From contig CACXCN010000028.1 of assembly GCA_902766095.1 (NCBI GenBank), positions 1 to 64,000 of the forward strand: a stretch of 64,000 nucleotides of DNA, in the 5' to 3' direction. Positions 1 through 64,000 of the stretch are shown one piece after another. The notes beneath the pieces are model-generated. The model searched no databases, was not told where the DNA came from, and saw nothing but the letters and a program-made list of their open reading frames with translations. How positions within the stretch are numbered: position 1 is the stretch's first letter; each line of letters opens with the position of its first letter. Made by a program: the position numbers and the translations under genes. The DNA is from an uncultured Selenomonas sp. (lineage in GTDB: Bacteria; Bacillota; Negativicutes; Selenomonadales; Selenomonadaceae).

Positions 1-1
1 T

Positions 2-133
2 ACTTTACAGGAACCAACATGGCTTTTCAATAGCAAATTTCAGTCAGGGGCAGGGCATTCACCCACAATCATGCCCGAAGCCTCAAAAATTTTTTTGAAA
101 AAATTCAAAGCGATAATTGACAACGTATTTTAA
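2..133 (+). CDS. Possible C-terminal end of a truncated gene
   Basis: An open frame enters from the left edge and stops with TAA at 131-133, leaving 43 residues. The piece ends in a Lys-rich amphipathic stretch and has no motif I recognise. Its base composition is less AT-rich than the glycosyltransferase genes that follow, so it may belong to a different segment. A second frame is also open from base 3 to about 95, so the choice of frame is uncertain. Sequence upstream of the window would settle whether this is a real gene end. Confidence 0.3.
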   Translation, partial: TLQEPTWLFNSKFQSGAGHSPTIMPEASKIFLKKFKAIIDNVF

Positions 134-187
134 AGAAAGCCATTGCGAAGTAGGTTCATAATAAATGTATATAAATGGGAGAAAATA

Positions 188-1264
188 ATGAGTAGAGAAA
201 AAATTGGAATATTATCGGGGAAATTTTCGATAGGTCTATTATCTCATATATATGCATTTTACGAAATGGGAAATAAGTGTAATTTTGAGTGCTATATGAT
301 TCTTGCAAATGGGTATAGGAAATTTATCGATGTAGATAATGAACGAAAAAATATCATATACATCAATCCAATTTATAAAATACATTTGCCTAAACTTGAT
401 TGCTTAATAATATATAATATATCGTATATTGATAATATCATAATAGATAAAATAAGGAAAAATAAACTCGCCAAGGTAATTTTTGTATACCATGAGCCGT
501 GGACAACATGGAAAAAAGAATTAGTTAGAGAACATACTCCTATAAATATCATAAAGGCTATAGGAAGACACTACTTGGCCAATAGAATTCTGAAGAAAGC
601 AGATGAAATATGGCTACCATCTAAGCATGCTAGAGAAATATTTACCCAATATTATGGAGAAAAGTATCAATATGCAGAAATACCTCTTATATTTTTACGA
701 GAAAAAAGTAACGGTAATGAGGACAGAAAATATTTTTCTTACATAGCTACGGTATCGTATCAAAAACGATTTAAGGAATTTTTAGATTTTATCGCATATG
801 CATCAAAGAGAAATAAACAGCTTAAATTTCTGATTGCGACAAGATCTAATATAGAGAAATATCTAACCAGAGAAATCAAACATATGATAGATGCTGGATG
901 TCTTGAAGTACATCATGGTAGAGAATTATCAATCGCAGAAATTAACTATTATTATTCTGTGACATGGTGCAACTGGTTATTATACAGATCATCTACCCAG
1001 AGCGGAGTATTTGCCAAAGCATGTATGTTAGGGACGCCATGCGTGGTATCTGATTTACCAGCATTTACTGAATATGTTAAAAATAAAGATCAAATTATCA
1101 GAATGGATGCATCTAACGAAGAAATTTATTCGAAAATCATGATGATAAAAAACAATCTTACTTGCGAGATAGAGCAAGCAAAAAAAATTTACTGCAAGAA
1201 CTTTTCAATTGATGCGAATGCGGATTTATTTAAAGAAAGGATAATAAATGTCATTAACGGATGA
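188..1264 (+). CDS. GT-B fold glycosyltransferase (family 4-like)
   Basis: A 358-residue putative cytoplasmic glycosyltransferase that would add a sugar to a lipid-linked repeat unit. The C-terminal half has the GT-B donor-site pattern: a strand after YFSYIATVSYQKRF, then a region ending GVFAKACMLGTPCVVSDLPAF, typical of Glycos_transf_1 proteins. The N-terminal acceptor domain is divergent and gives no specificity. I chose ATG 188 because GGGAG at 177-181 lies six bases upstream; a TTG start at 143 would have no such site. The gene overlaps the next one by 17 bases, so the two are probably co-transcribed. Very low G+C suggests horizontal acquisition of the cluster. Donor and acceptor sugars are unknown. 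Confidence 0.8.
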   Translation: MSREKIGILSGKFSIGLLSHIYAFYEMGNKCNFECYMILANGYRKFIDVDNERKNIIYINPIYKIHLPKLDCLIIYNISYIDNIIIDKIRKNKLAKVIFVYHEPWTTWKKELVREHTPINIIKAIGRHYLANRILKKADEIWLPSKHAREIFTQYYGEKYQYAEIPLIFLREKSNGNEDRKYFSYIATVSYQKRFKEFLDFIAYASKRNKQLKFLIATRSNIEKYLTREIKHMIDAGCLEVHHGRELSIAEINYYYSVTWCNWLLYRSSTQSGVFAKACMLGTPCVVSDLPAFTEYVKNKDQIIRMDASNEEIYSKIMMIKNNLTCEIEQAKKIYCKNFSIDANADLFKERIINVING

Positions 1265-2210
1265 TACGATATATGTAGCTTTTTCTGTAAAGGATTTGAC
1301 GGGTAATTATTGTATGTATGCAGGTGCAGCAATCAAATCATTGCTCCTACATAATTCTAATAAAAAAATCGTAATTTATATACTTAATGATGGGAAAATT
1401 ACAGATCAAAATATAAAATATTTTCATGAAATGACAAAGGGGATTAATGCAGAAATCAATTTTATTACTGTTAAAATTGATAATAAGATACGAAACATGA
1501 AAATGATAGTAGAGGGCTTCTTATCTGAGGGGGCTCTTTACAGGTTATTAATAGCAGATTATTTACCAAAATATATAAATCGTATTTTATATTTAGACTG
1601 CGATGTAATAGTTGATGGTGATATAACAGCATTATTCTCAATGCAATTAGATAAATCTGTAGCTGCAGTGAAGGATTCTGGGATAATTAAGAATTACCGT
1701 ATTATGAAAAAAAACATGGCACTGTTCAATCCTGATAGATATTTTAATTCAGGAGTCATTGTGATGAATTTGCATAAAATAAGGCAGGAACATAATCTTC
1801 TTTTAGAATGCAATGATTATCTTAATAAGTTCCCTAAAGATCCTTTTTCAGATCAATCAGCATTAAATTATGTATTCAAAAATGATTGCAAATTTATATC
1901 AGAAAAATATAATAAATTTCCAAGTAGAGAGAGCCGACCGGGAGATGCTATTATTTGGCATTTTAGTGGCGCAAACAAACCATGGAAGACAAGATTTTCC
2001 AGTATAGATAAAATATGGTGGCATAATTTACGATTGTCTCCATGGGGGAGTGATGTAAATAAGCTATTTGACCTATATTCAAAAATAGTTGATCCACTGG
2101 ATTATGCATTGCTTCATTATCCATCAGGTTCAAAAAGGAGTTTTTTTAAAAATGTTTTCAAGAGAACAATTTACGAGATCAAATTGATAGGTAATAACTA
2201 TTTCTTCTGA
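1248..2210 (+). CDS. Family 8 glycosyltransferase (LgtC/GspA-like)
   Basis: A 320-residue GT-A glycosyltransferase of family GT8, whose members use UDP-glucose or UDP-galactose with a divalent metal. The metal-binding DxD motif is in RILYLDCDVIVDGD near residue 120. Family landmarks follow in order: FNSGVIVMNL, SDQSALN and the late HFSGANKPW box, whose His completes the metal site in LgtC. The start is supported by AAAGG seven bases upstream, inside the end of the preceding gene. It is the second gene of the AT-rich capsule or O-antigen operon and probably extends the same oligosaccharide. Linkage and acceptor cannot be deduced. Confidence 0.88.
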   Translation: MSLTDDTIYVAFSVKDLTGNYCMYAGAAIKSLLLHNSNKKIVIYILNDGKITDQNIKYFHEMTKGINAEINFITVKIDNKIRNMKMIVEGFLSEGALYRLLIADYLPKYINRILYLDCDVIVDGDITALFSMQLDKSVAAVKDSGIIKNYRIMKKNMALFNPDRYFNSGVIVMNLHKIRQEHNLLLECNDYLNKFPKDPFSDQSALNYVFKNDCKFISEKYNKFPSRESRPGDAIIWHFSGANKPWKTRFSSIDKIWWHNLRLSPWGSDVNKLFDLYSKIVDPLDYALLHYPSGSKRSFFKNVFKRTIYEIKLIGNNYFF

Positions 2211-2231
2211 AAATAAAGGTGGAAATGAAAG

Positions 2232-3290
2232 ATGGTAGTTTATATCACATTTTTATTATTTTCTACCCTAATGGTCTTTATAAATAAGATTACAAGACGC
2301 TATTATTCGCTAAATAGTTTAATTTATTGGATTGGCGGAATATATTTAATTTTCATAGCTGGTTCAAGAGATGTTTCAGTCGGAATAGATACATCTAGCT
2401 ATTATTCATACTTTAATAGAGATATTCCAATTGATGAAATTGCTGAGTATTATCATTATACGGGGCAACTATTTTGGTATATGATGTATTATGTAAAGGG
2501 GTATTTAGGAGATTATAGAGTCGTTGTTTATCTAACTTCGCTTTTAAGTATTGGCTTATTATTTTATGTTGTGAAACATAAATCATATTCCCCATATTTG
2601 TCCATGGTAATCTATATGGCTTTGGGCTTTTATGCAATAGGACTAAATATTATACGCGAGTATTTAGGGATTGCAGTTTACATGCTTGCGGTTTATAATC
2701 TTGCGAATGGAAAGAAGAAAAAATTTTTACTTATAACTACAATCGCTTTTTTTATCCATCCATCGTTAATTTTAGGGTACTTGCTTTATTTTGTATATGA
2801 CAAAAAGATAAATATAAAAATTGTTACGTTATATCTTCTTTCGGGCATTACTCTTTTTATTTTTTTTAAAATCATCCTTTCAGTTGTAATAATGGCATTA
2901 TATGGAGGAGATGAAGCTATATTATCGTTGTTAGGGGAAGACGGTGGCGGAAAACTTACATTTATATTATATATATTGTTGTTATTTGTTGCTACAGTAT
3001 TGAAAAATGATATTATAAGTGTTGATAAAAATAATTTGATATATATACATATGATGTATATTGCGACAATTATTCAGTCAGCAACTTTTTTATTTCCAAT
3101 AGCCAGTCGTGCTGCCTATATATACAGTATTGCACTGATAATATTGATTCCTAATATTATTCATTCAATTAGAAATGTGTATGCTCGTGTATATTCAACG
3201 GTTCTATTAGTACTAGTTTGCTGGGGAATGTACTTTTTGAAATTTTACAATTTGCAAGGAGCTTATCCGTATAAATTCTTCTTCTTATGA
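2232..3290 (+). CDS. EpsG/Wzy-like polysaccharide polymerase
   Basis: A 352-residue integral membrane protein with about ten predicted hydrophobic segments. The signature GSRDVSVGIDTSSY, about 45 residues in, matches the EpsG family, in which an Arg and a GxDTxxY patch follow the second membrane span. EpsG and Wzy proteins are proposed to polymerise lipid-linked repeat units on the outer face of the inner membrane. With the Wzx-like flippase at 7679 this implies a Wzx/Wzy-type pathway. An AAAGGTGG-type ribosome site lies about nine bases upstream. It is the only polymerase candidate in the cluster. Confidence 0.75.
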   Translation: MVVYITFLLFSTLMVFINKITRRYYSLNSLIYWIGGIYLIFIAGSRDVSVGIDTSSYYSYFNRDIPIDEIAEYYHYTGQLFWYMMYYVKGYLGDYRVVVYLTSLLSIGLLFYVVKHKSYSPYLSMVIYMALGFYAIGLNIIREYLGIAVYMLAVYNLANGKKKKFLLITTIAFFIHPSLILGYLLYFVYDKKINIKIVTLYLLSGITLFIFFKIILSVVIMALYGGDEAILSLLGEDGGGKLTFILYILLLFVATVLKNDIISVDKNNLIYIHMMYIATIIQSATFLFPIASRAAYIYSIALIILIPNIIHSIRNVYARVYSTVLLVLVCWGMYFLKFYNLQGAYPYKFFFL

Positions 3291-3300
3291 GGTGATAATA

Positions 3301-4242
3301 ATGAATTATAGCTATAAAATAAAATTTATAGAAAATCTTGTCCCATATTTTAGGGAATTTGGCATAAAATTTTCAACTGTTTATCTTATGGATGCTATGT
3401 TAAAAAAATATTCCCATAGACATCATCATATTAGAAAATATCTGAGAAAGGATTTTGCAAATATAGATTTGGAAAATGATATACCTGAATGTAAATTGGC
3501 CGATGATTTTAATATATGGGTACTATGGTGGCAAGGAGAAGAGAAAATACCACCAATTATTAAAATTTGCTATACATATTTAATAAACCACTGTAAAGGA
3601 TATGAGGTTAATCTTATTACTAAATATAATTATGACACCTATATAGATTTACCTTCAAATATTCTGAAGAAATTTAAAAATGGAAACATGACGATAACAG
3701 ATTTTTCTGATATATGCAGATTAGCATTGTTAGATAAATATGGTGGATTATGGATTGATAGTACGGTTTTACTCACGGATGATATTATAAAATATCCATT
3801 GATTTATACTGAAAGATTTTTTTCTTTGAAATTTGCTCAAATGGATACATCTTTTTTTGAGGTTTCTTATGGAAGATGGTCCGTTTATTTGATGGGAAGC
3901 GCTTATATACATTATCCATTATATAATTTGGCACTTCGTATTTATTACAAATACTGGAATGAGCATGATATTGCAATAGACTATTTCTTAACCGACTTTA
4001 TTTTTGATTATTTGTATGAACATAGCAATATGATTAAAGAAGATATTGATCATTTGCCAATTAATAATAAAAATCATTTGGAATTAGCACACATTATGGA
4101 AAATAAATACAATGAAACTTTTTATGAAAAATTGTTATCCGATTGTATTTTTCATAAACTTACTAGAAAACAGTCATGGGATTTTACAAATCAGGATACA
4201 TTTTTGGGCCATATAATAAAAGATATGCCTAATGAAAAATAA
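3301..4242 (+). CDS. Capsular polysaccharide synthesis glycosyltransferase (Caps_synth/GT32-like)
   Basis: A 313-residue protein of the capsular polysaccharide synthesis glycosyltransferase group. The key region near residues 140-160 reads DFSDICRLALLDKYGGLWID, the DxD-containing sugar-nucleotide and metal site of GT32/OCH1-like enzymes. Upstream, the IWVLWWQGEE segment is also typical (WxxWWQG). ATG 3301 is preferred over an in-frame GTG at 3292, because GAGGTG at 3289-3294 is correctly spaced for 3301 and would overlap the GTG. The ribosome site overlaps the stop codon of the polymerase gene, indicating coupling. Sugar specificity is unknown. Confidence 0.82.
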   Translation: MNYSYKIKFIENLVPYFREFGIKFSTVYLMDAMLKKYSHRHHHIRKYLRKDFANIDLENDIPECKLADDFNIWVLWWQGEEKIPPIIKICYTYLINHCKGYEVNLITKYNYDTYIDLPSNILKKFKNGNMTITDFSDICRLALLDKYGGLWIDSTVLLTDDIIKYPLIYTERFFSLKFAQMDTSFFEVSYGRWSVYLMGSAYIHYPLYNLALRIYYKYWNEHDIAIDYFLTDFIFDYLYEHSNMIKEDIDHLPINNKNHLELAHIMENKYNETFYEKLLSDCIFHKLTRKQSWDFTNQDTFLGHIIKDMPNEK

Positions 4243-4260
4243 TATATGGAAGGATATAAT

Positions 4261-5418
4261 ATGGAAAAAAAGATAGTAGTTGTTCATTTTTACGATGTGT
4301 TAGCATACCCACCAGTAATAAATTTAGTAGATTGCTTGTTAGCAAATAATCAATATGTTACGCTTATATGCTTTAACGGAGACAGTTTGCCAGGCAGGAT
4401 TTTAAATCATAAAAGATTTCGACTTGTAAATCTAAAGAATTTAAAGAATGAAAATATATTTGATTCTTTTAAAATAAAAAAATATCTTGTGACTACAGGT
4501 AGAAAATTAGTAGCAAAGGAAATGGAACATTCAGATATATTGTGGACTACTACGGACTATACTGTACGTTGGCTTGGTAAAATGGTTTTTAAATATAAGC
4601 ATATTATGCAGTTGATGGAACTTATAAGATATTATCCGATAATTCCTAAAATAATGAAATACTGTAAGTTTAAGTATCCAATACAAAAAGTTGCTCAAAA
4701 TGCGAAAAAAGTAGTTGTGCCTGAAATAAATAGAGCTTATATACAAAAAACATGGTGGAATTTAAACAGTGTACCATCTGTGTTACCTAATAAACCATAT
4801 TATTTTCCTTTAGAAGAACAAGTACACGATGATAATATACAAGAAAAAATAGAATTAATTAAAAAAGATAAACGAAAAAAAATTTTGTATAGTGGTGGCA
4901 TGTGGGGTGATAGAGACTTTTCTCAATTAATAGAAAGCATGAGTATTATTGGGAGTGAATATTCTTTATATTTTATGGGAATACTGCCAGAATCTTATAA
5001 GGATAAGTTTTATTCTATGATTGAAGGAAAAAATAATATAATTTATCTTGGATTATTTCCGGCTCCTCTTCATTTGCTATTATATAAATATGCCGATATT
5101 GGTGTACTACCATATAAAGCAGGAAAGTTTGATGACATAACATATCTATCAGAGCTTAATGCGCTCTATTGCGCACCAAATAAGTTGTTTGAGTATGCCG
5201 GCGCAGGACTTCCGATGATAGGTACAGATGTCTTGGGATTGCGTATGGCATTTGAAAAATATAATATTGGAGTATGTTGTTCAAAATTATCAGGTGAAGA
5301 ACTAAAAAATGGAATAATCTATATTGAACATAATTACTTAGAGATGAAAGAAAATTGCAGAAAATTTTATGATAGCGTGGATCTAGATAAAATAGTTATG
5401 GATGTCATCGATATTTGA
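4261..5418 (+). CDS. GT-B glycosyltransferase (group 1/GT4 family)
   Basis: A 385-residue GT-B glycosyltransferase. It opens with a Rossmann strand (KKIVVVHFYDV). The donor domain starts near KILYSGGMWGDRDF and continues through YLGLFPAPL and the family-typical CAPNKLFEYAGAGLPMIGTD, where the K-E pair contacts the donor phosphate and ribose in GT4 enzymes. ATG 4261 has GGAAGG about seven bases upstream; an in-frame ATG at 4246 has no site. It lies 18 bases after the preceding gene and is the last member of the first AT-rich operon block before a 1-kb gap. Confidence 0.83.
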   Translation: MEKKIVVVHFYDVLAYPPVINLVDCLLANNQYVTLICFNGDSLPGRILNHKRFRLVNLKNLKNENIFDSFKIKKYLVTTGRKLVAKEMEHSDILWTTTDYTVRWLGKMVFKYKHIMQLMELIRYYPIIPKIMKYCKFKYPIQKVAQNAKKVVVPEINRAYIQKTWWNLNSVPSVLPNKPYYFPLEEQVHDDNIQEKIELIKKDKRKKILYSGGMWGDRDFSQLIESMSIIGSEYSLYFMGILPESYKDKFYSMIEGKNNIIYLGLFPAPLHLLLYKYADIGVLPYKAGKFDDITYLSELNALYCAPNKLFEYAGAGLPMIGTDVLGLRMAFEKYNIGVCCSKLSGEELKNGIIYIEHNYLEMKENCRKFYDSVDLDKIVMDVIDI

Positions 5419-5641
5419 TGAGATTGTTAAAGTAAATGCGTAAATCTATATAGGGATAATGGCATTTATGAAATATAATTTCACCATCAGTACTATAAAA
5501 TTGGATTTATGCCTCGAACTTCTAGTCTAGATATTTTTACCATTGCTAATGCAGTCTTTCGTCCGGGAGCCATAGGCTACGCGCGTGGAAATCTCTCAAA
5601 TAGAATGTTTCGTTATTACAATCTTTCAGCATAACTAGCAT

Positions 5642-5668
5642 ATTAAAAAGATTGCAGCTTTTGCTGCG
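5642..5668 (-). terminator. Rho-independent terminator of the DUF1659/DUF2922 unit
   Basis: Read on the minus strand, GCAGC-AAAA-GCTGC (5654-5667) is followed by AATCTTTTTAAT. The short G+C-rich stem with a T-rich tail fits a simple intrinsic terminator and lies about 100 bases beyond the end of the DUF2922-like frame. Confidence 0.55.
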
Positions 5669-5765
5669 GCCCTCTGAGAAGTCAGATAGAGAAAACCCAT
5701 CATGCATGCCTGGTGTTATCGCCGTTGCGTATAGCTTTTGTAGGAAACGTCCAGACGAGGTATCA

Positions 5766-5894
5766 TCAGGCGATTTCGGCGTCGTCCATCGACTCAGTGT
5801 AGACACGATCTATGACCATGGGATAGGCGAATTTGCTGATGAGGAACTTCTTGTCGTTCGACATTTCGAATTCGATTTTCAGAGTCTTAGTCAT
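5766..5894 (-). pseudogene. Truncated DUF2922-like small protein
   Basis: A 42-residue minus-strand frame starts MTKTLKIEFEMSNDKKF, which resembles the N-terminus of DUF2922 proteins, normally about 70-75 residues and of unknown function. A GAAAG-type ribosome site lies upstream. The second half (ending MDDAEIA) no longer matches the family as I know it, and the frame stops early at two adjacent TGA codons. I see no convincing continuation in the other frames. It follows the DUF1659-like frame by about 120 bases, the usual order of this gene pair. I infer a decayed copy, though a short variant cannot be excluded. Confidence 0.45.
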
Positions 5895-6013
5895 GTTCAT
5901 TCATTCTTTCTGCTGATGCTTCCTTGCGGTTGACTGCTCTAGGCCTTCCTTGGCCAGAGATATCATAGGTGGTTGCTACGTGGCTTTTCCTGACCTGCCG
6001 GGACAGCCTTTGC

Positions 6014-6238
6014 TTAGGCGGCAGTGGCTGCGAGTGCAACGGCATTCGTGCGGGAGACGCTGGCGAGCGGATAGTCCTGCAGGCCGGCCAGACTCTGAGC
6101 GAAGGCATATACGTTGTCATCGCTGGCTGCGGGATTGATGTGTTGGATGGTGCGACAGACCGTGGTTTGCTTGCAGCCGCCATCCGTTGACATAAATTTC
6201 CGATTGAGCTTGCTGGTTTCATTATTGCATGTTGCCGT
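6014..6238 (-). pseudogene. DUF1659-like gene with lost start codon
   Basis: The minus strand holds an uninterrupted 74-codon frame ending in TAA. Its last 40 residues are strongly DUF1659-like (NPAASDDNVYAFAQSLAGLQ, then SVSRTNAVALAA), and the earlier KFMSTDGGCKQTT fits the first part of the family. The length equals the usual 70-75 residues. The codon where Met is expected is ACG, and no good Shine-Dalgarno sequence precedes it. The N-terminal third also looks altered. I therefore call it a recently inactivated gene. Translation from the internal ATG at codon 16 would lose the first strand. Function of the family is unknown. Confidence 0.6.
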
Positions 6239-6497
6239 TTTTTCATGGCTGTCCAGAGATTCTTTCTTTGCTCGGCGGCGGTTACACTTATATACATGCG
6301 TTTTCGAGGGCTTTTTATCGGGGAAAAAATTTCAGTGATGAATATGCTATCAGGGGAAATTATATGTGAGAGCAGCGAGATGATGTTAGAAAAATGAACG
6401 ATGGACAGATGCTTCAACTAGGGGAATATATTCTAAAACATTGCACATCAGCAGACGTTTAGGCGTGAGTGAACAGTTGCATAATGAGGCAGAAACA

Positions 6498-7658
6498 ATG
6501 GATGTTAAAGACAATTTTCTTTATATAGTATTACGTGTATCAAATTGGTTTACAAACAGAATTATAGATTCATTTTTTAAAGTATATAACAAGAATAAGA
6601 CTCCACTTATAGAACGTTTTTTCGCCAAATTTTTTAAAGCAATAAATTTTCTTTCTAGCCCTTATCGTAGATTGTTTAGATATTATATCTATGACATAGC
6701 TGATGAAATAGTTGATGAGGAATATCTTGAGGATGATATAGGCATAGTTATTCAGGGACCTTTGGCAAAAGAAATGACATTAATTACAGCGCTTAGATAT
6801 AGACGGTTATGCCCATATGCTCCTATCGTTATATCGACATGGAAACAGGATGCGTTATTGTCAGAATCATTTAAGCAAATATGCACGGATAACAACATAG
6901 ACATAGTTACAAGTATATTTCCAGATCAACGAATAAAATGGAACCTGAATTTACAAGTTACCACTTCTCATAATGGCGTTGAATATATTTGCAGAAAATA
7001 TACTAAGCTGAAATATATTTTGAAATGTCGTACTGACCAAATTATTTTACGCCGTGATTTTCCATTTATATTGAAAAATGCTCTAGAAATGTTTCCTCCT
7101 ATAGGTGATGCAGTAACTAGCAGAGTGGTTTTTTTAGGAGCAAGGAATTCATATAAATATACCCCATTTGATTTATCAGATTTTTTAATTTTTGGTGAAA
7201 AAACATATGTAAGGATGATGTACGATATACCTAAATTGGATATCAAAGAAAGACATGAAAAAATATTGTTAGACGTGAAGAATAAAATAAATGCGTATGA
7301 AAAAAATAATATTCGCGCTGTAAATATGTATGATAAAGAGAAAATAAAACAGTGGAGCAGGTTGAGCGCTACTTTTGATTTTCCAGAGATATATTTGGCA
7401 CGCAATTTTTATAATAAAATTGCAGGTGATATTATAGCAGAAAGAAATATCCAAACATATTGGTCATTTTTGAAAAGGTATGCTATTATCATCGATAGCA
7501 ACCTTTTAATGATGTATTGGCCAAAATATTTTGAAGGCTATAGGATTTTTAGCGCTTATATTCCTAATACTGGAGAATGTGGGGGCCTAGATTATGCAAC
7601 ATGGCTAGATATATATTTGCATTATGATGAAGCAACCGGATTAATAAGTGATTATTAA
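6498..7658 (+). CDS. WavE-family LPS/polysaccharide biosynthesis protein
   Basis: A 386-residue protein resembling WavE, a Vibrio cholerae LPS-core biosynthesis protein of unknown biochemical activity that is usually taken to be a glycosyltransferase. The signature DIGIVIQGPL, followed 40 residues later by APIVISTWKQD, is the conserved entry of this family. Further on, KYILKCRTDQIILRRDF carries the conserved RTDQ box. An N-terminal stretch of about 70 residues precedes the domain. ATG 6498 follows TGAGG with nine-base spacing; the in-frame TTG at 6441 has no site. Strongly AT-rich like the upstream operon, but separated from it by the decayed DUF1659 segment. Confidence 0.8.
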   Translation: MDVKDNFLYIVLRVSNWFTNRIIDSFFKVYNKNKTPLIERFFAKFFKAINFLSSPYRRLFRYYIYDIADEIVDEEYLEDDIGIVIQGPLAKEMTLITALRYRRLCPYAPIVISTWKQDALLSESFKQICTDNNIDIVTSIFPDQRIKWNLNLQVTTSHNGVEYICRKYTKLKYILKCRTDQIILRRDFPFILKNALEMFPPIGDAVTSRVVFLGARNSYKYTPFDLSDFLIFGEKTYVRMMYDIPKLDIKERHEKILLDVKNKINAYEKNNIRAVNMYDKEKIKQWSRLSATFDFPEIYLARNFYNKIAGDIIAERNIQTYWSFLKRYAIIIDSNLLMMYWPKYFEGYRIFSAYIPNTGECGGLDYATWLDIYLHYDEATGLISDY

Positions 7659-7678
7659 GAGAGTGGAGAGGGTATCAA

Positions 7679-8944
7679 ATGCAATCTGAGCGTAAGACCA
7701 TTCTGGAGAGCCTAGTGTCATTGTTCAGTATCAGGTCTCTAGATTATATACTGGCGTTCATCACCTTCCCCTTTCTGACACATATGTTGGGGGTAGAAAG
7801 ATATGGCGCTATAGGATTTGCTCAGAGTCTGGTGCAGTATTTCGTCCTGATTGTATCGTATGGGTTCAATCTCACTGCCCCACGCGATATAGCGATGAAT
7901 GCTAGTCGCGATGAGCGTGGAAATCTTTTCGTAGCCATATTTGGTGCCAAGGTAGTTCTCTTTTTTGTTTCAAGTGTTGTTTATTGGGGAATAGTGATTT
8001 TGGTGCCTTTTTTTCGTGTAGACTGGTCGATATATGCTGCCGTTTATATGATGATGCTGGGAGAGGTGCTTTTTCCGGTCTGGTTTTTCCAAGGCATTGA
8101 GAAAATGCGCTACATTACTTATTCTACTATAATCGCACGCATCATTACGGTTTCGGCCTTGTTGCTAGTGGTGCGCGGCCCAGAAGATGCATTTTGGGCA
8201 GCACTGTTTCAATCTCTGACAACGGTGATGGCTGGGGCGGTATCATTGGTTATCATCGGGAGAAACTATCGCTATGTCTTGCAAAGACCTTCGTGGAAGA
8301 GAATATGGCAACAATTGCATGATGGGTGGCAGATTTTCTTCTCCCAGATTGCAGTGAATCTATATACCGGCAGTAATGTTTTCTTCCTGGGGCTACTGAC
8401 GAATAATACAGTCGTGGGCTATTTTACAGCCGCACAAAAACTGATGCTTGCAGCGAAAAGCATTGTAGATACGACAGCAAGTGCTATTTTTCCTCATACC
8501 AGTAAATTATTGGCAGAATCAGAGGAGAAAGCACATGCATTTCTGCAGGTATGGTTCCGTAGGTTATTTGCTATAGGATTTGTACTATCTTTTGTTGGCT
8601 GTGTAGCTGCTGGTCCTATTGTGCGGATTTTGGTTGGTGATGGGTTCGATGAGTCGATTACAGTCCTCAGGATTTTTGTCTGGATACCGCTTATTGTGAC
8701 ATTCACTCAGATTTATCTGATTCACACGTTGATACCGCATGGATGGACAGCCGAATATACTCGTATCGTCACGGTGTCAGCTATAGTGAATATGGTCATC
8801 ATATTCCCCTTGATATTGTTGGCGCAGGCTGAGGGCGTAGCTGTAGCTATGGTGATTACAGAGCTGTATGTAGCCTTGGCGTCAATAAGAGCGGTGAATC
8901 GTCGGGGCATATATTATTGGCCGGGATTGTTGCGGAGAAGATAG
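7679..8944 (+). CDS. Wzx-type oligosaccharide flippase
   Basis: A 421-residue polytopic membrane protein of the polysaccharide transporter (MOP/MATE-like) superfamily, expected to flip undecaprenyl-linked repeat units across the inner membrane. The N-terminus (LVSLFSIRSLDYILAFITFP, then LTHMLGVERYG) and the FNLTAPRDIA box are typical of RfbX/Wzx proteins, and about twelve hydrophobic spans fit. GGAGAGGG at 7665-7672 supports the ATG. Its G+C is clearly higher than that of the genes before it, so it marks the transition from the AT-rich block to the chromosomal-composition module downstream. Confidence 0.87.
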   Translation: MQSERKTILESLVSLFSIRSLDYILAFITFPFLTHMLGVERYGAIGFAQSLVQYFVLIVSYGFNLTAPRDIAMNASRDERGNLFVAIFGAKVVLFFVSSVVYWGIVILVPFFRVDWSIYAAVYMMMLGEVLFPVWFFQGIEKMRYITYSTIIARIITVSALLLVVRGPEDAFWAALFQSLTTVMAGAVSLVIIGRNYRYVLQRPSWKRIWQQLHDGWQIFFSQIAVNLYTGSNVFFLGLLTNNTVVGYFTAAQKLMLAAKSIVDTTASAIFPHTSKLLAESEEKAHAFLQVWFRRLFAIGFVLSFVGCVAAGPIVRILVGDGFDESITVLRIFVWIPLIVTFTQIYLIHTLIPHGWTAEYTRIVTVSAIVNMVIIFPLILLAQAEGVAVAMVITELYVALASIRAVNRRGIYYWPGLLRRR

Positions 8945-9038
8945 GTAATTATTGAAGATGAAATGGATAATCATCATATGAGGAGGGATGTCGTTTGTTA
9001 CGAGTTTTACTGATGGGATAATACAAGGAGGATGCTAT

Positions 9039-9680
9039 ATGCAGATTTTAGCGCACCGTGGTTGCTGGGGCAATCGTGTGCCACGAAATTCAGAGAAAGC
9101 CTTGCGGCAGGCGTTGGAAAGCGGCTTCGGATTTGAGTCTGATGTCCGGGACTATCAGGGACGCATGGTCATATCGCATAATATCGCAGATGAGACATCA
9201 CCGAAGGCAGAGCAGATATTCAGCTGGCTGCATGATTTCGGTGACAGATATACATTCGCTGTAAATATAAAGGCGGATGGACTGAAGGAGATTCTGCGTG
9301 ACTACGTGCAGAAGTATGAAATCGCGAGATATTTCCTGTTTGACATGTCAGTACCGCAGATGGTTGAGTTCGCCGATATGGGGCTGCGCTTCTTCACGCG
9401 CCGCAGCGAGGTAGAGCCGACACCGGTGATGCTGGACAAGGCGGCCGGCGTATGGATCGATGGTTTTTGGAGCACGGAATGGATTACAGAAGCCGTGCTG
9501 GCGGGCTACCTCGATGATGGTAAAGAGGTATGCTTGGTCTCACCTGACCTACATGGCAAGACCGACTATAGTATATTCTGGGATAGGCTCCGGGGCATGG
9601 ACCTGGATATGAGTCATATGCTTCTTTGCACAGACCATCCGCTCGAGGCCAGAAAATTCTTTGAGGAGGGGTCGAATTGA
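9039..9680 (+). CDS. Glycerophosphodiester phosphodiesterase-like protein
   Basis: A 213-residue TIM-barrel protein of the PI-PLC-like phosphodiesterase superfamily. Catalytic-site elements of GDPD enzymes are present near the N-terminus: AHRG (residues 5-8), then FESDVRD with the metal-binding Glu and Asp, then VISHN with the second His. The protein is shorter than many GDPDs (about 240-300). ATG 9039 is preceded by AAGGAGG at proper spacing; an upstream in-frame ATG at 8988 is less likely because translation from it would run through that site. It overlaps the HAD gene by four bases, tying it to the nucleotide-activation module. Its substrate may be a cluster-specific phosphodiester; this is inference. 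Confidence 0.75.
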   Translation: MQILAHRGCWGNRVPRNSEKALRQALESGFGFESDVRDYQGRMVISHNIADETSPKAEQIFSWLHDFGDRYTFAVNIKADGLKEILRDYVQKYEIARYFLFDMSVPQMVEFADMGLRFFTRRSEVEPTPVMLDKAAGVWIDGFWSTEWITEAVLAGYLDDGKEVCLVSPDLHGKTDYSIFWDRLRGMDLDMSHMLLCTDHPLEARKFFEEGSN

Positions 9681-10306
9681 TAAAGGCAATCCTATTCGAT
9701 ATGGATGGCGTGCTCATCGATGCCAAAGATTGGCATTACGAGGCATTGAACAAGGCGCTAGGACTGTTTGGCTTGGGCATCAGCCGCTATGACCACCTGC
9801 ATACCTTCGATGGTCTACCGACGAAGGTTAAGCTGAAGATGCTCAGCGAGCAGTACTATCTGCCGGAGGAACTGCATCCATTCATCAATCAGGTCAAGCA
9901 GAAATACACGATAGAGCTGACGAATGAGCGTTGCCGCCCGATGTTTCACCATGAGTATGCCCTGTCGCGCTTGCACCAGGCCGGCTACAAGATAGCGGTA
10001 TGCTCGAACTCCATACGCAACACGATCGAGACGATGATGCGTCAGGCTGCGCTGATAGACTATGTAGACCTCATCGTGTCCAATCAGGATGTGAAGAAAG
10101 CTAAACCAGATCCGGAGATGTATCAGACGGCGATAGCGAAGTTCGGCCTGCAGCCCCGTGAATGCCTTGTAGTGGAGGACAACCCAAACGGCATAGCGGC
10201 TGGACGGGCAAGCGGAGCATACGTACTGCCGGTAGCTACAGTATATGATGTGAACTACGACAACATAACGCACACGATAGAGAAATGCGAGGCGGAGCAT
10301 GATTAA
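9677..10306 (+). CDS. HAD-superfamily phosphatase/phosphoglucomutase-like
   Basis: A 209-residue HAD subfamily I enzyme with a helical cap. Motif I is LFDMDGVLID (nucleophile Asp 8 and acid/base Asp 10), motif II is VCSNS, motif III a Lys in KKAKPDP and motif IV VVEDNPNG. The family includes beta-phosphoglucomutases and sugar-phosphate phosphatases. The start is TTG, overlapping the previous stop by four bases, with GAGGAGG at 9663-9669. It overlaps the following nucleotidyltransferase by eight bases. A kinase-free route in which HAD removes or moves a phosphate before nucleotidyl activation is plausible; the actual substrate is unknown. Confidence 0.82.
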   Translation: MIKAILFDMDGVLIDAKDWHYEALNKALGLFGLGISRYDHLHTFDGLPTKVKLKMLSEQYYLPEELHPFINQVKQKYTIELTNERCRPMFHHEYALSRLHQAGYKIAVCSNSIRNTIETMMRQAALIDYVDLIVSNQDVKKAKPDPEMYQTAIAKFGLQPRECLVVEDNPNGIAAGRASGAYVLPVATVYDVNYDNITHTIEKCEAEHD

Positions 10307-11030
10307 TGTACTGATACCGGCGATGGGGAAATCGCTATTCTTCAAGGAAAGCTACTTTCCCAAGCCAATGATAGAAGTGGCTGGCGAGACCATGCTTGAA
10401 AAGGTTGTAGACAACTTCAGGGAACTAGATGATCGCAATTTTATATTCGTATTCGACCAGAAAGACTGTGCCGAATTTCATCTCGATGAGGCGGCTAGGA
10501 TACTGACGCAGCCCAATACAGATATCCTCGTACTAGAGAACCAGACTGCAGGGGCACTATGCACCTGCCTGATGGCGGTGAAATCAATAGACAATGATGT
10601 CCCATTGATAATAGCGAACTGTGACCAGATAATAGATGTGGATTATAGTGCAGTTGTCAGGTACTTCCGTGAGAATGAGGCAGTAGCGGGGACCATCACC
10701 TTTGACAGCATTCATCCGCGCTGGAGCTATGCCAGGGTAACGGACGGACAAATGGTAGAGGTCGCAGAGAAGAGACCTCTATCCAAGCATGCTATAGCCG
10801 GTTTCTATTACTACCAGCATGGCCATGACTTCGTAGAGGCAGCCAAGAAAGTCATACTGAAAGACAACAATTATAACGGCAGATACTACATATCCTCGAC
10901 CATGAACGAGATCATACTGACCGGCGGCAAAGTAATGCCCTATGAGATAAGCCGCAAACAGTACCACTCGTTCTATTCACCGGACAAGATAAAGGAGTAT
11001 GAAAGCAGTCAAAGGAGTACGATGGCATGA
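10299..11030 (+). CDS. Sugar-nucleotidyltransferase-like protein with altered signature
   Basis: A 243-residue GT-A/NTP-transferase-fold protein paralogous to the gene at 11360. The N-terminal nucleotide-binding loop reads LIPAMGKSLFFKESYFPKPM, so the usual GxGxR element (GRGSR in the paralogue) is missing while the downstream FPKPM Lys is kept. The metal-binding region NCDQIIDVD is intact. KRPLSKHAIAGFYYYQHG and YYISSTMNEIILTGG correspond to the substrate half. It may be a catalytically modified or regulatory partner of its paralogue. ATGA-type overlaps on both sides show strict translational coupling. Confidence 0.7.
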   Translation: MINVLIPAMGKSLFFKESYFPKPMIEVAGETMLEKVVDNFRELDDRNFIFVFDQKDCAEFHLDEAARILTQPNTDILVLENQTAGALCTCLMAVKSIDNDVPLIIANCDQIIDVDYSAVVRYFRENEAVAGTITFDSIHPRWSYARVTDGQMVEVAEKRPLSKHAIAGFYYYQHGHDFVEAAKKVILKDNNYNGRYYISSTMNEIILTGGKVMPYEISRKQYHSFYSPDKIKEYESSQRSTMA

Positions 11031-11353
11031 AGACAGCAAGGCTAAGTGAAATGAAGCGCGGCTGGTTTATAGGCGACTTCGAGCCCAGTCTGGACAGGAC
11101 ATGTGCGGTAGAGGTCGCAGTGAAAAGCTATAAGGCAGGCGAACACGAAGAAAAGCATTTCCATAAGATAGCCACCGAATATACTGTGATAATAAACGGG
11201 GAAGTAGAAATGTTTGGCAAAAGATTCGCAGCTGGCGACATAGTCGTATGCGAACCAGGCGACGCGACTGACTTTACGGCGATATCTGATGCGACCAACG
11301 TGGTCGTGAAGCTGCCTGGAGCTAGTCATGATAAATACATATGTGAGGAGTGA
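11027..11353 (+). CDS. Small cupin-domain protein
   Basis: A 108-residue single-domain cupin. The metal-binding motif is visible as EKHFHKIATEYTVIINGEVE (His-x-His with the later Glu), and the second motif as GDIVVCEPGD. Such proteins act as small isomerases, epimerases or ligand sensors. The position between two nucleotidyltransferase genes, with a four-base overlap upstream, points to a step on the same activated precursor. The final metal His of motif 2 is not evident, so a non-enzymatic role is possible. Confidence 0.75.
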   Translation: MKTARLSEMKRGWFIGDFEPSLDRTCAVEVAVKSYKAGEHEEKHFHKIATEYTVIINGEVEMFGKRFAAGDIVVCEPGDATDFTAISDATNVVVKLPGASHDKYICEE

Positions 11354-11359
11354 ATGATT

Positions 11360-12103
11360 ATGTTGAACATAGTTATACCAATGGCGGGGCGTGGCAGTAG
11401 ATTCGCCAAGGCCGGCTACAAGATGCCGAAACCGTTGATAGACGTGCATGGCCGTCCCATGATAGATTATGTCATAAAGAATATAGCTCCTAAAGAAGAG
11501 CATCGCTTCATATTCCTGTGCCTGCAAGATCATCTGGATAAGTATGATATCGAGAAGCACCTCAAGGCGCAGTCGCCTGATTGTGTGATAGTGCCTGTGA
11601 ATAAAGTGACCGAAGGAGCTGCATGCACGGTACTGTTGGCAGAGCACTATATAGACAATGCAGACCCGATGATGATAGCAAACTCGGATCAGTACGTCGA
11701 CATAGATATAAATGACTATCTGGCAGCGGGACAGGGCGCTGATGGCCTGATAATGACGATGTATGCGGACGACCCGAAATGGTCATTCATAAAATTTGAT
11801 GAGGCTGATCATGTGACCATGGTGCGCGAGAAGGAAGTAATATCCAACGAGGCTACCGTCGGGATATACAATTTCGCTCACGGTAGCGACTTTGTGAAGT
11901 ATGCCAACAAAATGATAGACATGAATCTGCGTGTAAACAATGAGTTCTATGTGGCACCAGTGTACAACATGCTGATTGATGATGGGCGCACGATAAACTA
12001 CTACAACATAGGGAGCGTCGACAATGGCATGTACGGACTGGGAATCCCCGATGACTTGAACAGGTTCCTGGCAAATCCGCTTTCGAAAAAGATATTCGGC
12101 TAA
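11360..12103 (+). CDS. Sugar/polyol-phosphate nucleotidyltransferase
   Basis: A 247-residue NTP-transferase-domain protein with the complete nucleotide loop MAGRGSRFAKAG followed by MPKPLIDVHG, the metal region NSDQYVDID, and VGIYNFAHGSDF in the substrate half. It would join a phosphorylated sugar or polyol to a nucleotide, releasing pyrophosphate. GAGGAG at 11345-11350 is nine bases from ATG 11360 and three from ATG 11354, so I prefer 11360. It is the last gene of the module. The nucleotide (CTP, GTP or other) and sugar cannot be read from the sequence. Confidence 0.8.
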   Translation: MLNIVIPMAGRGSRFAKAGYKMPKPLIDVHGRPMIDYVIKNIAPKEEHRFIFLCLQDHLDKYDIEKHLKAQSPDCVIVPVNKVTEGAACTVLLAEHYIDNADPMMIANSDQYVDIDINDYLAAGQGADGLIMTMYADDPKWSFIKFDEADHVTMVREKEVISNEATVGIYNFAHGSDFVKYANKMIDMNLRVNNEFYVAPVYNMLIDDGRTINYYNIGSVDNGMYGLGIPDDLNRFLANPLSKKIFG

Positions 12104-12210
12104 TCTGTTTTTCATCGCATAAAGGCTGCGGGATATCCTAGTATAGCAGGTAAATATCCTGAGAACGCCAAAGAAATATGGGATTGTGAATAAGGTGATT
12201 TGAAATAGAT

Positions 12211-12888
12211 TTGAAAGATGTAAGTTCGGATGTTTATCATATTTTGCGTGGTGCAGAGCAAACAGTATATGATAATATAGATGACGTGCGGGATGTATTA
12301 GGAGTTATTGGGGACTCAGTTACAGCAGTCAAGCTTTTAAAGATTGTGATCACTTTGCCGGAAAGATTGTATATGCGAAAATACCGCCGTTTTGCAGATG
12401 GGATAGTTAAGTATAATTTGTCTGAACGCCGAAAAATTCTGCAAGAAGTATCGAAGTTAAAAGTGGAAAATCAGATTCCTTTTATCTTGAATGTGATTAA
12501 CGCTTCAGAAGAAGAGGAGAAGATGGACTCCTTAGTGAAGCTTACGGAAGGTTGGCTGGAGGAACGTTTGGATGATGCGACTTATCGTCGGTTGGCGCTA
12601 ATGATGGAACGGACACCATATGATGATTTGCTTTATCTAAAGAGCCTATTCAAAAAGCGGCATATAGAACTTCGTTCGATGGTAGATGAATCGCTATTGG
12701 CAAATGGGTGGCTGACAGCAGATAGTGTAGCTTTGCAGACAATACATCAAGACGCCGCTATCGAATGTCATTTGACCGTTAATGCATGGAAGTTTGGCGA
12801 AATAGTCTTCGGAATTCAATTGGAGGATGAGCCCCAACCGGCTGCCCCATCATTAATTATCGATGTGCAGGAAAAACAGAAACAATGA
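12211..12888 (+). CDS. Unrecognised helical protein
   Basis: A 225-residue protein I do not recognise. It is charged, predicted mostly helical, without signal peptide or clear membrane span, except a moderately hydrophobic stretch near SVTAVKLLKIVITLP. The C-terminus is Pro/Gln-rich. The start is uncertain. TTG 12211 begins the frame given here, but AAGGTGA at 12192-12198 is better placed for the ATA codon at 12205. It stands alone between the polysaccharide module and an Rpn-type nuclease gene, in a part of the window that looks accessory. Confidence 0.55.
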   Translation: MKDVSSDVYHILRGAEQTVYDNIDDVRDVLGVIGDSVTAVKLLKIVITLPERLYMRKYRRFADGIVKYNLSERRKILQEVSKLKVENQIPFILNVINASEEEEKMDSLVKLTEGWLEERLDDATYRRLALMMERTPYDDLLYLKSLFKKRHIELRSMVDESLLANGWLTADSVALQTIHQDAAIECHLTVNAWKFGEIVFGIQLEDEPQPAAPSLIIDVQEKQKQ

Positions 12889-13036
12889 AGCTTCTGAATA
12901 TTATTTGAGTCCGTACTCACTTGGACACTCGCTGAGCCATTCAGACAGGGACAAAAATTCCTTGATGAATATATGTCTTGGAGTAAAGCGATGCAGGATA
13001 ACTACTGAATATGGCATTGTGAATATTGATTTTCCT

Positions 13037-13065
13037 AAAGCCCGGCAGGAAAGCTGGGCTTTTTC
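13037..13065 (+). terminator. Rho-independent terminator
   Basis: AAAGCCCGGC and GCTGGGCTTT pair around a short A/G loop, followed by TTTTTC. It lies about 150 bases after the unknown gene at 12211 and before the promoter of the nuclease gene. Confidence 0.75.
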
Positions 13066-13100
13066 TATATGGTGAGTTGTTAGGCGCTTACTGAAATTCC

Positions 13101-13130
13101 TTGCAATACCCCGATGAATCAAGGTATAAT
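13101..13130 (+). promoter_or_regulatory. Sigma-70-type promoter of the Rpn-family gene
   Basis: TTGCAA at 13101-13106 and TATAAT at 13125-13130 are 18 bases apart. The start codon chosen at 13159 lies 29 bases after the -10 box. An upstream ATG at 13114 falls inside the promoter, which argues against it as the start. Confidence 0.65.
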
Positions 13131-13158
13131 TAAGTTAGAATATATATGGGAGCGGGTG

Positions 13159-14010
13159 ATGCATATGGCTATGCCGTTCATGCAGGACGTGGCAGTAAGC
13201 GTGAAGCCTTGGGAAGAACTGACGATAGCAGACAACTTCATATTCCAGGCGGTCATGCGGAAGAAGCGCTGCTGCCGGCGCTTCATAGAGAGCGTACTCG
13301 GAATCAAGGTGAAGAAAATCACTTATCCCGTGCTGACAGAGAAGGATATCAAGGTGCGCTGCGAGAGCAAAGGCGTACGGCTCGATGTTTATGTCGAGGA
13401 TGACCAGGGCAACATCTATGATATCGAGATGCAGACGGCGGATTACGCGCGGCCCGACGAGCTGCCGAAGCGTACCCGCTATTACCAGGCCATGATCGAC
13501 CTCGATGTGCTGAACAAGGGCGAATCTTATGCGAAGCTCCGGCAGACGTACATCATCTTCGTCTGCACGTTCGATCCGTTCACGGCTGGGCGCAGCATAT
13601 ATACTTTCAGAGAGACGTGCCAGGAAGACAAAGGCATCCTCATGGGTGATGAGACGACGAAGATCTTCCTCAATAGCAAGGGCAGCCGCGAAGGCATCAG
13701 CAAGGAGCTGGCGGCTTTCCTCGACTACGTAGAGGGCAAAGCACCATCGAGCAAGTTCACGAAGGATCTGGCCACAGTTGTCGATGAGACAAAAGAGAAC
13801 AAAGACAAGAGGGTGGAATATATGTCGTACATGATGGATATGCTCCGTAGCGAGGAGCGTGGCGAGGAACGCGGAATTGAAAAAGGTCGTAAGGAAGGTA
13901 TAATCAGCACATTTAAGGAATTAGTGAAGGATGGTACCCTGACTATAGAAGCAGCAGCTAAAAAAATGGGAATATCGGTTGACGAATTCCGCAAGAAGGC
14001 TATGCTGTGA
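13159..14010 (+). CDS. Rpn-family PD-(D/E)XK nuclease (transposase-like)
   Basis: A 283-residue member of the Rpn/PD-(D/E)XK nuclease family transposase group, whose E. coli members are DNA endonucleases that promote RecA-independent recombination. The catalytic strand pair is visible as RLDVYVEDDQGN followed by YDIEMQ (Asp, then Glu-x-Gln, the family variant of ExK). The entry motif KPWEELTIADNFIFQAVM is typical. A charged Glu/Arg/Gly-rich linker (RSEERGEERGIEKGRKEG) leads to a C-terminal helix-turn-helix-like segment (TIEAAAKKMGISVDEF). ATG 13159 follows GGGAG at six bases. No terminal repeats of a transposon were seen around it. Confidence 0.85.
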   Translation: MHMAMPFMQDVAVSVKPWEELTIADNFIFQAVMRKKRCCRRFIESVLGIKVKKITYPVLTEKDIKVRCESKGVRLDVYVEDDQGNIYDIEMQTADYARPDELPKRTRYYQAMIDLDVLNKGESYAKLRQTYIIFVCTFDPFTAGRSIYTFRETCQEDKGILMGDETTKIFLNSKGSREGISKELAAFLDYVEGKAPSSKFTKDLATVVDETKENKDKRVEYMSYMMDMLRSEERGEERGIEKGRKEGIISTFKELVKDGTLTIEAAAKKMGISVDEFRKKAML

Positions 14011-14075
14011 CACATCCAGATGACACCGAAGCTCGAAAAGGGGGCTGAGATGTGCACACAGGGGGAGAGTTCCAA

Positions 14076-15629
14076 ATGGAAAAGAGAGCAATATGCCTGT
14101 CGCCGGAGGATAATGTTGTGACGCTGACGGAGGCGGCTGAGGCTGGGGATGTGGTCGTCTATGCCGTGGGCGACGAGATGCGGAGAGTCACTGCCGGCGA
14201 GGCGGTGCCGATATGGCACAAGGTCGCGCTCGTGGATCTGCCCGTGGGCGCGGAGGTGCGCAAGTACGGTGAGGTGATCGGCGTCACTACGCAGCCGGTG
14301 CAAAGAGGCGGCTGGGTGTCGCATGAGAATATAAAGAGCGTGCCGCGCGACTATGCAAGCGAGTATCAGACGGAGGGGCACGGGCTCGCAGCTATCAGCA
14401 AGGGTGAGGCTGGCTCAGGTGCGGCCGCGCCAGGAGAGCAGACGGCCGCGGCAGGAGTGCGTAGTGGTCGCTCTTTCCTCGGCTATGCGCGCAGGGAGGG
14501 GCGGCCGGGGATCCGCAACTATGTGCTGATACTGCCGACGTGTGCCTGTGCGAGCGAGTCGTGCCGGCTCGTGGCGAGCCAGGTGGCAGGGACGAAGAAC
14601 GTCATTTTCAATACGGGCTGCAGCGATGTCGCGGCCAATACAGCCATGAGCCAGAAGATACTGACTGGCTTTGCCCTGCATCCGAATGTCTATGGCGTGG
14701 TCATCATCGGCCTGGGGTGCGAGACGGTGCCGCATGCGAAGCTGCGGGCCAAGATCGAGGCCATGACGAGCAAGCCGGTCGTGTCGTTCGGCATCCAGGA
14801 GGAGGGCGGCACGGTGAAGACGGTGGCGAAAGCCGTGCGGGCGGCGCGTGAGATGGTGGCTCAGGCAGCGGCCCAGCCGCGCGTAGCGTGCGATATCGCT
14901 GATCTGCTCATCGGCATCGAGTGCGGTGGCAGCGATGCGACCTCTGGCATAGCGGCGAATCCGGCCGTGGGCAATATGAGCGACCGGCTCGTCGATCTCG
15001 GTGCCTCGACCATCATGAGCGAATCCATCGAATGGATCGGTGGCGAGCATGTGCTGGCGCGCCGCGCGGCGACTCCGGAGCTCCATGATGCCATCATAGC
15101 GGTCTGTGAGCAGTACGAGGAGCATCTGCTCCGCGCGGGGCAGGACTGCCGGGCTGGTCAGCCGACGCCGGGGAACAAGGCCGGTGGTCTGTCGACCATC
15201 GATGAGAAAAGTCTCGGTTGCATCCGCAAGGGCGGCACTCGTCCAGTCGTCGAGGTGCTCGAGCAGGCGGTCCGGCCGTCACAGCGCGGGGCCATCGTCA
15301 TGGATACGGCGGGCTATGATATCTCCTCAGTGACGTCGATGGTTGCGGCGGGCTGTCAGGCGGTTATTTTCACGACGGGCCGCGGGACGCCGACCGGCAA
15401 TGCGATAGCGCCGGTGCTGAAGGTCACGGCGAACGAGCATACCTACAGCTGGATGGAGGACAATATGGATGTCGACCTGAGCCCCATCATCCGCGGCGAG
15501 CAGACCATAGAGGCCATGGGCGAGCGGCTGGTCGACCGGATCGCCACTGTAGCTGGCGGTCAGATGACGAAAGCTGAGGCCTACGGCTTCTCCGATATAG
15601 CGGTAGACCATGTGTGCCGGTACGTGTGA
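14076..15629 (+). CDS. UxaA-family altronate/sugar-acid dehydratase
   Basis: A 517-residue protein with both halves of the UxaA family: an N-terminal SAF-like domain (to about residue 90) and a C-terminal dehydratase domain starting with FLGYARREGRPGIRNYVLIL. Family enzymes dehydrate D-altronate or D-galactarate using iron. Landmarks are NTGCSD, GLGCE, IECGGSDATSGIAANPAVG and MDTAGYDISSVTSMVAAGCQ. The two domains are joined by an Ala/Gly-rich linker (about residues 105-130). ATG 14076 has GGGGGAGAG six bases upstream. No other hexuronate genes are nearby, so the substrate remains open. Confidence 0.85.
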   Translation: MEKRAICLSPEDNVVTLTEAAEAGDVVVYAVGDEMRRVTAGEAVPIWHKVALVDLPVGAEVRKYGEVIGVTTQPVQRGGWVSHENIKSVPRDYASEYQTEGHGLAAISKGEAGSGAAAPGEQTAAAGVRSGRSFLGYARREGRPGIRNYVLILPTCACASESCRLVASQVAGTKNVIFNTGCSDVAANTAMSQKILTGFALHPNVYGVVIIGLGCETVPHAKLRAKIEAMTSKPVVSFGIQEEGGTVKTVAKAVRAAREMVAQAAAQPRVACDIADLLIGIECGGSDATSGIAANPAVGNMSDRLVDLGASTIMSESIEWIGGEHVLARRAATPELHDAIIAVCEQYEEHLLRAGQDCRAGQPTPGNKAGGLSTIDEKSLGCIRKGGTRPVVEVLEQAVRPSQRGAIVMDTAGYDISSVTSMVAAGCQAVIFTTGRGTPTGNAIAPVLKVTANEHTYSWMEDNMDVDLSPIIRGEQTIEAMGERLVDRIATVAGGQMTKAEAYGFSDIAVDHVCRYV

Positions 15630-15659
15630 TGATTGAAAAATTGCCGGTGACGGCAGCAA

Positions 15660-15701
15660 AATACCCCCGTCAGGATTTTTTCCGGTCCTGACGGGGGTAT
15701 T
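15660..15701. terminator. Bidirectional intrinsic terminator
   Basis: A perfect 16-bp stem (15660-15675 with 15686-15701, core ACCCCCGTCAGG) surrounds a T-rich loop and separates the convergent UxaA-family gene and the permease gene whose stop is at 15710. Confidence 0.85.
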
Positions 15702-15709
15702 CTATTCGT

Positions 15710-16777
15710 TCACTGATTATTGCGGTTGCGCTCGTTCTCATGGCGGGTGAGCCAGCGGGAGTCCTGCAGAGTCTGTTTCAGCTGCTGCTGGGCGTCATAG
15801 ATGTCGCCGATGACGAGCTTGCAGGTGACGATCACGGGGACGGCAAGGAACATGCCGGCGGCGCCGAGCAGTTCGCCACCGATGATGATGCCGAGTATGA
15901 TGGCCACAGGGTGGAGATTCAGAGAGTGGCCGATGAGCGTCGGATAGACGAAATTATGGTTCGTCTGCGTGAGTATCAGGTAGAAAATGATCGTCTGGGC
16001 GGCTACGAAGACATTGACTGTGGCCGTCAGGATGACTCCGAAGGCCGAGGCGACCGTAGGTCCGAGCACCGGGATGAATTCGCAGATGCCGGAGAGCACG
16101 GCGAACACGGAGGCATAGGGCAGTCCGCGCACCGTGTAGTAGAGGAATACGATGGTGCCGGATATCAGGCAGATGATGAGCTGGCTGCGGATATAGATGG
16201 TCAGCGAATCGAGTATGCGGTTGAACAGGGCCAGTACGCGGGCATAGTCGCGGCTGGGGAACAGACCGGCGAGGTAGCTTTTGATCTCTTCGCCATCCTT
16301 TATGAAGTAGAAGGTGACGAAGATGATGATGACCATATCGATGAAGCGGCCGAACAGCTCGACGATCATGGAGAGCGATGAGGTCAGTGCTCCGACGCTG
16401 GCGGCGCGGATTTCATTGAACAGGCTGTCGATTTCATCGTTCAGGAAGGGCGAGTTGTCGATGAGCGGTGAGCTGTGCAGCTCCTCGGCTATATGCGGGA
16501 AGTCGCCCACGAATCGTGTCAGCGTCGGCACGAATGTGCTCGATATGACGGCGAACAGGCTGCTGGCCAGCAGCACGACGGCCGCCACGACGAGGCCGGC
16601 AGCCAGTCCGCGCGGCATATGGCGGGCCAGCCGGTCAGCAATCGGGCTCAGCAGCAGCGACAGCAGCAGGGCGATGAAGAATATGAACGCGAACTCCGGC
16701 ATGAGCCAGAACAGCGATATCAATGCGGTGAAGGCTGCAGCAATGATGATGGAAGAGCGATAGGCGCGTATATGCAT
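15710..16777 (-). CDS. AI-2E transporter family (PerM-like) permease
   Basis: A 355-residue inner-membrane protein of the AI-2E transporter superfamily with about eight spans: two hydrophobic pairs in the first 85 residues, a soluble helical section, then spans from about residue 150. The conserved stretch ICEFIPVLGPTVASAFG and the later GEL-containing segment match the family. Members have been linked to quorum-signal export or Na+/H+ exchange; sequence alone does not decide. ATG 16777 is used because GGAG lies seven bases upstream; the frame extends two codons to a TTG. Confidence 0.85.
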   Translation of the reverse strand: MHIRAYRSSIIIAAAFTALISLFWLMPEFAFIFFIALLLSLLLSPIADRLARHMPRGLAAGLVVAAVVLLASSLFAVISSTFVPTLTRFVGDFPHIAEELHSSPLIDNSPFLNDEIDSLFNEIRAASVGALTSSLSMIVELFGRFIDMVIIIFVTFYFIKDGEEIKSYLAGLFPSRDYARVLALFNRILDSLTIYIRSQLIICLISGTIVFLYYTVRGLPYASVFAVLSGICEFIPVLGPTVASAFGVILTATVNVFVAAQTIIFYLILTQTNHNFVYPTLIGHSLNLHPVAIILGIIIGGELLGAAGMFLAVPVIVTCKLVIGDIYDAQQQLKQTLQDSRWLTRHENERNRNNQ

Positions 16778-16812
16778 CGGCAAAACTCCGTATAAATTGA
16801 TTCAGGCTTGCT

Positions 16813-17886
16813 TTATTTTATCGCGGCCAGCCGGTCAGCGATGGTCTGGGCCGACTCGTCGGCGCTCGTGCAGGTGATGATGGGCTGGGGACCGAGCATG
16901 ACGGTATTGCCGGATACGGATACGGCCTGCTTGTCGTGGCCGTTATGATAGGCGGCAGCGAGGTTGCCCATGACGAAATAGGAGCGCTCGCGGCTGCTCA
17001 TATCGCCAGCAGCGGCTGGTTTCACGAGGGTCTTGCCGTTGACCCGCACGGTGCCGTCGGGATCGGTGACATGATTGTTGCTGTAGGCGGTCAGCTTTTT
17101 CACGTAGGCGTCACGCCGGTCGTCATCGGCCGGATGGTCGGAGACGAAAGCCTGGAAGCTGCTGCTTTTGTCGCCCATGCGGTCCAGCACGCGCTGCCAC
17201 ACGGCGGCGCAGGCACCGGGATTGTAGTTCGTATGCGTTATGTAGTCGAAGGAAAGGGCGTCGGCCTCGCGCTCCATCGGTTTCGTTATATTGCGGTTGT
17301 TGATGATGGATACGACCGCCGCACCGAGATTGCTGCCAGTAGCCTGGGCCAGCGCGGCCATCGTCGTCGATTTGCGCGCGCCCTTGGCGGGGTGGTCTTT
17401 CTGTCCGTGGCCCATTTCGTGTCCGAGTACGACGGCGATTTCGTCTTCATTCGTGAGATATTTGTAGAGGCCGCGATTCACGCTCAGGTTGTGACCCATG
17501 GTGCAGAAAGCATTGAAGCTGTCATCGTTGTTGATGAAATAATTGTAAGGTTTCTTGTAGATGCTGGGATCAACCTGACCGATGCCGTTCGTCAGATTCG
17601 TCATGATGCGGTCGAGCTGCTGATTCAGAGCCCAGTCGTCATCGACGCCGTATTCTTTCTTCATGGCCGCGAGGAACTCCTGACGGCCTTTTTCGGTGTC
17701 GTTGTAGTATTTGATCTGCTTGTCAAGCTGGCTGCGGGCTATGGCTCCGCCGATGATCGCACCGGCGATGTCGAATCCGTCAGCCTCTGCAGCCGGAGCC
17801 GGAGCTGGTGCATAGCTGAGCGGCAGGGCCAGTGTGGCAGCGACGAGAGCTCCAGCGAGGGCGCGTTTTAGTCTATTCTTATTCAT
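16813..17886 (-). CDS. Exported M48-family zinc metalloprotease
   Basis: A 357-residue secreted protease. Residues 1 to about 33 form a signal peptide (Lys/Arg start, hydrophobic core, Ala-rich cleavage region) without a lipobox. The zinc site is HEMGH at residues 156-160, with the third ligand in EREADALSFDY. This is the BepA/LoiP-like periplasmic type lacking the membrane spans of HtpX. A C-terminal 120-residue region contains a deoxygenic DDRRDAYVKKL segment and ends in a domain of unknown role. GGAGG precedes ATG 17886; the longer frame starting at 17952 would bury the signal peptide. Role: likely outer-membrane or periplasmic protein quality control. Confidence 0.87.
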   Translation of the reverse strand: MNKNRLKRALAGALVAATLALPLSYAPAPAPAAEADGFDIAGAIIGGAIARSQLDKQIKYYNDTEKGRQEFLAAMKKEYGVDDDWALNQQLDRIMTNLTNGIGQVDPSIYKKPYNYFINNDDSFNAFCTMGHNLSVNRGLYKYLTNEDEIAVVLGHEMGHGQKDHPAKGARKSTTMAALAQATGSNLGAAVVSIINNRNITKPMEREADALSFDYITHTNYNPGACAAVWQRVLDRMGDKSSSFQAFVSDHPADDDRRDAYVKKLTAYSNNHVTDPDGTVRVNGKTLVKPAAAGDMSSRERSYFVMGNLAAAYHNGHDKQAVSVSGNTVMLGPQPIITCTSADESAQTIADRLAAIK

Positions 17887-18097
17887 CGTATGACCTCCAG
17901 TGTCTGAAATCCATATAGGAATGAATCCGTTGTTAGCCTCATTATAGAGCATTTTTGCGCCTTTGTGGGCTGTATGGTGGAATTTTAAGAGAAATTTTTA
18001 GCCAGTCATATTTATTGTAGCATTTTAAAGGAAAGCAATGATATGATATCGAATAATAAGAGTAGACAGATAATTGCTTTGCAGATGAGGTGATAAT

Positions 18098-18583
18098 ATG
18101 CTGGTAAAGGATATAATGACGAAAAACGTGCTGACGGTGCGGACGACGGCCTCTATCCGTGAAGTGGCGCATATGCTGCTCGACCATCATATAGCGGGTA
18201 TCCCGGTCGTGAACCGTAAAGGTGGCCTCGTAGGTATCGTCAGCGAGGGCGATCTCCTGCGCAAGGAGGTCGGTCCGGAGCGGCCGGATGCGCTCTGCAT
18301 ACTCGGAGCGGTCATCTACTACAGCGGGCTTGAGGAGTATCATGAGTCGTTCCGCAAGTTCGCCGCGCGCACGGCTGAGGATATCATGACGGACAAGGTC
18401 ATAACCGTAGGGCCGGACGATGATGTGGCGGATGTCGCGCGCATCATGCTGGAGAAAAAGATAAAGCGCGTGCCGGTGCTCGACCATGGTAATTTGGTCG
18501 GTATCGTGGCGCGCGCCGATATCGTGCGGATGATGCTGGGCGAGGACGAGGCCGGAGATGCCGGGACGGAGAGTGACGGCTGA
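18098..18583 (+). CDS. Two-CBS-domain protein
   Basis: A 161-residue protein consisting of a Bateman module: CBS 1 (VKDIMTKNVLTV ... GIPVVNRKGGLVGIVSEGDLL) and CBS 2 (AEDIMTDKVITV ... RVPVLDHGNLVGIVARADI). Such modules bind adenine nucleotides and act as stand-alone sensors. The inter-domain segment is longer than in minimal pairs and contains an aromatic patch (ILGAVIYYSGLEEY). AGGTG precedes the ATG. It is monocistronic between two minus-strand genes; its effector is unknown. Confidence 0.88.
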   Translation: MLVKDIMTKNVLTVRTTASIREVAHMLLDHHIAGIPVVNRKGGLVGIVSEGDLLRKEVGPERPDALCILGAVIYYSGLEEYHESFRKFAARTAEDIMTDKVITVGPDDDVADVARIMLEKKIKRVPVLDHGNLVGIVARADIVRMMLGEDEAGDAGTESDG

Positions 18584-18640
18584 CCGCTGTCCTGCCATAG
18601 GTTTGTCGTGACCGGTATGCGGGCGGCGGCTCGCAGCCGG

Positions 18641-18928
18641 TCATTTTGCTTTGCTTGAAAAAAGGTAGACGAGCACGGTCAGGACGATGCCGAGCAGACC
18701 GTAGAGCGGGCCGCGCTCGACAAAGGCGTAGACGGTGCCGATGAGGCAGAACAGGACGGCGAATATCGTCATCTTGGCATTTTCCTTGCGATAGGCGAAT
18801 GTCTTGTAGTCGACACCAGTCGCTTTCTGGAAGCAGTCCGGACAAATGATGCGCTTATCGTTCCCCTTGCCTTGGACGAGCGCCTCTTTCTCGTCGATGG
18901 ACTTGCCACATTCAGAGCATTTCAGCAT
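18641..18928 (-). CDS. Zinc-ribbon membrane protein, two spans
   Basis: A 95-residue protein with a four-cysteine zinc finger (CSECGK at residues 4-9 and CPDCF at 29-33) on the cytoplasmic side, followed by two short hydrophobic spans (MTIFAVLFCLIGTVYAFV and GLLGIVLTVLVYLF). I do not recognise a specific family. It reads away from rny. Its 3' end lies 58 bases from the CBS gene stop; I see no clear terminator between them. Confidence 0.65.
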   Translation of the reverse strand: MLKCSECGKSIDEKEALVQGKGNDKRIICPDCFQKATGVDYKTFAYRKENAKMTIFAVLFCLIGTVYAFVERGPLYGLLGIVLTVLVYLFSSKAK

Positions 18929-18996
18929 ATATTTTCCCCCTAAACAGTATCTAATAGCTTAATTGTACAACAAAATCCATCATATGGGTAGTCTGC

Positions 18997-19025
18997 TTGA
19001 CACTGTTTGGCAAAATAAGTAAAAT
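18997..19025 (+). promoter_or_regulatory. Sigma-70-type promoter of rny
   Basis: TTGACA at 18997-19002 and TAAAAT at 19020-19025 with a 17-base spacer, 79 bases before the probable rny start. It is the best -35/-10 pair I found in the window. Confidence 0.75.
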
Positions 19026-19103
19026 AGAATGGTATAGCTACGTTCATATAGCTAAACTACGAATAACAATATATGACACAAATTCCAACAGAAGGGGGTG
19101 TTC

Positions 19104-20648
19104 ATTATCGCTACACCAACACTAATATTAGCGGTAATAGTCGCAATAATCATCGGCGCGGGTGTCGGCTACGTCATGCGGAAGCGTACGGCGGAAGCTC
19201 AGATCGGCTCGGCCGAGGAACAGGCAAAACGCATCGTGGCCGATGCTGAAGAGAAGGGCGAGACTCGCAAGAAAGAGGCCCTGCTCGAGGCCAAAGAGGA
19301 AATCCAGCGTCAGCGTCAGGAGCTCGATCGGGATACGAAAGAGCGCCGTAACGAACTGTCGCGCCAGGAGCGTCGGGTGGTCCAGAAAGAGGAAAACCTG
19401 GATCGCAAGCTCGATCAGGTCGAGAAGAAGGAAGAGGCTCTGTCTCGCAAGGAGTCGCGGCTCGATAAGAGCCAGGCGGCCCTGAACGAGATGCATGAGA
19501 AGCAGCAGGCCGAGCTGGAGCGCATATCCGGACTGACCTCGGATGAGGCCCGGACAATGCTCATGGATGACCTCGAAGAAGAGCTCAAACATGAGAAGGC
19601 CATGAAGATCAAGGACTACGAGCAGCAGACGAAGGACGAGGCCGATAAGAAGGCCCGCGAAATCCTGAGCGTCGCCATCCAGCGCTGCGCAGCTGATCAT
19701 GTGGCGGAGACGACCGTCTCGGTCGTGCCGCTGCCGAATGATGAGATGAAGGGCCGTATCATCGGCCGCGAGGGTCGCAACATCCGCACGCTCGAGACGC
19801 TCACGGGCGTAGAGCTCATCATCGATGATACGCCGGAGGCAGTGACGCTGTCGGGCTTTGACCCGGTACGCCGCGAGGTCGCACGCATCGCGCTCGAAAA
19901 GCTCATCCAGGATGGCCGTATCCACCCGGCCCGCATCGAGGAAATGGTCGAAAAAGCCCGCCGCGAGGTCGACCAGCGCATCAAGGAGGCTGGCGAGCAG
20001 GCTACGTTCGATACCGGTGTGCATGGCCTGCATCCGGAAATCATAAAGCTGCTGGGCCGTCTGCGCTATCGCACGAGCTATGGGCAGAACGTGCTGAACC
20101 ACTCCATCGAGGTCTCGCATCTGGCAGGTGTCATGGCTTCGGAGCTGGGCTGCGATGTCATGCTGGCCAAGCGTGCCGGTCTCATCCACGATATCGGCAA
20201 GGCCATCGATCACGAGGTCGAGGGCACGCATGCCGCCATCGGTGCCGAGTTCGCGCGCAAGCATCGCGAGTCGAAGGACGTCGTGAATGCGATCGCGGCT
20301 CATCATGGCGACGTCGAGTATGGCACGGTCGAGGCAGTACTCGTCGCAGCGGCTGATGCCGTATCGGCGGCCCGTCCGGGCGCTCGTCGCGAGAGTCTGG
20401 AGTCGTATCTCAAGCGCCTCACGCGCCTCGAGGAGATTGCCAAGAGCTTCGACGGGGTCGAGGAGTGCTATGCCATCCAGGCCGGCCGCGAGATCCGCGT
20501 CATGGTGAAACCGGACAAGGTCGACGATGCCGAGGCAGTGGCGCTGGCACACAATATCGTCAAGAAAATAGAGTCTGAGCTGGAGTATCCAGGCCAGATC
20601 AAGGCTACCGTCATCCGCGAGACGCGGGCTGTCGACTATGCCAAATAA
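19104..20648 (+). CDS. rny: Ribonuclease Y
   Basis: About 514 residues, the membrane-anchored endoribonuclease that initiates mRNA decay in Firmicutes. Order: N-terminal membrane helix ([19 protein letters not shown]), a long charged coiled coil (about residues 30-190), a KH domain with [15 protein letters not shown], and an HD domain with the catalytic HD in [13 protein letters not shown]. The start is unusual. AAGGGGGTG at 19092-19100 matches the Shine-Dalgarno consensus and contains the only upstream start-like codon (GTG 19098). ATT at 19104 is therefore the best-placed initiation codon. A conventional caller may choose GTG 19098. ymdB and spoVS follow, as in Bacillus. Confidence 0.95.
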
Positions 20649-20672
20649 TATCAGATAATGTTTCAGACATAT

Positions 20673-20701
20673 ATGAGGGCGCGGAGCAATCCGGCCCTCA
20701 T
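20673..20701 (+). terminator. Weak stem-loop after rny
   Basis: ATGAGGGC and GCCCTCAT form an 8-bp stem with a 13-base loop 25 bases after the rny stop, but without a T tract. It may attenuate or process the transcript rather than terminate it. Confidence 0.35.
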
Positions 20702-20787
20702 TCTGACTAAATGGTGCTTTACGCGGAATCCCCAGCTGCCGGCTGGAACCGGGCGGAGCATGAGAGCGCTGGAAAGGTGGGATGATG

Positions 20788-21387
20788 ATGCTGTTCGGAT
20801 TATTGAAAAAGAGGATGAAGGGCAAAGAGAAAAGTTCGAATAACAGCAGCAACAGCGGACAGAATCCCGGCATGCATCTGCTGGCAGCTATACTCCTATG
20901 CTATATGGAGATAGATTCGGCTGCCTATGAGCCGCAGGACAGCATACTGAGGCTGAATTTCGTGATCGACGGCCAGTTGTCGCGGGAGGAGCTCCAGCAT
21001 ATCGGCAACCTGCTCAATGACAGCGTGCAGACGTATCATCTGTTCGAGGATGGACGCGAGGTCCATCTCGGGGCGGAGGCCGAGGTCCAGGATGACTGCG
21101 TCATGCTCCATGTCCTGCGCGTGCTGCCGACGGTGACGAGGGGCGAGCTCGACCTCATCGCTGACACGCTGTGCGACCAGTATAAGGACCGCCTGCGTAT
21201 CGCTCCGCACATGAGGGGCGTGGGACAGGAACATATCGATGAGGCGAGCGCGATGCTCGACCAGCTGCTGTCCTACACTCAGCATGTGCACATCAATGAC
21301 CATCTCGTAGGCATGCGCGAGCAGGACGAGGTCGTCGTATATAACAGCAACCGAACGAAAAAAGATACCTCGCAAAGTCAGAACTGA
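20788..21387 (+). CDS. Unknown protein between rny and ymdB
   Basis: A 199-residue protein I do not recognise. After a basic start (LFGLLKKRMKGKEK) comes a Ser/Asn-rich linker, then a folded-looking region from about residue 30 with alternating hydrophobic strands and helices. The C-terminus is Asn/Ser/Lys-rich. There is no signal peptide, as the first hydrophobic stretch (LLAAILLCYME) is short. Three ATGs in a row (20782, 20785, 20788) follow AAAGGTGG; the last has the best spacing. It sits between rny and ymdB, which are adjacent in Bacillus, so a link to RNA turnover or envelope signalling is possible but unproven. Confidence 0.65.
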   Translation: MLFGLLKKRMKGKEKSSNNSSNSGQNPGMHLLAAILLCYMEIDSAAYEPQDSILRLNFVIDGQLSREELQHIGNLLNDSVQTYHLFEDGREVHLGAEAEVQDDCVMLHVLRVLPTVTRGELDLIADTLCDQYKDRLRIAPHMRGVGQEHIDEASAMLDQLLSYTQHVHINDHLVGMREQDEVVVYNSNRTKKDTSQSQN

Positions 21388-21447
21388 TCCGGATCAGGGC
21401 AGTGCTGGCCGGAGGCTATAGGTATTTGTGAAGGATAGGAGAAAGAA

Positions 21448-22236
21448 ATGCGGGTAATGTTGACAGGCGATGTCGTCGGACGCGGCGGCAGGCGGGCCTT
21501 TCGCGAGATCACGCCGCAGCTGCGGCGCGAGAAGCATATAGACGTAGTCATCGTCAATGGCGAGAACTCGGCGCACGGCAAGGGCTATACCCGGACGTCG
21601 CTCGATGAGCTGTATCAGGGCGGGGCTGATGTCGTGACCTCGGGCAACCATGTCTGGGACAAGAAGGATGTGCTGGAATTCATAGACCGCGAGCCGTTCC
21701 TCATCCGTCCGGCGAATTATCCCGAGGGCGTGCCGGGCAAAGGATATTGCGTTTTTCCGTGGAAAGCGAAGAACATCGGGGTCATGAATCTCTCGGGTCG
21801 CGTATTCATGCCGGAGCTCGACGATCCCTTCCAGAAGGTGGAGGAGCTGCTGCGGGAGATGAAGTCGGAGTGCGATCTCCTGTTCCTCGATTTCCATGCG
21901 GAGGCTACCTCGGAGAAGATGGCTATGGGATGGTATCTCGATGGCCGCGTGAATGCCGTGGTAGGGACGCATACGCATATCCAGACTGCTGATGCCAGGG
22001 TGCTGCCGCAGGGCACGGCGTATATCACCGATCTCGGCATGGTCGGTCCGTGGAACTCGGTTCTCGGCGTGAAGGTCGAGAACATCCTTTACAAGTTCAC
22101 GACCGGCATGCCGACGCGGTTCGAAGTCGCCGAGGGACCGAATGTCTACTCGGCGGTCATCGTCGATATCGATGAGAGCACCAATCGGACGACCGGCATC
22201 GAGCGCATCATGCTCACCGATGAAACGCGTGGATGA
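21448..22236 (+). CDS. ymdB: YmdB-like metallophosphoesterase (TIGR00282 family)
   Basis: A 262-residue calcineurin-like phosphoesterase. The dimetal site ligands are all visible: GDVVGRGG (Asp 8), NGENSAHG (Glu/Asn), SGNHVWDKK (Asn/His), DFHAE and GTHTHIQTAD. In Bacillus, YmdB hydrolyses 2',3'-cyclic nucleotides and affects biofilm and motility decisions. Length matches the family (about 260). AGGAG precedes the ATG. The rny-ymdB-spoVS order is conserved with Bacillus, except for the inserted unknown gene. Confidence 0.95.
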   Translation: MRVMLTGDVVGRGGRRAFREITPQLRREKHIDVVIVNGENSAHGKGYTRTSLDELYQGGADVVTSGNHVWDKKDVLEFIDREPFLIRPANYPEGVPGKGYCVFPWKAKNIGVMNLSGRVFMPELDDPFQKVEELLREMKSECDLLFLDFHAEATSEKMAMGWYLDGRVNAVVGTHTHIQTADARVLPQGTAYITDLGMVGPWNSVLGVKVENILYKFTTGMPTRFEVAEGPNVYSAVIVDIDESTNRTTGIERIMLTDETRG

Positions 22237-22367
22237 TGGGCATTCGCTTAATTATTTCTCAAAGCAGGATATTCATAGCAGCTTGCCGAATAATAAACAG
22301 ACAGGGATAGGAATCTGCCGCAGGGTGGCAGATCAAAGGGAATGAGGATAAGAGAGGTGCGCAGTTA

Positions 22368-22628
22368 ATGAATGTCCTGAAGGTATCGGCAAAGTCCAGC
22401 CCTAATTCTGTAGCCGGGGCGCTGGCAGTAGCGTTGAAAGATCATCCCAGTGCGGAGATGCAGGCTGTCGGAGCCGGAGCTCTGAATCAGGCTGTGAAGG
22501 CGATAGCTATTGCCCGTGGCTTTGTGGCTCCGCAGGGGATCGACCTTGTCTGCATACCGGCGTTCACGAATATAGAGATCGATGGTGAGCAGCGGACAGC
22601 TATAAAGCTCATCGTCGAGCCGCGCTGA
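22368..22628 (+). CDS. spoVS: Stage V sporulation protein S homologue
   Basis: An 86-residue full-length SpoVS, an Alba-fold protein that affects septation and spore coat formation in Bacillus. The highly conserved run VSAKSSPNSVAGALA is present, as is QAVGAGALNQAVKAIAIARG. Since Negativicutes such as Selenomonas do not form spores, it likely has an ancestral regulatory or nucleic-acid-binding role. It lies 131 bases after ymdB and 65 before the PHP gene, consistent with one operon. Confidence 0.95.
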   Translation: MNVLKVSAKSSPNSVAGALAVALKDHPSAEMQAVGAGALNQAVKAIAIARGFVAPQGIDLVCIPAFTNIEIDGEQRTAIKLIVEPR

Positions 22629-22693
22629 GGGCGACGGAGTCTCTGGCCGACAGCACAGGCGGCAGACAATATGTATAGGAGTGACAAAAAAGC

Positions 22694-23524
22694 ATGTCAA
22701 GCGATTTGCATATGCACACGACGTATTCGGATGGGAAACTGACACCGGAGGAGCTCGTGGCAGCCGCGAAGTCAGCTGGGCTGACCTATATGGCGATTAC
22801 GGACCACGATACGGTAGGCGGCATCAGCCATCTTTACGAGAATGGCCTGTATCCGGCAAAGAGCATAAAGATCATACCGGGAATAGAGTTCAGTGCGCAT
22901 AATCCACTGCATGATATACATATCCTGGGCTTCAATATCGATATCTACTATCGCGAGCTGCTGGACCGCCTCAATGATGTGACGGAGGCCCGCTGGACAA
23001 GGTTCAGCAAGATGGTGGAAAAGCTCCAGGAGCTCGGCTACCATATCACGGAGACCGATGTGCTGGCAGTGGCCGGCACGAGCAAGTCGATCAGTCGCTC
23101 CCATATAGCGAGAGCTATGATAAATAAAGGATATTTCAAAACCGTGAGCGAGGTTTTTGATGCCGTGCTGCGCAAGGGACAGCCGGCCTACGTGCCGCAC
23201 TATCATCTCGAGGTGTCTGAGATCATAAAACTCATAAAAGATGCGGGCGGCACCTCGGTCCTGGCTCATCCGAAGCTGATCGGCGATGACGATATCGTCC
23301 GTGAGGTGTGCCAGAGCGGCATCGATGGCATCGAGGTATTCTACCCCCAGCACGATGCCGAGGATACAAAGCGCTACATGGACATGGCTCAGGAATACGG
23401 GCTCATGGTTTCCGGTGGTTCGGATTTCCACGGATTCCCCACGCGCTGGCCGCAGGAGCTGGGGCTGTTCACCATCGAGGATAAATGGGCAGAAAAGTTC
23501 TATCGTCCGCAGCGTAAGCTTTGA
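22694..23524 (+). CDS. PHP-domain phosphoesterase (RNase AM/YciV-like)
   Basis: A 276-residue PHP-family metal-dependent phosphoesterase. Metal ligands: DLHMHTTYSDG (HxH), AITDHDTVGG, the Glu in PGIEFSA, SVLAHP and the final GGSDFHG. The E. coli relative YciV releases mononucleotides from short oligonucleotides and trims 23S rRNA 5' ends. Length is typical. Its place after rny, ymdB and spoVS suggests participation in RNA turnover. GGAGTG lies about ten bases upstream of the ATG. Confidence 0.88.
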   Translation: MSSDLHMHTTYSDGKLTPEELVAAAKSAGLTYMAITDHDTVGGISHLYENGLYPAKSIKIIPGIEFSAHNPLHDIHILGFNIDIYYRELLDRLNDVTEARWTRFSKMVEKLQELGYHITETDVLAVAGTSKSISRSHIARAMINKGYFKTVSEVFDAVLRKGQPAYVPHYHLEVSEIIKLIKDAGGTSVLAHPKLIGDDDIVREVCQSGIDGIEVFYPQHDAEDTKRYMDMAQEYGLMVSGGSDFHGFPTRWPQELGLFTIEDKWAEKFYRPQRKL

Positions 23525-23537
23525 AGGAGCATTTGAT

Positions 23538-24371
23538 ATGGATGTTATAGCTTTGGTGGGCCCGAGCGGGACCGGAAAGAGCCATCGGGCACTGATCGTG
23601 GCTCATAAGCACAAGGCTGACGCCATAATAGATGATGGTATCCTGATAAAGGATGGCAAGATCATAGCGGGGAAATCCGCCAAGAAGGAAAAGAACCGCA
23701 TCATGGCGGTCCGTCGGGCGATATTCATCCTGCCGGGGCACGCGGAGGAGGTGCGCGCTGCTATAGAGCGCATAAAGCCGCATCGCATCCTGGTGCTCGG
23801 CACGTCGGAGAATATGGTGCACAAGATAACGAAAGCGCTGCACCTGCCGTCCATCGCACAGATCATCCATATCGAGGATATCGCCAGCAAGAAGGAGATA
23901 GCGAAGGCACGCTACTACCGGCTCAAGCAGGGGCGCCATATCATACCGGTGCCGACCATCGAGCTGAAGCCGCATTTCTCCGGCTATCTCGTCGACCCGT
24001 TGCAGACTTTTTTCAAGCGCAGCTCCACGCGGCGCCGCCGTCTGGGGGAGAAGTCTATCGTGAGGCCGGTGTTCAGCTATTTCGGCAAACTCATTATCGA
24101 CGACTCCGCTATCAAGGCCATCGTGCGCACGGAACTCATGCGTGATGGCTCGGTGACGCAGGTCAGCGGCATCTCGGTGCAGCATCTGCGGCGAGGCGAT
24201 GAGGATCAGGGCCTGACGATTTCATGCATGGTCGAGCTTTCGTATGGCAGTCATATACCTACGCTGATCGCACAGAAGCAGCGCAAGGTCCAGGAGGCTG
24301 TAGAGTATATGACGGGCATGATCGTCCATCAGGTCGATATCGGCGTCAAGGCTCTGTATATCGAGGCGTAA
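23538..24371 (+). CDS. P-loop NTPase fused to an Asp23/Gls24-like domain
   Basis: A 277-residue protein with two domains. Residues 1 to about 165 form a P-loop NTPase starting with VALVGPSGTGKSHRA (Walker A), followed by AIIDDGILIKDGKI and a region rich in nucleotide-kinase-like strands (RILVLGTSENM). Residues from about 180 (SIVRPVFSYFGKLIIDD onward) resemble Asp23/Gls24 alkaline-shock proteins, with the late VEYMTGMIVHQVDIGVKALY helix-strand ending. AAGGAG precedes ATG 23538, 14 bases after the PHP stop. The link between a GTP/ATP switch and an envelope-stress domain suggests a membrane-stress sensor; this is inference. Confidence 0.75.
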   Translation: MDVIALVGPSGTGKSHRALIVAHKHKADAIIDDGILIKDGKIIAGKSAKKEKNRIMAVRRAIFILPGHAEEVRAAIERIKPHRILVLGTSENMVHKITKALHLPSIAQIIHIEDIASKKEIAKARYYRLKQGRHIIPVPTIELKPHFSGYLVDPLQTFFKRSSTRRRRLGEKSIVRPVFSYFGKLIIDDSAIKAIVRTELMRDGSVTQVSGISVQHLRRGDEDQGLTISCMVELSYGSHIPTLIAQKQRKVQEAVEYMTGMIVHQVDIGVKALYIEA

Positions 24372-24378
24372 AGGGGGA

Positions 24379-24406
24379 GAAGCACGGGCAGCCGTGCTTC
24401 TGTCTT
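24379..24406 (+). terminator. Stem-loop between the fusion gene and ftsH
   Basis: GAAGCACGG and CCGTGCTTC form a 9-bp stem with a GCAG loop, followed by TGTCTTTAT. A modest terminator or attenuator 8 bases after the stop of the preceding gene and 25 bases before ftsH. Confidence 0.6.
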
Positions 24407-24430
24407 TATATATAGAAGGGGGTATATGAA

Positions 24431-26353
24431 GTGAAAGAGGTAAAAGAGCCGCGCAAGCCGCTAGCTTTCTATTATATCATCGTGCTGGTCGTCATATTGC
24501 TTTTCAATGAGATGGCACGGCCATACTTTGACGAGGCGAAGATCCAGCAGGTCGATTATGGCACGTTCATGACGCTCATCGATGAGCAGAAGATTGCCAA
24601 GGTCGACATCCAGGAGCATCAGATCGTATTCACGCAGAAGGACAGCAATCAGCGCTACAAGACCGGCATCATGGACGACCCGGGGCTGGCTGAAAGGCTG
24701 CACAACTCGGGGGCAGAGTTCTCTCAGGATATCAAGGAGGACACGAATCCGATTGTCGGCTTCTTCATGGCCTGGATACTGCCGCTCCTGATATTCTTCG
24801 CGATCGGCCAGTATTTCAGCAAGAAGTTCATGGAACGGGCTGGCGGCAACTCGATGATGTTCGGCATGGGGGGCAATCAGGCCAAGGTCTATGTGCCGTC
24901 GTCGGAGGGCATTCATTTCAAGGATGTGGCCGGCGAGGATGAAGCGAAGGAGAACCTGTCGGAGATCGTCGACTACCTGCATAATCCGCAGAAATACTCG
25001 GCGATCGGTGCGGCGATGCCGAAAGGCGTGCTGCTCGTCGGGCCTCCGGGCACAGGTAAGACGATGCTGGCCAAGGCGGTCGCCGGCGAGGCCGATGTGC
25101 CGTTCTTCTCCATCGCGGGTTCGGAATTCGTCGAGATGTTCGTCGGCATGGGCGCTTCGAAGGTGCGGGATCTGTTCAAGCAGGCCAAGGAAAAGGCTCC
25201 ATGTATCGTATTCATCGATGAGATCGATGCCATCGGCCAGAAGCGCAGCGGCGCGGTCATGGGCAATGATGAGCGTGAGCAAACACTGAACCAGTTGCTG
25301 ACCGAGATGGACGGCTTCGAGGGCAACAACGGCGTCATCATCCTGGCGGCGACGAACCGGCCGGATTCGCTCGACCCGGCATTGCTGCGTCCGGGGCGTT
25401 TCGACCGGCGGGTACCGGTCGAGCTGCCGGACCTCGAGGGGCGCGAGGCTATCCTGCGCGTCCATGCGAAGAAGGTCAAACTGGCTGAAGGTGTGAATTT
25501 CCATACGATCGCCCGCATGGCTGCCGGTGCCTCGGGCGCTGAGCTGGCCAATATCATCAACGAGGGCGCGTTGCGTGCCGTGCGTGATGGCCGCTCGCTC
25601 GTCACGCAGTCCGATCTCGAGGAGAGCGTCGAGGTCGTCATCGCCGGCTATCAGAAGAAGAATGCCATCCTGTCCGACAAGGAGAAGCATACAGTGGCCT
25701 ATCACGAGATCGGTCATGCCCTCGTGGCGGCGCTGCAGAGCAATTCGGCACCGGTGCAGAAGATCACCATCATCCCGCGCACGAGCGGAGCACTTGGCTA
25801 CACCATGCAGGTCGAGGAAAAGGATAAATACATTCTGACGAAGGAAGAGCTCGAGAACAAGATCGCTACGTTCACGGCCGGACGTGCGGCCGAGGAGGTC
25901 AAGTTCGGCCAGGTCAGCACCGGCGCAGCCAACGATATCGAACAGGCGACGAAGCTCGCCCGCGCGATGATCACGCGCTACGGCATGAGTCCGGATTTCG
26001 ACATGGTGGCCATGGAGACGGTGAACAACCGCTATTTGGGCGGCGATACGACGCTGGCCTGCTCGGCTGCTACGCAGCAGCAGATTGACAAGCAGGTCGT
26101 CGATCTCGTGCATGCGCAGCATGAAAAGGCGAAAAAACTGCTGGAAGAGCATATCGACAAGCTCGATGAGCTCGCCGCCTTCCTCTATGAGAAGGAAACC
26201 ATCACCGGCGAGGAATTCATGCATATCCTGAAGCCGGAGGACGAGCAAAAGGCGGAAGGCGAAGCTGTGGCTGCAGATACGCAGACGGAAACGGCGAAGA
26301 CTGAGCCGGCGTCTGCACCAGAGGATACGAATACCATAGATACGAAAGCCTGA
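24431..26353 (+). CDS. ftsH: ATP-dependent zinc metalloprotease FtsH
   Basis: A 640-residue membrane-anchored AAA+ protease that degrades misfolded membrane proteins and regulatory factors. Two membrane spans (about residues 12-27 and 108-128) flank a periplasmic loop. The AAA module has Walker A GPPGTGKT (204-211), Walker [13 protein letters not shown] and the second region of homology [19 protein letters not shown]. The zinc site is HEIGH (425-429), with Ile in place of the usual Ala. The C-terminus is an acidic Glu/Thr/Ala-rich tail. The start is GTG with GAAGGGGG eight bases upstream. Confidence 0.97.
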
Positions 26354-26370
26354 GCGATTGCCGGGCACGA

Positions 26371-26406
26371 AAAGGGGGGGACTGTCATCCGACAGTCCCC
26401 CCCTTT
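26371..26406. terminator. Strong terminator after ftsH
   Basis: A perfect 16-bp stem (26371-26386 with 26391-26406; runs of seven G and seven C) and a four-base loop. Flanking A and T runs make it usable in both directions, between the convergent ftsH and membrane-protein genes. Confidence 0.85.
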
Positions 26407-26409
26407 CGC

Positions 26410-26434
26410 AAGCCTTCCTCTTTGAGGAAGGCTT
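26410..26434. terminator. Second hairpin between convergent genes
   Basis: AAGCCTTCCTC and GAGGAAGGCTT form a perfect 11-bp stem with a TTT loop, directly beside the ftsH terminator and five bases beyond the stop codon of the minus-strand gene. It resembles the hairpin at 26877-26899. Confidence 0.65.
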
Positions 26435-26438
26435 TACC

Positions 26439-26774
26439 TCAGGCGATGTACTGATAGTACAGGACGATCAGGAACATCGCGACGGCCAGGCCCATCGAGG
26501 CTACGCTGGCGCGGTCGAGGTATATACGGTAGTCTTCTTTTATCTTCGCATGACGGCGGGCGTAGGTGAGGCCGAGCGATACGGTCAGCAGGACGTACAT
26601 GGCGCGGTTCATGTTGTCGAAATGGGTCCAGCCGGCGATGGTGACGATGAAGGTGAATATCAGTACGCCGATGAGCAGATAGTCACGACCAATCTTTTCC
26701 TTTTCCCGTGCGCGCTTGTCCTTGTCCGGCTTGTTATAAATCTTATTCTGCAATTTTCGATACTGTTTCGACAT
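26439..26774 (-). CDS. Small membrane protein, three spans
   Basis: A 111-residue protein with a strongly basic N-terminus (about 37 residues) followed by three hydrophobic spans: DYLLIGVLIFTFIVTIAGW, AMYVLLTVSLGLTYA and a last one near the C-terminus. No family recognised. AGGAG precedes ATG 26774; the frame runs further upstream but without a ribosome site. It is a single gene bounded by near-identical hairpins on both sides. Confidence 0.6.
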   Translation of the reverse strand: MSKQYRKLQNKIYNKPDKDKRAREKEKIGRDYLLIGVLIFTFIVTIAGWTHFDNMNRAMYVLLTVSLGLTYARRHAKIKEDYRIYLDRASVASMGLAVAMFLIVLYYQYIA

Positions 26775-26876
26775 ATTTTCTACTCCTTTGTCCTGGCGAT
26801 TACGAATTGTGTTAGACAGCATGACTGCTACTAGTATAGCATAAAACAAAAATTTTTGCGCGTCAGCTGATCTATG

Positions 26877-26903
26877 AGCCTTCTCCTGAGGAGAAGGCTT
26901 TTA
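26877..26903 (+). terminator. Orphan intrinsic terminator upstream of tsaE
   Basis: AGCCTTCTCC-TGA-GGAGAAGGCT followed by TTTATC. The 10-bp perfect stem with T tail would stop plus-strand transcription, but no plus-strand gene precedes it within 500 bases other than ftsH, which already has its own terminator. It may end a small transcript or guard tsaE from antisense readthrough. Confidence 0.6.
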
Positions 26904-27003
26904 TCGTTGTTGCGGTATGGTAAAATATTCCAATCAGCGGTATAATATAAAAGAATGTATTTTTTTCTGACGTTATTTGTAAAGCAAAACTAGGGGTATG
27001 AAA

Positions 27004-27492
27004 ATGTTCACTTGTAAGACGAAATCACCGGCTGAGACGCTGCAGCTGGCCCAGCTCGTGGGTAAGCATATCCATGAGGGGACGGTTCTGGCGCTGGTAG
27101 GGGACCTGGGGGCAGGCAAGACGCTGTTCGTCCAGGGACTGGCGCGCACGCTGGGAGTCGAGGGCGAGGTGACGAGTCCGACATTCAGCCTTATGAATAT
27201 CTACGATGGCATATGCCGTCTGTATCATTTCGATCTTTATCGTCTGGAGACGGAGGCGGAGCTCGAGAATATAGGTTTTTATGAGTATACGGATGAGCCG
27301 GACGGCATCGTCCTGATCGAATGGGCCGACAAGTTCCCCGAGGCTCTGCCTGAGGAATATCTGCGCATCGATATCGAGCGCAATGGTGACGAGGCGGATG
27401 CTGATGAGCGGGTGTTCACGTTCAGCGGTGTCGGTGAGGACAATGAGGAATTTGTGAAGGAGCTGGAGAAACTTGTCTATCTTGGCCATTGA
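27004..27492 (+). CDS. tsaE: tRNA t6A biosynthesis ATPase TsaE
   Basis: A 162-residue P-loop ATPase needed with TsaB and TsaD for threonylcarbamoyl transfer to A37 of ANN-decoding tRNAs. Walker A is VGDLGAGKT near residue 33; the switch region is VTSPTFSLMNIY and Walker B-like residues lie in YHFDLYRL. IEWADKFPEALPEEYL is the usual C-terminal box. ATG 27004 is six bases from AGGGGT, while the ATG at 26998 is too close. It overlaps tsaB by 20 bases. It is the first gene of the operon tsaE-tsaB-rimI-tsaD. Confidence 0.93.
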   Translation: MFTCKTKSPAETLQLAQLVGKHIHEGTVLALVGDLGAGKTLFVQGLARTLGVEGEVTSPTFSLMNIYDGICRLYHFDLYRLETEAELENIGFYEYTDEPDGIVLIEWADKFPEALPEEYLRIDIERNGDEADADERVFTFSGVGEDNEEFVKELEKLVYLGH

Positions 27493-28228
27493 TACAGCAA
27501 CGCAGGTATCGAGCGTAGCTATAGCGCAGGCGGGGCGGCTGCAGGCAGAGATCACGCTGCAGGCCCGGCTGACGCACTCGGAGACGCTCATGCCGCACAT
27601 CCAGCAGGTGCTGGACATGGCTGATACGAAGGCCGCCGATCTGGAGGGCATCGCCATCAGCATCGGACCGGGCTCTTTTACCGGATTGCGCATCGGCCTG
27701 GCTACGGCGAAGGCTATGTGCTATGCGCTTGACAAGCCGCTCGTGACGGTCTCGACGCTGGCGGCGCTGGCCTGTCATCTGCCACTGCCGGGGATCTGCC
27801 TGCTGCCGCTCATCGATGCTCAGAAAGGAAACGCTTACTATGCCCGCTATCATTGGGAAAATGGCGGACTCGTGGCTGAGGATGAGGTGTCCGTGGGCGC
27901 TATGGCTGATATCGTGGCCGGCTGTGCTGCGGAAAAGCGGCCGGTGATCCTGCTGGGCGATGTGACGCAGCGCCGCATCGCGGGATGCATGGAGCTGCCG
28001 GATAATGTGACGATAGCGCCTGCGCATGAGCTGATGCCGCGGGCGGCCTGCGTGGCCATGCTGGGCCTGCGGGAACTGGCACAGGGTCATACGGCCAATG
28101 TGATGGATGCGGCGCCGATCTATATCCGGCGCAGCGAGGCCGAGGTGCTGTGGGAGAAGCGTCATCCCGAGTCGGTGAGCACTCAGGAGGCACATGCCGT
28201 ACTGGTGCCGACGGAGGGAAAGTCCTGA
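27473..28228 (+). CDS. tsaB: tRNA t6A biosynthesis protein TsaB
   Basis: A 251-residue ASKHA-fold protein, the non-catalytic partner of TsaD in the t6A complex. Key pieces are ILAIDTATQVSSVAI at the N-terminus, LMPHIQQVLD and the conserved ISIGPGSFTGLRIGLATAKA. The start is TTG at 27473 with GGAG five bases upstream, embedded in the end of tsaE, so the two are translationally coupled. The C-terminal half is divergent, as is normal for TsaB. Confidence 0.93.
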   Translation: MSILAIDTATQVSSVAIAQAGRLQAEITLQARLTHSETLMPHIQQVLDMADTKAADLEGIAISIGPGSFTGLRIGLATAKAMCYALDKPLVTVSTLAALACHLPLPGICLLPLIDAQKGNAYYARYHWENGGLVAEDEVSVGAMADIVAGCAAEKRPVILLGDVTQRRIAGCMELPDNVTIAPAHELMPRAACVAMLGLRELAQGHTANVMDAAPIYIRRSEAEVLWEKRHPESVSTQEAHAVLVPTEGKS

Positions 28229-28229
28229 T

Positions 28230-28742
28230 ATGGAGAATGCGGTAAGTGATGTGACATTCCGCGATATGGTGCCGGAGGATGCGGCGGCCGTCGAACTCGT
28301 CGAGCGGGCCTGCTTCCCCGTGCCCTGGTCGCGGGAGTCTTTCTGGCGCGAGGCCGCCAATGAGAATACCTGCTACCGGCTGGCGGTGGCAGGGGACAGA
28401 GTCATCGGCTATGGCGGCTGCTGGCTGTCATTTGGCGAGGCGCAGGTGACGAATATCGCCATTGCGCCCGAATGGCGCGGCCGGGGACTGGGCAATGCGC
28501 TGATGGCTGACCTGATACAGGCAGCAATGCAGCGCGGAGCGACGGCCATGACGCTCGAGGTGCGGCCGTCGAATGCGCCAGCCCTGGCGCTCTATGCGCA
28601 TTATGGCTTCCGGGCGGCCGGGCGGCGTCCGCACTACTATAGTGATAATGGCGAGGATGCCGTCATCATGTGGAATACGAAACTGGCTGAGACGGCTCTC
28701 CCGGAGAGTCGTCAGGCTTCGGGTACAGAGGATGAGATATGA
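28230..28742 (+). CDS. rimI: Ribosomal-protein-alanine N-acetyltransferase RimI
   Basis: A 170-residue GNAT acetyltransferase that acetylates the N-terminus of ribosomal protein bS18. Motif A reads VTNIAIAPEWRGRGLGNAL (the Q/RxxGxG/A acetyl-CoA loop), preceded by the substrate-side ERACFPVPWSRESFW that distinguishes RimI. SNAPALALYAHYGF is motif B. ATG 28230 starts one base after the tsaB stop. About 20 residues of polar C-terminal extension exceed the usual length. Confidence 0.92.
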   Translation: MENAVSDVTFRDMVPEDAAAVELVERACFPVPWSRESFWREAANENTCYRLAVAGDRVIGYGGCWLSFGEAQVTNIAIAPEWRGRGLGNALMADLIQAAMQRGATAMTLEVRPSNAPALALYAHYGFRAAGRRPHYYSDNGEDAVIMWNTKLAETALPESRQASGTEDEI

Positions 28743-29803
28743 GCAGAAAAATTCCTGAGGAATGGCTGACGCTGGGACTGGAGTCGAGCTGCGATGAGAC
28801 GTCGGCCGCGGTGCTGCGCGGTGGCCGCGAGGTGCTGTCGAATGTCATCTCCACCCAGATACCGGTGCATCAGAAATTCGGTGGCGTCGTGCCGGAGATC
28901 GCGTCGCGCCATCATATCGTGAATATCATGCCGGTCATCGATGAGGCGCTGCGGCAGGCTGAGGTCCGGCTGAAGGATATCGACCAGGTGGCGGTGACGT
29001 ACGGGCCGGGGCTCGTCGGCGCGCTGCTCGTCGGCGTGGCCGCTGCCAAGGGACTGGCGTTCTCGCTGGGCGTGCCGCTGATCGGGGTGAATCATCTCGA
29101 GGGACACATATTCGCCAATTTCCTGTCCGATAAAGAGCTGGAGCCGCCGTTCATGGCGCTCGTGGTCTCAGGCGGTCATACGGCGCTCGTGCATGTGAAG
29201 GACTATGACCGGTTCACCCTGCTGGGGCAGACGCGCGATGATGCCGCCGGAGAGGCGTTCGACAAGATCGCCCGTGTCATGGGGCTGCCGTATCCGGGGG
29301 GGCCGCGCATCGACGCGCTGGCCCGCGAGGGCAACCCGCTGGCCATCGATTTCCCGCGGGCTCTCGATGAGAAAGGCAACTATGAATTCAGTTTCTCCGG
29401 CCTGAAGTCGGCAGTGCTGAACTATATAAACAGCGAGAAGATGAAGGGCCATGAACTGGCCAAAGCCGATATCGCGGCGTCGTTCCAGCACTCCGTCATT
29501 GAGGTGCTCGTGACGAAGGCAGTCGAGGCGGCGAAAGCGGCTGGCTGCGGTCGGCTCGTACTGGCCGGCGGCGTCGCGGCCAACAGCGGTCTCGAGGCCC
29601 GCCTGCGTGAGGCGGCTCAGGCTGCCGGCCTGCGATTCTCGTATCCGAGCCGTCTGCTCTGTACGGATAACGCGGCCATGATCGCCTGCCGCGGCTACTA
29701 TCAGGCGTTGAGCGGAGAGTACAGCGATTTCTACCTCAATGCGGTGCCCGGCCTCGGGCTGTCGAGTCGCGTTCCCGATGATCACGAACCAGAAGAGGGA
29801 TGA
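28739..29803 (+). CDS. tsaD: tRNA N6-adenosine threonylcarbamoyltransferase TsaD
   Basis: A 354-residue Kae1/TsaD enzyme that transfers the threonylcarbamoyl group to tRNA A37. The metal-binding HxxxH is in VNHLEGHIFANF; ASKHA phosphate motifs are LGLESSCDETSAAVL and VVSGGHTALVHV. GEAFDKIARVMGLPYPGGP is diagnostic. It overlaps rimI by ATGA and leads within six bases into the kinase gene, making the signalling pair part of the same transcription unit. Confidence 0.96.
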   Translation: MSRKIPEEWLTLGLESSCDETSAAVLRGGREVLSNVISTQIPVHQKFGGVVPEIASRHHIVNIMPVIDEALRQAEVRLKDIDQVAVTYGPGLVGALLVGVAAAKGLAFSLGVPLIGVNHLEGHIFANFLSDKELEPPFMALVVSGGHTALVHVKDYDRFTLLGQTRDDAAGEAFDKIARVMGLPYPGGPRIDALAREGNPLAIDFPRALDEKGNYEFSFSGLKSAVLNYINSEKMKGHELAKADIAASFQHSVIEVLVTKAVEAAKAAGCGRLVLAGGVAANSGLEARLREAAQAAGLRFSYPSRLLCTDNAAMIACRGYYQALSGEYSDFYLNAVPGLGLSSRVPDDHEPEEG

Positions 29804-29809
29804 CAGGAA

Positions 29810-31285
29810 ATGCTTATATCGGACTTATGCCGTCGCTATACGGATATGAATCCGCGTCACATGGTACTGCTGGACCGCATGAGCGCGGTGTTCCCGTTCC
29901 TGGCAGATCTCATCTATGGCGGCGTAAAGTTCTATATACCGACGCGGGAGCGGCGGTCTGACGGCCAGCCGGAAGCCTTCATCGTCGCGGCTGATGAGCA
30001 GCCGCACACGGTATATATGCCGCCTGCGGAAAGCCTGCTGGGGCGCCGGGTGGCAGCTATCGAGGAGCCGTTCGTGCAGAAGTCGTATATGACGGGCGAG
30101 CCCTGCCATGGCCGGCGCGAGCTGACCTATGGATTTTTCATCGATATGACTACCTATGCGGTCTGCGATGGCGGCGAGGTACTCGGAGTACTGTCGTTCG
30201 AGGTCGATGTAGACCGGCTGAAGATCCGTGACTATCAGGTGCTGCCACGGGCGGCCATCGATGTGATCGAGGCGGCGCGGCGCGGTGTCGACCCGGCCGA
30301 ATTCGCTCCGCTGTCCTCCAGCGACGGCATCATCGTCACCGATCATCTGAACCGCATCATATTCTCGAATTCATCCGCGCACCGCATCTACCGCGTGCTG
30401 GGCATAGGAAGTCTGCGCGGACGCCATATATTCGACCGGCTGCTGACGCAGCATGTCACGCGCGAGACCGTCGAGGCGGGGAAGCCATGGCGGCGCGAGC
30501 AGGAGGCCGGCGGGCTCATACTGGTGCGGCGTGATATCGCGCTGCAGACCGGCGGGCATCTCGTGCGGCGCATCGTCATCCTGTCCGATGTCACAGAGAT
30601 CAGGGCCCGCGATAAGGAGATACGCATAAAATCAGCGGTCATCCAGGAGATCCATCATCGCGTCAAGAATAATCTGCAGACGATAGCGAGCCTGCTGCGC
30701 CTCCAGGCCCGGCGTTGCCGGTCGGAGGAAGCGCGCAATGCGCTGCAGGCCAGCATGGACCGCGTGCTGTCGATATCGGTCGTCCATGATTTCCTGGCCC
30801 GTCAGGGCAAGGAGGCAATCAATGTCGAGGCCGTGTTGCGTGAGATATTCCGGCTGCTGAGCACAGGCATGTCCAGTGATGATTTCATACTGCGGCTCGA
30901 GTACAATGGTCCCTCGGTCGTACTGCCTTCGCGCTATGCGAGCTCGCTGGCGCTGGTCATCAATGAGCTGATGATCAATGCAATCGAACATGCCTTCGAG
31001 GGCCGTCCCTCGGGGACGGTGGGGCTCAATGTGAGCGATGAGGGCGATAGCTACGAGCTCGATTTCTTCGATGACGGCAACGGTCTGGAAGACGACTTCG
31101 ACATGCGTCGCACGCGCTCGCTGGGCCTGTCGATCGTGCGCACGCTCGTCGAGGGCGATCTCGGAGGCACATTCGCGCTGGAGAATGACACCCGGGCTGG
31201 TCATGGCACGCATGCCAGACTCCAGATACCGAAGCCGGCAGACAGCGAGTTCGGACCTACGGTGCAGAGTTTGCAGGAGAAATAA
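29810..31285 (+). CDS. PdtaS-like sensor histidine kinase (HisKA_2)
   Basis: A 491-residue soluble kinase. The N-terminal domain (to about residue 150) resembles the H_kinase_N/GAF region of PdtaS; a PAS-like domain follows (DGIIVTDHLNRIIFSNSSAHRI). The dimerisation box is EIHHRVKNNLQTIASLLRLQ with the phosphoacceptor His at about 282, of the HisKA_2 class. The ATPase domain has N box LVINELMINAIEHAF and G1 FDDGNG. No membrane spans, so it senses a cytoplasmic cue. Its partner is the ANTAR regulator 18 bases downstream. It follows tsaD by six bases. Confidence 0.9.
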   Translation: MLISDLCRRYTDMNPRHMVLLDRMSAVFPFLADLIYGGVKFYIPTRERRSDGQPEAFIVAADEQPHTVYMPPAESLLGRRVAAIEEPFVQKSYMTGEPCHGRRELTYGFFIDMTTYAVCDGGEVLGVLSFEVDVDRLKIRDYQVLPRAAIDVIEAARRGVDPAEFAPLSSSDGIIVTDHLNRIIFSNSSAHRIYRVLGIGSLRGRHIFDRLLTQHVTRETVEAGKPWRREQEAGGLILVRRDIALQTGGHLVRRIVILSDVTEIRARDKEIRIKSAVIQEIHHRVKNNLQTIASLLRLQARRCRSEEARNALQASMDRVLSISVVHDFLARQGKEAINVEAVLREIFRLLSTGMSSDDFILRLEYNGPSVVLPSRYASSLALVINELMINAIEHAFEGRPSGTVGLNVSDEGDSYELDFFDDGNGLEDDFDMRRTRSLGLSIVRTLVEGDLGGTFALENDTRAGHGTHARLQIPKPADSEFGPTVQSLQEK

Positions 31286-31303
31286 GAAGGAGAGACGGTG
31301 CTC

Positions 31304-31921
31304 ATGGAGAAGCAGATGGAGCCGGATGCAGTCGGCGGCTACAGGCCGTTGCGCATCGTAGTAGCAGATAATGAATCAATCATCCGCATGGATATCCGCG
31401 AGATGCTCGAGGAAGCCGGGCATGAGGTGGTCGGCGAGGCCGTAAACGGTCGCCGGGCTGTGCAGCTGACGCGCCAGCATCGCCCGGACCTCGTGCTGAT
31501 GGATATAAAGATGCCGGAGATGGACGGGCTGACAGCAGCGCGCTACATTGCCCGGGAGAAGATAGCCCCGGTGCTGTTGCTGACGGCATTCAGCCAGCCG
31601 GAGATCATCGAGCGGGCGAAGGACTCAGGCGTGCTGGGCTATCTCGTGAAGCCGGTGCAGAAGGAGCAACTGTTCCCGGCCATCGAGGTCGCGATATCGC
31701 GCTGGCAGGAGATGCGGGGCCTCGATGAGGAAATCGCCGGTCTCAAGGATTCGCTGGCGGCGCGCAAGACGATCGACCGCGCTAAGGGCATCATCATGGC
31801 GACGTATAACTTGTCCGAGCAGGAGGCATATCGGCGCTTGCAGCGCTACGCCATGGCCAAGCGCCATTCGCTGAAGGATGTGGCGCAGGCAGTCGTGCAT
31901 GCGGCGGGCGGCAAGGTTTGA
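31304..31921 (+). CDS. PdtaR-like response regulator with ANTAR RNA-binding domain
   Basis: A 205-residue antitermination regulator. The receiver domain runs from RIVVADNESIIRMDI through the phospho-Asp in VLMDIKMPEMDG and the Lys in GYLVKP. The C-terminal ANTAR domain begins near TIDRAKGIIMATYNLSEQEAY and includes the conserved Ala and aromatic positions. ANTAR proteins bind paired hexaloop hairpins and let RNA polymerase pass terminators. ATG 31304 is nine bases after AAGGAGAG; GTG 31298 is too close. A 21-bp terminator closes the operon. Confidence 0.93.
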   Translation: MEKQMEPDAVGGYRPLRIVVADNESIIRMDIREMLEEAGHEVVGEAVNGRRAVQLTRQHRPDLVLMDIKMPEMDGLTAARYIAREKIAPVLLLTAFSQPEIIERAKDSGVLGYLVKPVQKEQLFPAIEVAISRWQEMRGLDEEIAGLKDSLAARKTIDRAKGIIMATYNLSEQEAYRRLQRYAMAKRHSLKDVAQAVVHAAGGKV

Positions 31922-31925
31922 ATAG

Positions 31926-31971
31926 AAAACGGCTGTGCGTACGGATGGCAATCCGTACGCACAGCCGTTTT
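31926..31971. terminator. Bidirectional terminator after the ANTAR gene
   Basis: A perfect 21-bp stem (31926-31946 with 31951-31971) with a GGCA loop and flanking A/T runs, between convergent genes. The core is GGCTGTGCGTACGGAT. Confidence 0.9.
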
Positions 31972-31978
31972 TCATTTC

Positions 31979-32698
31979 TCAGATGTCCCAGTGGAGATGG
32001 TCCGGGTTCGGGGTCGCGAGGTCGACGTCGCGCAGGATCCAGGCGGCGTTGTCGTGCGTGGCGGCAAAGGCCTTGTCGATGCCCTCCTGATATTCGGGCG
32101 GTATCTCCATCGAGTGGATGGCCATGTGCATGTAGTCTTTCGCTACGAGCGTGACGCCGCGCTCAGCGGCGAGCTGGGCTTTGAAGCGATAGCCGTAGTA
32201 CAGGTAGCTGTTGTGCTCGATGGGGATGTCCTGATAGGCGGCGATGCGCTCGTCGACTTCGGCCTCCGCGTCTTTCGTCATGTCCATCTGGTGCATGAGA
32301 TTCCAGCGGTCGGCCCAGAGCTCGCCGCGCAATATGTACTTGTAGAGGAAATCCGTGCTCTCAGCTAGCTCGATGGCCTGATCGATATGTTTCAGGGCCT
32401 GTTCCTGCTCGTTCTCGTCGCGTTTTTCGAGTTCGCTGAGCTTCTGCAGGGCGAAGACTTTTTCCTCGACGTCCTCGGATTTTTCATCGTCGACTTGTTC
32501 TTCGACGATGCTGCGGAACAGCTCCTTGGCTTCGGGGATATGATTCTCGTCTTTGTTCAGCTCGGGGGTCGCCAGGAAATGGGCCAGACGGGCGCGGGCA
32601 TGCCAGTTGTCCATGCCGCCGGCGAAAAGTGTCTCGGGTGGCTTGGCCGGGCTGTCGATCACCAGATGCACCAGTCTATGAAATTCGTCTTGTGTCAT
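31979..32698 (-). CDS. Unknown TPR-like helical protein
   Basis: A 239-residue cytoplasmic protein made of amphipathic helices, with TPR-like spacing around EQALKHIDQAIELAESTDFLYKY and a very acidic middle (VDDEKSEDVEEK). I do not recognise a specific family. GGAGG precedes ATG 32698; the frame extends to 32740 without a site. It is divergent from the phosphoethanolamine-transferase-like gene with a 150-base intergenic space and converges on the ANTAR operon. A scaffolding role is a guess. Confidence 0.65.
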   Translation of the reverse strand: MTQDEFHRLVHLVIDSPAKPPETLFAGGMDNWHARARLAHFLATPELNKDENHIPEAKELFRSIVEEQVDDEKSEDVEEKVFALQKLSELEKRDENEQEQALKHIDQAIELAESTDFLYKYILRGELWADRWNLMHQMDMTKDAEAEVDERIAAYQDIPIEHNSYLYYGYRFKAQLAAERGVTLVAKDYMHMAIHSMEIPPEYQEGIDKAFAATHDNAAWILRDVDLATPNPDHLHWDI

Positions 32699-32744
32699 GA
32701 TAACCTCCGTTTTGCGGTGTATTGTTCCCCCGGCGGGCAATCGA

Positions 32745-32753
32745 TGGTATAAT
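32745..32753 (+). promoter_or_regulatory. Extended -10 promoter for the sulfatase-type transferase
   Basis: TGGTATAAT (extended -10) lies 95 bases before the start codon at 32849. No good -35 box is seen at the usual distance (TTGTTC is 20 bases upstream), so this is a partial match. Confidence 0.4.
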
Positions 32754-32848
32754 ATATCATGTTGCCCGGACGCGGCCGCAGTCTGCTGGACGGCTGGTCC
32801 GGAGGGGTTGTTCAGACCTTATTATAGCATTGATTCGGGGGCAGGTAA

Positions 32849-34663
32849 ATGAAGCTGGTGAAAACGGCCTGGCGCAGGCTGCTGGAGATATGGGCGCAGG
32901 CGGCCACGGCGGCCTGGCGGGACCGATGGCTCGCAGGTGCACTGTTCGCGTTGAATTTCTTTACGATCGCCTGGCAGAATATCCATGTATACAAGGCTCA
33001 GGAGCTGGCGGTGCTGGGCTGGGATGCGGTATTCGTGCTGGCAGGCACGCTGGTTTTTGTCAGCAGCGTCGGGCTGCTGCCCTGGCGGGGAGTGCGCCGC
33101 TTTCTTTGTGGGCTGGCACTGGGTATCTCGGGTTTGCTCGGGCTGGCCGAGGCTTTCGTTATCTACAAGTATCAGGCGCAGGTCGGAGCCGGGATCATCA
33201 CGGCCATCGTGCAGACGAATCCGCGCGAAGCTACGGAGTTCCTGATCATGTACGTGGGCTGGCAGGGGCTGCTGGGCGGTCTGATCGTCACAGCAGCGGG
33301 AACTGGTCTGTACAAGTGGTGGAAAAAGAAGAAGCTGGAGGCAGCGGAGACCAGGCAGCCGATATCGCCTGCCCGGACTGCGTTGCGGGAGAAATGGCAG
33401 CGCTGGAACTACTGGCGCTCGCTGCATGTCTGGAGCCGCCTGCTGCCGCTGGGCGTGGCTGCTGGCGTGCTGGCCGGCGGCGTACTATGGCATTCCTATC
33501 ACTCGTGGATCGTCAACGATTCGCTCGATATCCCGGTCGTGCGCGTGGCCCTGTCGATGGATCGCGTGCAGAAGAATATCGCGGCCTTTGACCAGCTGTC
33601 GCAGGAGGCGGCTACAGCGCCGGATATCATCGACGCTGGCGAGGGTGTACCCTGCGTGGCGTTCATACTCGGAGAGTCTACGGCGCGGAACCGTCTCCAT
33701 CTCTACGGCTATCCGCTCGAGAATACACCGAATCTCGACGAGCTGGCGGCCCGCAATGATATCGCAGTATTCCGCAATGTCATTGCGCCGCAGGGAGCAA
33801 CGGTGGCGGTGCTGCGCGAGCTGTTCACGTTCCACGACAACGACTCGACCGATGAATGGTATCAGGAGCACAATCTGATCGATGTCATGAAGGGTGCCGG
33901 CTATCGGACGTACTGGCTGTCGAATCAGGAGAGTTCCGGCATCTGGGGCAACGTCGCGCAGCTGTTCGCGGCGCGGGCTGATGTGAGCCATTTCACGCAG
34001 CTGCGTGAGTCGCACGAGGATAATGGCACGCTGGACGAGGCGCTGTTCCCGCTCGTCGATGAGGCGCTGGATGATGCGGGAGCGACCGGGCAGGGGCGCA
34101 ATTTCTTCGTCATCCACCTCATGGGCGGTCATGGCCTCTACTACATGCGCTATCCGTATATCTTCGCAAAGTTCCAGGCGGATGATGTGCCTCCGCCGCA
34201 GGATGAGCTCAGCGAGGAGCGGCGCACCGAGATCGCACAGTATGAGAATGCCCTCTACTATAATGATTTCATCGTGAGCTCGCTGATCGGCAAATTCGCA
34301 GAACGGCAGCAGGAAGCTCTCGTCATCTATCTGCCGGACCATGGCGAGGCGGTCTATGATCACGGATCGCTGGCAGGTCATGTCGAGGAGAATCCGACGC
34401 GAGAGATGCTCGAGGTGCCGTTCATCATCTGGGCATCGCCGGCCTATCGGGCGCACCACCCTGAGAAATGGGCGGCCATCATGGTTGCCACGAGGCGGCC
34501 CTATATGTCTGATGACATGATACATACTCTGCTCGACCTGCTCGATATCCGCACGCCCGAATACAATCCGCAGAAGAGCGTCATCAATCCGGCTTTTGAC
34601 AGCACGCGCCGCCGCATCGTGCGGGGCATGGACTATGATATGGGGATGAAAAAAGCAGAGTAA
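32849..34663 (+). CDS. Phosphoethanolamine transferase-like membrane sulfatase-fold enzyme
   Basis: A 604-residue inner-membrane protein with about five N-terminal spans (to residue 215) and an exported alkaline-phosphatase-fold domain. The nucleophile region is FILGESTARNRLHLYGYP, where the Thr is the expected attacking residue of the EptA/CptA/OpgE family; metal ligands occur in HLMGGHG and YLPDHGEA. Such enzymes move phosphoethanolamine from phosphatidylethanolamine to lipid A, LPS core or glucans. Target here unknown. The last codons and stop coincide with the eroded left edge of a repeat element. Confidence 0.85.
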   Translation: MKLVKTAWRRLLEIWAQAATAAWRDRWLAGALFALNFFTIAWQNIHVYKAQELAVLGWDAVFVLAGTLVFVSSVGLLPWRGVRRFLCGLALGISGLLGLAEAFVIYKYQAQVGAGIITAIVQTNPREATEFLIMYVGWQGLLGGLIVTAAGTGLYKWWKKKKLEAAETRQPISPARTALREKWQRWNYWRSLHVWSRLLPLGVAAGVLAGGVLWHSYHSWIVNDSLDIPVVRVALSMDRVQKNIAAFDQLSQEAATAPDIIDAGEGVPCVAFILGESTARNRLHLYGYPLENTPNLDELAARNDIAVFRNVIAPQGATVAVLRELFTFHDNDSTDEWYQEHNLIDVMKGAGYRTYWLSNQESSGIWGNVAQLFAARADVSHFTQLRESHEDNGTLDEALFPLVDEALDDAGATGQGRNFFVIHLMGGHGLYYMRYPYIFAKFQADDVPPPQDELSEERRTEIAQYENALYYNDFIVSSLIGKFAERQQEALVIYLPDHGEAVYDHGSLAGHVEENPTREMLEVPFIIWASPAYRAHHPEKWAAIMVATRRPYMSDDMIHTLLDLLDIRTPEYNPQKSVINPAFDSTRRRIVRGMDYDMGMKKAE

Positions 34664-34933
34664 AAAATAGCATATTGTCAAACATACGCATATAGTACCG
34701 CGGCAGGCATGGTTCCTCCATTACGCTATTGTGGTTTGGCTGAAATAAAATTTTTCCCAATAAATAGGTCCCTTGAAAGTACTTAAACGCGCTACGCTTG
34801 AACGAAAGTACTTTCCGCGGGAATGCTTGATAGGGAAAAATTTGATTTTCTGACGCCAAAGCACGACGCTTCATTCCGGAACCATGCCTGCCGCTGCCTT
34901 ATCATAGCAATTGTCTGTAGCTCAGGTACTGGG
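34664..34933. repeat. Palindromic repeat element, eroded copy A
   Basis: This fills nearly the whole space between the convergent transferase and cydC genes. From about 34688 onward it is nearly identical to the element at 40973-41200. Shared parts include GCATATAGTACCGCGGCAGG, the AAAGTACTT arms and the mirrored GGAACCATGCC segment. Its outer inverted repeats (GGGGCTGTAACG) are lost on both sides. It can still fold into a long imperfect hairpin and may terminate both genes. Confidence 0.85.
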
Positions 34934-34941
34934 GCTTTGGC

Positions 34942-36663
34942 TTATAATTTTATGACCTGCGGCAGGCGCTCCAGCAGGGGCAGGTCGTGGGTGATGATCA
35001 CGAGGGTCTGCTGGCGGCGGTCGGCCTCTTGCAGGAGGCTGGTCATGAGTGCGGTTGCCGTGGCGGCATCGAGACCGGCGGTCGGCTCGTCGAGCAGCAG
35101 CAACGGCGCCGGGCGGGCGAGGGCCAGAGCGGTCAGCAGGCGGCTGCGCTGGCCGCCGGACAGCCGGGCTCCGTCAGGGCCGAGCGGCGTGTCGAGTCCG
35201 TCGGGCAGTCCGGCTACGACATGGTCGAGCTGGGCCAGATGCAGGGCCGCCTCGATCTCTGCCGTGGTCAGGCCGGGATGCAGGCGCAGGAAGTTGTCGC
35301 GCAGGCTGGAGCTGAATATGTAGCTGCCCTGCAGGGCTGCAGGCAGGAGGCGGCGCACCTGCAGAGGGGTGAGGCAGGGTTCGGAGGCGGAATCTGTGCA
35401 GGTGGCATAGGGGAGGCCGTTCAGGGCGAGGCGCCCGCTGGATGGCGCATAGAGCGCCGTCAGCAGATAGCCGAGCGTCGTCTTGCCGGCACCGCTCTCT
35501 CCGATGATGGCCGTGTGCTGTCCCGGATGGATGCAGAAATCAAGTCCCTGCCACGGCGGGCGGCTGCCGGGGTAGGCAAAGCTGAGCTGGCGGGCTTCCA
35601 GCAGGGGAGGTCCGTCTGGTGCTGCGGCCAGAGTACAGACGGGGGAAGCCGGCTGTCTCGTCCCGATGGTGGCGGCAGCCGGCGGGGCCGCGGTGGCCGC
35701 AGCGCTGACAGGCGGCGGTAGCAGAGGTGCCGCGGTGACCAGTGCCTGGCGCAGGTTGCGGGTCGCTGCGGGCATGCTGCGCAGCTCATCGCTCAGTGCC
35801 AGCAGGACGATGAGCCAGACACCGAGGGTGATGAAATCCATCCGGCCGTCCAGGGCCGCGGTATAGAGCAGGAACGTCAGGGCGGCGAAGCTCAGAGCCA
35901 GGATGATCTCGCTCAGCAGGGCGGTACGGTTCTCGTCTGCGGCCTGTTGCTGATGAGCCCGGCCGTAGCGGCGGGCGGCCGCGTCGAGCCGGGAGGTGAA
36001 GCCCGTGCAGGCAGCGGCGCTGCATAGTTCAGAACGGCCCGCCAGGGCATCGAGCAGCGCCTGCCGGTAGGGGGCGGCAGGATTCTCCTGCGTGCGGGTG
36101 GTGAGCAGTGGCGAGGGGGCAGGCTCGGTCAGCCAGGGGAGCAGTCCGAGCAGGAAGTACAGTCCGGCCAGCAGCAGGGCGGCCGCTGGGACGGTGCTGT
36201 AGAGAGCCCGCACGGCTGCCAGGGTCAGCAGGCCGTTCGTCAGCGGCGGCAGCAGGCCACGGATGTAGAAATCGCGGAGCAGGTCGCCACCGCGCAACAG
36301 CTGGTCCAGCAGCAGTCCGCTGTGCATACGCCCCCTTGCCGAGGGGAGCAATTCCCGGGCCCGGTCGTACAGGGCCAGCTGCAGCCGCGTATAGCTGGCA
36401 AAGGCGAGTCGGTGGGTCAGCCAGCGCTCGGCATAGCGGAATGCGGCCCGGCTGATGCCGGCGGCCCGCACCAGGGTGATGCCGATCGTCAGGGTATAGA
36501 GCGGAGGCTGCAGGGCGGCCCGCGTGATGAGCCAGGCCGCCGCGCCGAGCAGTGTCAGGCCCGCCAAGCTGGCTGTCAGAGCTGCCAGCAGGGCCGGCAG
36601 CAGCTCGCGGCCGCGGAGCTGGCGGCAGAGCCAGTGGCAGATAGCAATGTCTTTTTTCAACAT
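34942..36663 (-). CDS. cydC: Cytochrome bd assembly ABC exporter subunit CydC
   Basis: A 573-residue half-transporter with an N-terminal six-span membrane domain and a C-terminal ATPase. Walker A is GESGAGKTT, the signature LSGGQRSR and Walker B LLLLDEPTAGLD with the H-loop THD. CydDC exports glutathione or cysteine and is required to assemble cytochrome bd. It overlaps cydD by seven bases. Between the domains is an Ala/Pro-rich linker (about residues 325-355). Last gene of cydABDC, ending at repeat copy A. Confidence 0.92.
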   Translation of the reverse strand: MLKKDIAICHWLCRQLRGRELLPALLAALTASLAGLTLLGAAAWLITRAALQPPLYTLTIGITLVRAAGISRAAFRYAERWLTHRLAFASYTRLQLALYDRARELLPSARGRMHSGLLLDQLLRGGDLLRDFYIRGLLPPLTNGLLTLAAVRALYSTVPAAALLLAGLYFLLGLLPWLTEPAPSPLLTTRTQENPAAPYRQALLDALAGRSELCSAAACTGFTSRLDAAARRYGRAHQQQAADENRTALLSEIILALSFAALTFLLYTAALDGRMDFITLGVWLIVLLALSDELRSMPAATRNLRQALVTAAPLLPPPVSAAATAAPPAAATIGTRQPASPVCTLAAAPDGPPLLEARQLSFAYPGSRPPWQGLDFCIHPGQHTAIIGESGAGKTTLGYLLTALYAPSSGRLALNGLPYATCTDSASEPCLTPLQVRRLLPAALQGSYIFSSSLRDNFLRLHPGLTTAEIEAALHLAQLDHVVAGLPDGLDTPLGPDGARLSGGQRSRLLTALALARPAPLLLLDEPTAGLDAATATALMTSLLQEADRRQQTLVIITHDLPLLERLPQVIKL

Positions 36664-38459
36664 GGCGCACCTCCTGGCGACGTGGTTCCGGCGTTAGGAG
36701 CGGCCGTGCTCAGAGAACCCGCAGGGCCCGGAGCCAGCGTGAGGCGCTGGTCGGCCCAGGCCGCCAGGGCGGAGCGATGCGTGGCTACGATGATGGTGCG
36801 GTGGCGGGACAGGACGGTCAGAGAGTGGATGATGGCAGCCTCGCTTGCGGCGTCGAGACCGGCCGTCGGCTCGTCCAAGAGCAGCAGGGCCGGTGAACGC
36901 AGGATGGCGCGGGCCAGTCCCAGCCGGTGGCGCTCCCCGTTTGACAGAGGCTGGGCGCCTTCGCCCAGCCGGGTGTCGAGGCCGTCTGGCAGTCGGTCGT
37001 ACCAGTCAGCCAGTCCGGCCAGACGCAGTGATTGTTCGAGTCGGGCGGCGGGGATGGTGTCAGGATCATGCTCCGGATAGCTGCCGGCAGCGGTGGCGAT
37101 GGTGGCGGTGAACAGGGTCAGGTTTTCGGCCAGGCTGGCGCTGAATATATGCGGCTCCTGCGGTACATAGGCGATGAGCCGGGCACGGCTGGCCGGGTCG
37201 AGCCTGCTGACGGGCTGATGCGCGATGAGCCGCGGATGCTCAGCAGCGGTGGCAGCTGTCGGCGGCAGGGCCGAGACCAGCTCGATCGTGCCCGCGACCG
37301 GGCTGTCCAGTCCGGCCAGCAGGCGCAGCAGAGTGCTTTTGCCTGAGCCGCTGGGACCGAGCAGGGCCAGCGTGCTGCCAGCCGGGCATGTGAAGCTCAG
37401 ATCCTGCAGGATATCCTCGCCCGTGCCGGGATAGCGGTAGCAGAGGCCCCGGACGGAAAGGCCAGGAGGCAGGGCCAGCTCAGCCTCTTGACCGCGGGGA
37501 GCTGGGGCGGATGCAGGGGCAGCCTGACGGACAGCCTGCCAGGCCGTGATGGCAGTCATGCCGGTATGAAAAGCCTGACCGCTGCGCCGCAGCGGGGCAT
37601 AGAAGGCAGGTGCGAGCAGCAGTATGGCGAAGGCAGAAGCAAAGGTGAGGCTGCCGGACAGCAGGCGGAAGCCGATGAGGACGGCGATGATGGCGATGGA
37701 CAGCGTCGTGATGAGCTCGATGGCGAAGGAGGACAGGAAGGCCAGCCGCAGTACCTTGAGCGAGGCATCGGCGAAGCGTCGTGAGAGAGTCGTCAGCAGC
37801 TGGCGTTGGGCTTTTTCCTGACCAAATAGCTTCAGCGTCGTCAGTCCCTGCAGCAGTTCATGGAAGCCGGCCGTCAGGCTGGCCAGTTCGGCCAGCTGCT
37901 TCTCAGTGCCGGATTTCGTCAGCTGGCCGATCAGGGCTAGGAACACGGGGGCTATCGGGAGACTCAGCAGCATCAGGAGGCTGCTGAGCGGGTCGAGCAC
38001 GGCTGCGGCGGCCAGGAGGACGGGCGTATTGACAGCCAGGCTCAGCAGTACGGGCAGTACGGATTCGGCGAGACCGCCAGCGGCATCGACCGATTCTATG
38101 GCCAGGGACGGCAGCTCCGGCCGAGAGGCAGTCGGCGTGGCTGACAGTCCGGCATGCAGGCCATGGCGCAGCTGCAGGCCGAGCTGGCAGGCCAGCTGGC
38201 TCAGGATATGGCGGTGCGGCCATACGATGATGGCGCGCGTGAACAATACAACAAGCAGCACCAGGAAATCTGGTGCTGCTGCATCCCATATGTCAGAGGC
38301 CGGCAACGGAGGTGTCGTCGGCAGGAGGCGGCTTAGCAACCGGCTCAGCGTCAGGGCCAGCGCGATGAAGGTCAGGCTGGAGATGAGCTCCAGACCGGCC
38401 AGCAGGGCGATGCGCCGACGCTGGCTCCGGCAGAAAATCAGGAATTCTTTTACAGGCAT
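36657..38459 (-). CDS. cydD: Cytochrome bd assembly ABC exporter subunit CydD
   Basis: A 600-residue half-transporter partner of CydC. Six membrane spans occupy the first 310 residues; coupling regions are ELLQGLTTLKLFGQE. The ATPase has Walker A GPSGSGKST, the PQEPHIFSASLAENL Q-loop region and Walker B LLLLDEPTAGLD. The signature motif is modified to PLSNGERHR, the Asn-Gly form seen in many CydD proteins. An Ala/Thr-rich insert lies in the ATPase domain (PPTAATAAEH). It follows cydB by 19 bases. Confidence 0.93.
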   Translation of the reverse strand: MPVKEFLIFCRSQRRRIALLAGLELISSLTFIALALTLSRLLSRLLPTTPPLPASDIWDAAAPDFLVLLVVLFTRAIIVWPHRHILSQLACQLGLQLRHGLHAGLSATPTASRPELPSLAIESVDAAGGLAESVLPVLLSLAVNTPVLLAAAAVLDPLSSLLMLLSLPIAPVFLALIGQLTKSGTEKQLAELASLTAGFHELLQGLTTLKLFGQEKAQRQLLTTLSRRFADASLKVLRLAFLSSFAIELITTLSIAIIAVLIGFRLLSGSLTFASAFAILLLAPAFYAPLRRSGQAFHTGMTAITAWQAVRQAAPASAPAPRGQEAELALPPGLSVRGLCYRYPGTGEDILQDLSFTCPAGSTLALLGPSGSGKSTLLRLLAGLDSPVAGTIELVSALPPTAATAAEHPRLIAHQPVSRLDPASRARLIAYVPQEPHIFSASLAENLTLFTATIATAAGSYPEHDPDTIPAARLEQSLRLAGLADWYDRLPDGLDTRLGEGAQPLSNGERHRLGLARAILRSPALLLLDEPTAGLDAASEAAIIHSLTVLSRHRTIIVATHRSALAAWADQRLTLAPGPAGSLSTAAPNAGTTSPGGAPC

Positions 38460-38478
38460 GGGTCAGCCGCTCACCTCA

Positions 38479-39495
38479 TCAGTAGGAATGTTCCTGTACG
38501 TCATCAGGAGTAATGCGATGACGGAATACATAGTAGGTCCAGCCCTGATATATCAGCACGATCGGAACCAATACGAGGGCGGCCACGGTCATGATCGACA
38601 GCGTGTACGGCGTCGAGGCGGCGTTGGTGATGGTCAGGCTGTAGGCCGGATTCAGCGACGAGACCATGAGCCGCGGGAACAGGGCGGCAAAGAAGCCGAC
38701 GGTCGTGCAGGCGATGGTCAGGGCGCCGAGTACGAAGCTGCTGACGTAGTGCCGGCCGCAGAGGCGGATATAGGCGCCGATGAAGAGCAGGGCAGCCAGT
38801 ACGAGCAGGCCGACGGCTGCCGGACGCGTCAGGATGTCGGTCGAGAATACGGTCAGCAGCAGGCAGAGCACGAAGGCTGCCGCGGCGATAATGCCCCAGA
38901 CACGGGCCAGCGAACGGGCCCGGAGGATGAGTCCGGTGTTCTGCAACCGGATGCTCAGGAACGTCGCTCCGTGGAAGACGAATACGGCGAGGAAGGTGAT
39001 GCCGCCGACGATGGAGTAGATCGACAGCAGGTCGAAGAAGCTGCCGGCATACGTCATATCCTGATTGATGGGGAGCCCTTTGAGCAGGTCGATGACCGCT
39101 ACGCCCCAGAGAAAGGCCGGCACGGCGCTGCCGAAGCAGATGGCTGCCTCCCAGGCCCGGCGCCAGCAGGCGTGCTGCGAGCGGCCGCGCAGCTCGAACG
39201 CTGCGCCGCGCAGGATCAGGGCGACGAGCATCAGGAACAGCGCCAGATAGAACGTCGAGAACATCGTGGCGTAGACGTGCGGGAATGCCGCGAACAGGGC
39301 GCCGCCGGCCGTTATCATCCAGACTTCGTTGCCATCCCAGACCGGCGCTATCGTCATGAGTACCTGCGAGCGGTCTTCATCGCGCCGGCTCAGGAAGGGC
39401 AGCAGCATGCCGACGCCATAGTCGAAGCCCTCGAGGATGAAGAAGCCGGTGAACAGAACGGTTATGAGGATGAACCATAGTATCGTGAGATCCAT
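38479..39495 (-). CDS. cydB: Cytochrome bd ubiquinol oxidase subunit II
   Basis: A 338-residue membrane protein with about eight or nine spans. The first helix carries FFILEGFDYGVGMLLPF, the family hallmark, then APVWDGNEVWMITAGGALFAAFP. It forms the heterodimeric quinol oxidase with CydA, giving oxygen scavenging and microaerobic respiration. It overlaps cydA by one base (TGATG), so expression is coupled. Confidence 0.96.
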   Translation of the reverse strand: MDLTILWFILITVLFTGFFILEGFDYGVGMLLPFLSRRDEDRSQVLMTIAPVWDGNEVWMITAGGALFAAFPHVYATMFSTFYLALFLMLVALILRGAAFELRGRSQHACWRRAWEAAICFGSAVPAFLWGVAVIDLLKGLPINQDMTYAGSFFDLLSIYSIVGGITFLAVFVFHGATFLSIRLQNTGLILRARSLARVWGIIAAAAFVLCLLLTVFSTDILTRPAAVGLLVLAALLFIGAYIRLCGRHYVSSFVLGALTIACTTVGFFAALFPRLMVSSLNPAYSLTITNAASTPYTLSIMTVAALVLVPIVLIYQGWTYYVFRHRITPDDVQEHSY

Positions 39496-40880
39496 CAGTC
39501 ACGCCCCCTTTCGGCAGCCGGTTCGTCCGTTATCGTAGTCTGATGTATATAGCGCAGAGCGATGCAGAGCGCCGCGATGATGAGCACGAGGTAGATGAGC
39601 GTGAAGCCGATGAGCGTCAGCCAGACCTCGCCGCCGGTGAGGTTCGGAGATACGGCGTCCGCTGTGCGCTGGAGTCCGACGACTATCCAGGGCTGGCGTC
39701 CGGCCTCGGCGATGAACCAGCCGACGGAATTGGCGATGAACGGCAGCGGCAGCAGGGCTGGCAGGAAGCGCAGCCAGCAGCGGAAAGGCTTCTGCGTGAG
39801 GCGGCCCGTATGCGCGAGGAACAGCGTCACGAAGCCCAGCAGCATCATGAGTCCGCCGAGGCCGATCATGATGCGGAAGCTCCAGAACAGCCCACAGACG
39901 TCGGGGATGTAGTCGCCGGCCCCGTATTTCTCCACGGCCTGAGCCTGCAGCTGATTGATGCCCGGCACGGCACCCGTCGGCCGGTTGTAGAGCATGAAAG
40001 AGAATACGCCCGGCACGGCGATTTCGGAGTCGTTACGGCGGGCTGACTGGTCGATGTCGGCGACTATGGCGAAGGGGGCCGGATCGGCCGTCTCCCACAG
40101 AGCCTCTATCGAGGACAGCTTCATCGGATTGGCCTGGGCCAGGTACTGCGTATGCAGGTGGCCGCTGCCCATGGCGCCGAACAGCCCGATCAGCATGAAT
40201 ATGGCGCCGGCTTTGACCGTCTGGGTGAATGCATAGCGCGAGGATTCATCGTGCAGGACTTTCCAGACCGATACGGCCAGGACGACGAATCCGGCGGTCG
40301 TGATGCCGGAAAAGAAGGCATGGCTGTATTCACCGAGCACATAATGGTTCGTGATCAGGGCCGGAAAATCCGTCATGACGGCACGACCGTTTTCGATGGC
40401 ATAGCCGACCGGATGCTGCATGAACGAGTTGGCGACGAGTATCCAGAATGCGGATATGTTCGAGCCCAGTGCGACGATCCAGATGCAGGCGCAGTGCAGT
40501 TTCGGCGAGAGCTTTTTCCAGCCGAATACCCAGAGGCCGAGGAATGTCGACTCGAGGAAGAAGGCGGTCAGGGCCTCGAGCGCCAGCGGGGCGCCGAATA
40601 TATCGCCCATGAACCGCGAATACTCGGACCAGTTCATGCCGAAGTGGAATTCCTGCACGATGCCGGTGACGACGCCGAGCGCGAAGTTGATCAGGAACAG
40701 CGTGCCGAAGAATTTCACGAGCTTCCGGCTGGCGGCCTTCCAGTGCGGCCGCCGGGTACGGACATAGCAGGTCTCGAGCAAGGCCACGAATATGGACAGC
40801 CCGAGCGTGATGGGCACGAACAGGAAATGATAGGTCGTCGTGATGGCGAACTGCCAGCGCGACAGGATCAATGCCTCCAC
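39495..40880 (-). CDS. cydA: Cytochrome bd ubiquinol oxidase subunit I
   Basis: A 461-residue subunit carrying hemes b558, b595 and d. The heme-ligand His near residue 19 is in TTTYHFLFVP; the second region is SHAFFSGITTAGF, and GRDNSE-like patterns are replaced by ARRNDSEIAVPG in the quinol loop region. The loop is of the short type. The start is GTG with AGGGAGGG about eight bases upstream. First gene of cydABDC; the upstream region is occupied by repeat copy B. Confidence 0.95.
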   Translation of the reverse strand: MEALILSRWQFAITTTYHFLFVPITLGLSIFVALLETCYVRTRRPHWKAASRKLVKFFGTLFLINFALGVVTGIVQEFHFGMNWSEYSRFMGDIFGAPLALEALTAFFLESTFLGLWVFGWKKLSPKLHCACIWIVALGSNISAFWILVANSFMQHPVGYAIENGRAVMTDFPALITNHYVLGEYSHAFFSGITTAGFVVLAVSVWKVLHDESSRYAFTQTVKAGAIFMLIGLFGAMGSGHLHTQYLAQANPMKLSSIEALWETADPAPFAIVADIDQSARRNDSEIAVPGVFSFMLYNRPTGAVPGINQLQAQAVEKYGAGDYIPDVCGLFWSFRIMIGLGGLMMLLGFVTLFLAHTGRLTQKPFRCWLRFLPALLPLPFIANSVGWFIAEAGRQPWIVVGLQRTADAVSPNLTGGEVWLTLIGFTLIYLVLIIAALCIALRYIHQTTITDEPAAERGRD

Positions 40881-40937
40881 AGATATCCCTCCCTTTTAAA
40901 ATGTATTAAAATGAATGCGACTGATAAAGTGAGACTT

Positions 40938-41238
40938 GGGGCTGTAACGAAATATGATGTTGTCATGCCTAAGCATATAGTACCGCGGCAGGCATGGTTC
41001 CTCCATTCCGCTATTGTGGTTTGGCTAAAATGAAATTTTTCCCAATGAATAGGTCCCTTGAAAGTACTTAAACGCGCTTCGCTTGAACGAAAGTACTTTC
41101 CGCGGGATTGTTTGATAGGGAAAAATTTAATTTTTTAACGCCAAAGCACGACGCTCCATTCCGGAACCATGCCTGTCGCTACTTTGTCATAGCAGATATC
41201 AGCATCTCAGACGCTCACAGGTATTTCGTTACAGCCCC
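40938..41238. repeat. Full-length palindromic repeat element, copy B (MITE-like)
   Basis: A 301-base element with perfect 16-bp terminal inverted repeats: GGGGCTGTAACGAAAT at 40938-40953 and its complement at 41223-41238. Internal mirrored pairs continue inward: GGCAGGCATGGTTCC against GGAACCATGCCTG, AAATTTTTCCC against GGGAAAAATTT, and two AAAGTACTT arms, so the whole unit can fold into one long hairpin. No open reading frame for a transposase. It lies in the 458-base gap between cydA and the ATPase-like gene; the rest of that gap holds only the cydA ribosome site and AT-rich sequence. Confidence 0.9.
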
Positions 41239-41338
41239 TTAGCATCGAATAAACGATTGTTTTGCTGATTTCATTATAAATCAGAATTGTCCGAACAACA
41301 ATAGCGCTGAAAAGAAAAATAACAGTTCTTTGGCGGAT

Positions 41339-42577
41339 TTATTTCAGGCGCAGGGAATTCAGTGCGGTCAGCAGTGTGAGGGACAGGTTGATAAGCAGGG
41401 TCGGGACGGGCGTGAGCAGCGGACCGCCGAAGGCATGGAGCAGGCCCATGGCCCAGGGAATCGTCACGAGGCTCACGATGATGGTCAGGCGGCGGTTCTG
41501 GTGCTGCAGCTGATAGAGGCGGCGGCCCAGATTGATGAGGAGCGTGAGCGCGTAAAGGGAATGGGCGGGCAGTGTAACCGAGGGAGTGTCATGACCGGTG
41601 GCCCCGGTGTCGGCCGCGGTATCCGGAGTATCCGCAGCAGCGGGGGATTTTGCGGCCATGCGTACGACGACGTCAGCCTCGGCACCGGCCGCAGCGTCGC
41701 GCTCGTCGGTGGCCAGGACAGCTACGGTGGAGCCGCCCGCCCGGAGCAGCTGGATCTCACGGGCTTTGGCGATGGGACTGAGGCCGTGGCGGGCCTCGTC
41801 GAGTGACAGTTGCCGGGCGGTATAGGCGGCCAGACGACGGTCGGCACTCGTCATGAGTATGAGGCGCAGGCCGAGCTGCTGCAGCCGGGACAGGGCGGCT
41901 GGTATGCCGGGGGCCGGTTCATCGACGAAGGCGATGATGCCGCGGCCATAGGAGCCGCGGCCTATGAATACCGGTACTGCGCCGCGTGTGGCCAGCTGGT
42001 CGGCACGCGTGAGCAGGTCGGCGGAGAGATGGACGCCCTCGGACTCGACGAGCTGGCGGGAACCTACATAGACGGGGTCGCGATTGACAATCGCCTCGAC
42101 GCCGGCGCCCGGGAATTCCTGATTGCCAGTCGCCGGCGGGATGCGCAGGCGGCGGTTCTTTATGGCGGCGGCTATGGCCCGGGCATAGGGGTGAGAGGAT
42201 CCCTGCTCCGTAGCGGCTGCCAGCTCGAGCAGGGCATTCTGGCCGATGCCCTCGGGGATGATCTGCGATATCAGCGGATCATTGGCGAAAAGCTGGCTGC
42301 GGCGGGCCAGCACGAGCGTGTCGACATCACCGAGGAGCGGCAGGGCCTCCGGTGTGCTCAGGCGGACTCCATATCCGGCAGCAGCCTTGCGGATGCGATA
42401 GCGGCTGACGGCCTGGCTGCCCAGATGTGGCAGCGGGAGCGCAGCACAGATGATGGACAGTCCGATGTTGACGGCAGTCATCATATCATCGCCCGCGGCA
42501 TACCAGTATATGGTCATGACGATGGCAGCGATGAGCATGATGACCAGGATATATTTATAGGATATTGATTTGCTCAT
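41339..42577 (-). CDS. Degenerate heavy-metal P-type ATPase homologue
   Basis: A 412-residue protein resembling the catalytic half of P1B-type ATPases. Two N-terminal spans lead directly into a P/N-domain region. The SSHPYARAIA box (HP motif) and GNQEFPGAGVEA are clear. Where DKTGT should be, the sequence is DVDTLVLARRSQL, so the phosphorylated Asp is absent. The MVGDGIND hinge is replaced by VAVLATDERDAAAGAEADVV, although the following Asp-Val-Val-Val-Arg keeps the register. An Ala/Asp/Thr-rich insert precedes the last two spans. It probably cannot pump ions. It sits upstream of the cyd operon on the same strand. Confidence 0.8.
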   Translation of the reverse strand: MSKSISYKYILVIMLIAAIVMTIYWYAAGDDMMTAVNIGLSIICAALPLPHLGSQAVSRYRIRKAAAGYGVRLSTPEALPLLGDVDTLVLARRSQLFANDPLISQIIPEGIGQNALLELAAATEQGSSHPYARAIAAAIKNRRLRIPPATGNQEFPGAGVEAIVNRDPVYVGSRQLVESEGVHLSADLLTRADQLATRGAVPVFIGRGSYGRGIIAFVDEPAPGIPAALSRLQQLGLRLILMTSADRRLAAYTARQLSLDEARHGLSPIAKAREIQLLRAGGSTVAVLATDERDAAAGAEADVVVRMAAKSPAAADTPDTAADTGATGHDTPSVTLPAHSLYALTLLINLGRRLYQLQHQNRRLTIIVSLVTIPWAMGLLHAFGGPLLTPVPTLLINLSLTLLTALNSLRLK

Positions 42578-42792
42578 ATCAGGAACCTCTTTTCTCTAAC
42601 TGAATCTATTATCCGCCAAAGAGCGGACACGGTCAATAGACACGGACGAAAGTCTTGTCAGCGGGCGGTATAGCTGATAAAATCATTATATAGGTGGGAA
42701 CAAAACATGAAATGTTGGCTTTTGCATGCGTTTAAAGATACCGATATGATATATAGTATAAAGGGAATGTGGACAAGAGGGATGATGTGGGA

Positions 42793-45657
42793 ATGGCGAT
42801 GGTGATAAAAGACAATGCCCAGGCCGGGATGATACTGGGCGAGCTGAACAAGAATACAAAGAGCCGTGATAAAGCCGCCAGCAGACTGGCTGCCGGGCAA
42901 CGTATCATCGGGGCTGGTGATGGCGCATCTGAGTTTGCAATCTCTGAAAAGATGCGCGTCCGCATCCGGGCTCTTGAGCAGAATGAAGCGAATGTGCAGA
43001 ATGGTGCCGCTTTGCTTAACGTGGCTGAGGGGGCTGTGGCTAATCAGGTTGAACTCATGCGCACGATAAAGGAGCGTGTGATCAACGCAAACAATGACCA
43101 CAATACCGATATCGATCGCCAGACTATCCAGAAGGAAATCGACCAAGCCTATGACGAAATAGAGGATATCGCTGTCGACACCCGATACAATGACATGCAG
43201 CTCCTGACCGGTGGCAACTTCATCGAAAAAAGGGTGATGAGCTGGGCCGCACTCGATGAGCCCGTGACCGTCCCTGACAGCGATGCACTGAACATGATTC
43301 CCGATACATATCCTGGCACTTATAACGGTGTCGAGGGGCCTTTTGATAAGTTCACAGCCTATAGCAAGGCAGCGGATTCGCTACTGGGCATCTCAGGTAC
43401 CACGACGTTGTCAGGGAGCATGCCGGCTACGAGTGGCGTTAAACGCATTGTGGAAGTGGATTTCTCCGTGTATACTGATGTACCGAGCTTGGTCAATACC
43501 GGTATACAGCTGACTGATGACGGTACCTATGTATTCACGGATGGCACGAGTGATTTGCCCTCAGGCATCAATCAAGTTGATATCAGCAATTGCAGTACAG
43601 TGGATGAAGCTGTCAGTAAGCTGGCCACGGCCATCGGCTCGCGAGCCAGTGCGGCGAATGGTAAGTTGCAGGTGACGTCGTCATCCGATGGCGCTAGTGG
43701 CCGACAGTTCTCGGTCGTACCATATTCTTATACCGGAGCTACGAAGACAGCTGCTGTTGCCTATCGTCAGGGAGCAGCCGGCACCGGGCTTTCTTCACTG
43801 CCGTTGTCTTTATCTGGTGGTACGAACGGGCAGCGTATATATAGCCCGAGCACCACGAAGACAGAGACTTACACCTATACAGAAACGACACCACCATCTG
43901 CACCAGGAGAATCAGCTACAGTCGTGACCAAGACCGGAACCAGGACTGTTACTGTACCAGGGGAACTGTTGCGCACTATCCCTGGCACCAAAGCCTCGGC
44001 ATCCATCGATGTGAGCAGTGTCAACGATGGGACCGGATTGACGGTCAATGGTTCAGGGACTACCTACTTGAAGTTTGCTTCTGGCTATAGCACCCCTGTT
44101 CTCCAAAACGGAGTTTATGTCATAGATAAGACTGCCACAGCCAGCTGGACCAGCGGTGGTATCAGCTTTTCACTAGATGGTGGTAAGCTGACTATGACTG
44201 CTACTGCTATCGGTACCTACGGCAACTCCTATGGTGCAATCGATGGGGTGACCGAAGTGCAAGCCCAGCCCGCCGTCTACTATACAAGTGTGACCGGCAA
44301 TAAAGCTCCGGTCACTGTAGTGCAGGAAGCTACTGATGGCACCCCCGGCATACCCGATCATGTCGATATCGACATGTCCAGCTTGGATTCTACGGATTCT
44401 GCTGCTCTGGAGGCATTTATTTCGCAGCTTGTCAATGGCAAGACGCATACTCGCCTGTACTATCCGTCGGACACAGCCACTCCTATGGAGTTCTATGACA
44501 GTGGTGCTGCAAATCCGCTGGCCCAGTCGGCTTATCAAGCGGTATCTGGCCTTAATATAGTCTCTTCGACTGGCATAGATTTGAATGATTTGCGCCAGTC
44601 GGTAGCATCTGGCAGCACGATAGCTGAGGCCTTCGCTTCCCTGATGCAGAGTGCAAATTCGTATTTCAGTCTGGTCACTGACAGTACCGGCAAATTGACG
44701 GCCCTGCGCCTTAATGCCCCCTCTTATTCATCGACAGGGACGCTCACCGTAACCAAAGAAACTCCATATTATTATGATATCGATATGTCTTCAGTGATTA
44801 CCGGTAAGTCCCCAGCCGATTTGAACGGCGAGGGCTTCCGCTTCTACTGTGCGACTGATGAGGGGCAGTGGTTCAATATATCTTTCTTCGATTCTGATGA
44901 TATGGGCGAGGGGTTTTCGCTCGAGGCAAAACCTAAGGGAAAGTCGGGAGTGGATCTGCAGACGATATATATTGATGTGGCTAATGTGACGGATGGAGCC
45001 TCATTGGCAAAGGCTATTTACGATCAGGGGAAAACGGCGATGCTGAACCGGAACCACAATTACTTTTTCTCGTATAATCCTGAAGAACCGAGCAAGCTGA
45101 CTATATATGATAAGCGCCTGGTAGATTTATCAAAATATGCAGCCTACCAACAGCCTCTTGGTGCCAAAATTGCTGATGGTGTCATCGATGATGTCATTCT
45201 GCTCGAACGTGACGTACGAACAAAGCATCTTATCATCCAGGATACTGACAAAGCCAGTATGAACACAGTCATCAATATTCCCCAGACATCCCTTGATCAC
45301 ATATTCGAATTCATACCCGGCAATCGGGACATATCGGAATTCAATGTCAACACGAGAGAAATGCGTGAGAACCTTTTGGGGAAGGCGGAATCGCCAGGCA
45401 TCCTGGATAAGGGGATAGAATATCTGTTGTCCGCGCAGACGCTCATCGGGGCTGAACACAGCCGCCTGGATTACGATGCGAGCAACATCATCACGGCCCG
45501 TGAGATGTCACAGGCTGCAGAATCCACTATCCGCGATGCGGACATGGCAAAAACTATGGTGCAATACACCAAATCGAGCATATTGAGTCAGGTCGCTCAA
45601 TCTATGCTTGCTCAGGCCAATCAGGGCAGCTCTGATATTTTGAACTTGTTACAGTAA
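42793..45657 (+). CDS. Very large flagellin
   Basis: A 954-residue flagellin. The N-terminal D0/D1 region (about 1-150) reads MAMVIKDNAQAGMILGELNK, then AAGQRIIGAGDGASEFAISE and VEGAV-type AEGAVANQVELMRTIKE. The C-terminal D1/D0 region (about 840-954) includes AAESTIRDADMAK and ends LAQANQGSSDILNLLQ. Between them lies a roughly 700-residue Ser/Thr/Gly-rich variable domain, several times larger than in common flagellins. ATG 42793 matches the family start; GTG 42787 is possible. No other flagellar gene is in the window. Confidence 0.93.
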   Translation: MAMVIKDNAQAGMILGELNKNTKSRDKAASRLAAGQRIIGAGDGASEFAISEKMRVRIRALEQNEANVQNGAALLNVAEGAVANQVELMRTIKERVINANNDHNTDIDRQTIQKEIDQAYDEIEDIAVDTRYNDMQLLTGGNFIEKRVMSWAALDEPVTVPDSDALNMIPDTYPGTYNGVEGPFDKFTAYSKAADSLLGISGTTTLSGSMPATSGVKRIVEVDFSVYTDVPSLVNTGIQLTDDGTYVFTDGTSDLPSGINQVDISNCSTVDEAVSKLATAIGSRASAANGKLQVTSSSDGASGRQFSVVPYSYTGATKTAAVAYRQGAAGTGLSSLPLSLSGGTNGQRIYSPSTTKTETYTYTETTPPSAPGESATVVTKTGTRTVTVPGELLRTIPGTKASASIDVSSVNDGTGLTVNGSGTTYLKFASGYSTPVLQNGVYVIDKTATASWTSGGISFSLDGGKLTMTATAIGTYGNSYGAIDGVTEVQAQPAVYYTSVTGNKAPVTVVQEATDGTPGIPDHVDIDMSSLDSTDSAALEAFISQLVNGKTHTRLYYPSDTATPMEFYDSGAANPLAQSAYQAVSGLNIVSSTGIDLNDLRQSVASGSTIAEAFASLMQSANSYFSLVTDSTGKLTALRLNAPSYSSTGTLTVTKETPYYYDIDMSSVITGKSPADLNGEGFRFYCATDEGQWFNISFFDSDDMGEGFSLEAKPKGKSGVDLQTIYIDVANVTDGASLAKAIYDQGKTAMLNRNHNYFFSYNPEEPSKLTIYDKRLVDLSKYAAYQQPLGAKIADGVIDDVILLERDVRTKHLIIQDTDKASMNTVINIPQTSLDHIFEFIPGNRDISEFNVNTREMRENLLGKAESPGILDKGIEYLLSAQTLIGAEHSRLDYDASNIITAREMSQAAESTIRDADMAKTMVQYTKSSILSQVAQSMLAQANQGSSDILNLLQ

Positions 45658-45744
45658 GCATGGAGGAATATCATTGGCCCGTGCCTCGAGGAAAAGATGG
45701 TAATATATTTCGGATTACCTGGCGGTCAGGCAAGGAGGATGTTT

Positions 45745-46626
45745 ATGATTGATCAATTGACGGTCGAGGGACAGGCAAAGATAAATCTGTCGCTCGATAT
45801 ACTTGGCAAGCGGAGCGACGGGTATCATGAGGTGGCTATGGTCATGCAGTCCATCGGACTGTCGGATACCCTGGAGCTGGAGAAACTGCCGGCAGACGGG
45901 CAGGTGGAGCTGGAGCTGGCGGGCGCTGCAGCCGGCATAGAGGCGGATGAGAGCAATCTGGCCTGGCGGGCGGCAGCACTCTTGCTGCGCGAGGGACAGG
46001 TGCACGGCGGCGTGCGCATGCGGCTGACGAAGCGCATACCGATTGCGGCGGGGCTTGCCGGCGGCTCGACCGATGCGGCGTCTGCCTTGCGCGGAGTCAA
46101 CGAGCTGTATGAGCTGGGCTATGATACCGGGCAGCTCTGTGAGTTCGGTGCGCGCCTGGGTATGGATATCCCGTTCTGCCTGCGGGGCGGTACGATGTTG
46201 GCCACTGGGCGCGGGGAGATGCTGCGTCGGCTGCCGGACATGCCTCGGACCTATGTCGTGCTGGCCAAGCCGCCGATCGGCATATCGACCGCCTGGGCGT
46301 ATCAGCATTATGACGCCGAGGGGGCCGAGCATCATCCGGATAATGAACGGCTCGAGCAGGAAATAGCGTCCGGTGAGCGAAAAGCGATAGCCGGATTATT
46401 GTGCAATGTGCTGGAAAGTGTTAGTATAAAAAAGTATGGAATAATTTCGGAGTACAAGCAGCTCATGCTGCAGGCCGGGGCTATGGCCGCCATGATGTCG
46501 GGCAGCGGCCCGACGGTGTTCGGGCTCTGCCCTGACGAGGACACGGCCGGAAATGTAGCGGAGCTGCTGCGGCGCGAGACGGAGGCGGCGGTATTCGTCA
46601 CTACCACGACGGGGCCGTGCGCGTGA
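45745..46626 (+). CDS. ispE: 4-diphosphocytidyl-2-C-methyl-D-erythritol kinase
   Basis: A 293-residue GHMP kinase of the MEP isoprenoid pathway, phosphorylating CDP-methylerythritol. Motifs: GQAKINLSLDILGKRSDGYHE, the phosphate-binding IPIAAGLAGGSTDAASAL, and late MMSGSGPTVFGL. AAGGAGG is six bases before ATG 45745; two ATGs earlier in frame are too close or lack a site. It supplies precursors for undecaprenyl phosphate, which UppP (50186) recycles. Confidence 0.95.
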   Translation: MIDQLTVEGQAKINLSLDILGKRSDGYHEVAMVMQSIGLSDTLELEKLPADGQVELELAGAAAGIEADESNLAWRAAALLLREGQVHGGVRMRLTKRIPIAAGLAGGSTDAASALRGVNELYELGYDTGQLCEFGARLGMDIPFCLRGGTMLATGRGEMLRRLPDMPRTYVVLAKPPIGISTAWAYQHYDAEGAEHHPDNERLEQEIASGERKAIAGLLCNVLESVSIKKYGIISEYKQLMLQAGAMAAMMSGSGPTVFGLCPDEDTAGNVAELLRRETEAAVFVTTTTGPCA

Positions 46627-46705
46627 GTCACCGGACCGGAGTGATGTCCGTATGATATATGATATTAACATATGATGATATATATTTAGAAATAGAGGGA
46701 ATAAA

Positions 46706-47422
46706 ATGGAACATCGTTTGGCACCTATAAAGCTGGACAGTTATCAGCCCTTGCGCGAAGTCGTATGTGAGTCGCTGCGCGACGCGATACGCCGCGGCGT
46801 GCTGCAGCCAGGGGAGCGCATCATGGAGAGTCAGCTGGCGGAGGAGCTCGGTGTGAGCCGCACCCCGGTGCGCGAAGCCATCAGGAAGCTGGAGCTCGAG
46901 GGCTACGTGGTCATGATGCCGCGTCGCGGCACGTATGTGGCCAATATGTCGATCCGCGATATCAATGAGATTTTCGAAATCCGCACGGCTCTGGAGTCGC
47001 TGTCAAACGGTCTGGCGGCCGAGCATATCACGGACGATGAGCTCGAGCACCTGCAGCGTTTGCTGGTCATCATAGGCGAGAATATAAAATCCGGCAACAT
47101 GGACAAGATCGTCGATACCGACATCGAGTTCCATGACCTGCTTTACCATGCGGCACGCAATGGGCGTCTCGTGGGCATCATATCGAACCTGCGCGACCAG
47201 CTGACGCGTTTCCGCACGCTGTCGATGTCGTACCCGGGCCGCCTCGAGGCTACGCTCGAGGAGCATAAGGCCATCGTCGAGGCCATCGCAGCCGGTGATG
47301 GCAAGGCGGCGCGCAAGGCCGCTGAAAAGCATATGGAGAATTCCGAGAAGACATTGCTGAAGGCGATGGATGCCATCAAAGCCAAGAAAGAAGCGAAGAA
47401 AGGGCGCAAGTCCGAGCAGTGA
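46706..47422 (+). CDS. GntR-family regulator, FadR/FCD type
   Basis: A 238-residue regulator: winged helix-turn-helix (PLREVVCESLRDAIRRGVLQ to GVSRTPVREAIRKLE) and an all-helical FCD effector domain with metal-ligand pattern IEFHDLLYHAA and a later His in EEHKAIVEAI. The tail is Lys-rich (KAKKEAKKGRKSEQ). The usual neighbours ispE and glmU flank it, an arrangement I have seen in Negativicutes and Clostridia. Its ligand is unknown. AGAGGGA lies upstream of the ATG. Confidence 0.9.
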   Translation: MEHRLAPIKLDSYQPLREVVCESLRDAIRRGVLQPGERIMESQLAEELGVSRTPVREAIRKLELEGYVVMMPRRGTYVANMSIRDINEIFEIRTALESLSNGLAAEHITDDELEHLQRLLVIIGENIKSGNMDKIVDTDIEFHDLLYHAARNGRLVGIISNLRDQLTRFRTLSMSYPGRLEATLEEHKAIVEAIAAGDGKAARKAAEKHMENSEKTLLKAMDAIKAKKEAKKGRKSEQ

Positions 47423-47467
47423 GTACTGGCATGCAGCCAGACTATAGAATAAGGAGATTTTATAATA

Positions 47468-48838
47468 ATGTCAGCAGATCTAGTAACAATCATATTGGCC
47501 GCCGGTAAAGGTACGCGCATGAAATCGAAGCTGCCGAAGGTCCTGCACAAGGCGGGCGGCAAGCCGATGCTCATGCATGTGCTCGATGCAGCGAAGGCCG
47601 CCGGGTCCAAGCGCGATATCGTCGTCACAGGCTTTGGCGGTGACATGGTCCGCGAGGCGGTCGGTGACCGGGCGGAGTGCGTCACGCAGACGGAGCAGCT
47701 CGGTACCGGTCATGCCGTGCTGCAGACCAAAGAGCTGCTGAAGGATGAGCAGGGTGTCGTCATGGTGCTCTGCGGCGATACGCCGCTGCTGACGGGCGAC
47801 CTGCTGCGCAAGCTCTACGATGAGCATGTGGCTGCCGGAGCAAAGGCCACCGTGCTGACGGCCATCATGCCGGATGCTACGGGCTATGGCCGCATCATCC
47901 GCGGTGCGGATGGCTCGGTACAGAAAATCGTCGAGCACAAGGACGCTACGGAGGCTGAGCGTCAGGTGCGCGAGGTCAATTCCGGCATCTACTGCTTCGA
48001 TGCGCAGGCCATGTTCGCTGCGCTCGCGCAGGTGACGAATGATAATGCTCAGGGCGAGTACTATCTGCCGGATGTGCTCGGCATCCTGCGCAGCCAGGGC
48101 GAGAAGATATGGGCGGTCGCAGCCGATGACTATGAGTCGACGCTCGGCATCAACTCGCGTCTGCAGCTCTCGGGTGCGGAGAAGATCCTGCGCCGCCGCA
48201 AGAACGAGGAGCTCATGGCCGCCGGTGTCACGATCATGGACCCGGATACGACCTATGTCGATGCCGATGTACAGGTTGGCCGTGACACGGTCATCTATCC
48301 GCAGACGTGGCTCGAGGGCGATACCGTCATCGGTGAGGACTGCGAGATCGGACCATGCGTGCGCTTCCAGAATGTCAAGACGGGCAATCATGTCACGGGC
48401 CAGTTCACCTATGCCCATGACTGCGAGATGGACGACGGCGTCATCCTGGGCCAGTTCACCCATATCCGTCCGAACACGCATCTCTATGAGCGCGTGAAGA
48501 TCGGCAATTTCGTCGAGGTCAAGAACTCTGATATCGGTGTCGGCTCGAAGCTGCCGCATCTCTCGTATATCGGTGACTGCGATATGGGCTCCGGCGTCAA
48601 TATGGGCTGTGGCACGATCACTGTCAACTATGATGGCGTGCACAAGTTCCGTACGAAGGTCGGCAACGATGCCTTCGTGGGCTGCAACTCGAACCTGGTC
48701 GCACCGGTTACGGTCGAGGATGGAGCCTATATAGCCGCTGGCTCGACCATCACGAAGACGGCACCGAGCGAGGGGCTGACCATCGCCCGTGCCCGCCAGG
48801 TGACGCTCAAGGGCTGGAAGGATAAGCGTCAGAAATAA
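47468..48838 (+). CDS. glmU: Bifunctional UDP-GlcNAc pyrophosphorylase/glucosamine-1-P acetyltransferase
   Basis: A 456-residue enzyme that acetylates glucosamine-1-phosphate and makes UDP-GlcNAc. The uridyltransferase domain opens with ILAAGKGTRMKSKLPKVLHK and has LCGDTPLLT; the C-terminal domain is a left-handed beta helix of hexapeptide repeats from about residue 255, with the catalytic region around NYDGVHKFRTKVG. AAGGAG precedes the ATG. Supplies wall and LPS sugars. Confidence 0.97.
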   Translation: MSADLVTIILAAGKGTRMKSKLPKVLHKAGGKPMLMHVLDAAKAAGSKRDIVVTGFGGDMVREAVGDRAECVTQTEQLGTGHAVLQTKELLKDEQGVVMVLCGDTPLLTGDLLRKLYDEHVAAGAKATVLTAIMPDATGYGRIIRGADGSVQKIVEHKDATEAERQVREVNSGIYCFDAQAMFAALAQVTNDNAQGEYYLPDVLGILRSQGEKIWAVAADDYESTLGINSRLQLSGAEKILRRRKNEELMAAGVTIMDPDTTYVDADVQVGRDTVIYPQTWLEGDTVIGEDCEIGPCVRFQNVKTGNHVTGQFTYAHDCEMDDGVILGQFTHIRPNTHLYERVKIGNFVEVKNSDIGVGSKLPHLSYIGDCDMGSGVNMGCGTITVNYDGVHKFRTKVGNDAFVGCNSNLVAPVTVEDGAYIAAGSTITKTAPSEGLTIARARQVTLKGWKDKRQK

Positions 48839-48914
48839 TTGCGGTCCATTCGTTCTATCCGGCCAAAAAAAATCATAAAATTGCTTTTTTGCCCGAAAAA
48901 ATGGCAAAAGGCTT

Positions 48915-48943
48915 TTGTAAAATGCACTTAAACAGTGTATACT
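48915..48943 (+). promoter_or_regulatory. Sigma-70-type promoter of prs
   Basis: TTGTAA (48915-48920) and TATACT (48938-48943) with a 17-base spacer, 110 bases before the prs start, in the gap after glmU. Confidence 0.65.
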
Positions 48944-49053
48944 AGGTAATGTGAAAGTTGACCGTTTTACGGGCGGCTGCGGGCGCGCTGGTATATGGCG
49001 GAGCGCTTGGGAGAGTTTTCATCTATCTATATGGTTTGGAGGATTTTTACAAA

Positions 49054-50001
49054 ATGGCTTTAGACACTGGCAATCTGTGTATCCTTACGGGTAATGCCAA
49101 TCCTGATTTAGCGCAGAAGATCGCTGATCATATCGGCGTCAATCTCTGCGATGCACTCGTCAGCAAGTTCAACAATGGTGAGACGCAGGTAATGATCGGT
49201 GAGAGCATCCGCGGCAAGGATATATTCATCATCCAGCCAACGTCGTATCCGGTGAATGACAACCTCATGGAGCTCCTCATCATGGCTGATGCCTGCAAGC
49301 GCGCTTCGGCTCATAGCATCACGGCTGTGGTGCCGTACTACGCCTATGCGCGTCAGGATCGCAAGACCCGCGGCCGTGAGCCGATATCGGCCAAGCTCGT
49401 CGCCAACCTCATGACGACGGCCGGTGTCACCCGCGTCGTGACGGTCGACCTGCATGCCGGCCAGATCCAGGGCTTCTTTGATATACCGGTCGACCATCTG
49501 GCAGCCGCTCCGACCATCGCGAATTATTTCCGCACGCAGAAGCTTGATAATATCGTCGTCGTATCGCCGGACCTCGGTGGTGTGACGCGCGCCCGCGTGC
49601 TGGCCGATCATCTGAGTGCTCCGATCGCCATCATCGAGAAGCGCCGTCCGAAACCGGGCTGCGCCGAGGTCATGAACCTCATCGGCGATGTCGAGGGCAA
49701 GACGGCCATCATCATCGATGATATCGTCGATACGGCCGGCTCGCTCTGCGAGGGCGCCAAGGCGCTCGAGAAGCGCGGGGCCAAGCGCATATTTGCCTCT
49801 TGCTCGCATGCCATCCTGAGCGATCCGGCCGTGCAGCGCATCAATGATTCGCCTATCGAGAAACTGGTCATCACGGATACGATTCCGCTGCCGCCGGAGA
49901 AGGCCAGCGACAAGATCGTCGTGCTGTCACTCGCCAATCCGCTTGGCGATGTCATCATGCGCATCCAGAGCCATCGCTCGGTCAGCCAGCTTTTCCGCTG
50001 A
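49054..50001 (+). CDS. prs: Ribose-phosphate pyrophosphokinase
   Basis: A 315-residue PRPP synthase. Diagnostic stretches: LADHI-proximal NGETQVMIGESIRGKDIFIIQ, YYAYARQDRKTRGREPI (ATP site), VDLHAGQIQGFFDIPVDHL (metal) and the PRPP loop AIIIDDIVDTAGSL. ATG 49054 is preceded by TTGGAGGA; the frame extends 32 codons upstream through the promoter leader and is not used. It is adjacent to glmU as in many Firmicutes. Confidence 0.97.
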   Translation: MALDTGNLCILTGNANPDLAQKIADHIGVNLCDALVSKFNNGETQVMIGESIRGKDIFIIQPTSYPVNDNLMELLIMADACKRASAHSITAVVPYYAYARQDRKTRGREPISAKLVANLMTTAGVTRVVTVDLHAGQIQGFFDIPVDHLAAAPTIANYFRTQKLDNIVVVSPDLGGVTRARVLADHLSAPIAIIEKRRPKPGCAEVMNLIGDVEGKTAIIIDDIVDTAGSLCEGAKALEKRGAKRIFASCSHAILSDPAVQRINDSPIEKLVITDTIPLPPEKASDKIVVLSLANPLGDVIMRIQSHRSVSQLFR

Positions 50002-50185
50002 GCTGCATCACCAGCATATTCGAGGGCTGCCTCCGGGCAGTCCTTTTTGTGTGGGAATAGCGATTTTATTAACAGTTTGAGAAAATAGAGTGCAGAGTGC
50101 CTTATACTGTGGTATAATCGTCAATGTGATTTTTCCGGTACGTTGCCGGGCAGGCTTGATGCCTTAGAATTTAGGAGGGTGAATT

Positions 50186-51040
50186 TTGGATCTCAGCATT
50201 GTTGAAATCATCAAAACCATAATCCTCGGCGTAGTCGAGGGACTGACGGAGTGGCTGCCGATATCGTCGACCGGCCATATGATACTCGTTGATGAGTTCA
50301 TCCGTCTTGATCAGTCGCCGCAGTTCATCAACATGTTCCTCGTCGTCATCCAGCTCGGAGCGATCATGGCGGTCGTGGTGCTCAGCTTCGAGAAGCTGAA
50401 TCCTTTCTCGAGCATGAAGACCCGGCAGGAGAAGAAGGCGACGATGCAGCTGTGGTACAAGGTCATACTGGCCTGCCTGCCGGCAGCGGTCATCGGTCTG
50501 GCGTTCAATGATTTCATGGAAGAACATTTCATGACGGCGCCGGTCGTCGCTACGACGCTGATATTCTACGGCATCATGTTCATCATCGTCGAGAACTACA
50601 ATAAGCATCGTCGGCCGCGCATCACGGACCTTGCGGCACTGGACTACAAGACGGCCTTCATCATCGGCGTGTTCCAGGTGCTGTCTCTCGTGCCGGGCAC
50701 GAGCCGTTCGGGCGCTACGATACTCGGCGGTATCATATTCGGTGCGAGCCGCTATGTAGCCGCAGAGTTCACCTTCTTCCTGGCCATACCGGTCATGTTC
50801 GGCGCGAGCCTGCTGAAGATGGTGAAATTCGGTCTGCACTATACGGGCGCGGAGATTCTGATCCTGGTCGTAGGCATGGCTACCGCATTCATCGTTTCCA
50901 TCCTGTCGATCAAGTTCCTGTTGCGCTATATCAAGAACAATGACTTCAAGGTGTTTGGCTGGTATCGCATCGTGCTCGGCATCATCGTGTTCGCTTATCT
51001 GTTCCTCGTTGGTGATCCGACGGCGAACGATATAAAGTGA
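50186..51040 (+). CDS. uppP: Undecaprenyl-diphosphate phosphatase (BacA type)
   Basis: A 284-residue polytopic phosphatase that recycles undecaprenyl diphosphate. Catalytic regions are [17 protein letters not shown] near residue 15 and [15 protein letters not shown] near residue 170. The start is TTG, five bases after AGGAGGGTG. TATAAT at 50113-50118 suggests a separate promoter, although its -35 box is unclear. A terminator follows. Confidence 0.95.
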
Positions 51041-51050
51041 GACCTATAAA

Positions 51051-51085
51051 AAAGGGGCCGCGGTCGGACGTGGTCCTTTGTTTTT
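51051..51085 (+). terminator. Terminator after uppP
   Basis: An imperfect stem (AAAGGGGCCGCG with CGTGGTCCTTT) followed by GTTTTT, starting 11 bases after the uppP stop. Confidence 0.65.
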
Positions 51086-51108
51086 ACGTAAAATAGAGAG
51101 GGATCGCA

Positions 51109-51801
51109 ATGAAGATAATCGCCGGTCTCGGCAATCCGGGACCTGAATATGTTCAGACAAAGCACAATGTCGGATTCATGATCGTCGATGCTCTGGCGGC
51201 TGCTCTGGGGGCAGAGTGGCGGCAGGGCAAGTTCGAGGCGCTGGTCGCCGAGACGCGCATCGGCAGCGAGAAAGTCGTGCTCGTGAAGCCGCTGACGTAT
51301 ATGAATGAGAGCGGCCGTGCGATCGGTCCGCTGATGTCGTGGTACAAGCTCACCCCTGAGGACCTCATCGTCTGCCATGACGATATGGACATACCGGCCG
51401 GTACCATACGCATCCGCAAGAAGGGCAGTGCGGGCGGTCACAATGGTATCAAGTCGATTCTGGCTCATGTGGGGGACGAGCATTTCGCCCGCGTGCGGCT
51501 GGGCATCGGACGGCCGCTGCCGGGCTGGAGTGTCGTGAAGCATGTGCTGGCGCCGTTCACGACGGAGGATGCAGGGAAAATCGCGGAGTCGATCAAGCAG
51601 CTCGTACCGGCCATCGAATGCATCGTGACGAACGGCGTCGATATGGCGATGAACAAGTACAATCCCAAAAAGCAGAAGAAGGCGAAACCGGCCCGCGGCC
51701 AGAAGAAATCGGCGCAGGCCGCGGGACAGAACGGAGAATGTGCAGCCGTTGCCGATAAGGTGGCTGCCCCAGCAGCAAAGGAGGCAGGTCAGGATGAGTG
51801 A
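51109..51801 (+). CDS. pth: Peptidyl-tRNA hydrolase with basic tail
   Basis: A 230-residue enzyme that frees tRNA from peptidyl-tRNA. The catalytic His is in VQTKHNVGF, the Asp in CHDDMDIPAG, and Asn in YMNESGRA. The core ends near residue 185; the remaining 45 residues are a Lys/Ala-rich, disordered-looking tail not found in E. coli Pth. AGGGAT precedes the ATG. It overlaps the radical SAM gene by eight bases. Confidence 0.95.
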   Translation: MKIIAGLGNPGPEYVQTKHNVGFMIVDALAAALGAEWRQGKFEALVAETRIGSEKVVLVKPLTYMNESGRAIGPLMSWYKLTPEDLIVCHDDMDIPAGTIRIRKKGSAGGHNGIKSILAHVGDEHFARVRLGIGRPLPGWSVVKHVLAPFTTEDAGKIAESIKQLVPAIECIVTNGVDMAMNKYNPKKQKKAKPARGQKKSAQAAGQNGECAAVADKVAAPAAKEAGQDE

Positions 51802-53032
51802 GGAGATAACCGCTGTCTACGCTGATGAGGACGGCAACATCCTCGATGCACCGGGTCTGACGGGGCTCGGCCGCGTGGGCGCGCGCAATGTCGAGCTCCG
51901 TCCGGACGACCTCATACCGCTGCCGGACAGCGCCGACCTCATGTTGCTGCCCGACCATCAGGCCGTCGGGCTGACGGAGGACGGGGAACTGCTGCCAATC
52001 GCCGGTGAGGCTGTGGCCGCCATACTGCCAGCCGGATATACGCGTACGCATCTACCGGCCTATGTGCGCGATGATGAGGCGGAGCGGCTGCCGCTCTATG
52101 GCTATACGGCAGTGGTCGTCTATCATGACGAGCTCTGCTGTGCGGCCATCTATACGGATGAGAATGACAAATGGGATCCGGTACATTACAATACGCCGGA
52201 GCTGAAGAAGCTCGTCAAGCGCACGCAGAAGGATCTGCCGCATAACCGCATCGTCGAGCAGGTCGCCGGCTGCTCGCTGAACTGGCACTGCTGCACGGCG
52301 CAGAACCTCTTTTATCGGCGCTGGGAATGCGGCATACCGACATCGCCGGTCTGCAATGCGAACTGCTTCGGCTGCATATCGCTGCAGCCGGCCGAGTGCT
52401 GCCCGTCGCCGCAGGAGCGCATCAAGTTCCGCCCGACGCCGGAGGAGATCGCCGAGGTCGGCATCTATCACCTTTCGGTGGCGCCGGACGGCATCGTCAG
52501 CTTCGGTCAGGGTTGCGAGGGCGAGCCGACGCTCGCCGCTGATAATATAGCTGCCGGCATCAAGCTCATCCGGGCGAAGACGAAAAAGGGCCAGATCAAC
52601 ATGAATTCCAACGTCGGCTATACGCCCGGCGTGCAGAAGATTGTCGATGCCGGGCTCGATTCCCTGCGCTGCTCGATCATCAGCGCGCGGCCCGAGAGCT
52701 ATGATGCGTACTATCGGGCCAGCTATCGGCTCGATAACGTCAAGGAGTCCATCCGCTATGCGCTGGACAAGGGGGTATACGTGTCGCTGAACCTGCTCTA
52801 TTTCCCAGGTTTCAACGATCGTCCGGAGGAGCTGGCAGCCTGGCAGGAATTCTTCCGCGAGCTGCCGGTGCAGATGATCCAGGTGCGCAACCTCAATATC
52901 GACCCGGATGCCTTCCTCGCAATCATGCCGCCGGAGACCGAGCCGCCGGTCGGCACGAAGAAGTTTCTGCAGGTACTGCATCAGGAATTCCCGCAGCTCG
53001 TCATCGGCAGCTTCTCGCATTACGTGGAATAA
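51794..53032 (+). CDS. Radical SAM protein with Cys-rich segment
   Basis: A 412-residue radical SAM enzyme. The iron-sulfur motif is CNANCFGC (CX3CX2C) at about residues 198-205. Between residues 170 and 220 there are nine cysteines in all, including HCC and AECC pairs, which suggests an additional cluster. An N-terminal domain of about 150 residues without recognised motifs precedes it. LRCSIISARPESYDAYYR and LLYFPGFNDRPEE are barrel segments. ATG 51794 follows AAAGGAGG and overlaps pth. The reaction is unknown. Confidence 0.8.
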   Translation: MSEEITAVYADEDGNILDAPGLTGLGRVGARNVELRPDDLIPLPDSADLMLLPDHQAVGLTEDGELLPIAGEAVAAILPAGYTRTHLPAYVRDDEAERLPLYGYTAVVVYHDELCCAAIYTDENDKWDPVHYNTPELKKLVKRTQKDLPHNRIVEQVAGCSLNWHCCTAQNLFYRRWECGIPTSPVCNANCFGCISLQPAECCPSPQERIKFRPTPEEIAEVGIYHLSVAPDGIVSFGQGCEGEPTLAADNIAAGIKLIRAKTKKGQINMNSNVGYTPGVQKIVDAGLDSLRCSIISARPESYDAYYRASYRLDNVKESIRYALDKGVYVSLNLLYFPGFNDRPEELAAWQEFFRELPVQMIQVRNLNIDPDAFLAIMPPETEPPVGTKKFLQVLHQEFPQLVIGSFSHYVE

Positions 53033-53054
53033 AAGCAGCACTTTTACACTTTAG

Positions 53055-53086
53055 TTGCAGAAAACAGTATTATAATGATATACTGT
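53055..53086 (+). promoter_or_regulatory. Promoter with overlapping dyad upstream of the AcoR-like gene
   Basis: TTGCAG (53055-53060) and TATACT (53079-53084) are 18 bases apart. The inverted repeat ACAGTAT (53064-53070) and ATACTGT (53080-53086) covers the spacer and -10, the position expected for an operator. The remaining 150-base leader has a small CCTGCC/GGCAGG hairpin near 53116-53137 but no gene. Confidence 0.5.
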
Positions 53087-53238
53087 AACTATGTATGTAG
53101 TTCGGCAAAAGCTATCCTGCCGGCCGTTGCGGGCAGGACGTTCTACAATGATAAAGTGTTTGCAGGCCGGGCCGGCTGGGATGGGGGAGTATATCCGGCA
53201 TTGATCAGCCCGGTCATACGAGAAGGATGGATGATTAG

Positions 53239-55197
53239 ATGATACGAGAACATAGGAGCCGCGAGAAGCTCGAGGCTTACTATAAGCTGTTCATGGAAAA
53301 GGGTATACTGGACGCCAATCTGCACCCGTGGGTGGCGGAATCATGGCAGCGTTGCCGGGAAATGGGCGTGGGCAGCGAGACCATGGATACGTCGCATCGT
53401 CTGGCTCCTGAGGTATTCCGGACTTTGCAGAACAGCAACCGCGAGGCCATCGATTATCTGAGCGGGCTTTGCGAGGATATCCGGGAATTCTTCCAGGAAT
53501 ACAATCTGTCGCTGCTCCTCGTGACGGCCGATGGCGTCGTGCTGCGCAGCTATTCCCTGCCTTTCTACCAGATGACGCCGGGAGAGATCGAGGGCGTCCA
53601 TGTCGGCGAGGCTGAGGTCGGTACCTCGAGCATCTGCGTGGCGGCCCGGCACAAGGCACCGTTCTGGATGTTCGGTCCGGAGATGTGGGTCAAGGAATGC
53701 CAGCTCGGCGATGCCTGCTCGGCACCGGTCATGGTGAATGGCGAGATGACCTATATCATTACGCTCGTCTCCATGGAGCAGGTATCCATGCCGCAGGATG
53801 CCGTCATATCGCTGCTGTTCACGATGCGTAAGGCGCTCGAGAAGCATCTGAGCGAGGTGCAGCGCCTGCGGGCCGAGGAGGCCATACTCGATGTGAGTCC
53901 GTTCGCTGTCTACCATGTCCTGCCGGGCGGAGAGGTCGCCTATGCCAACAAGCTCGGGCAGGAGCGCCTGCAGAGCATATCGCCGCAGGACAAGGCGGAC
54001 AAAAAGCACCCGGCAGCTGAATCTGGCGAGGCGCAGGAGGCGCCGAAGGCAGCCAATCTGAACGATGTCATCATGAACTACCGCCATACGCCGGTATACA
54101 AGGGATTCCGCGGGGTACCGTCCTACAATAAGGAAGTCACCTGGATCACGCCGCAGAAGACGTATGAGGATATCACGACCGTCGTGCCGCTCGAACGCGA
54201 TGATGAGCAGGTCGTGCGCAGCGTCGCGGTCATATCCATGCCCATCGAGGATCTGCGGACGCTCGTCGCCCATGCGGCCGGCTATACGGCGAAGTACAGC
54301 CTGAGCTCCATGGTCGGTGAGGGGACGACATTCGCGAGCGTGCGCTCGAAGGCAGCCCGCGTGGCCCGCAACAAGAATCACGTCCTGATCCAGGGGGAGG
54401 CCGGTACGGGCAAGCAGCGCATGGCTCATGGCATCCATCAGGCCAGTGCCCGCGCGGCCGGCCCGCTGATCACCATGCACTGTGGCGGCACGACGGCCGA
54501 GCTCCTCGAGCAGGAACTGTTCGGCATACGCGTGAATTCCGAAGTCAGCCATCAGGGCAAGCTCGAGCTGGCCTCGGGCGGTACGCTGTTCCTTGACGAA
54601 ATAGAGAAAATACCGCGGGAAACGGCCGTGCGCTTGGCCCAGTATCTGAAGCAGGGATATTCGTTCCGCATCGGTGAGCCGGCCACGAAGCGGCCCATCG
54701 ATGTGCGCGTCATCGCGGCCTGCGACAGCGATCTGAAGCGGCTGACCGACCGCGGTCTGTTCGCCCGGGAGCTGTTCGAGCTCGTATCGAAGAGCACCAT
54801 CCGCGTGCCAGCTCTGCGCAGCCGCCGCGAGGATATACCGGCCATAGCCAACCACATCATGCTCGAGCTCGGTCAGCAGCATCAGATGCAGCCGAAGAAG
54901 CTCCTGCCGGAGACGCTCGATATGCTGAAGCGCTATGACTGGCCGGGCAATATCAAGCAGCTGCAGGGCGTGCTCGAGTATGCGTTTTTCAATACCGAGG
55001 GCAATACGGTCGCTCCGGCGGATATCAGTCTCATGGGCGATGTGAAGCCGGATAACAAGTGGAAAGAGGATAAAGAGGTATTCATGAAGGCATGGCAGGC
55101 TGCGGGCGGCAATGTGAGCCGTCTGGCCAATCTGCTGAATGTCAGCCGCGTTACCCTTTACCGCTATCTGAAGAAGTTTGATATGACGAGAAAGTGA
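53239..55197 (+). CDS. AcoR-like AAA+ regulator lacking the GAFTGA loop
   Basis: A 652-residue regulator with an N-terminal AcoR/GAF-type sensor (HPWVAESWQRCREMG onward), a PAS-like middle, an AAA+ module and a Fis-type helix-turn-helix (GGNVSRLANLLNVSRVTLYRY). Walker A is GEAGTGKQ (about 386-393) and Walker B GGTLFLDEI. Between them ELFGIRVNSEVSHQGKLELA takes the place of the segment that normally contains GAFTGA, so the sigma-54 contact loop is missing. It may act as a sigma-70 regulator like TyrR, or be inactive as an enhancer-binding activator. Followed after 22 bases by trmB. Confidence 0.85.
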   Translation: MIREHRSREKLEAYYKLFMEKGILDANLHPWVAESWQRCREMGVGSETMDTSHRLAPEVFRTLQNSNREAIDYLSGLCEDIREFFQEYNLSLLLVTADGVVLRSYSLPFYQMTPGEIEGVHVGEAEVGTSSICVAARHKAPFWMFGPEMWVKECQLGDACSAPVMVNGEMTYIITLVSMEQVSMPQDAVISLLFTMRKALEKHLSEVQRLRAEEAILDVSPFAVYHVLPGGEVAYANKLGQERLQSISPQDKADKKHPAAESGEAQEAPKAANLNDVIMNYRHTPVYKGFRGVPSYNKEVTWITPQKTYEDITTVVPLERDDEQVVRSVAVISMPIEDLRTLVAHAAGYTAKYSLSSMVGEGTTFASVRSKAARVARNKNHVLIQGEAGTGKQRMAHGIHQASARAAGPLITMHCGGTTAELLEQELFGIRVNSEVSHQGKLELASGGTLFLDEIEKIPRETAVRLAQYLKQGYSFRIGEPATKRPIDVRVIAACDSDLKRLTDRGLFARELFELVSKSTIRVPALRSRREDIPAIANHIMLELGQQHQMQPKKLLPETLDMLKRYDWPGNIKQLQGVLEYAFFNTEGNTVAPADISLMGDVKPDNKWKEDKEVFMKAWQAAGGNVSRLANLLNVSRVTLYRYLKKFDMTRK

Positions 55198-55219
55198 TTT
55201 TTGAGCAAGGAGAGATATT

Positions 55220-55876
55220 TTGCGTCTGCGCAGAAAGCCCTGGGTAGACCAGGCCATACATGATTTCGATGATTTCGTAGTGAGCCGCGATGTAGAGATG
55301 GGCGAGGAGCGTCAGGGGACCTGGCGCGAGAACTTCGGCCGGGGGCCGGAGGCCAGGCTCGAGGTCGAGCTCGGTACGGGCAAAGGAGATTTCATCAGCC
55401 AGTTGGCCGAGCTTCATCCCGATATCTGCTATATCGGCATCGAGGCCCAGCAGGATGTGCTGTATTCGGCTGCCCGCAAGGTGCGCGAGAAAGGCCTGAC
55501 GAATGTCCGGTTGCTCGTGTTCGATATCCGCAAGATCGAGGATATCTTTGCCCCGGGCGAGATCGACCGGTTCTATATCAATTTCTGCGATCCGTGGCCG
55601 AAGCTGCGTCACCACAAGCGCCGTCTGACCTATCGCGATTTTCTCGCGAAATATTCACGTCTGCTGCGCCATCCGGGCGAGCTCCATTTCAAGACGGATA
55701 ACCGCGCCCTGTTCGATTTCTCGCTCGGCGAGTTCGCGGCGATGAATCTCGAGGTGCGGGATATTTCCTATGATCTGCATGCCGAGAACCGGCCGGATAA
55801 TATCGTCACGGAGTACGAGCGGAAATTCAGCGGCTTCGGGGAGAAGATCAACCGCTGCGAGGTCATATTTGCCTGA
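55220..55876 (+). CDS. trmB: tRNA (guanine-N7-)-methyltransferase
   Basis: A 218-residue SAM-dependent enzyme that makes m7G46 in tRNA. The SAM site is EVELGTGKGDFISQLA; the family-specific box is INFCDPWPKLRHHKRRL, where Cys-Asp-Pro-Trp replaces the more usual FPDPW, and KTDN follows. The start is TTG with AAGGAGAGA upstream, five bases away. C-terminal TEYERKF is typical. Confidence 0.95.
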   Translation: MRLRRKPWVDQAIHDFDDFVVSRDVEMGEERQGTWRENFGRGPEARLEVELGTGKGDFISQLAELHPDICYIGIEAQQDVLYSAARKVREKGLTNVRLLVFDIRKIEDIFAPGEIDRFYINFCDPWPKLRHHKRRLTYRDFLAKYSRLLRHPGELHFKTDNRALFDFSLGEFAAMNLEVRDISYDLHAENRPDNIVTEYERKFSGFGEKINRCEVIFA

Positions 55877-55908
55877 GATGAATGTGTGGGAGAAGGAAGG
55901 CTGGCGGC

Positions 55909-57090
55909 ATGCGCATTATCAAGGAAGTCTGGAAGAATGACAGCGAGCCGATCATCGCTATCATGATCGTGCTGCTGGTCTTCGGTACGATAAATGTAGC
56001 GAGTGCCAGTTTCGCGCTGGGCACACAGGACTATAATGATCCGCATTTTTTTCTGCTGAGGCAGATGGTCTGGGTAGTCGTAAGCATCGGGGTGTTCCTC
56101 GTCTGCCGCAAGATTCCCTACTATAGGTGGCGGCCGATCATATTCGTCCTGTTTCTGATCGTGTCGATCGCTCTCGTACTCGTACTCTTCATCGGACCGG
56201 CGGTCAATGGCAGTCAGCGCTGGATCATCGCGGGCCCGCTGAGTTTTCAGCCGTCAGAGCTCGCGAAGCTGCTGTCGATCATGATGGCTGCAGCGTCACT
56301 GTCGTCGTATATGAGGCGTAACAAGCCGGCCTCCATATTCAATGGCCAGTTTGTCCTGATCGCTGTAATGGCAGCTCTCACGGAGCGCGAGCCGGATCTC
56401 GGCACCGCTGTCGTCATATGTGTGGTGCCGTTGCTCATGGCCGTCATCGTGGGGCTGCGGCGTTGGATACTGATATTCCTAGGGGCCGCAGGGGCAGTGT
56501 TGTTCGCGCTCGTGGTCATATCGCAGCCGTATCGTCTCGAGCGAGTCATGGTCATGCTCAATCCGGAAGCTTATGCCCAGGATGAGGGGTTCCAAATCAT
56601 GCAGTCGCTGGCGACCATCGGCTCGGGCGGATTGTTCGGCATGGGGCTCGGCGATGGGGTCAGTAAGTATTTCTATCTGCCGGAGGCACATACCGATTTC
56701 GCGTTTGCCATATTCTGTCAGGAGCATGGCTTTGTCGGTGCCCTGCTTGTCCTGGCGTTGTTCGCATTCCTGACGCTGCTGATCGCCAAGGTGGCGGCCA
56801 AGGCCCGTGACGAGTTCGGCCAGGTGCTGGCGCTCGGCATCATGCTGCTCATCATGGGGCAGGCCATCGTCAACCTGCTGATGGTGGCAGGCTTCTGTCC
56901 GGTGGTCGGTGTGCCGCTGCCGTTCATCAGCTACGGCGGCTCGTCGCTGCTCGTGACGATGGCGGCGATCGGCATCGTCGTGAATATCAGCGATGTCGCC
57001 AACGCGGACAGGCATCGCAATCCGGAAAACACGCCTCCGCAGGAGGGGGAGCGGCGCACTGATATGGAGCGCATAGAGAAGACAGCCTGA
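55909..57090 (+). CDS. FtsW/RodA/SpoVE family peptidoglycan glycosyltransferase
   Basis: A 393-residue SEDS protein with about ten spans. Signature regions: GSQRWIIAGPLSFQPSELAK, LTEREPDLGTAVVI and PLPFISYGGSSLLVTMAAIG. SEDS proteins polymerise glycan strands with class B PBPs. The form of the last box favours FtsW, but no partner PBP gene is nearby to decide. ATG 55909 follows AAGGAAGG at eight bases. The C-terminal tail is hydrophilic. It ends 15 bases before repeat copy C. Confidence 0.9.
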   Translation: MRIIKEVWKNDSEPIIAIMIVLLVFGTINVASASFALGTQDYNDPHFFLLRQMVWVVVSIGVFLVCRKIPYYRWRPIIFVLFLIVSIALVLVLFIGPAVNGSQRWIIAGPLSFQPSELAKLLSIMMAAASLSSYMRRNKPASIFNGQFVLIAVMAALTEREPDLGTAVVICVVPLLMAVIVGLRRWILIFLGAAGAVLFALVVISQPYRLERVMVMLNPEAYAQDEGFQIMQSLATIGSGGLFGMGLGDGVSKYFYLPEAHTDFAFAIFCQEHGFVGALLVLALFAFLTLLIAKVAAKARDEFGQVLALGIMLLIMGQAIVNLLMVAGFCPVVGVPLPFISYGGSSLLVTMAAIGIVVNISDVANADRHRNPENTPPQEGERRTDMERIEKTA

Positions 57091-57105
57091 GGCCGATATA
57101 AAGAA

Positions 57106-57204
57106 GGGGCTGTAACGAAAATACGATATCGTCATGCCTGCCGCTGCCTTCGCATAGCAATTGTCTGCATCTCAGGTAATGGCAGGTATTTTCGTTACAG
57201 CCCT
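57106..57204. repeat. Internally deleted palindromic repeat, copy C
   Basis: A 99-base relative of copy B. Inverted ends GGGCTGTAACGAAAATAC (57107-57124) and its complement (57186-57203) are perfect over 18 bp, and the inner flank has ACGATATCGT. It joins the left 30 bases of the element directly to the right 70 at a CATGCCT sequence. A T tract after the right end makes it a likely terminator between the convergent FtsW/RodA and folate genes. Confidence 0.88.
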
Positions 57205-57211
57205 TTTCGCT

Positions 57212-58216
57212 TTATATGTTGGTGGGAGCTTGCTGGCGGATATAGTGATCATAGGCATAGGCCGGATCACTGGCGGGGCCCGGCTTGATTTCCCGCTGTT
57301 CGAAGCCATCGAGCGGTGGCAGGAAGCGGTCGGCTTTTCTCTCTGCGGCTACTCTCGTCAGCCATATATCGTCCGTATACGGCAGCAGGAGCCGGTATAT
57401 CTCGGCTCCGCCTATGACCCAGGCTCGTTGGCCGGGGCGCTGGATCTCGAACAGTCTGGCGCGCAGCTCAGACAGATCGCGGCAGGCAATGAAGCCCTGC
57501 GGATCATGATGGCGCGTGAGGACGATATTGTCGCGCTCGAGCAGGGGGCGGCGGCCCGGCAGGCTGGCGTAGGTGCCATAGCCCATGATGACGATGCCGC
57601 CGGTTGTCTTCGCACGGAAGAAAGCCAGGTCGTCCGGCAGGTCGAAGAGCAGCTGTCCCTGATAGCTGAGTCCGTCATGGGCATCGACGCAGGCGATCAG
57701 GCTCAGCGGCTGCGGCAGGGGGACGTCTGCCGCCAGGCGCATGGTGGCACGATCCGCGGCGACTGCCGGTTCTGACAGCCAGCTGCAGATGGGACGGCCG
57801 GCGATGCATAGTTCCGGCGCGAGCTCGGCGAGCGGTACGAGTACGAATGCCCGCTGGGTGAGGTAGGGATGGGGGAGCTGCAGCTCCGGCGTCTGCCATT
57901 CGACAGAGCCGGCATAGACGAGGTCGATGTCGATGGTGCGGGCTCCCCAATGTTCATGGCGCACGCGGCCCAGGCGCTGTTCGATGGATTGCAGGGCGCG
58001 GAGCAGGTCGGGCGGCGGCAACGTCGTCCGGACGGCAGCCGCCGCGTTTATGAATGCGGGCTGGTCCGTTTTGCCCCAGGGCTCTGTCAAATAAAAGGAC
58101 GAGACCTGGATAAGGCTCGTCCTCGGAATCTGCGTTATGGAGCGCAGCGCCTGGCGCAGGCTCTCAGCCCGGTCACCAAGGTTGGCGCCGAGACTCAGGT
58201 AACAAATATAGCTCAT
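57212..58216 (-). CDS. folK: FolK-dihydrofolate reductase fusion
   Basis: A 334-residue bifunctional protein. Residues 1 to about 155 are HPPK (FolK): SLGANLGDRAESL, then LGRVRHEHWGARTIDIDLVY with the conserved Arg and Asp residues and LPHPYLTQRAFVL. From about residue 168 a DHFR domain follows: LSLIACVDAHDGLSYQG, LPDDLAFFRAKTTG, VIMGYGTYASLPGR, NIVLTR and AWVIGGAEIYR. The usual LPW of DHFR is LLF here. The protein would pyrophosphorylate hydroxymethylpterin and reduce dihydrofolate. It overlaps folB by four bases. Confidence 0.9.
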   Translation of the reverse strand: MSYICYLSLGANLGDRAESLRQALRSITQIPRTSLIQVSSFYLTEPWGKTDQPAFINAAAAVRTTLPPPDLLRALQSIEQRLGRVRHEHWGARTIDIDLVYAGSVEWQTPELQLPHPYLTQRAFVLVPLAELAPELCIAGRPICSWLSEPAVAADRATMRLAADVPLPQPLSLIACVDAHDGLSYQGQLLFDLPDDLAFFRAKTTGGIVIMGYGTYASLPGRRPLLERDNIVLTRHHDPQGFIACRDLSELRARLFEIQRPGQRAWVIGGAEIYRLLLPYTDDIWLTRVAAERKADRFLPPLDGFEQREIKPGPASDPAYAYDHYIRQQAPTNI

Positions 58217-58581
58217 GATTGTTCACGCTCACGGGTTATGGTCACAGATATGTCACGGAAATGCTCCGGTATGGGGGAAGCCGGCTTGTGCAGGGTCAGC
58301 GTGACACGCTGTACAAGCGGATAGCTGGCCAGCAGCCAGGTCGCAGCGTCCTCAGCTGCGGCTTCTATGAGCTTGTGCGTCGTGCTTTCCACCGCATGAC
58401 GCAGTCCGGTCATGATGGCGGCGTAGTCTGCCGTCTGCTCGATGTCATCCGAGCAGCCAGCGGCATGCAGATCGAGCTCCATCATGGCATCGATCGTGAA
58501 GCGCTGGCCCAGCTCGTTCTCCGCTGCGCTGCAGCCATGATAGCCGAAGCATTCGAGGCCAGTTATAGATATCTTGTCCAC
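58213..58581 (-). CDS. folB: Dihydroneopterin aldolase
   Basis: A 122-residue enzyme of folate synthesis. Family residues: LECFGYHGCSAAENELGQRF (catalytic Glu and substrate Gly-Tyr-His) and KLIEAAAEDAA, then the LTLHKPASPI strand with the active Lys. The start is GTG preceded by GGAAAGGAA. It lies between folK-DHFR (overlapping) and folP in a compact folate operon. Confidence 0.93.
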   Translation of the reverse strand: MDKISITGLECFGYHGCSAAENELGQRFTIDAMMELDLHAAGCSDDIEQTADYAAIMTGLRHAVESTTHKLIEAAAEDAATWLLASYPLVQRVTLTLHKPASPIPEHFRDISVTITREREQS

Positions 58582-58637
58582 TTGTATTCCTTTCCCTGCA
58601 GCCGGATTCCTACCGGTTTTATGATCCGGCCAGTGAT

Positions 58638-59486
58638 TCAGTCAGCTTGCAGTATGGCATCAGCCATGCGGCACATGCGCACGATAGGCTTCACGTCGTG
58701 TACCCGCACGATGTCAGCTCCGGCAGCAATGCCGAGCACGCAGGTGGCACCGGTGGCCTCGGCACGCTCGCCGACCGGCAGTCCCAGGGTGTCGCCGATA
58801 TAGCGCTTGCGGCTGGCCGCGAGCAGCCAGGGATATTCCTGGCCATCCAGACAGCGCAGCTCGCCCTGATGGCGCAGCACATGGAGATTCTGGGCCGTAT
58901 CCTTGCCGAATCCGATACCGGGGTCGAGGATGATGGCGCTGCGGTCTATGCCGGCCTTGTCAGCGATCTCCACAGAGCGGGCGAAGAAGGCGCGCATGGA
59001 GTCCAGTATATCCCTCGGATAATCGGTGCCGGTCTGGTTGTGCATGACGATGACGGGCAGACCGTAGCGGGCGGCGACCGCTGCCATGGCGCCCGCGGGC
59101 TCGCCTGCGTACTGCAGACCCCATATATCGTTCAGAATATGGGCGCCGAGGGCCGCTGCCCGGTCGGCCGTCTCCGCATGATAGGTATCTACCGATATCG
59201 GCACGGGGCAGGCCGGCAACAGCTCCCGGAGCAGGGGCAGCAGACGTGCCTGTTCTTCTTCGGGTGTCAGGCTGGCGGAGCCGGGACGTGTAGACTCAGC
59301 ACCGACATCGATGATGTCTGCTCCGTCGTCGACCATCTGCCGCATATGCGACAGGGCCTTGTCAATCGTATTCCAGCGGCCACCGTCCGAGAAGGAGTCC
59401 GGCGTGTAGTTCAGTATGCCCATGACGAGCGTGCGCTGACCGATGTCCAGCGTCTTGCCATCATGGAATTCATAGTGACGTTTCAT
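58638..59486 (-). CDS. folP: Dihydropteroate synthase
   Basis: A 282-residue TIM-barrel enzyme joining pABA to dihydropterin diphosphate; the sulfonamide target. Motifs: MGILNYTPDSFSDGG, DIIDVGAESTRPGS, IVMHNQTGTDYP, DPGIGFGKD and AASRKRYIGD. ATG 59486 overlaps the preceding stop by four bases and has AAGGGC upstream; the frame continues upstream inside the neighbouring gene. Confidence 0.96.
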   Translation of the reverse strand: MKRHYEFHDGKTLDIGQRTLVMGILNYTPDSFSDGGRWNTIDKALSHMRQMVDDGADIIDVGAESTRPGSASLTPEEEQARLLPLLRELLPACPVPISVDTYHAETADRAAALGAHILNDIWGLQYAGEPAGAMAAVAARYGLPVIVMHNQTGTDYPRDILDSMRAFFARSVEIADKAGIDRSAIILDPGIGFGKDTAQNLHVLRHQGELRCLDGQEYPWLLAASRKRYIGDTLGLPVGERAEATGATCVLGIAAGADIVRVHDVKPIVRMCRMADAILQAD

Positions 59487-59938
59487 TTTTTGCCCTTGCG
59501 TTCCTTTGCTCTTTCCTTGGCGGCTTTCTCGCGTGCCTTTATCCGGTCGTCGATTTTTTTCTCCTGCTGATATTTCGCATAGTCGACACCCATGCTGGCC
59601 AGTTTGTGCTTGAACGACATCATCGGATGACGCAGCCACATGCGCTTGCGGGTGCTGTTCATGATCGTCAGGAAATCGCGCGTCGGCTTCGGGCCGAAGC
59701 ATGGACGATCACAGCGGTCGCAGATCGGTTTCGTTATGCCGTAGGGGCAGCGGTTCATATGCGTCATGACGGTGGCGAGCAGAGCGGTGCATTTCGGGCA
59801 GAGCTTCTCACCGGATGTGCCATGATGAGCATGGCAGTAAAGAGTGAATGTCTTCTTGATGGACGCTTTCTCTTTAGGGATGTTGTTCTTTATCGGCTGC
59901 TGCTTGCGTTTGGGCATGAAGCGGGAAAAAATGCTCAC
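59483..59938 (-). CDS. Nitrous-oxide-stimulated promoter family zinc protein
   Basis: A 151-residue protein of the family named from a nitrous-oxide-stimulated promoter region (PF11756-like). Four pairs of cysteines are arranged LCPKCTALL, NRCPYG, CDRCDRPCF, and the C-terminal half has the typical RKRMWLRHPMMSFKH. The tail is very Lys/Glu-rich. GTG 59938 starts the frame; ATG 59917 is an alternative. First gene of the minus-strand folate operon; function unknown, zinc binding inferred. Confidence 0.8.
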   Translation of the reverse strand: MSIFSRFMPKRKQQPIKNNIPKEKASIKKTFTLYCHAHHGTSGEKLCPKCTALLATVMTHMNRCPYGITKPICDRCDRPCFGPKPTRDFLTIMNSTRKRMWLRHPMMSFKHKLASMGVDYAKYQQEKKIDDRIKAREKAAKERAKERKGKK

Positions 59939-60144
59939 TTACTATTCAGCTTCCTTTCTAATCTACATGTATACCATCCTATTGTAAATGCATTTGCGAA
60001 TAAAAGCAAGCTGGCAAGTTGACTTTACCAGGACTAGCGAGTAAAATTTATAGTGTAGGTGTATATTTGGGGGCGAATGGCAGCTGTATCCGGGCAGAGC
60101 CGGAGCCGTCCCCTTCAGGATTCAGCTTGTCAGGAGTGTAGTGG

Positions 60145-60348
60145 ATGAATTTCATGCAGAAGCATGGTCGTGTGATAGGCAACGTTGCGGTTGCAGTCTT
60201 GGTGATATTGGCGGTCTACGCCAAGGTCTCAGGTGAGGACAAAGGGACATCGCCGCTGTTCGGACATGGTGACAGTACCCTGATCGTAGGGGCATTGGTG
60301 GTATTCGTCGTGATGGCCTGGATTATCGGCAGAGCACAGAAGCGGTGA
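60145..60348 (+). CDS. Small two-span membrane protein
   Basis: A 67-residue protein with two hydrophobic spans (VIGNVAVAVLVILAVYA and LIVGALVVFVVMAWIIG) joined by a polar loop (SGEDKGTSPLFGHGD), and a basic C-terminus. CAGGAG precedes the ATG. No family recognised. It lies between the folate operon and the kinase gene and may be read with the latter. Confidence 0.6.
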   Translation: MNFMQKHGRVIGNVAVAVLVILAVYAKVSGEDKGTSPLFGHGDSTLIVGALVVFVVMAWIIGRAQKR

Positions 60349-60440
60349 GCTGTACGGAGCCTTGTCTGCTGGCAGGGCAATCGTGTTAAAATATCTTAAT
60401 GGAATAGAATCAGCTGATAAGCAGAGAGGCTGTGTATCAT

Positions 60441-61787
60441 ATGGCAGATAAATCTGTAACGACAAGCAACATGGATGACAGTATGGGGGCGGAGTCCCTC
60501 AAAGGCATATTGAACAACACGATAAATACGATCGAGAGCAACAAGACGCAGATATTCGAGATTTACGAGACTGCGCGCAACGAGGTCGAGATAAGCAAGC
60601 GTCAGCTCCAGGAACTCAGAGAGCAGGCGCTGGCGACGATCAACCGGGTGGACAAGCTCGCCAAAGAAGAGCAGATAGAAAAGCAGCGCCTCGTACAGGT
60701 CAGCAGCAATTTCGCCAATTATTCGGAGGAAAGCATACGGGCCAGCTATGAGGCAGTGAAGCATGTACAGGTGGCTCTGGGCGTCGAGCGGGAAAAAGAG
60801 CACAGTCTCCGGGAGCAGCGCGACAAGCTGGAGCTGCGCCTGCGTCAGCTGAAGGTCATGCTGCAGCAGGCAGAGCATCTGGCGATGGCGATAGGATCGG
60901 TCCTGTCGTATCTGAGCTCGGAGGTCAGCGGTGTCGTCTGGCGGATCGAGGCTATCCAGAAGGACAAATTCGTGGGCGCGCGCATCATAAAAGCCCAGGA
61001 AGAGGAGCGCTATCGCGTATCGCGCGAGATCCATGACGGTCCGGCGCAGGACCTGGCGAATCTGATGTTCCAGACATCTGTCGTCGAAAAGCTCATCGAC
61101 TACGATCCTGAGGGGGCCAGGAAAGGCATTCAGGAATTGCGTCGCGATATACGCGCCTGCCTCAAGAACGTACGGCAGGTCATATTCGATATGCGGCCCA
61201 TGGCCCTCGATGATCTCGGCCTCGTGCCGGCTCTGCGCCAGCTCGTGGATCGTCTGGCCGAGCGTGGCCTGCTGGCGGCCGAGCTCAGTGTGGACGGCAA
61301 AGTCTATGAGTTGCCGAAGCATGTAGAGATCGTCGTGTTCCGCATCGTACAGGAGTCACTGAACAACGTCGTCCGTCATGCGGGTACGACACAGGCGCAG
61401 GTGCGCATGCATTATACCGCGTCCGCGCTGTCCGTGCTGATCGCCGATAAAGGCAAGGGCTTCGATGTGGACGCTTTGCAGCAGAATCCATACAAGGATA
61501 CTGCTCCGGCTGGGAAGGAAAAAGACCTCGGCCAGCAGGTCGCTGAAACGTTCAATGCGGCTATGAAGCTGCAGGAGACGGTTGATTCGGAGGCAGAGGC
61601 CAAAGCTGGAGCGGAGGCAGCTGCCCAGGCCGATGCAGCGGAGGCTGAGGGTCAGGCCGCTCATTTCGGCATCGTAGGGATGCGCGAGCGGGCTAAGATC
61701 ATCGGTGGCGAGCTCAACATCACCTCCAGGCCGGGCGAGGGCACCAAGGTGCATCTGCGCATAGCGAACCGCATGCTGAAAAATTGA
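60441..61787 (+). CDS. DegS-like sensor histidine kinase
   Basis: A 448-residue cytoplasmic kinase of the NarL-type HisKA_3 class. A long coiled coil (about 25-165) as in Bacillus DegS leads to EEERYRVSREIHDGPAQDL with His 198, then the ATPase domain: FRIVQESLNNVVRHA (N box), ADKGKGFD and GIVGMRERA. Between the last two motifs lies a roughly 60-residue insert with an Ala/Glu-rich repeat-like tract. No response regulator gene is adjacent. ATG 60441 is used; the GTG at 60432 is too near the GAGAGG site. Confidence 0.87.
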   Translation: MADKSVTTSNMDDSMGAESLKGILNNTINTIESNKTQIFEIYETARNEVEISKRQLQELREQALATINRVDKLAKEEQIEKQRLVQVSSNFANYSEESIRASYEAVKHVQVALGVEREKEHSLREQRDKLELRLRQLKVMLQQAEHLAMAIGSVLSYLSSEVSGVVWRIEAIQKDKFVGARIIKAQEEERYRVSREIHDGPAQDLANLMFQTSVVEKLIDYDPEGARKGIQELRRDIRACLKNVRQVIFDMRPMALDDLGLVPALRQLVDRLAERGLLAAELSVDGKVYELPKHVEIVVFRIVQESLNNVVRHAGTTQAQVRMHYTASALSVLIADKGKGFDVDALQQNPYKDTAPAGKEKDLGQQVAETFNAAMKLQETVDSEAEAKAGAEAAAQADAAEAEGQAAHFGIVGMRERAKIIGGELNITSRPGEGTKVHLRIANRMLKN

Positions 61788-61797
61788 GTGTATATTC

Positions 61798-63300
61798 ATG
61801 GTAATGATGAAGGATAATGATGATATAAAGACGGAAGCTGCCGGTGCGGCAGCAGGAGCGCCGATTGCCGAGGCCATGCAGGCCTATGCGCGAGCCGGCG
61901 CTCTCGCTTTTCATACGCCGGGACACAAGCAGGGACTGGGCGCGCATGAGCTGTTGCGGCGCCTCATTACGCCTGAGGGCCTGCGTGAGGAAGTCTCGCT
62001 GATGGAGGAGCTCGACGATCTGGGCAGCCCCACTGGCTGTATCCGGGAGGCCGAGCAGCTGGCTGCCGAGCTCTATGGTGCTGATGCGGCCTATTTCATG
62101 ATCAATGGCACGACCGGAGCGATACACACGATGCTGATGGCCGCTCTGGCTCCCGGCGACGTCGTGCTCATACCGCGCAATGCCCATCGCTCCATCATCG
62201 GGGGTCTCGTGTTGAGCGGTGCACGGCCGGTGTACATGCAGCCGGAGACTGACGATCGCCTGGGCATCGCTATGGGCATTGCACCGGACACTGTTCGACA
62301 GGCTCTGGCCGATCATCCCGAGGCGCGTGCGGTCGTGCTCGTCTATCCCACTTACTACGGGGTCACGGTCGATATCGCAGCAATCGCTGATCTCGTGCAT
62401 GCCGCCGGACCGGAGAAGCTCCTGCTCGTCGATGAGGCTCACGGGCCGCATCTGCCGTTCAGTGAGCAGCTGCCGGTCGAGGCATTGGCGGCCGGTGCGG
62501 ACATGGCGGCGACGAGTACGCATAAGCTGCTGGGCTCGCTGACCCAGACATCGATGTTGCTGGCGCGTTCCGGACGCATCGACCTGGAGCGCGTACAGCA
62601 GGCGGCGGCCCTGTTGCAGTCGACGAGTCCGAACCAGCTGCTGCTGGCTTCGCTCGATATCGCCCGCCTGCAGATGCAGGAGCAAGGGCGCGAGCTCGTC
62701 GGCCGGTCGGTGGAGCTCGCCGATGAGCTGCGCCGTCATATCAATGAGATCGATGGTCTGTGGTCGCCGGACGGCAGCTATATGGACCGTCCCGGGGCAT
62801 CCGGACTCGATGTCACGAAGGTGACGGTGAATGTGCGCGGACTTGGTCTCAGCGGAGCGGAGGCCGAGCATATCCTGCGGTATGAATACCTCATAGAATG
62901 CGAGCTGTCGGATGCCTATAATGTGCTGTTCATCATCTCGTATGCGGATACTGCCAGGCAGACGGAACGGCTGCTGACGGTATTGCAGGATATGGCAAAG
63001 CGCTATCAGCGGACGGCAGCCGAGCCGTTGTCCGTCGTGATGCCGCCGCTGCCGGATACTGTATTGACGCCGCGGGAGGCCTACTACGCAGCGACGGAGA
63101 AAGTGCCGTTTGCAGCGGCAGCGGGGCGGGTGGCGGCTGAGCAGATCATGTTCTATCCGCCGGGCATACCGCTCATCGTGCCGGGCGACCGCATCACGCA
63201 GGGGCAGCTGGACTATATCAGGGAGCAGCAGGCCATAGGGCTGAAGGTCGTGGGGCCGGCCGATACCGGACTGGATACTATACAGGTGACGAGGGATTGA
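61798..63300 (+). CDS. Orn/Lys/Arg decarboxylase-family PLP enzyme
   Basis: A 500-residue fold-type I PLP enzyme of the YaaO/SpeA-like group. FHTPGHKQGLGAHELL near residue 40 is the family hallmark; NGTTGAIHTM binds the cofactor phosphate, VDEAHGPHLPF is the Asp/His site, and the Lys of ATSTHKLLGSLTQ forms the Schiff base. The C-terminal Orn_DC domain is present. Arginine or lysine decarboxylation for polyamine supply is likely. Followed by tmk with one base between them, an order common in Firmicutes. Confidence 0.9.
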   Translation: MVMMKDNDDIKTEAAGAAAGAPIAEAMQAYARAGALAFHTPGHKQGLGAHELLRRLITPEGLREEVSLMEELDDLGSPTGCIREAEQLAAELYGADAAYFMINGTTGAIHTMLMAALAPGDVVLIPRNAHRSIIGGLVLSGARPVYMQPETDDRLGIAMGIAPDTVRQALADHPEARAVVLVYPTYYGVTVDIAAIADLVHAAGPEKLLLVDEAHGPHLPFSEQLPVEALAAGADMAATSTHKLLGSLTQTSMLLARSGRIDLERVQQAAALLQSTSPNQLLLASLDIARLQMQEQGRELVGRSVELADELRRHINEIDGLWSPDGSYMDRPGASGLDVTKVTVNVRGLGLSGAEAEHILRYEYLIECELSDAYNVLFIISYADTARQTERLLTVLQDMAKRYQRTAAEPLSVVMPPLPDTVLTPREAYYAATEKVPFAAAAGRVAAEQIMFYPPGIPLIVPGDRITQGQLDYIREQQAIGLKVVGPADTGLDTIQVTRD

Positions 63301-63301
63301 G

Positions 63302-63994
63302 ATGGCAGAGAAGAAGGGCAGACTCATAATCATAGAGGCCGGTGATGGCTCAGGGAAGGCGACGCAGACGAAGGCCCTGTACGAGCATCTGCAGCGCGAC
63401 GGCTACCGCGTGCGCCGGGTTGAATTCCCGGACTACGCGGCCGATTCCTCCATGCTCGTGCGCATGTATCTGCGCGGCGATTTCGGGGAGCAGGCCGACT
63501 CGGTCAATGCCTATGCGGCTTCCACGTTTTTCGCCGTGGACCGCTATGCCTCTTATCGCATGAAATGGCAGGCAGACTACGAGGAGGGGGCCATCATATT
63601 GGCCGACCGCTATACGACGAGCAACATGGTGCATCAGGCCGTGAAGCTGCAGGACGCCGCTGAACGCGATGCTTTCCTCAGCTGGCTCTGGGATTTCGAG
63701 TTCGTGAAGCTCGGGCTCCCCGTGCCTGACCGGGTCGTATTCCTGAATATGGATCCGGATGTAGCGGACAAACTCATAAACAAGCGCGGGCAGCAGAAGG
63801 ATATACACGAGCGTGACAAGGAATACCTGCATCGCTGCCATGCGGCCTACGAGCTGCTGGCAGAGCGCTATGGCTGGGCCCGGGTACAGTGCAGCAACGC
63901 AGGTGAGCCGCGGCCGGTCGATGATATACATGCTGATGTATATGCAGCTATAAAGGACGTACTGCCGCCATTAGCAGGACAGGAGCAGAAATGA
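63302..63994 (+). CDS. tmk: Thymidylate kinase (divergent form)
   Basis: A 230-residue dTMP kinase. The P-loop is EAGDGSGKATQTK, with Gly-Lys-Ala instead of Gly-Lys-Ser/Thr, and the phosphate-donor site continues with the TQTKAL helix. FPDYAADSS contains the dTMP-binding Asp, ILADRYTTSN the DRY motif. The region FLNMDPDVADKLI and the lid segment QQKDIHERDKEYL follow. The downstream gene starts inside the stop (ATGA). Confidence 0.88.
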   Translation: MAEKKGRLIIIEAGDGSGKATQTKALYEHLQRDGYRVRRVEFPDYAADSSMLVRMYLRGDFGEQADSVNAYAASTFFAVDRYASYRMKWQADYEEGAIILADRYTTSNMVHQAVKLQDAAERDAFLSWLWDFEFVKLGLPVPDRVVFLNMDPDVADKLINKRGQQKDIHERDKEYLHRCHAAYELLAERYGWARVQCSNAGEPRPVDDIHADVYAAIKDVLPPLAGQEQK

Positions 63995-64000
63995 TCAAAG
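63991..64000 (+). CDS. Start of a gene cut by the window edge
   Basis: ATG ATC AAA overlaps the tmk stop (ATGA) and follows AGGAG at proper spacing. Only three codons are visible. In related Firmicutes a cyclic-di-AMP receptor gene often follows tmk; that identity is only a guess here. Confidence 0.5.

Follow-up and report, generated by a model that had tools for sequence, protein, structure and literature searches.

The GxGxR loop and the PK lysine mark catalytic nucleotidyltransferases of the PF00483 family. Catalytic members paired with a paralogue include the subunits of plant AGPase and GalU/GalF. The precedent we consider most apt is GMPPB, the GDP-mannose pyrophosphorylase, whose paralogue GMPPA is non-catalytic (PMC11228364). 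Herein, we analyzed a 64,000-nucleotide stretch of DNA from an uncultured Selenomonas sp. (contig CACXCN010000028.1, hereafter the window), in which two nucleotidyltransferase genes, NT1 and NT2, lie in a five-gene cassette. Our findings favor a conserved and mobile gene cassette that would supply a single nucleotide-activated precursor. NT2 would be the catalyst that makes this unnamed NDP-sugar or NDP-polyol, with NT1 as its non-catalytic partner, as in GMPPB/GMPPA. We give this explanation as a whole a probability of about 0.58. The relevant features of the window are as follows.

143..5418, forward strand: GT1-like, GT8, EpsG, Caps_synth and GT1-like genes of a surface-polysaccharide locus (context)
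6498..7658, forward strand: WavE-family (PF07507) protein upstream of the cassette, 42.7 bits against a cut-off of 27
7679..8944, forward strand: polysaccharide flippase (Polysacc_synt, PF01943, 159.4 bits; context)
9039..9680, forward strand: GDPD-like protein, 213 aa, predicted PI-PLC/GDPD TIM barrel
9677..10306, forward strand: HAD-IA phosphatase/phosphomutase-like (beta-PGM-like) protein, 209 aa, TTG start (PF13419, TIGR02009)
10299..11030, forward strand: NT1, nucleotidyltransferase-like paralogue without GxGxR (PF00483), proposed non-catalytic partner
11027..11353, forward strand: small cupin, 108 aa, with motif 1 and sub-cut-off Pfam matches
11354..12103, forward strand: NT2, canonical nucleotidyltransferase with GxGSR, PKP, NxDQ and EK (PF00483), proposed catalytic subunit

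The cassette sits at the end of the surface-polysaccharide cluster, and its genes carry no annotation beyond "glycosyltransferase family 2", "HAD family phosphatase" or "hypothetical". The five genes and their order agree with an earlier sequence-only reading of this DNA, which had all of them joined by 4- to 8-base overlaps. Overlaps occur at three of the four joins: 4 bases between the GDPD-like and HAD genes, 8 between HAD and NT1, and 4 between NT1 and the cupin. NT2 abuts the cupin at 11354 or follows a 6-base gap, as its likely start is the ATG at 11360 (11360-12103) behind AGGAG, judged by homologues beginning MLN. The same cassette recurs in Selenomonadaceae, Synergistota, Chlamydiota, Alphaproteobacteria and Gammaproteobacteria, often on plasmids. 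Recurrence of these genes in this order across several phyla shows that the arrangement is not due to chance. The locus table excludes Mycoplasma/Ureaplasma loci L020-L022, which hold only an NT2-like gene and none of the other cassette genes, and L043 and L044, duplicates of L012 and L014.

NT1 and NT2 are paralogues with 32% identity over 250 columns (E 5e-35), and both exceed the curated PF00483 cut-off of 21.2 bits (30.9 and 46.1 bits, respectively). The loop that the earlier reading had noted in the second transferase, and noted to be lacking in the first, separates the two throughout the aligned family. GxGxR is present in all 29 complete NT2 rows, each of which also has the PK lysine, and in 0 of 28 NT1 and 0 of 13 NT3 rows, NT3 being a third loop-less paralogue. 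A 30th NT2 row, that of L065, has a broken N-terminus; it was not counted among the 29 and, its reading frame being broken, was omitted from the tree. In the tree, NT1 sequences formed a single clade with a support of 100. NT1 and NT2 are old paralogues, and the loop-less NT1 is an old clade that has been retained. NT1 and NT2 form one fused ORF in 12 of the 28 NT1-bearing loci, seven of these being single annotated CDSs. A pair of the GMPPB/GMPPA kind would be expected to associate physically, with allosteric control of the active subunit. In fused loci, NT3 comes after NT1-NT2; cupin and NT3 are mutually exclusive, with no locus carrying both. The predicted structure of a fused NT1-NT2 had a pTM of 0.57 and thus gave no confident domain packing. 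Foldseek matches to this model covered one domain at a time, the top one being PDB 4evw.

The earlier reading had offered two roles for the loop-less transferase, a structural or regulatory partner or an enzyme with a different substrate. The partner role is well supported by the old clade, by the fusions and by further motif loss, as both the PKP lysine and the metal Asp are absent from NT1 in three loci of one Pseudomonas/Acetobacter clade (L026, L063 and L065). The second role would have both transferases active on different substrates or NTPs, with NT1 using an alternative nucleotide loop, and would yield two precursors or two successive nucleotidyl transfers. Much of the NT1 active site survives, since most NT1 sequences keep the PK(P) lysine (24/28, absent in 4/28), the metal Asp (25/28) and the EK pair (28/28), and this is why a different substrate retains a place among the explanations. 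One part of the clade also shows its own recurring pattern, SxFF...Y.FPKP, and retention of NT1 as a single clade suits an active enzyme as well. However, GxGxR is missing from every NT1, the Pseudomonas/Acetobacter loci have lost Lys and Asp too, and the fusion together with the third loop-less paralogue is read more easily as a complex. We consider two active enzymes unlikely, though worth keeping in mind. A counterpoint to the partner role comes from cyanophages, which carry HAD and NT2 without NT1, so NT1 is dispensable in some settings. In favor of the proposed cassette function, HAD is fused to NT2 in cyanophage S-CAM9, and all 10 HAD-positive records listed (of 67 phage records) have the start of their NT2 match 63-75 bases behind HAD.

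A divergent form of an already described route (to dTDP-sugar, GDP-heptose, CDP-polyol or UDP-GlcNAc) was also weighed. The folds and families of the cassette are typical of sugar activation, and the HddC and RmlA models match NT2 weakly. Yet none of the five proteins had an NCBIfam equivalog above cut-off among the matches listed. The best reaction-naming model for NT2 scored 52.5 against a cut-off of 292.1 bits, and the named pyrophosphorylase models RmlA, GlmU, GalU, HddC and MurU all fell short (HddC 26.6/300, RmlA-long 50.1/320.25). The HAD protein reached 90 bits with the beta-phosphoglucomutase model TIGR01990, whose equivalog cut-off is 189.4. A known pathway was therefore rejected at curated cut-offs. 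A literature search that took in few subscription journals returned no description of a locus with this gene set. Neighboring genes differed between loci and gave no substrate assignment. We regard a divergent known pathway as quite improbable. An activated sugar or polyol that cannot be named, as first proposed, is still the best general reading of the product, family models and literature having given no name and no one-to-one match with a described precursor pathway. Decay of NT1 as a functionless leftover of tandem duplication would suit the universal loop loss, the further loss in the Pseudomonas/Acetobacter clade and a 141-aa remnant in Scandinavium (L062), but it was rejected for most lineages and is highly improbable given 28 intact NT1 genes from several phyla in one old clade and dN/dS values, based on few changes, of 0.20 in one close pair and 0.055 in another (L026/L063).

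The HAD protein was assigned by PF13419 (HAD_2; 125.6 bits against a cut-off of 23.8) and a DxD motif present as DMDGVL; its best NCBIfam subfamily was TIGR02009 (116 bits, below the cut-off of 153.35). The GDPD-like protein matched no Pfam family at E up to 0.1, PF03009 included, and no NCBIfam model. In its predicted structure (pLDDT 93.6), it has a GDPD fold and resembles solved GDPDs, with a best Z of 20.5 to 2pz0. Structure was needed for this identification because hhalign matched just 54 columns (prob 93) between the GDPD-like alignment and the GDPD that the genome itself encodes. H6, R7, E33, D35, H47 and N76 are invariant in 31 aligned rows. The catalytic His pair, E33 and D35 are thus kept, and the third metal Glu (NIELK in L077) is replaced by Asn-x-Lys (N76-x-K78); we take E33, D35 and the third Glu to be metal ligands. 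On plasmids, all 27 records with this subfamily also carry an NT2 homologue. In cupins, motifs 1 and 2 supply metal-binding His and Glu residues. The small protein, a putative cupin by motif 1 and weak Pfam matches below cut-off, keeps G(X5)HXH(X4)E(X6)G and lacks the motif-2 His (16 rows aligned).

A possible capsule precursor, as suggested earlier, fits the window, where glycosyltransferases, EpsG, Caps_synth, WavE and the flippase lie upstream. Capsule is not the sole setting, however, because the plasmid loci L025 and L061 hold no polysaccharide gene in the stretch examined; a strict capsule-only role was rejected on this basis. The WavE-family protein is the likely user of the cassette product at the window locus. 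WavE occurred in 7 of 8 cassette genomes and in 4 of the 292 remaining genomes (Fisher p 6e-11, a value that is too small because the genomes share ancestry). Among 22 further cassette genomes or records, 13 of them plasmid records rather than whole genomes, WavE lay within 10 kb in 8 and was not found in 11. WavE as an obligatory partner was therefore rejected.

Gene order, conservation, fusion, motif loss and folds are what the analysis shows; each reaction in the pathway proposed below, a complex of unfused NT1 and NT2, its regulation and the WavE user are inferred. The beta-PGM-like HAD would convert a phosphorylated metabolite to the form accepted by NT2, either as a mutase or, if the metabolite is a bisphosphate, as a phosphatase. 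The coupling of this substrate to an NTP would fall to NT2, which alone of the paralogues has the GxGxR loop. NT1, like NT3 in further lineages, may be bound to NT2 without catalysis of its own, probably sensing either the substrate or the product in the way that GMPPA serves GMPPB. An accessory role, as an isomerase or ligand-binding protein, would belong to the cupin or to the NT3 that replaces it, and the GDPD-like enzyme may handle a phosphodiester in the same pathway. The WavE-family glycosyltransferase would then be the likely user of the product in this locus. More tentatively, a nucleotide-sugar or nucleotide-polyol pathway without a published description may have spread horizontally over at least four bacterial phyla and partly into cyanophages. 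In it, NT2 would be joined in a heteromer by pseudo-nucleotidyltransferases dedicated to it, one or two in number, and an enzyme with the GDPD fold and an altered metal site would act in biosynthesis, not degradation; we hold this broader proposal to be possible but doubtful. Within it, since the HAD is of beta-phosphoglucomutase type, a beta-anomeric NDP-sugar is conceivable as the product, which would place it in a rare class. The glycans that bacteria can display depend on their surface-sugar precursors, and here unrelated bacteria carry a whole precursor cassette with what is probably a built-in pseudo-enzyme. The cassette could yield the name of a new building block and reveal by what means a pseudo-nucleotidyltransferase of bacterial origin acts on its partner.

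The closest solved relative of both transferases is PDB 4evw, a structural-genomics entry for a nucleoside-diphosphate-sugar pyrophosphorylase of Vibrio cholerae RC9 (E 1.3e-10 for NT1, 1.2e-20 for NT2); the sole paper found to name it concerns, in the portion available, a crystallization-prediction server. The HAD shares fold, motifs and TIGR02009 with the beta-phosphoglucomutase/YqaB/HxpB HAD-IA subfamily (PDB matches 3e58 and 3dv9), but falls below equivalog cut-offs among the matches listed and has its own DGLPT and SNS loops, conserved among cassette homologues. With GDPD, the cassette protein has in common the TIM barrel and the catalytic His, Glu and Asp, and differs by the Asn at the third metal Glu, the lack of a Pfam match and the plasmid link to transferases. 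A distant sister cassette (L069, L070 and L071) likewise contains a GDPD-like protein with the N-x-K signature, a HAD and tandem nucleotidyltransferases. It has its own PRK-family kinase, class II aldolase and GtrA/GT2 output, and its two nucleotidyltransferase domains form separate clades that both keep the loop. As in GMPPB/GMPPA (PMC11228364), a catalytic nucleotidyltransferase would stand beside a retained paralogue that has lost catalytic motifs. The cassette differs in being bacterial, with short 240-aa domains, often in one chain, accompanied by HAD, GDPD and cupin.

The five genes form a real, conserved precursor cassette that is undescribed as far as literature searches reach; its putative role, supplying nucleotide sugar to surface-polysaccharide synthesis, is of a familiar kind. 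Within it, catalysis probably falls to NT2, and NT1, the nucleotidyltransferase paralogue lacking GxGxR, is its probable non-catalytic partner (confidence 0.58). The window begins at the contig start (G000:C28:1-64000) with the following features:

143-8944: surface-polysaccharide locus (GT1-like, GT8, EpsG, Caps_synth, GT1-like, WavE, flippase), directly before the five cassette genes
9039-12103, + strand: cassette (GDPD-like, HAD, NT1, cupin, NT2)

G+C content stepped from 29% in 143-5418 to 46-52% across the cassette and 59% from 14052 onward, so the locus was pieced together. At 5419-6497, about 1 kb of 45% G+C without a recognised gene separates transferase genes whose own G+C is 29-30%, and a PDDEXK_2 nuclease-family transposase gene lay a short distance downstream of the cassette (13114-14010). 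The sequence-only reading had all five genes overlapping. Its description held except on this point: overlaps of 4, 8 and 4 bases were found, and cupin and NT2 abut or are separated by 6 bases.

NT1 relatives occurred in Anaerovibrio, Selenomonas ruminantium, Synergistaceae and Parachlamydiales MAGs, Caulobacter, Rhizobiales, Neorhizobium and Hyphomonadaceae, and in 35 plasmid records (E up to 1e-5, distant matches counted in). Within the window's class, tracing via HAD found the cassette in 8 of 300 genomes, counting the one that holds the window; within Neorhizobium's class it found 4 of 289. It is therefore rare and patchy, in the manner of mobile cassettes. Layouts were compared across 33 sources including the window (near-copies: L026/L063, L058/L067), 28 of them with NT1; the other five were a contig edge (L048), the second half of L012 (L050), an NT1 remnant (L062), a phage (L024) and a different E. 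coli capsule locus (L064). Single genes for GDPD, HAD, NT1, cupin and NT2 (layout A) were found in 15/28, including the window and split L012/L050, with NT2 first in L026, L063, L056 and L065 and an extra gene before NT2 in L013. One NT1-NT2 reading frame of about 500 aa, followed by the third paralogue NT3 and no cupin (layout B), was found in 12/28; one of these, L015, had no GDPD in the stretch. L049 was intermediate, with separate NT1, NT2 and NT3 and no cupin. Cupin (16 sources) and NT3 (13 sources) never co-occurred among the 33.

Several loci stood apart. The 141-aa NT1 remnant of Scandinavium goeteborgense (L062:15805-16230) adjoins HAD, and an IS3-family transposase gene lies about 2.4 kb away. 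Acetobacter persici NT2 is split, unannotated, across two reading frames (L065:7989-8761). The E. coli ST131 plasmid capsule locus (L064:894-8741) encodes a Stealth protein, HAD, APH-like kinase and distant nucleotidyltransferase. Uncultured Mycoplasma/Ureaplasma (L020, L021, L022, near 8001-8717) carry NT2-like proteins of 32-33% identity, the other cassette genes being absent.

In a comparison of window 9677-12103, HAD and NT1 were nearest L012 (87% and 67% identity), while NT2 was nearest L047 (77%), whose NT1 is just 39% identical to the window's. Between Pseudomonas plasmids L026 and L063, the share of synonymous sites that differ is 59% for HAD and 2-9% for the other four genes. The cassette is thus mosaic, with parts that are exchanged. 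The HAD divergence (L026:7276-7950 vs L063:8261-8983; pS 0.59 vs 0.02-0.09) looks as after gene replacement, the cassettes being otherwise nearly identical.

HAD was nearest the beta-PGM/YqaB subfamily, scoring under its cut-off. Its 53-87% identity to the window's HAD in all bacterial members points to a fixed substrate. Cyanophage S-CAM9 encodes HAD and NT2 as a single 461-aa protein, and in 10/10 listed HAD-positive phage records (of 67) the NT2 match starts 63-75 bases past the HAD match, which ties HAD and NT2 to putatively linked steps. In cyanophage DSL-LC03 (L076:1797-4977), the genes for a 461-aa NT2-containing protein, a HAD and a short GDPD-like protein lie near one another.

The GDPD-like protein matched no family model in Pfam and NCBIfam searches. 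Its predicted structure (pLDDT 93.6, pTM 0.90) retrieved GDPDs in all of the best 14 Foldseek rows against solved structures, with Z 20.5 and rmsd 2.3 over 195 residues against 2pz0. His6, Arg7, Glu33, Asp35, His47 and Asn76 were invariant in 31 aligned rows. N-x-K replaces the NIELK of the genome's own ordinary GDPD, at a position we take to be a metal ligand, so one predicted ligand is changed in this family. That ordinary GDPD (L077:275-3574) is flanked by two genes named by eye: an apparent TagD-type cytidylyltransferase/oxidoreductase fusion on one side, a CDP-glycerol glycerophosphotransferase-like gene on the other. In the cupin, motif 1 is retained and the His of motif 2 is missing. 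All 27 plasmid records bearing the cassette-type GDPD also had an NT2 homologue. A distant sister cassette in an E. coli IncR plasmid, Azospirillum brasilense and Hirschia (L069:6022-13224, L070:8157-15541, L071:9212-19771) encodes class II aldolase, tandem nucleotidyltransferase (540-588 aa), GtrA, GT2, GDPD-like protein, PRK-family kinase and HAD; its GDPD-like proteins share the N-x-K signature.

WavE (PF07507) was found in 11/300 class genomes: 7 of 8 with the cassette HAD versus 4 of 292 others (Fisher 6e-11, too small a value as the genomes are related). Six of the 8 had it no more than 10 kb from the cassette; in G304 WavE is on a separate contig, the one with the cassette stopping just past HAD. 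Among 22 further cassette genomes or records, WavE occurred in 11, within 10 kb in 8. We rejected it as an obligatory partner, since the PF07507 search of the eight cassette-HAD class genomes found none in G143 and only half of the further set was positive; it is a frequent partner, likely a transferase using the cassette product. A Legionella sainthelensi plasmid (L072:7633-10839) again links an NT2-type transferase with WavE, carrying a short HAD, an NT2-like transferase and two tandem WavE-family genes.

The two TRANSFERASES (NT1, NT2) were placed in a tree of 82 domains (quick search, SH-aLRT support, no bootstrap). All 28 NT1 and all 13 NT3 formed one clade each (both SH-aLRT 100); NT2, falling into two strong clades plus a loose phage row, required two changes. 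NT1, being a single clade, is therefore an old paralogue, no recent local copy. GxGxR was present in 29/29 complete NT2, 0/28 NT1 and 0/13 NT3. The PK lysine, NxDQ Asp and EK pair were kept in 29/29, 30/30 and 30/30 NT2 and in 24/28, 25/28 and 28/28 NT1, respectively. NT1 of L026, L063 and L065 lacks both Lys and Asp, one event because the three form a single clade. By Nei-Gojobori, NT1 dN/dS was 0.20 in L058/L067 (NT2 0.19) and 0.055 in L026/L063, the two pairs close enough for the comparison, with few changes; both values suggest purifying selection on NT1. This selection and the NT1-NT2 fusion favour a retained non-catalytic partner. Against that role, most lineages keep much of the NT1 site intact, the fused model shows no confident packing (mean pLDDT 88.0, pTM 0.57), and cyanophages manage without NT1. 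In the proposed role NT1 would resemble GMPPA, a paralogue of GMPPB that, according to PMC11228364, has no catalytic activity of its own, binds GDP-mannose and inhibits GMPPB.
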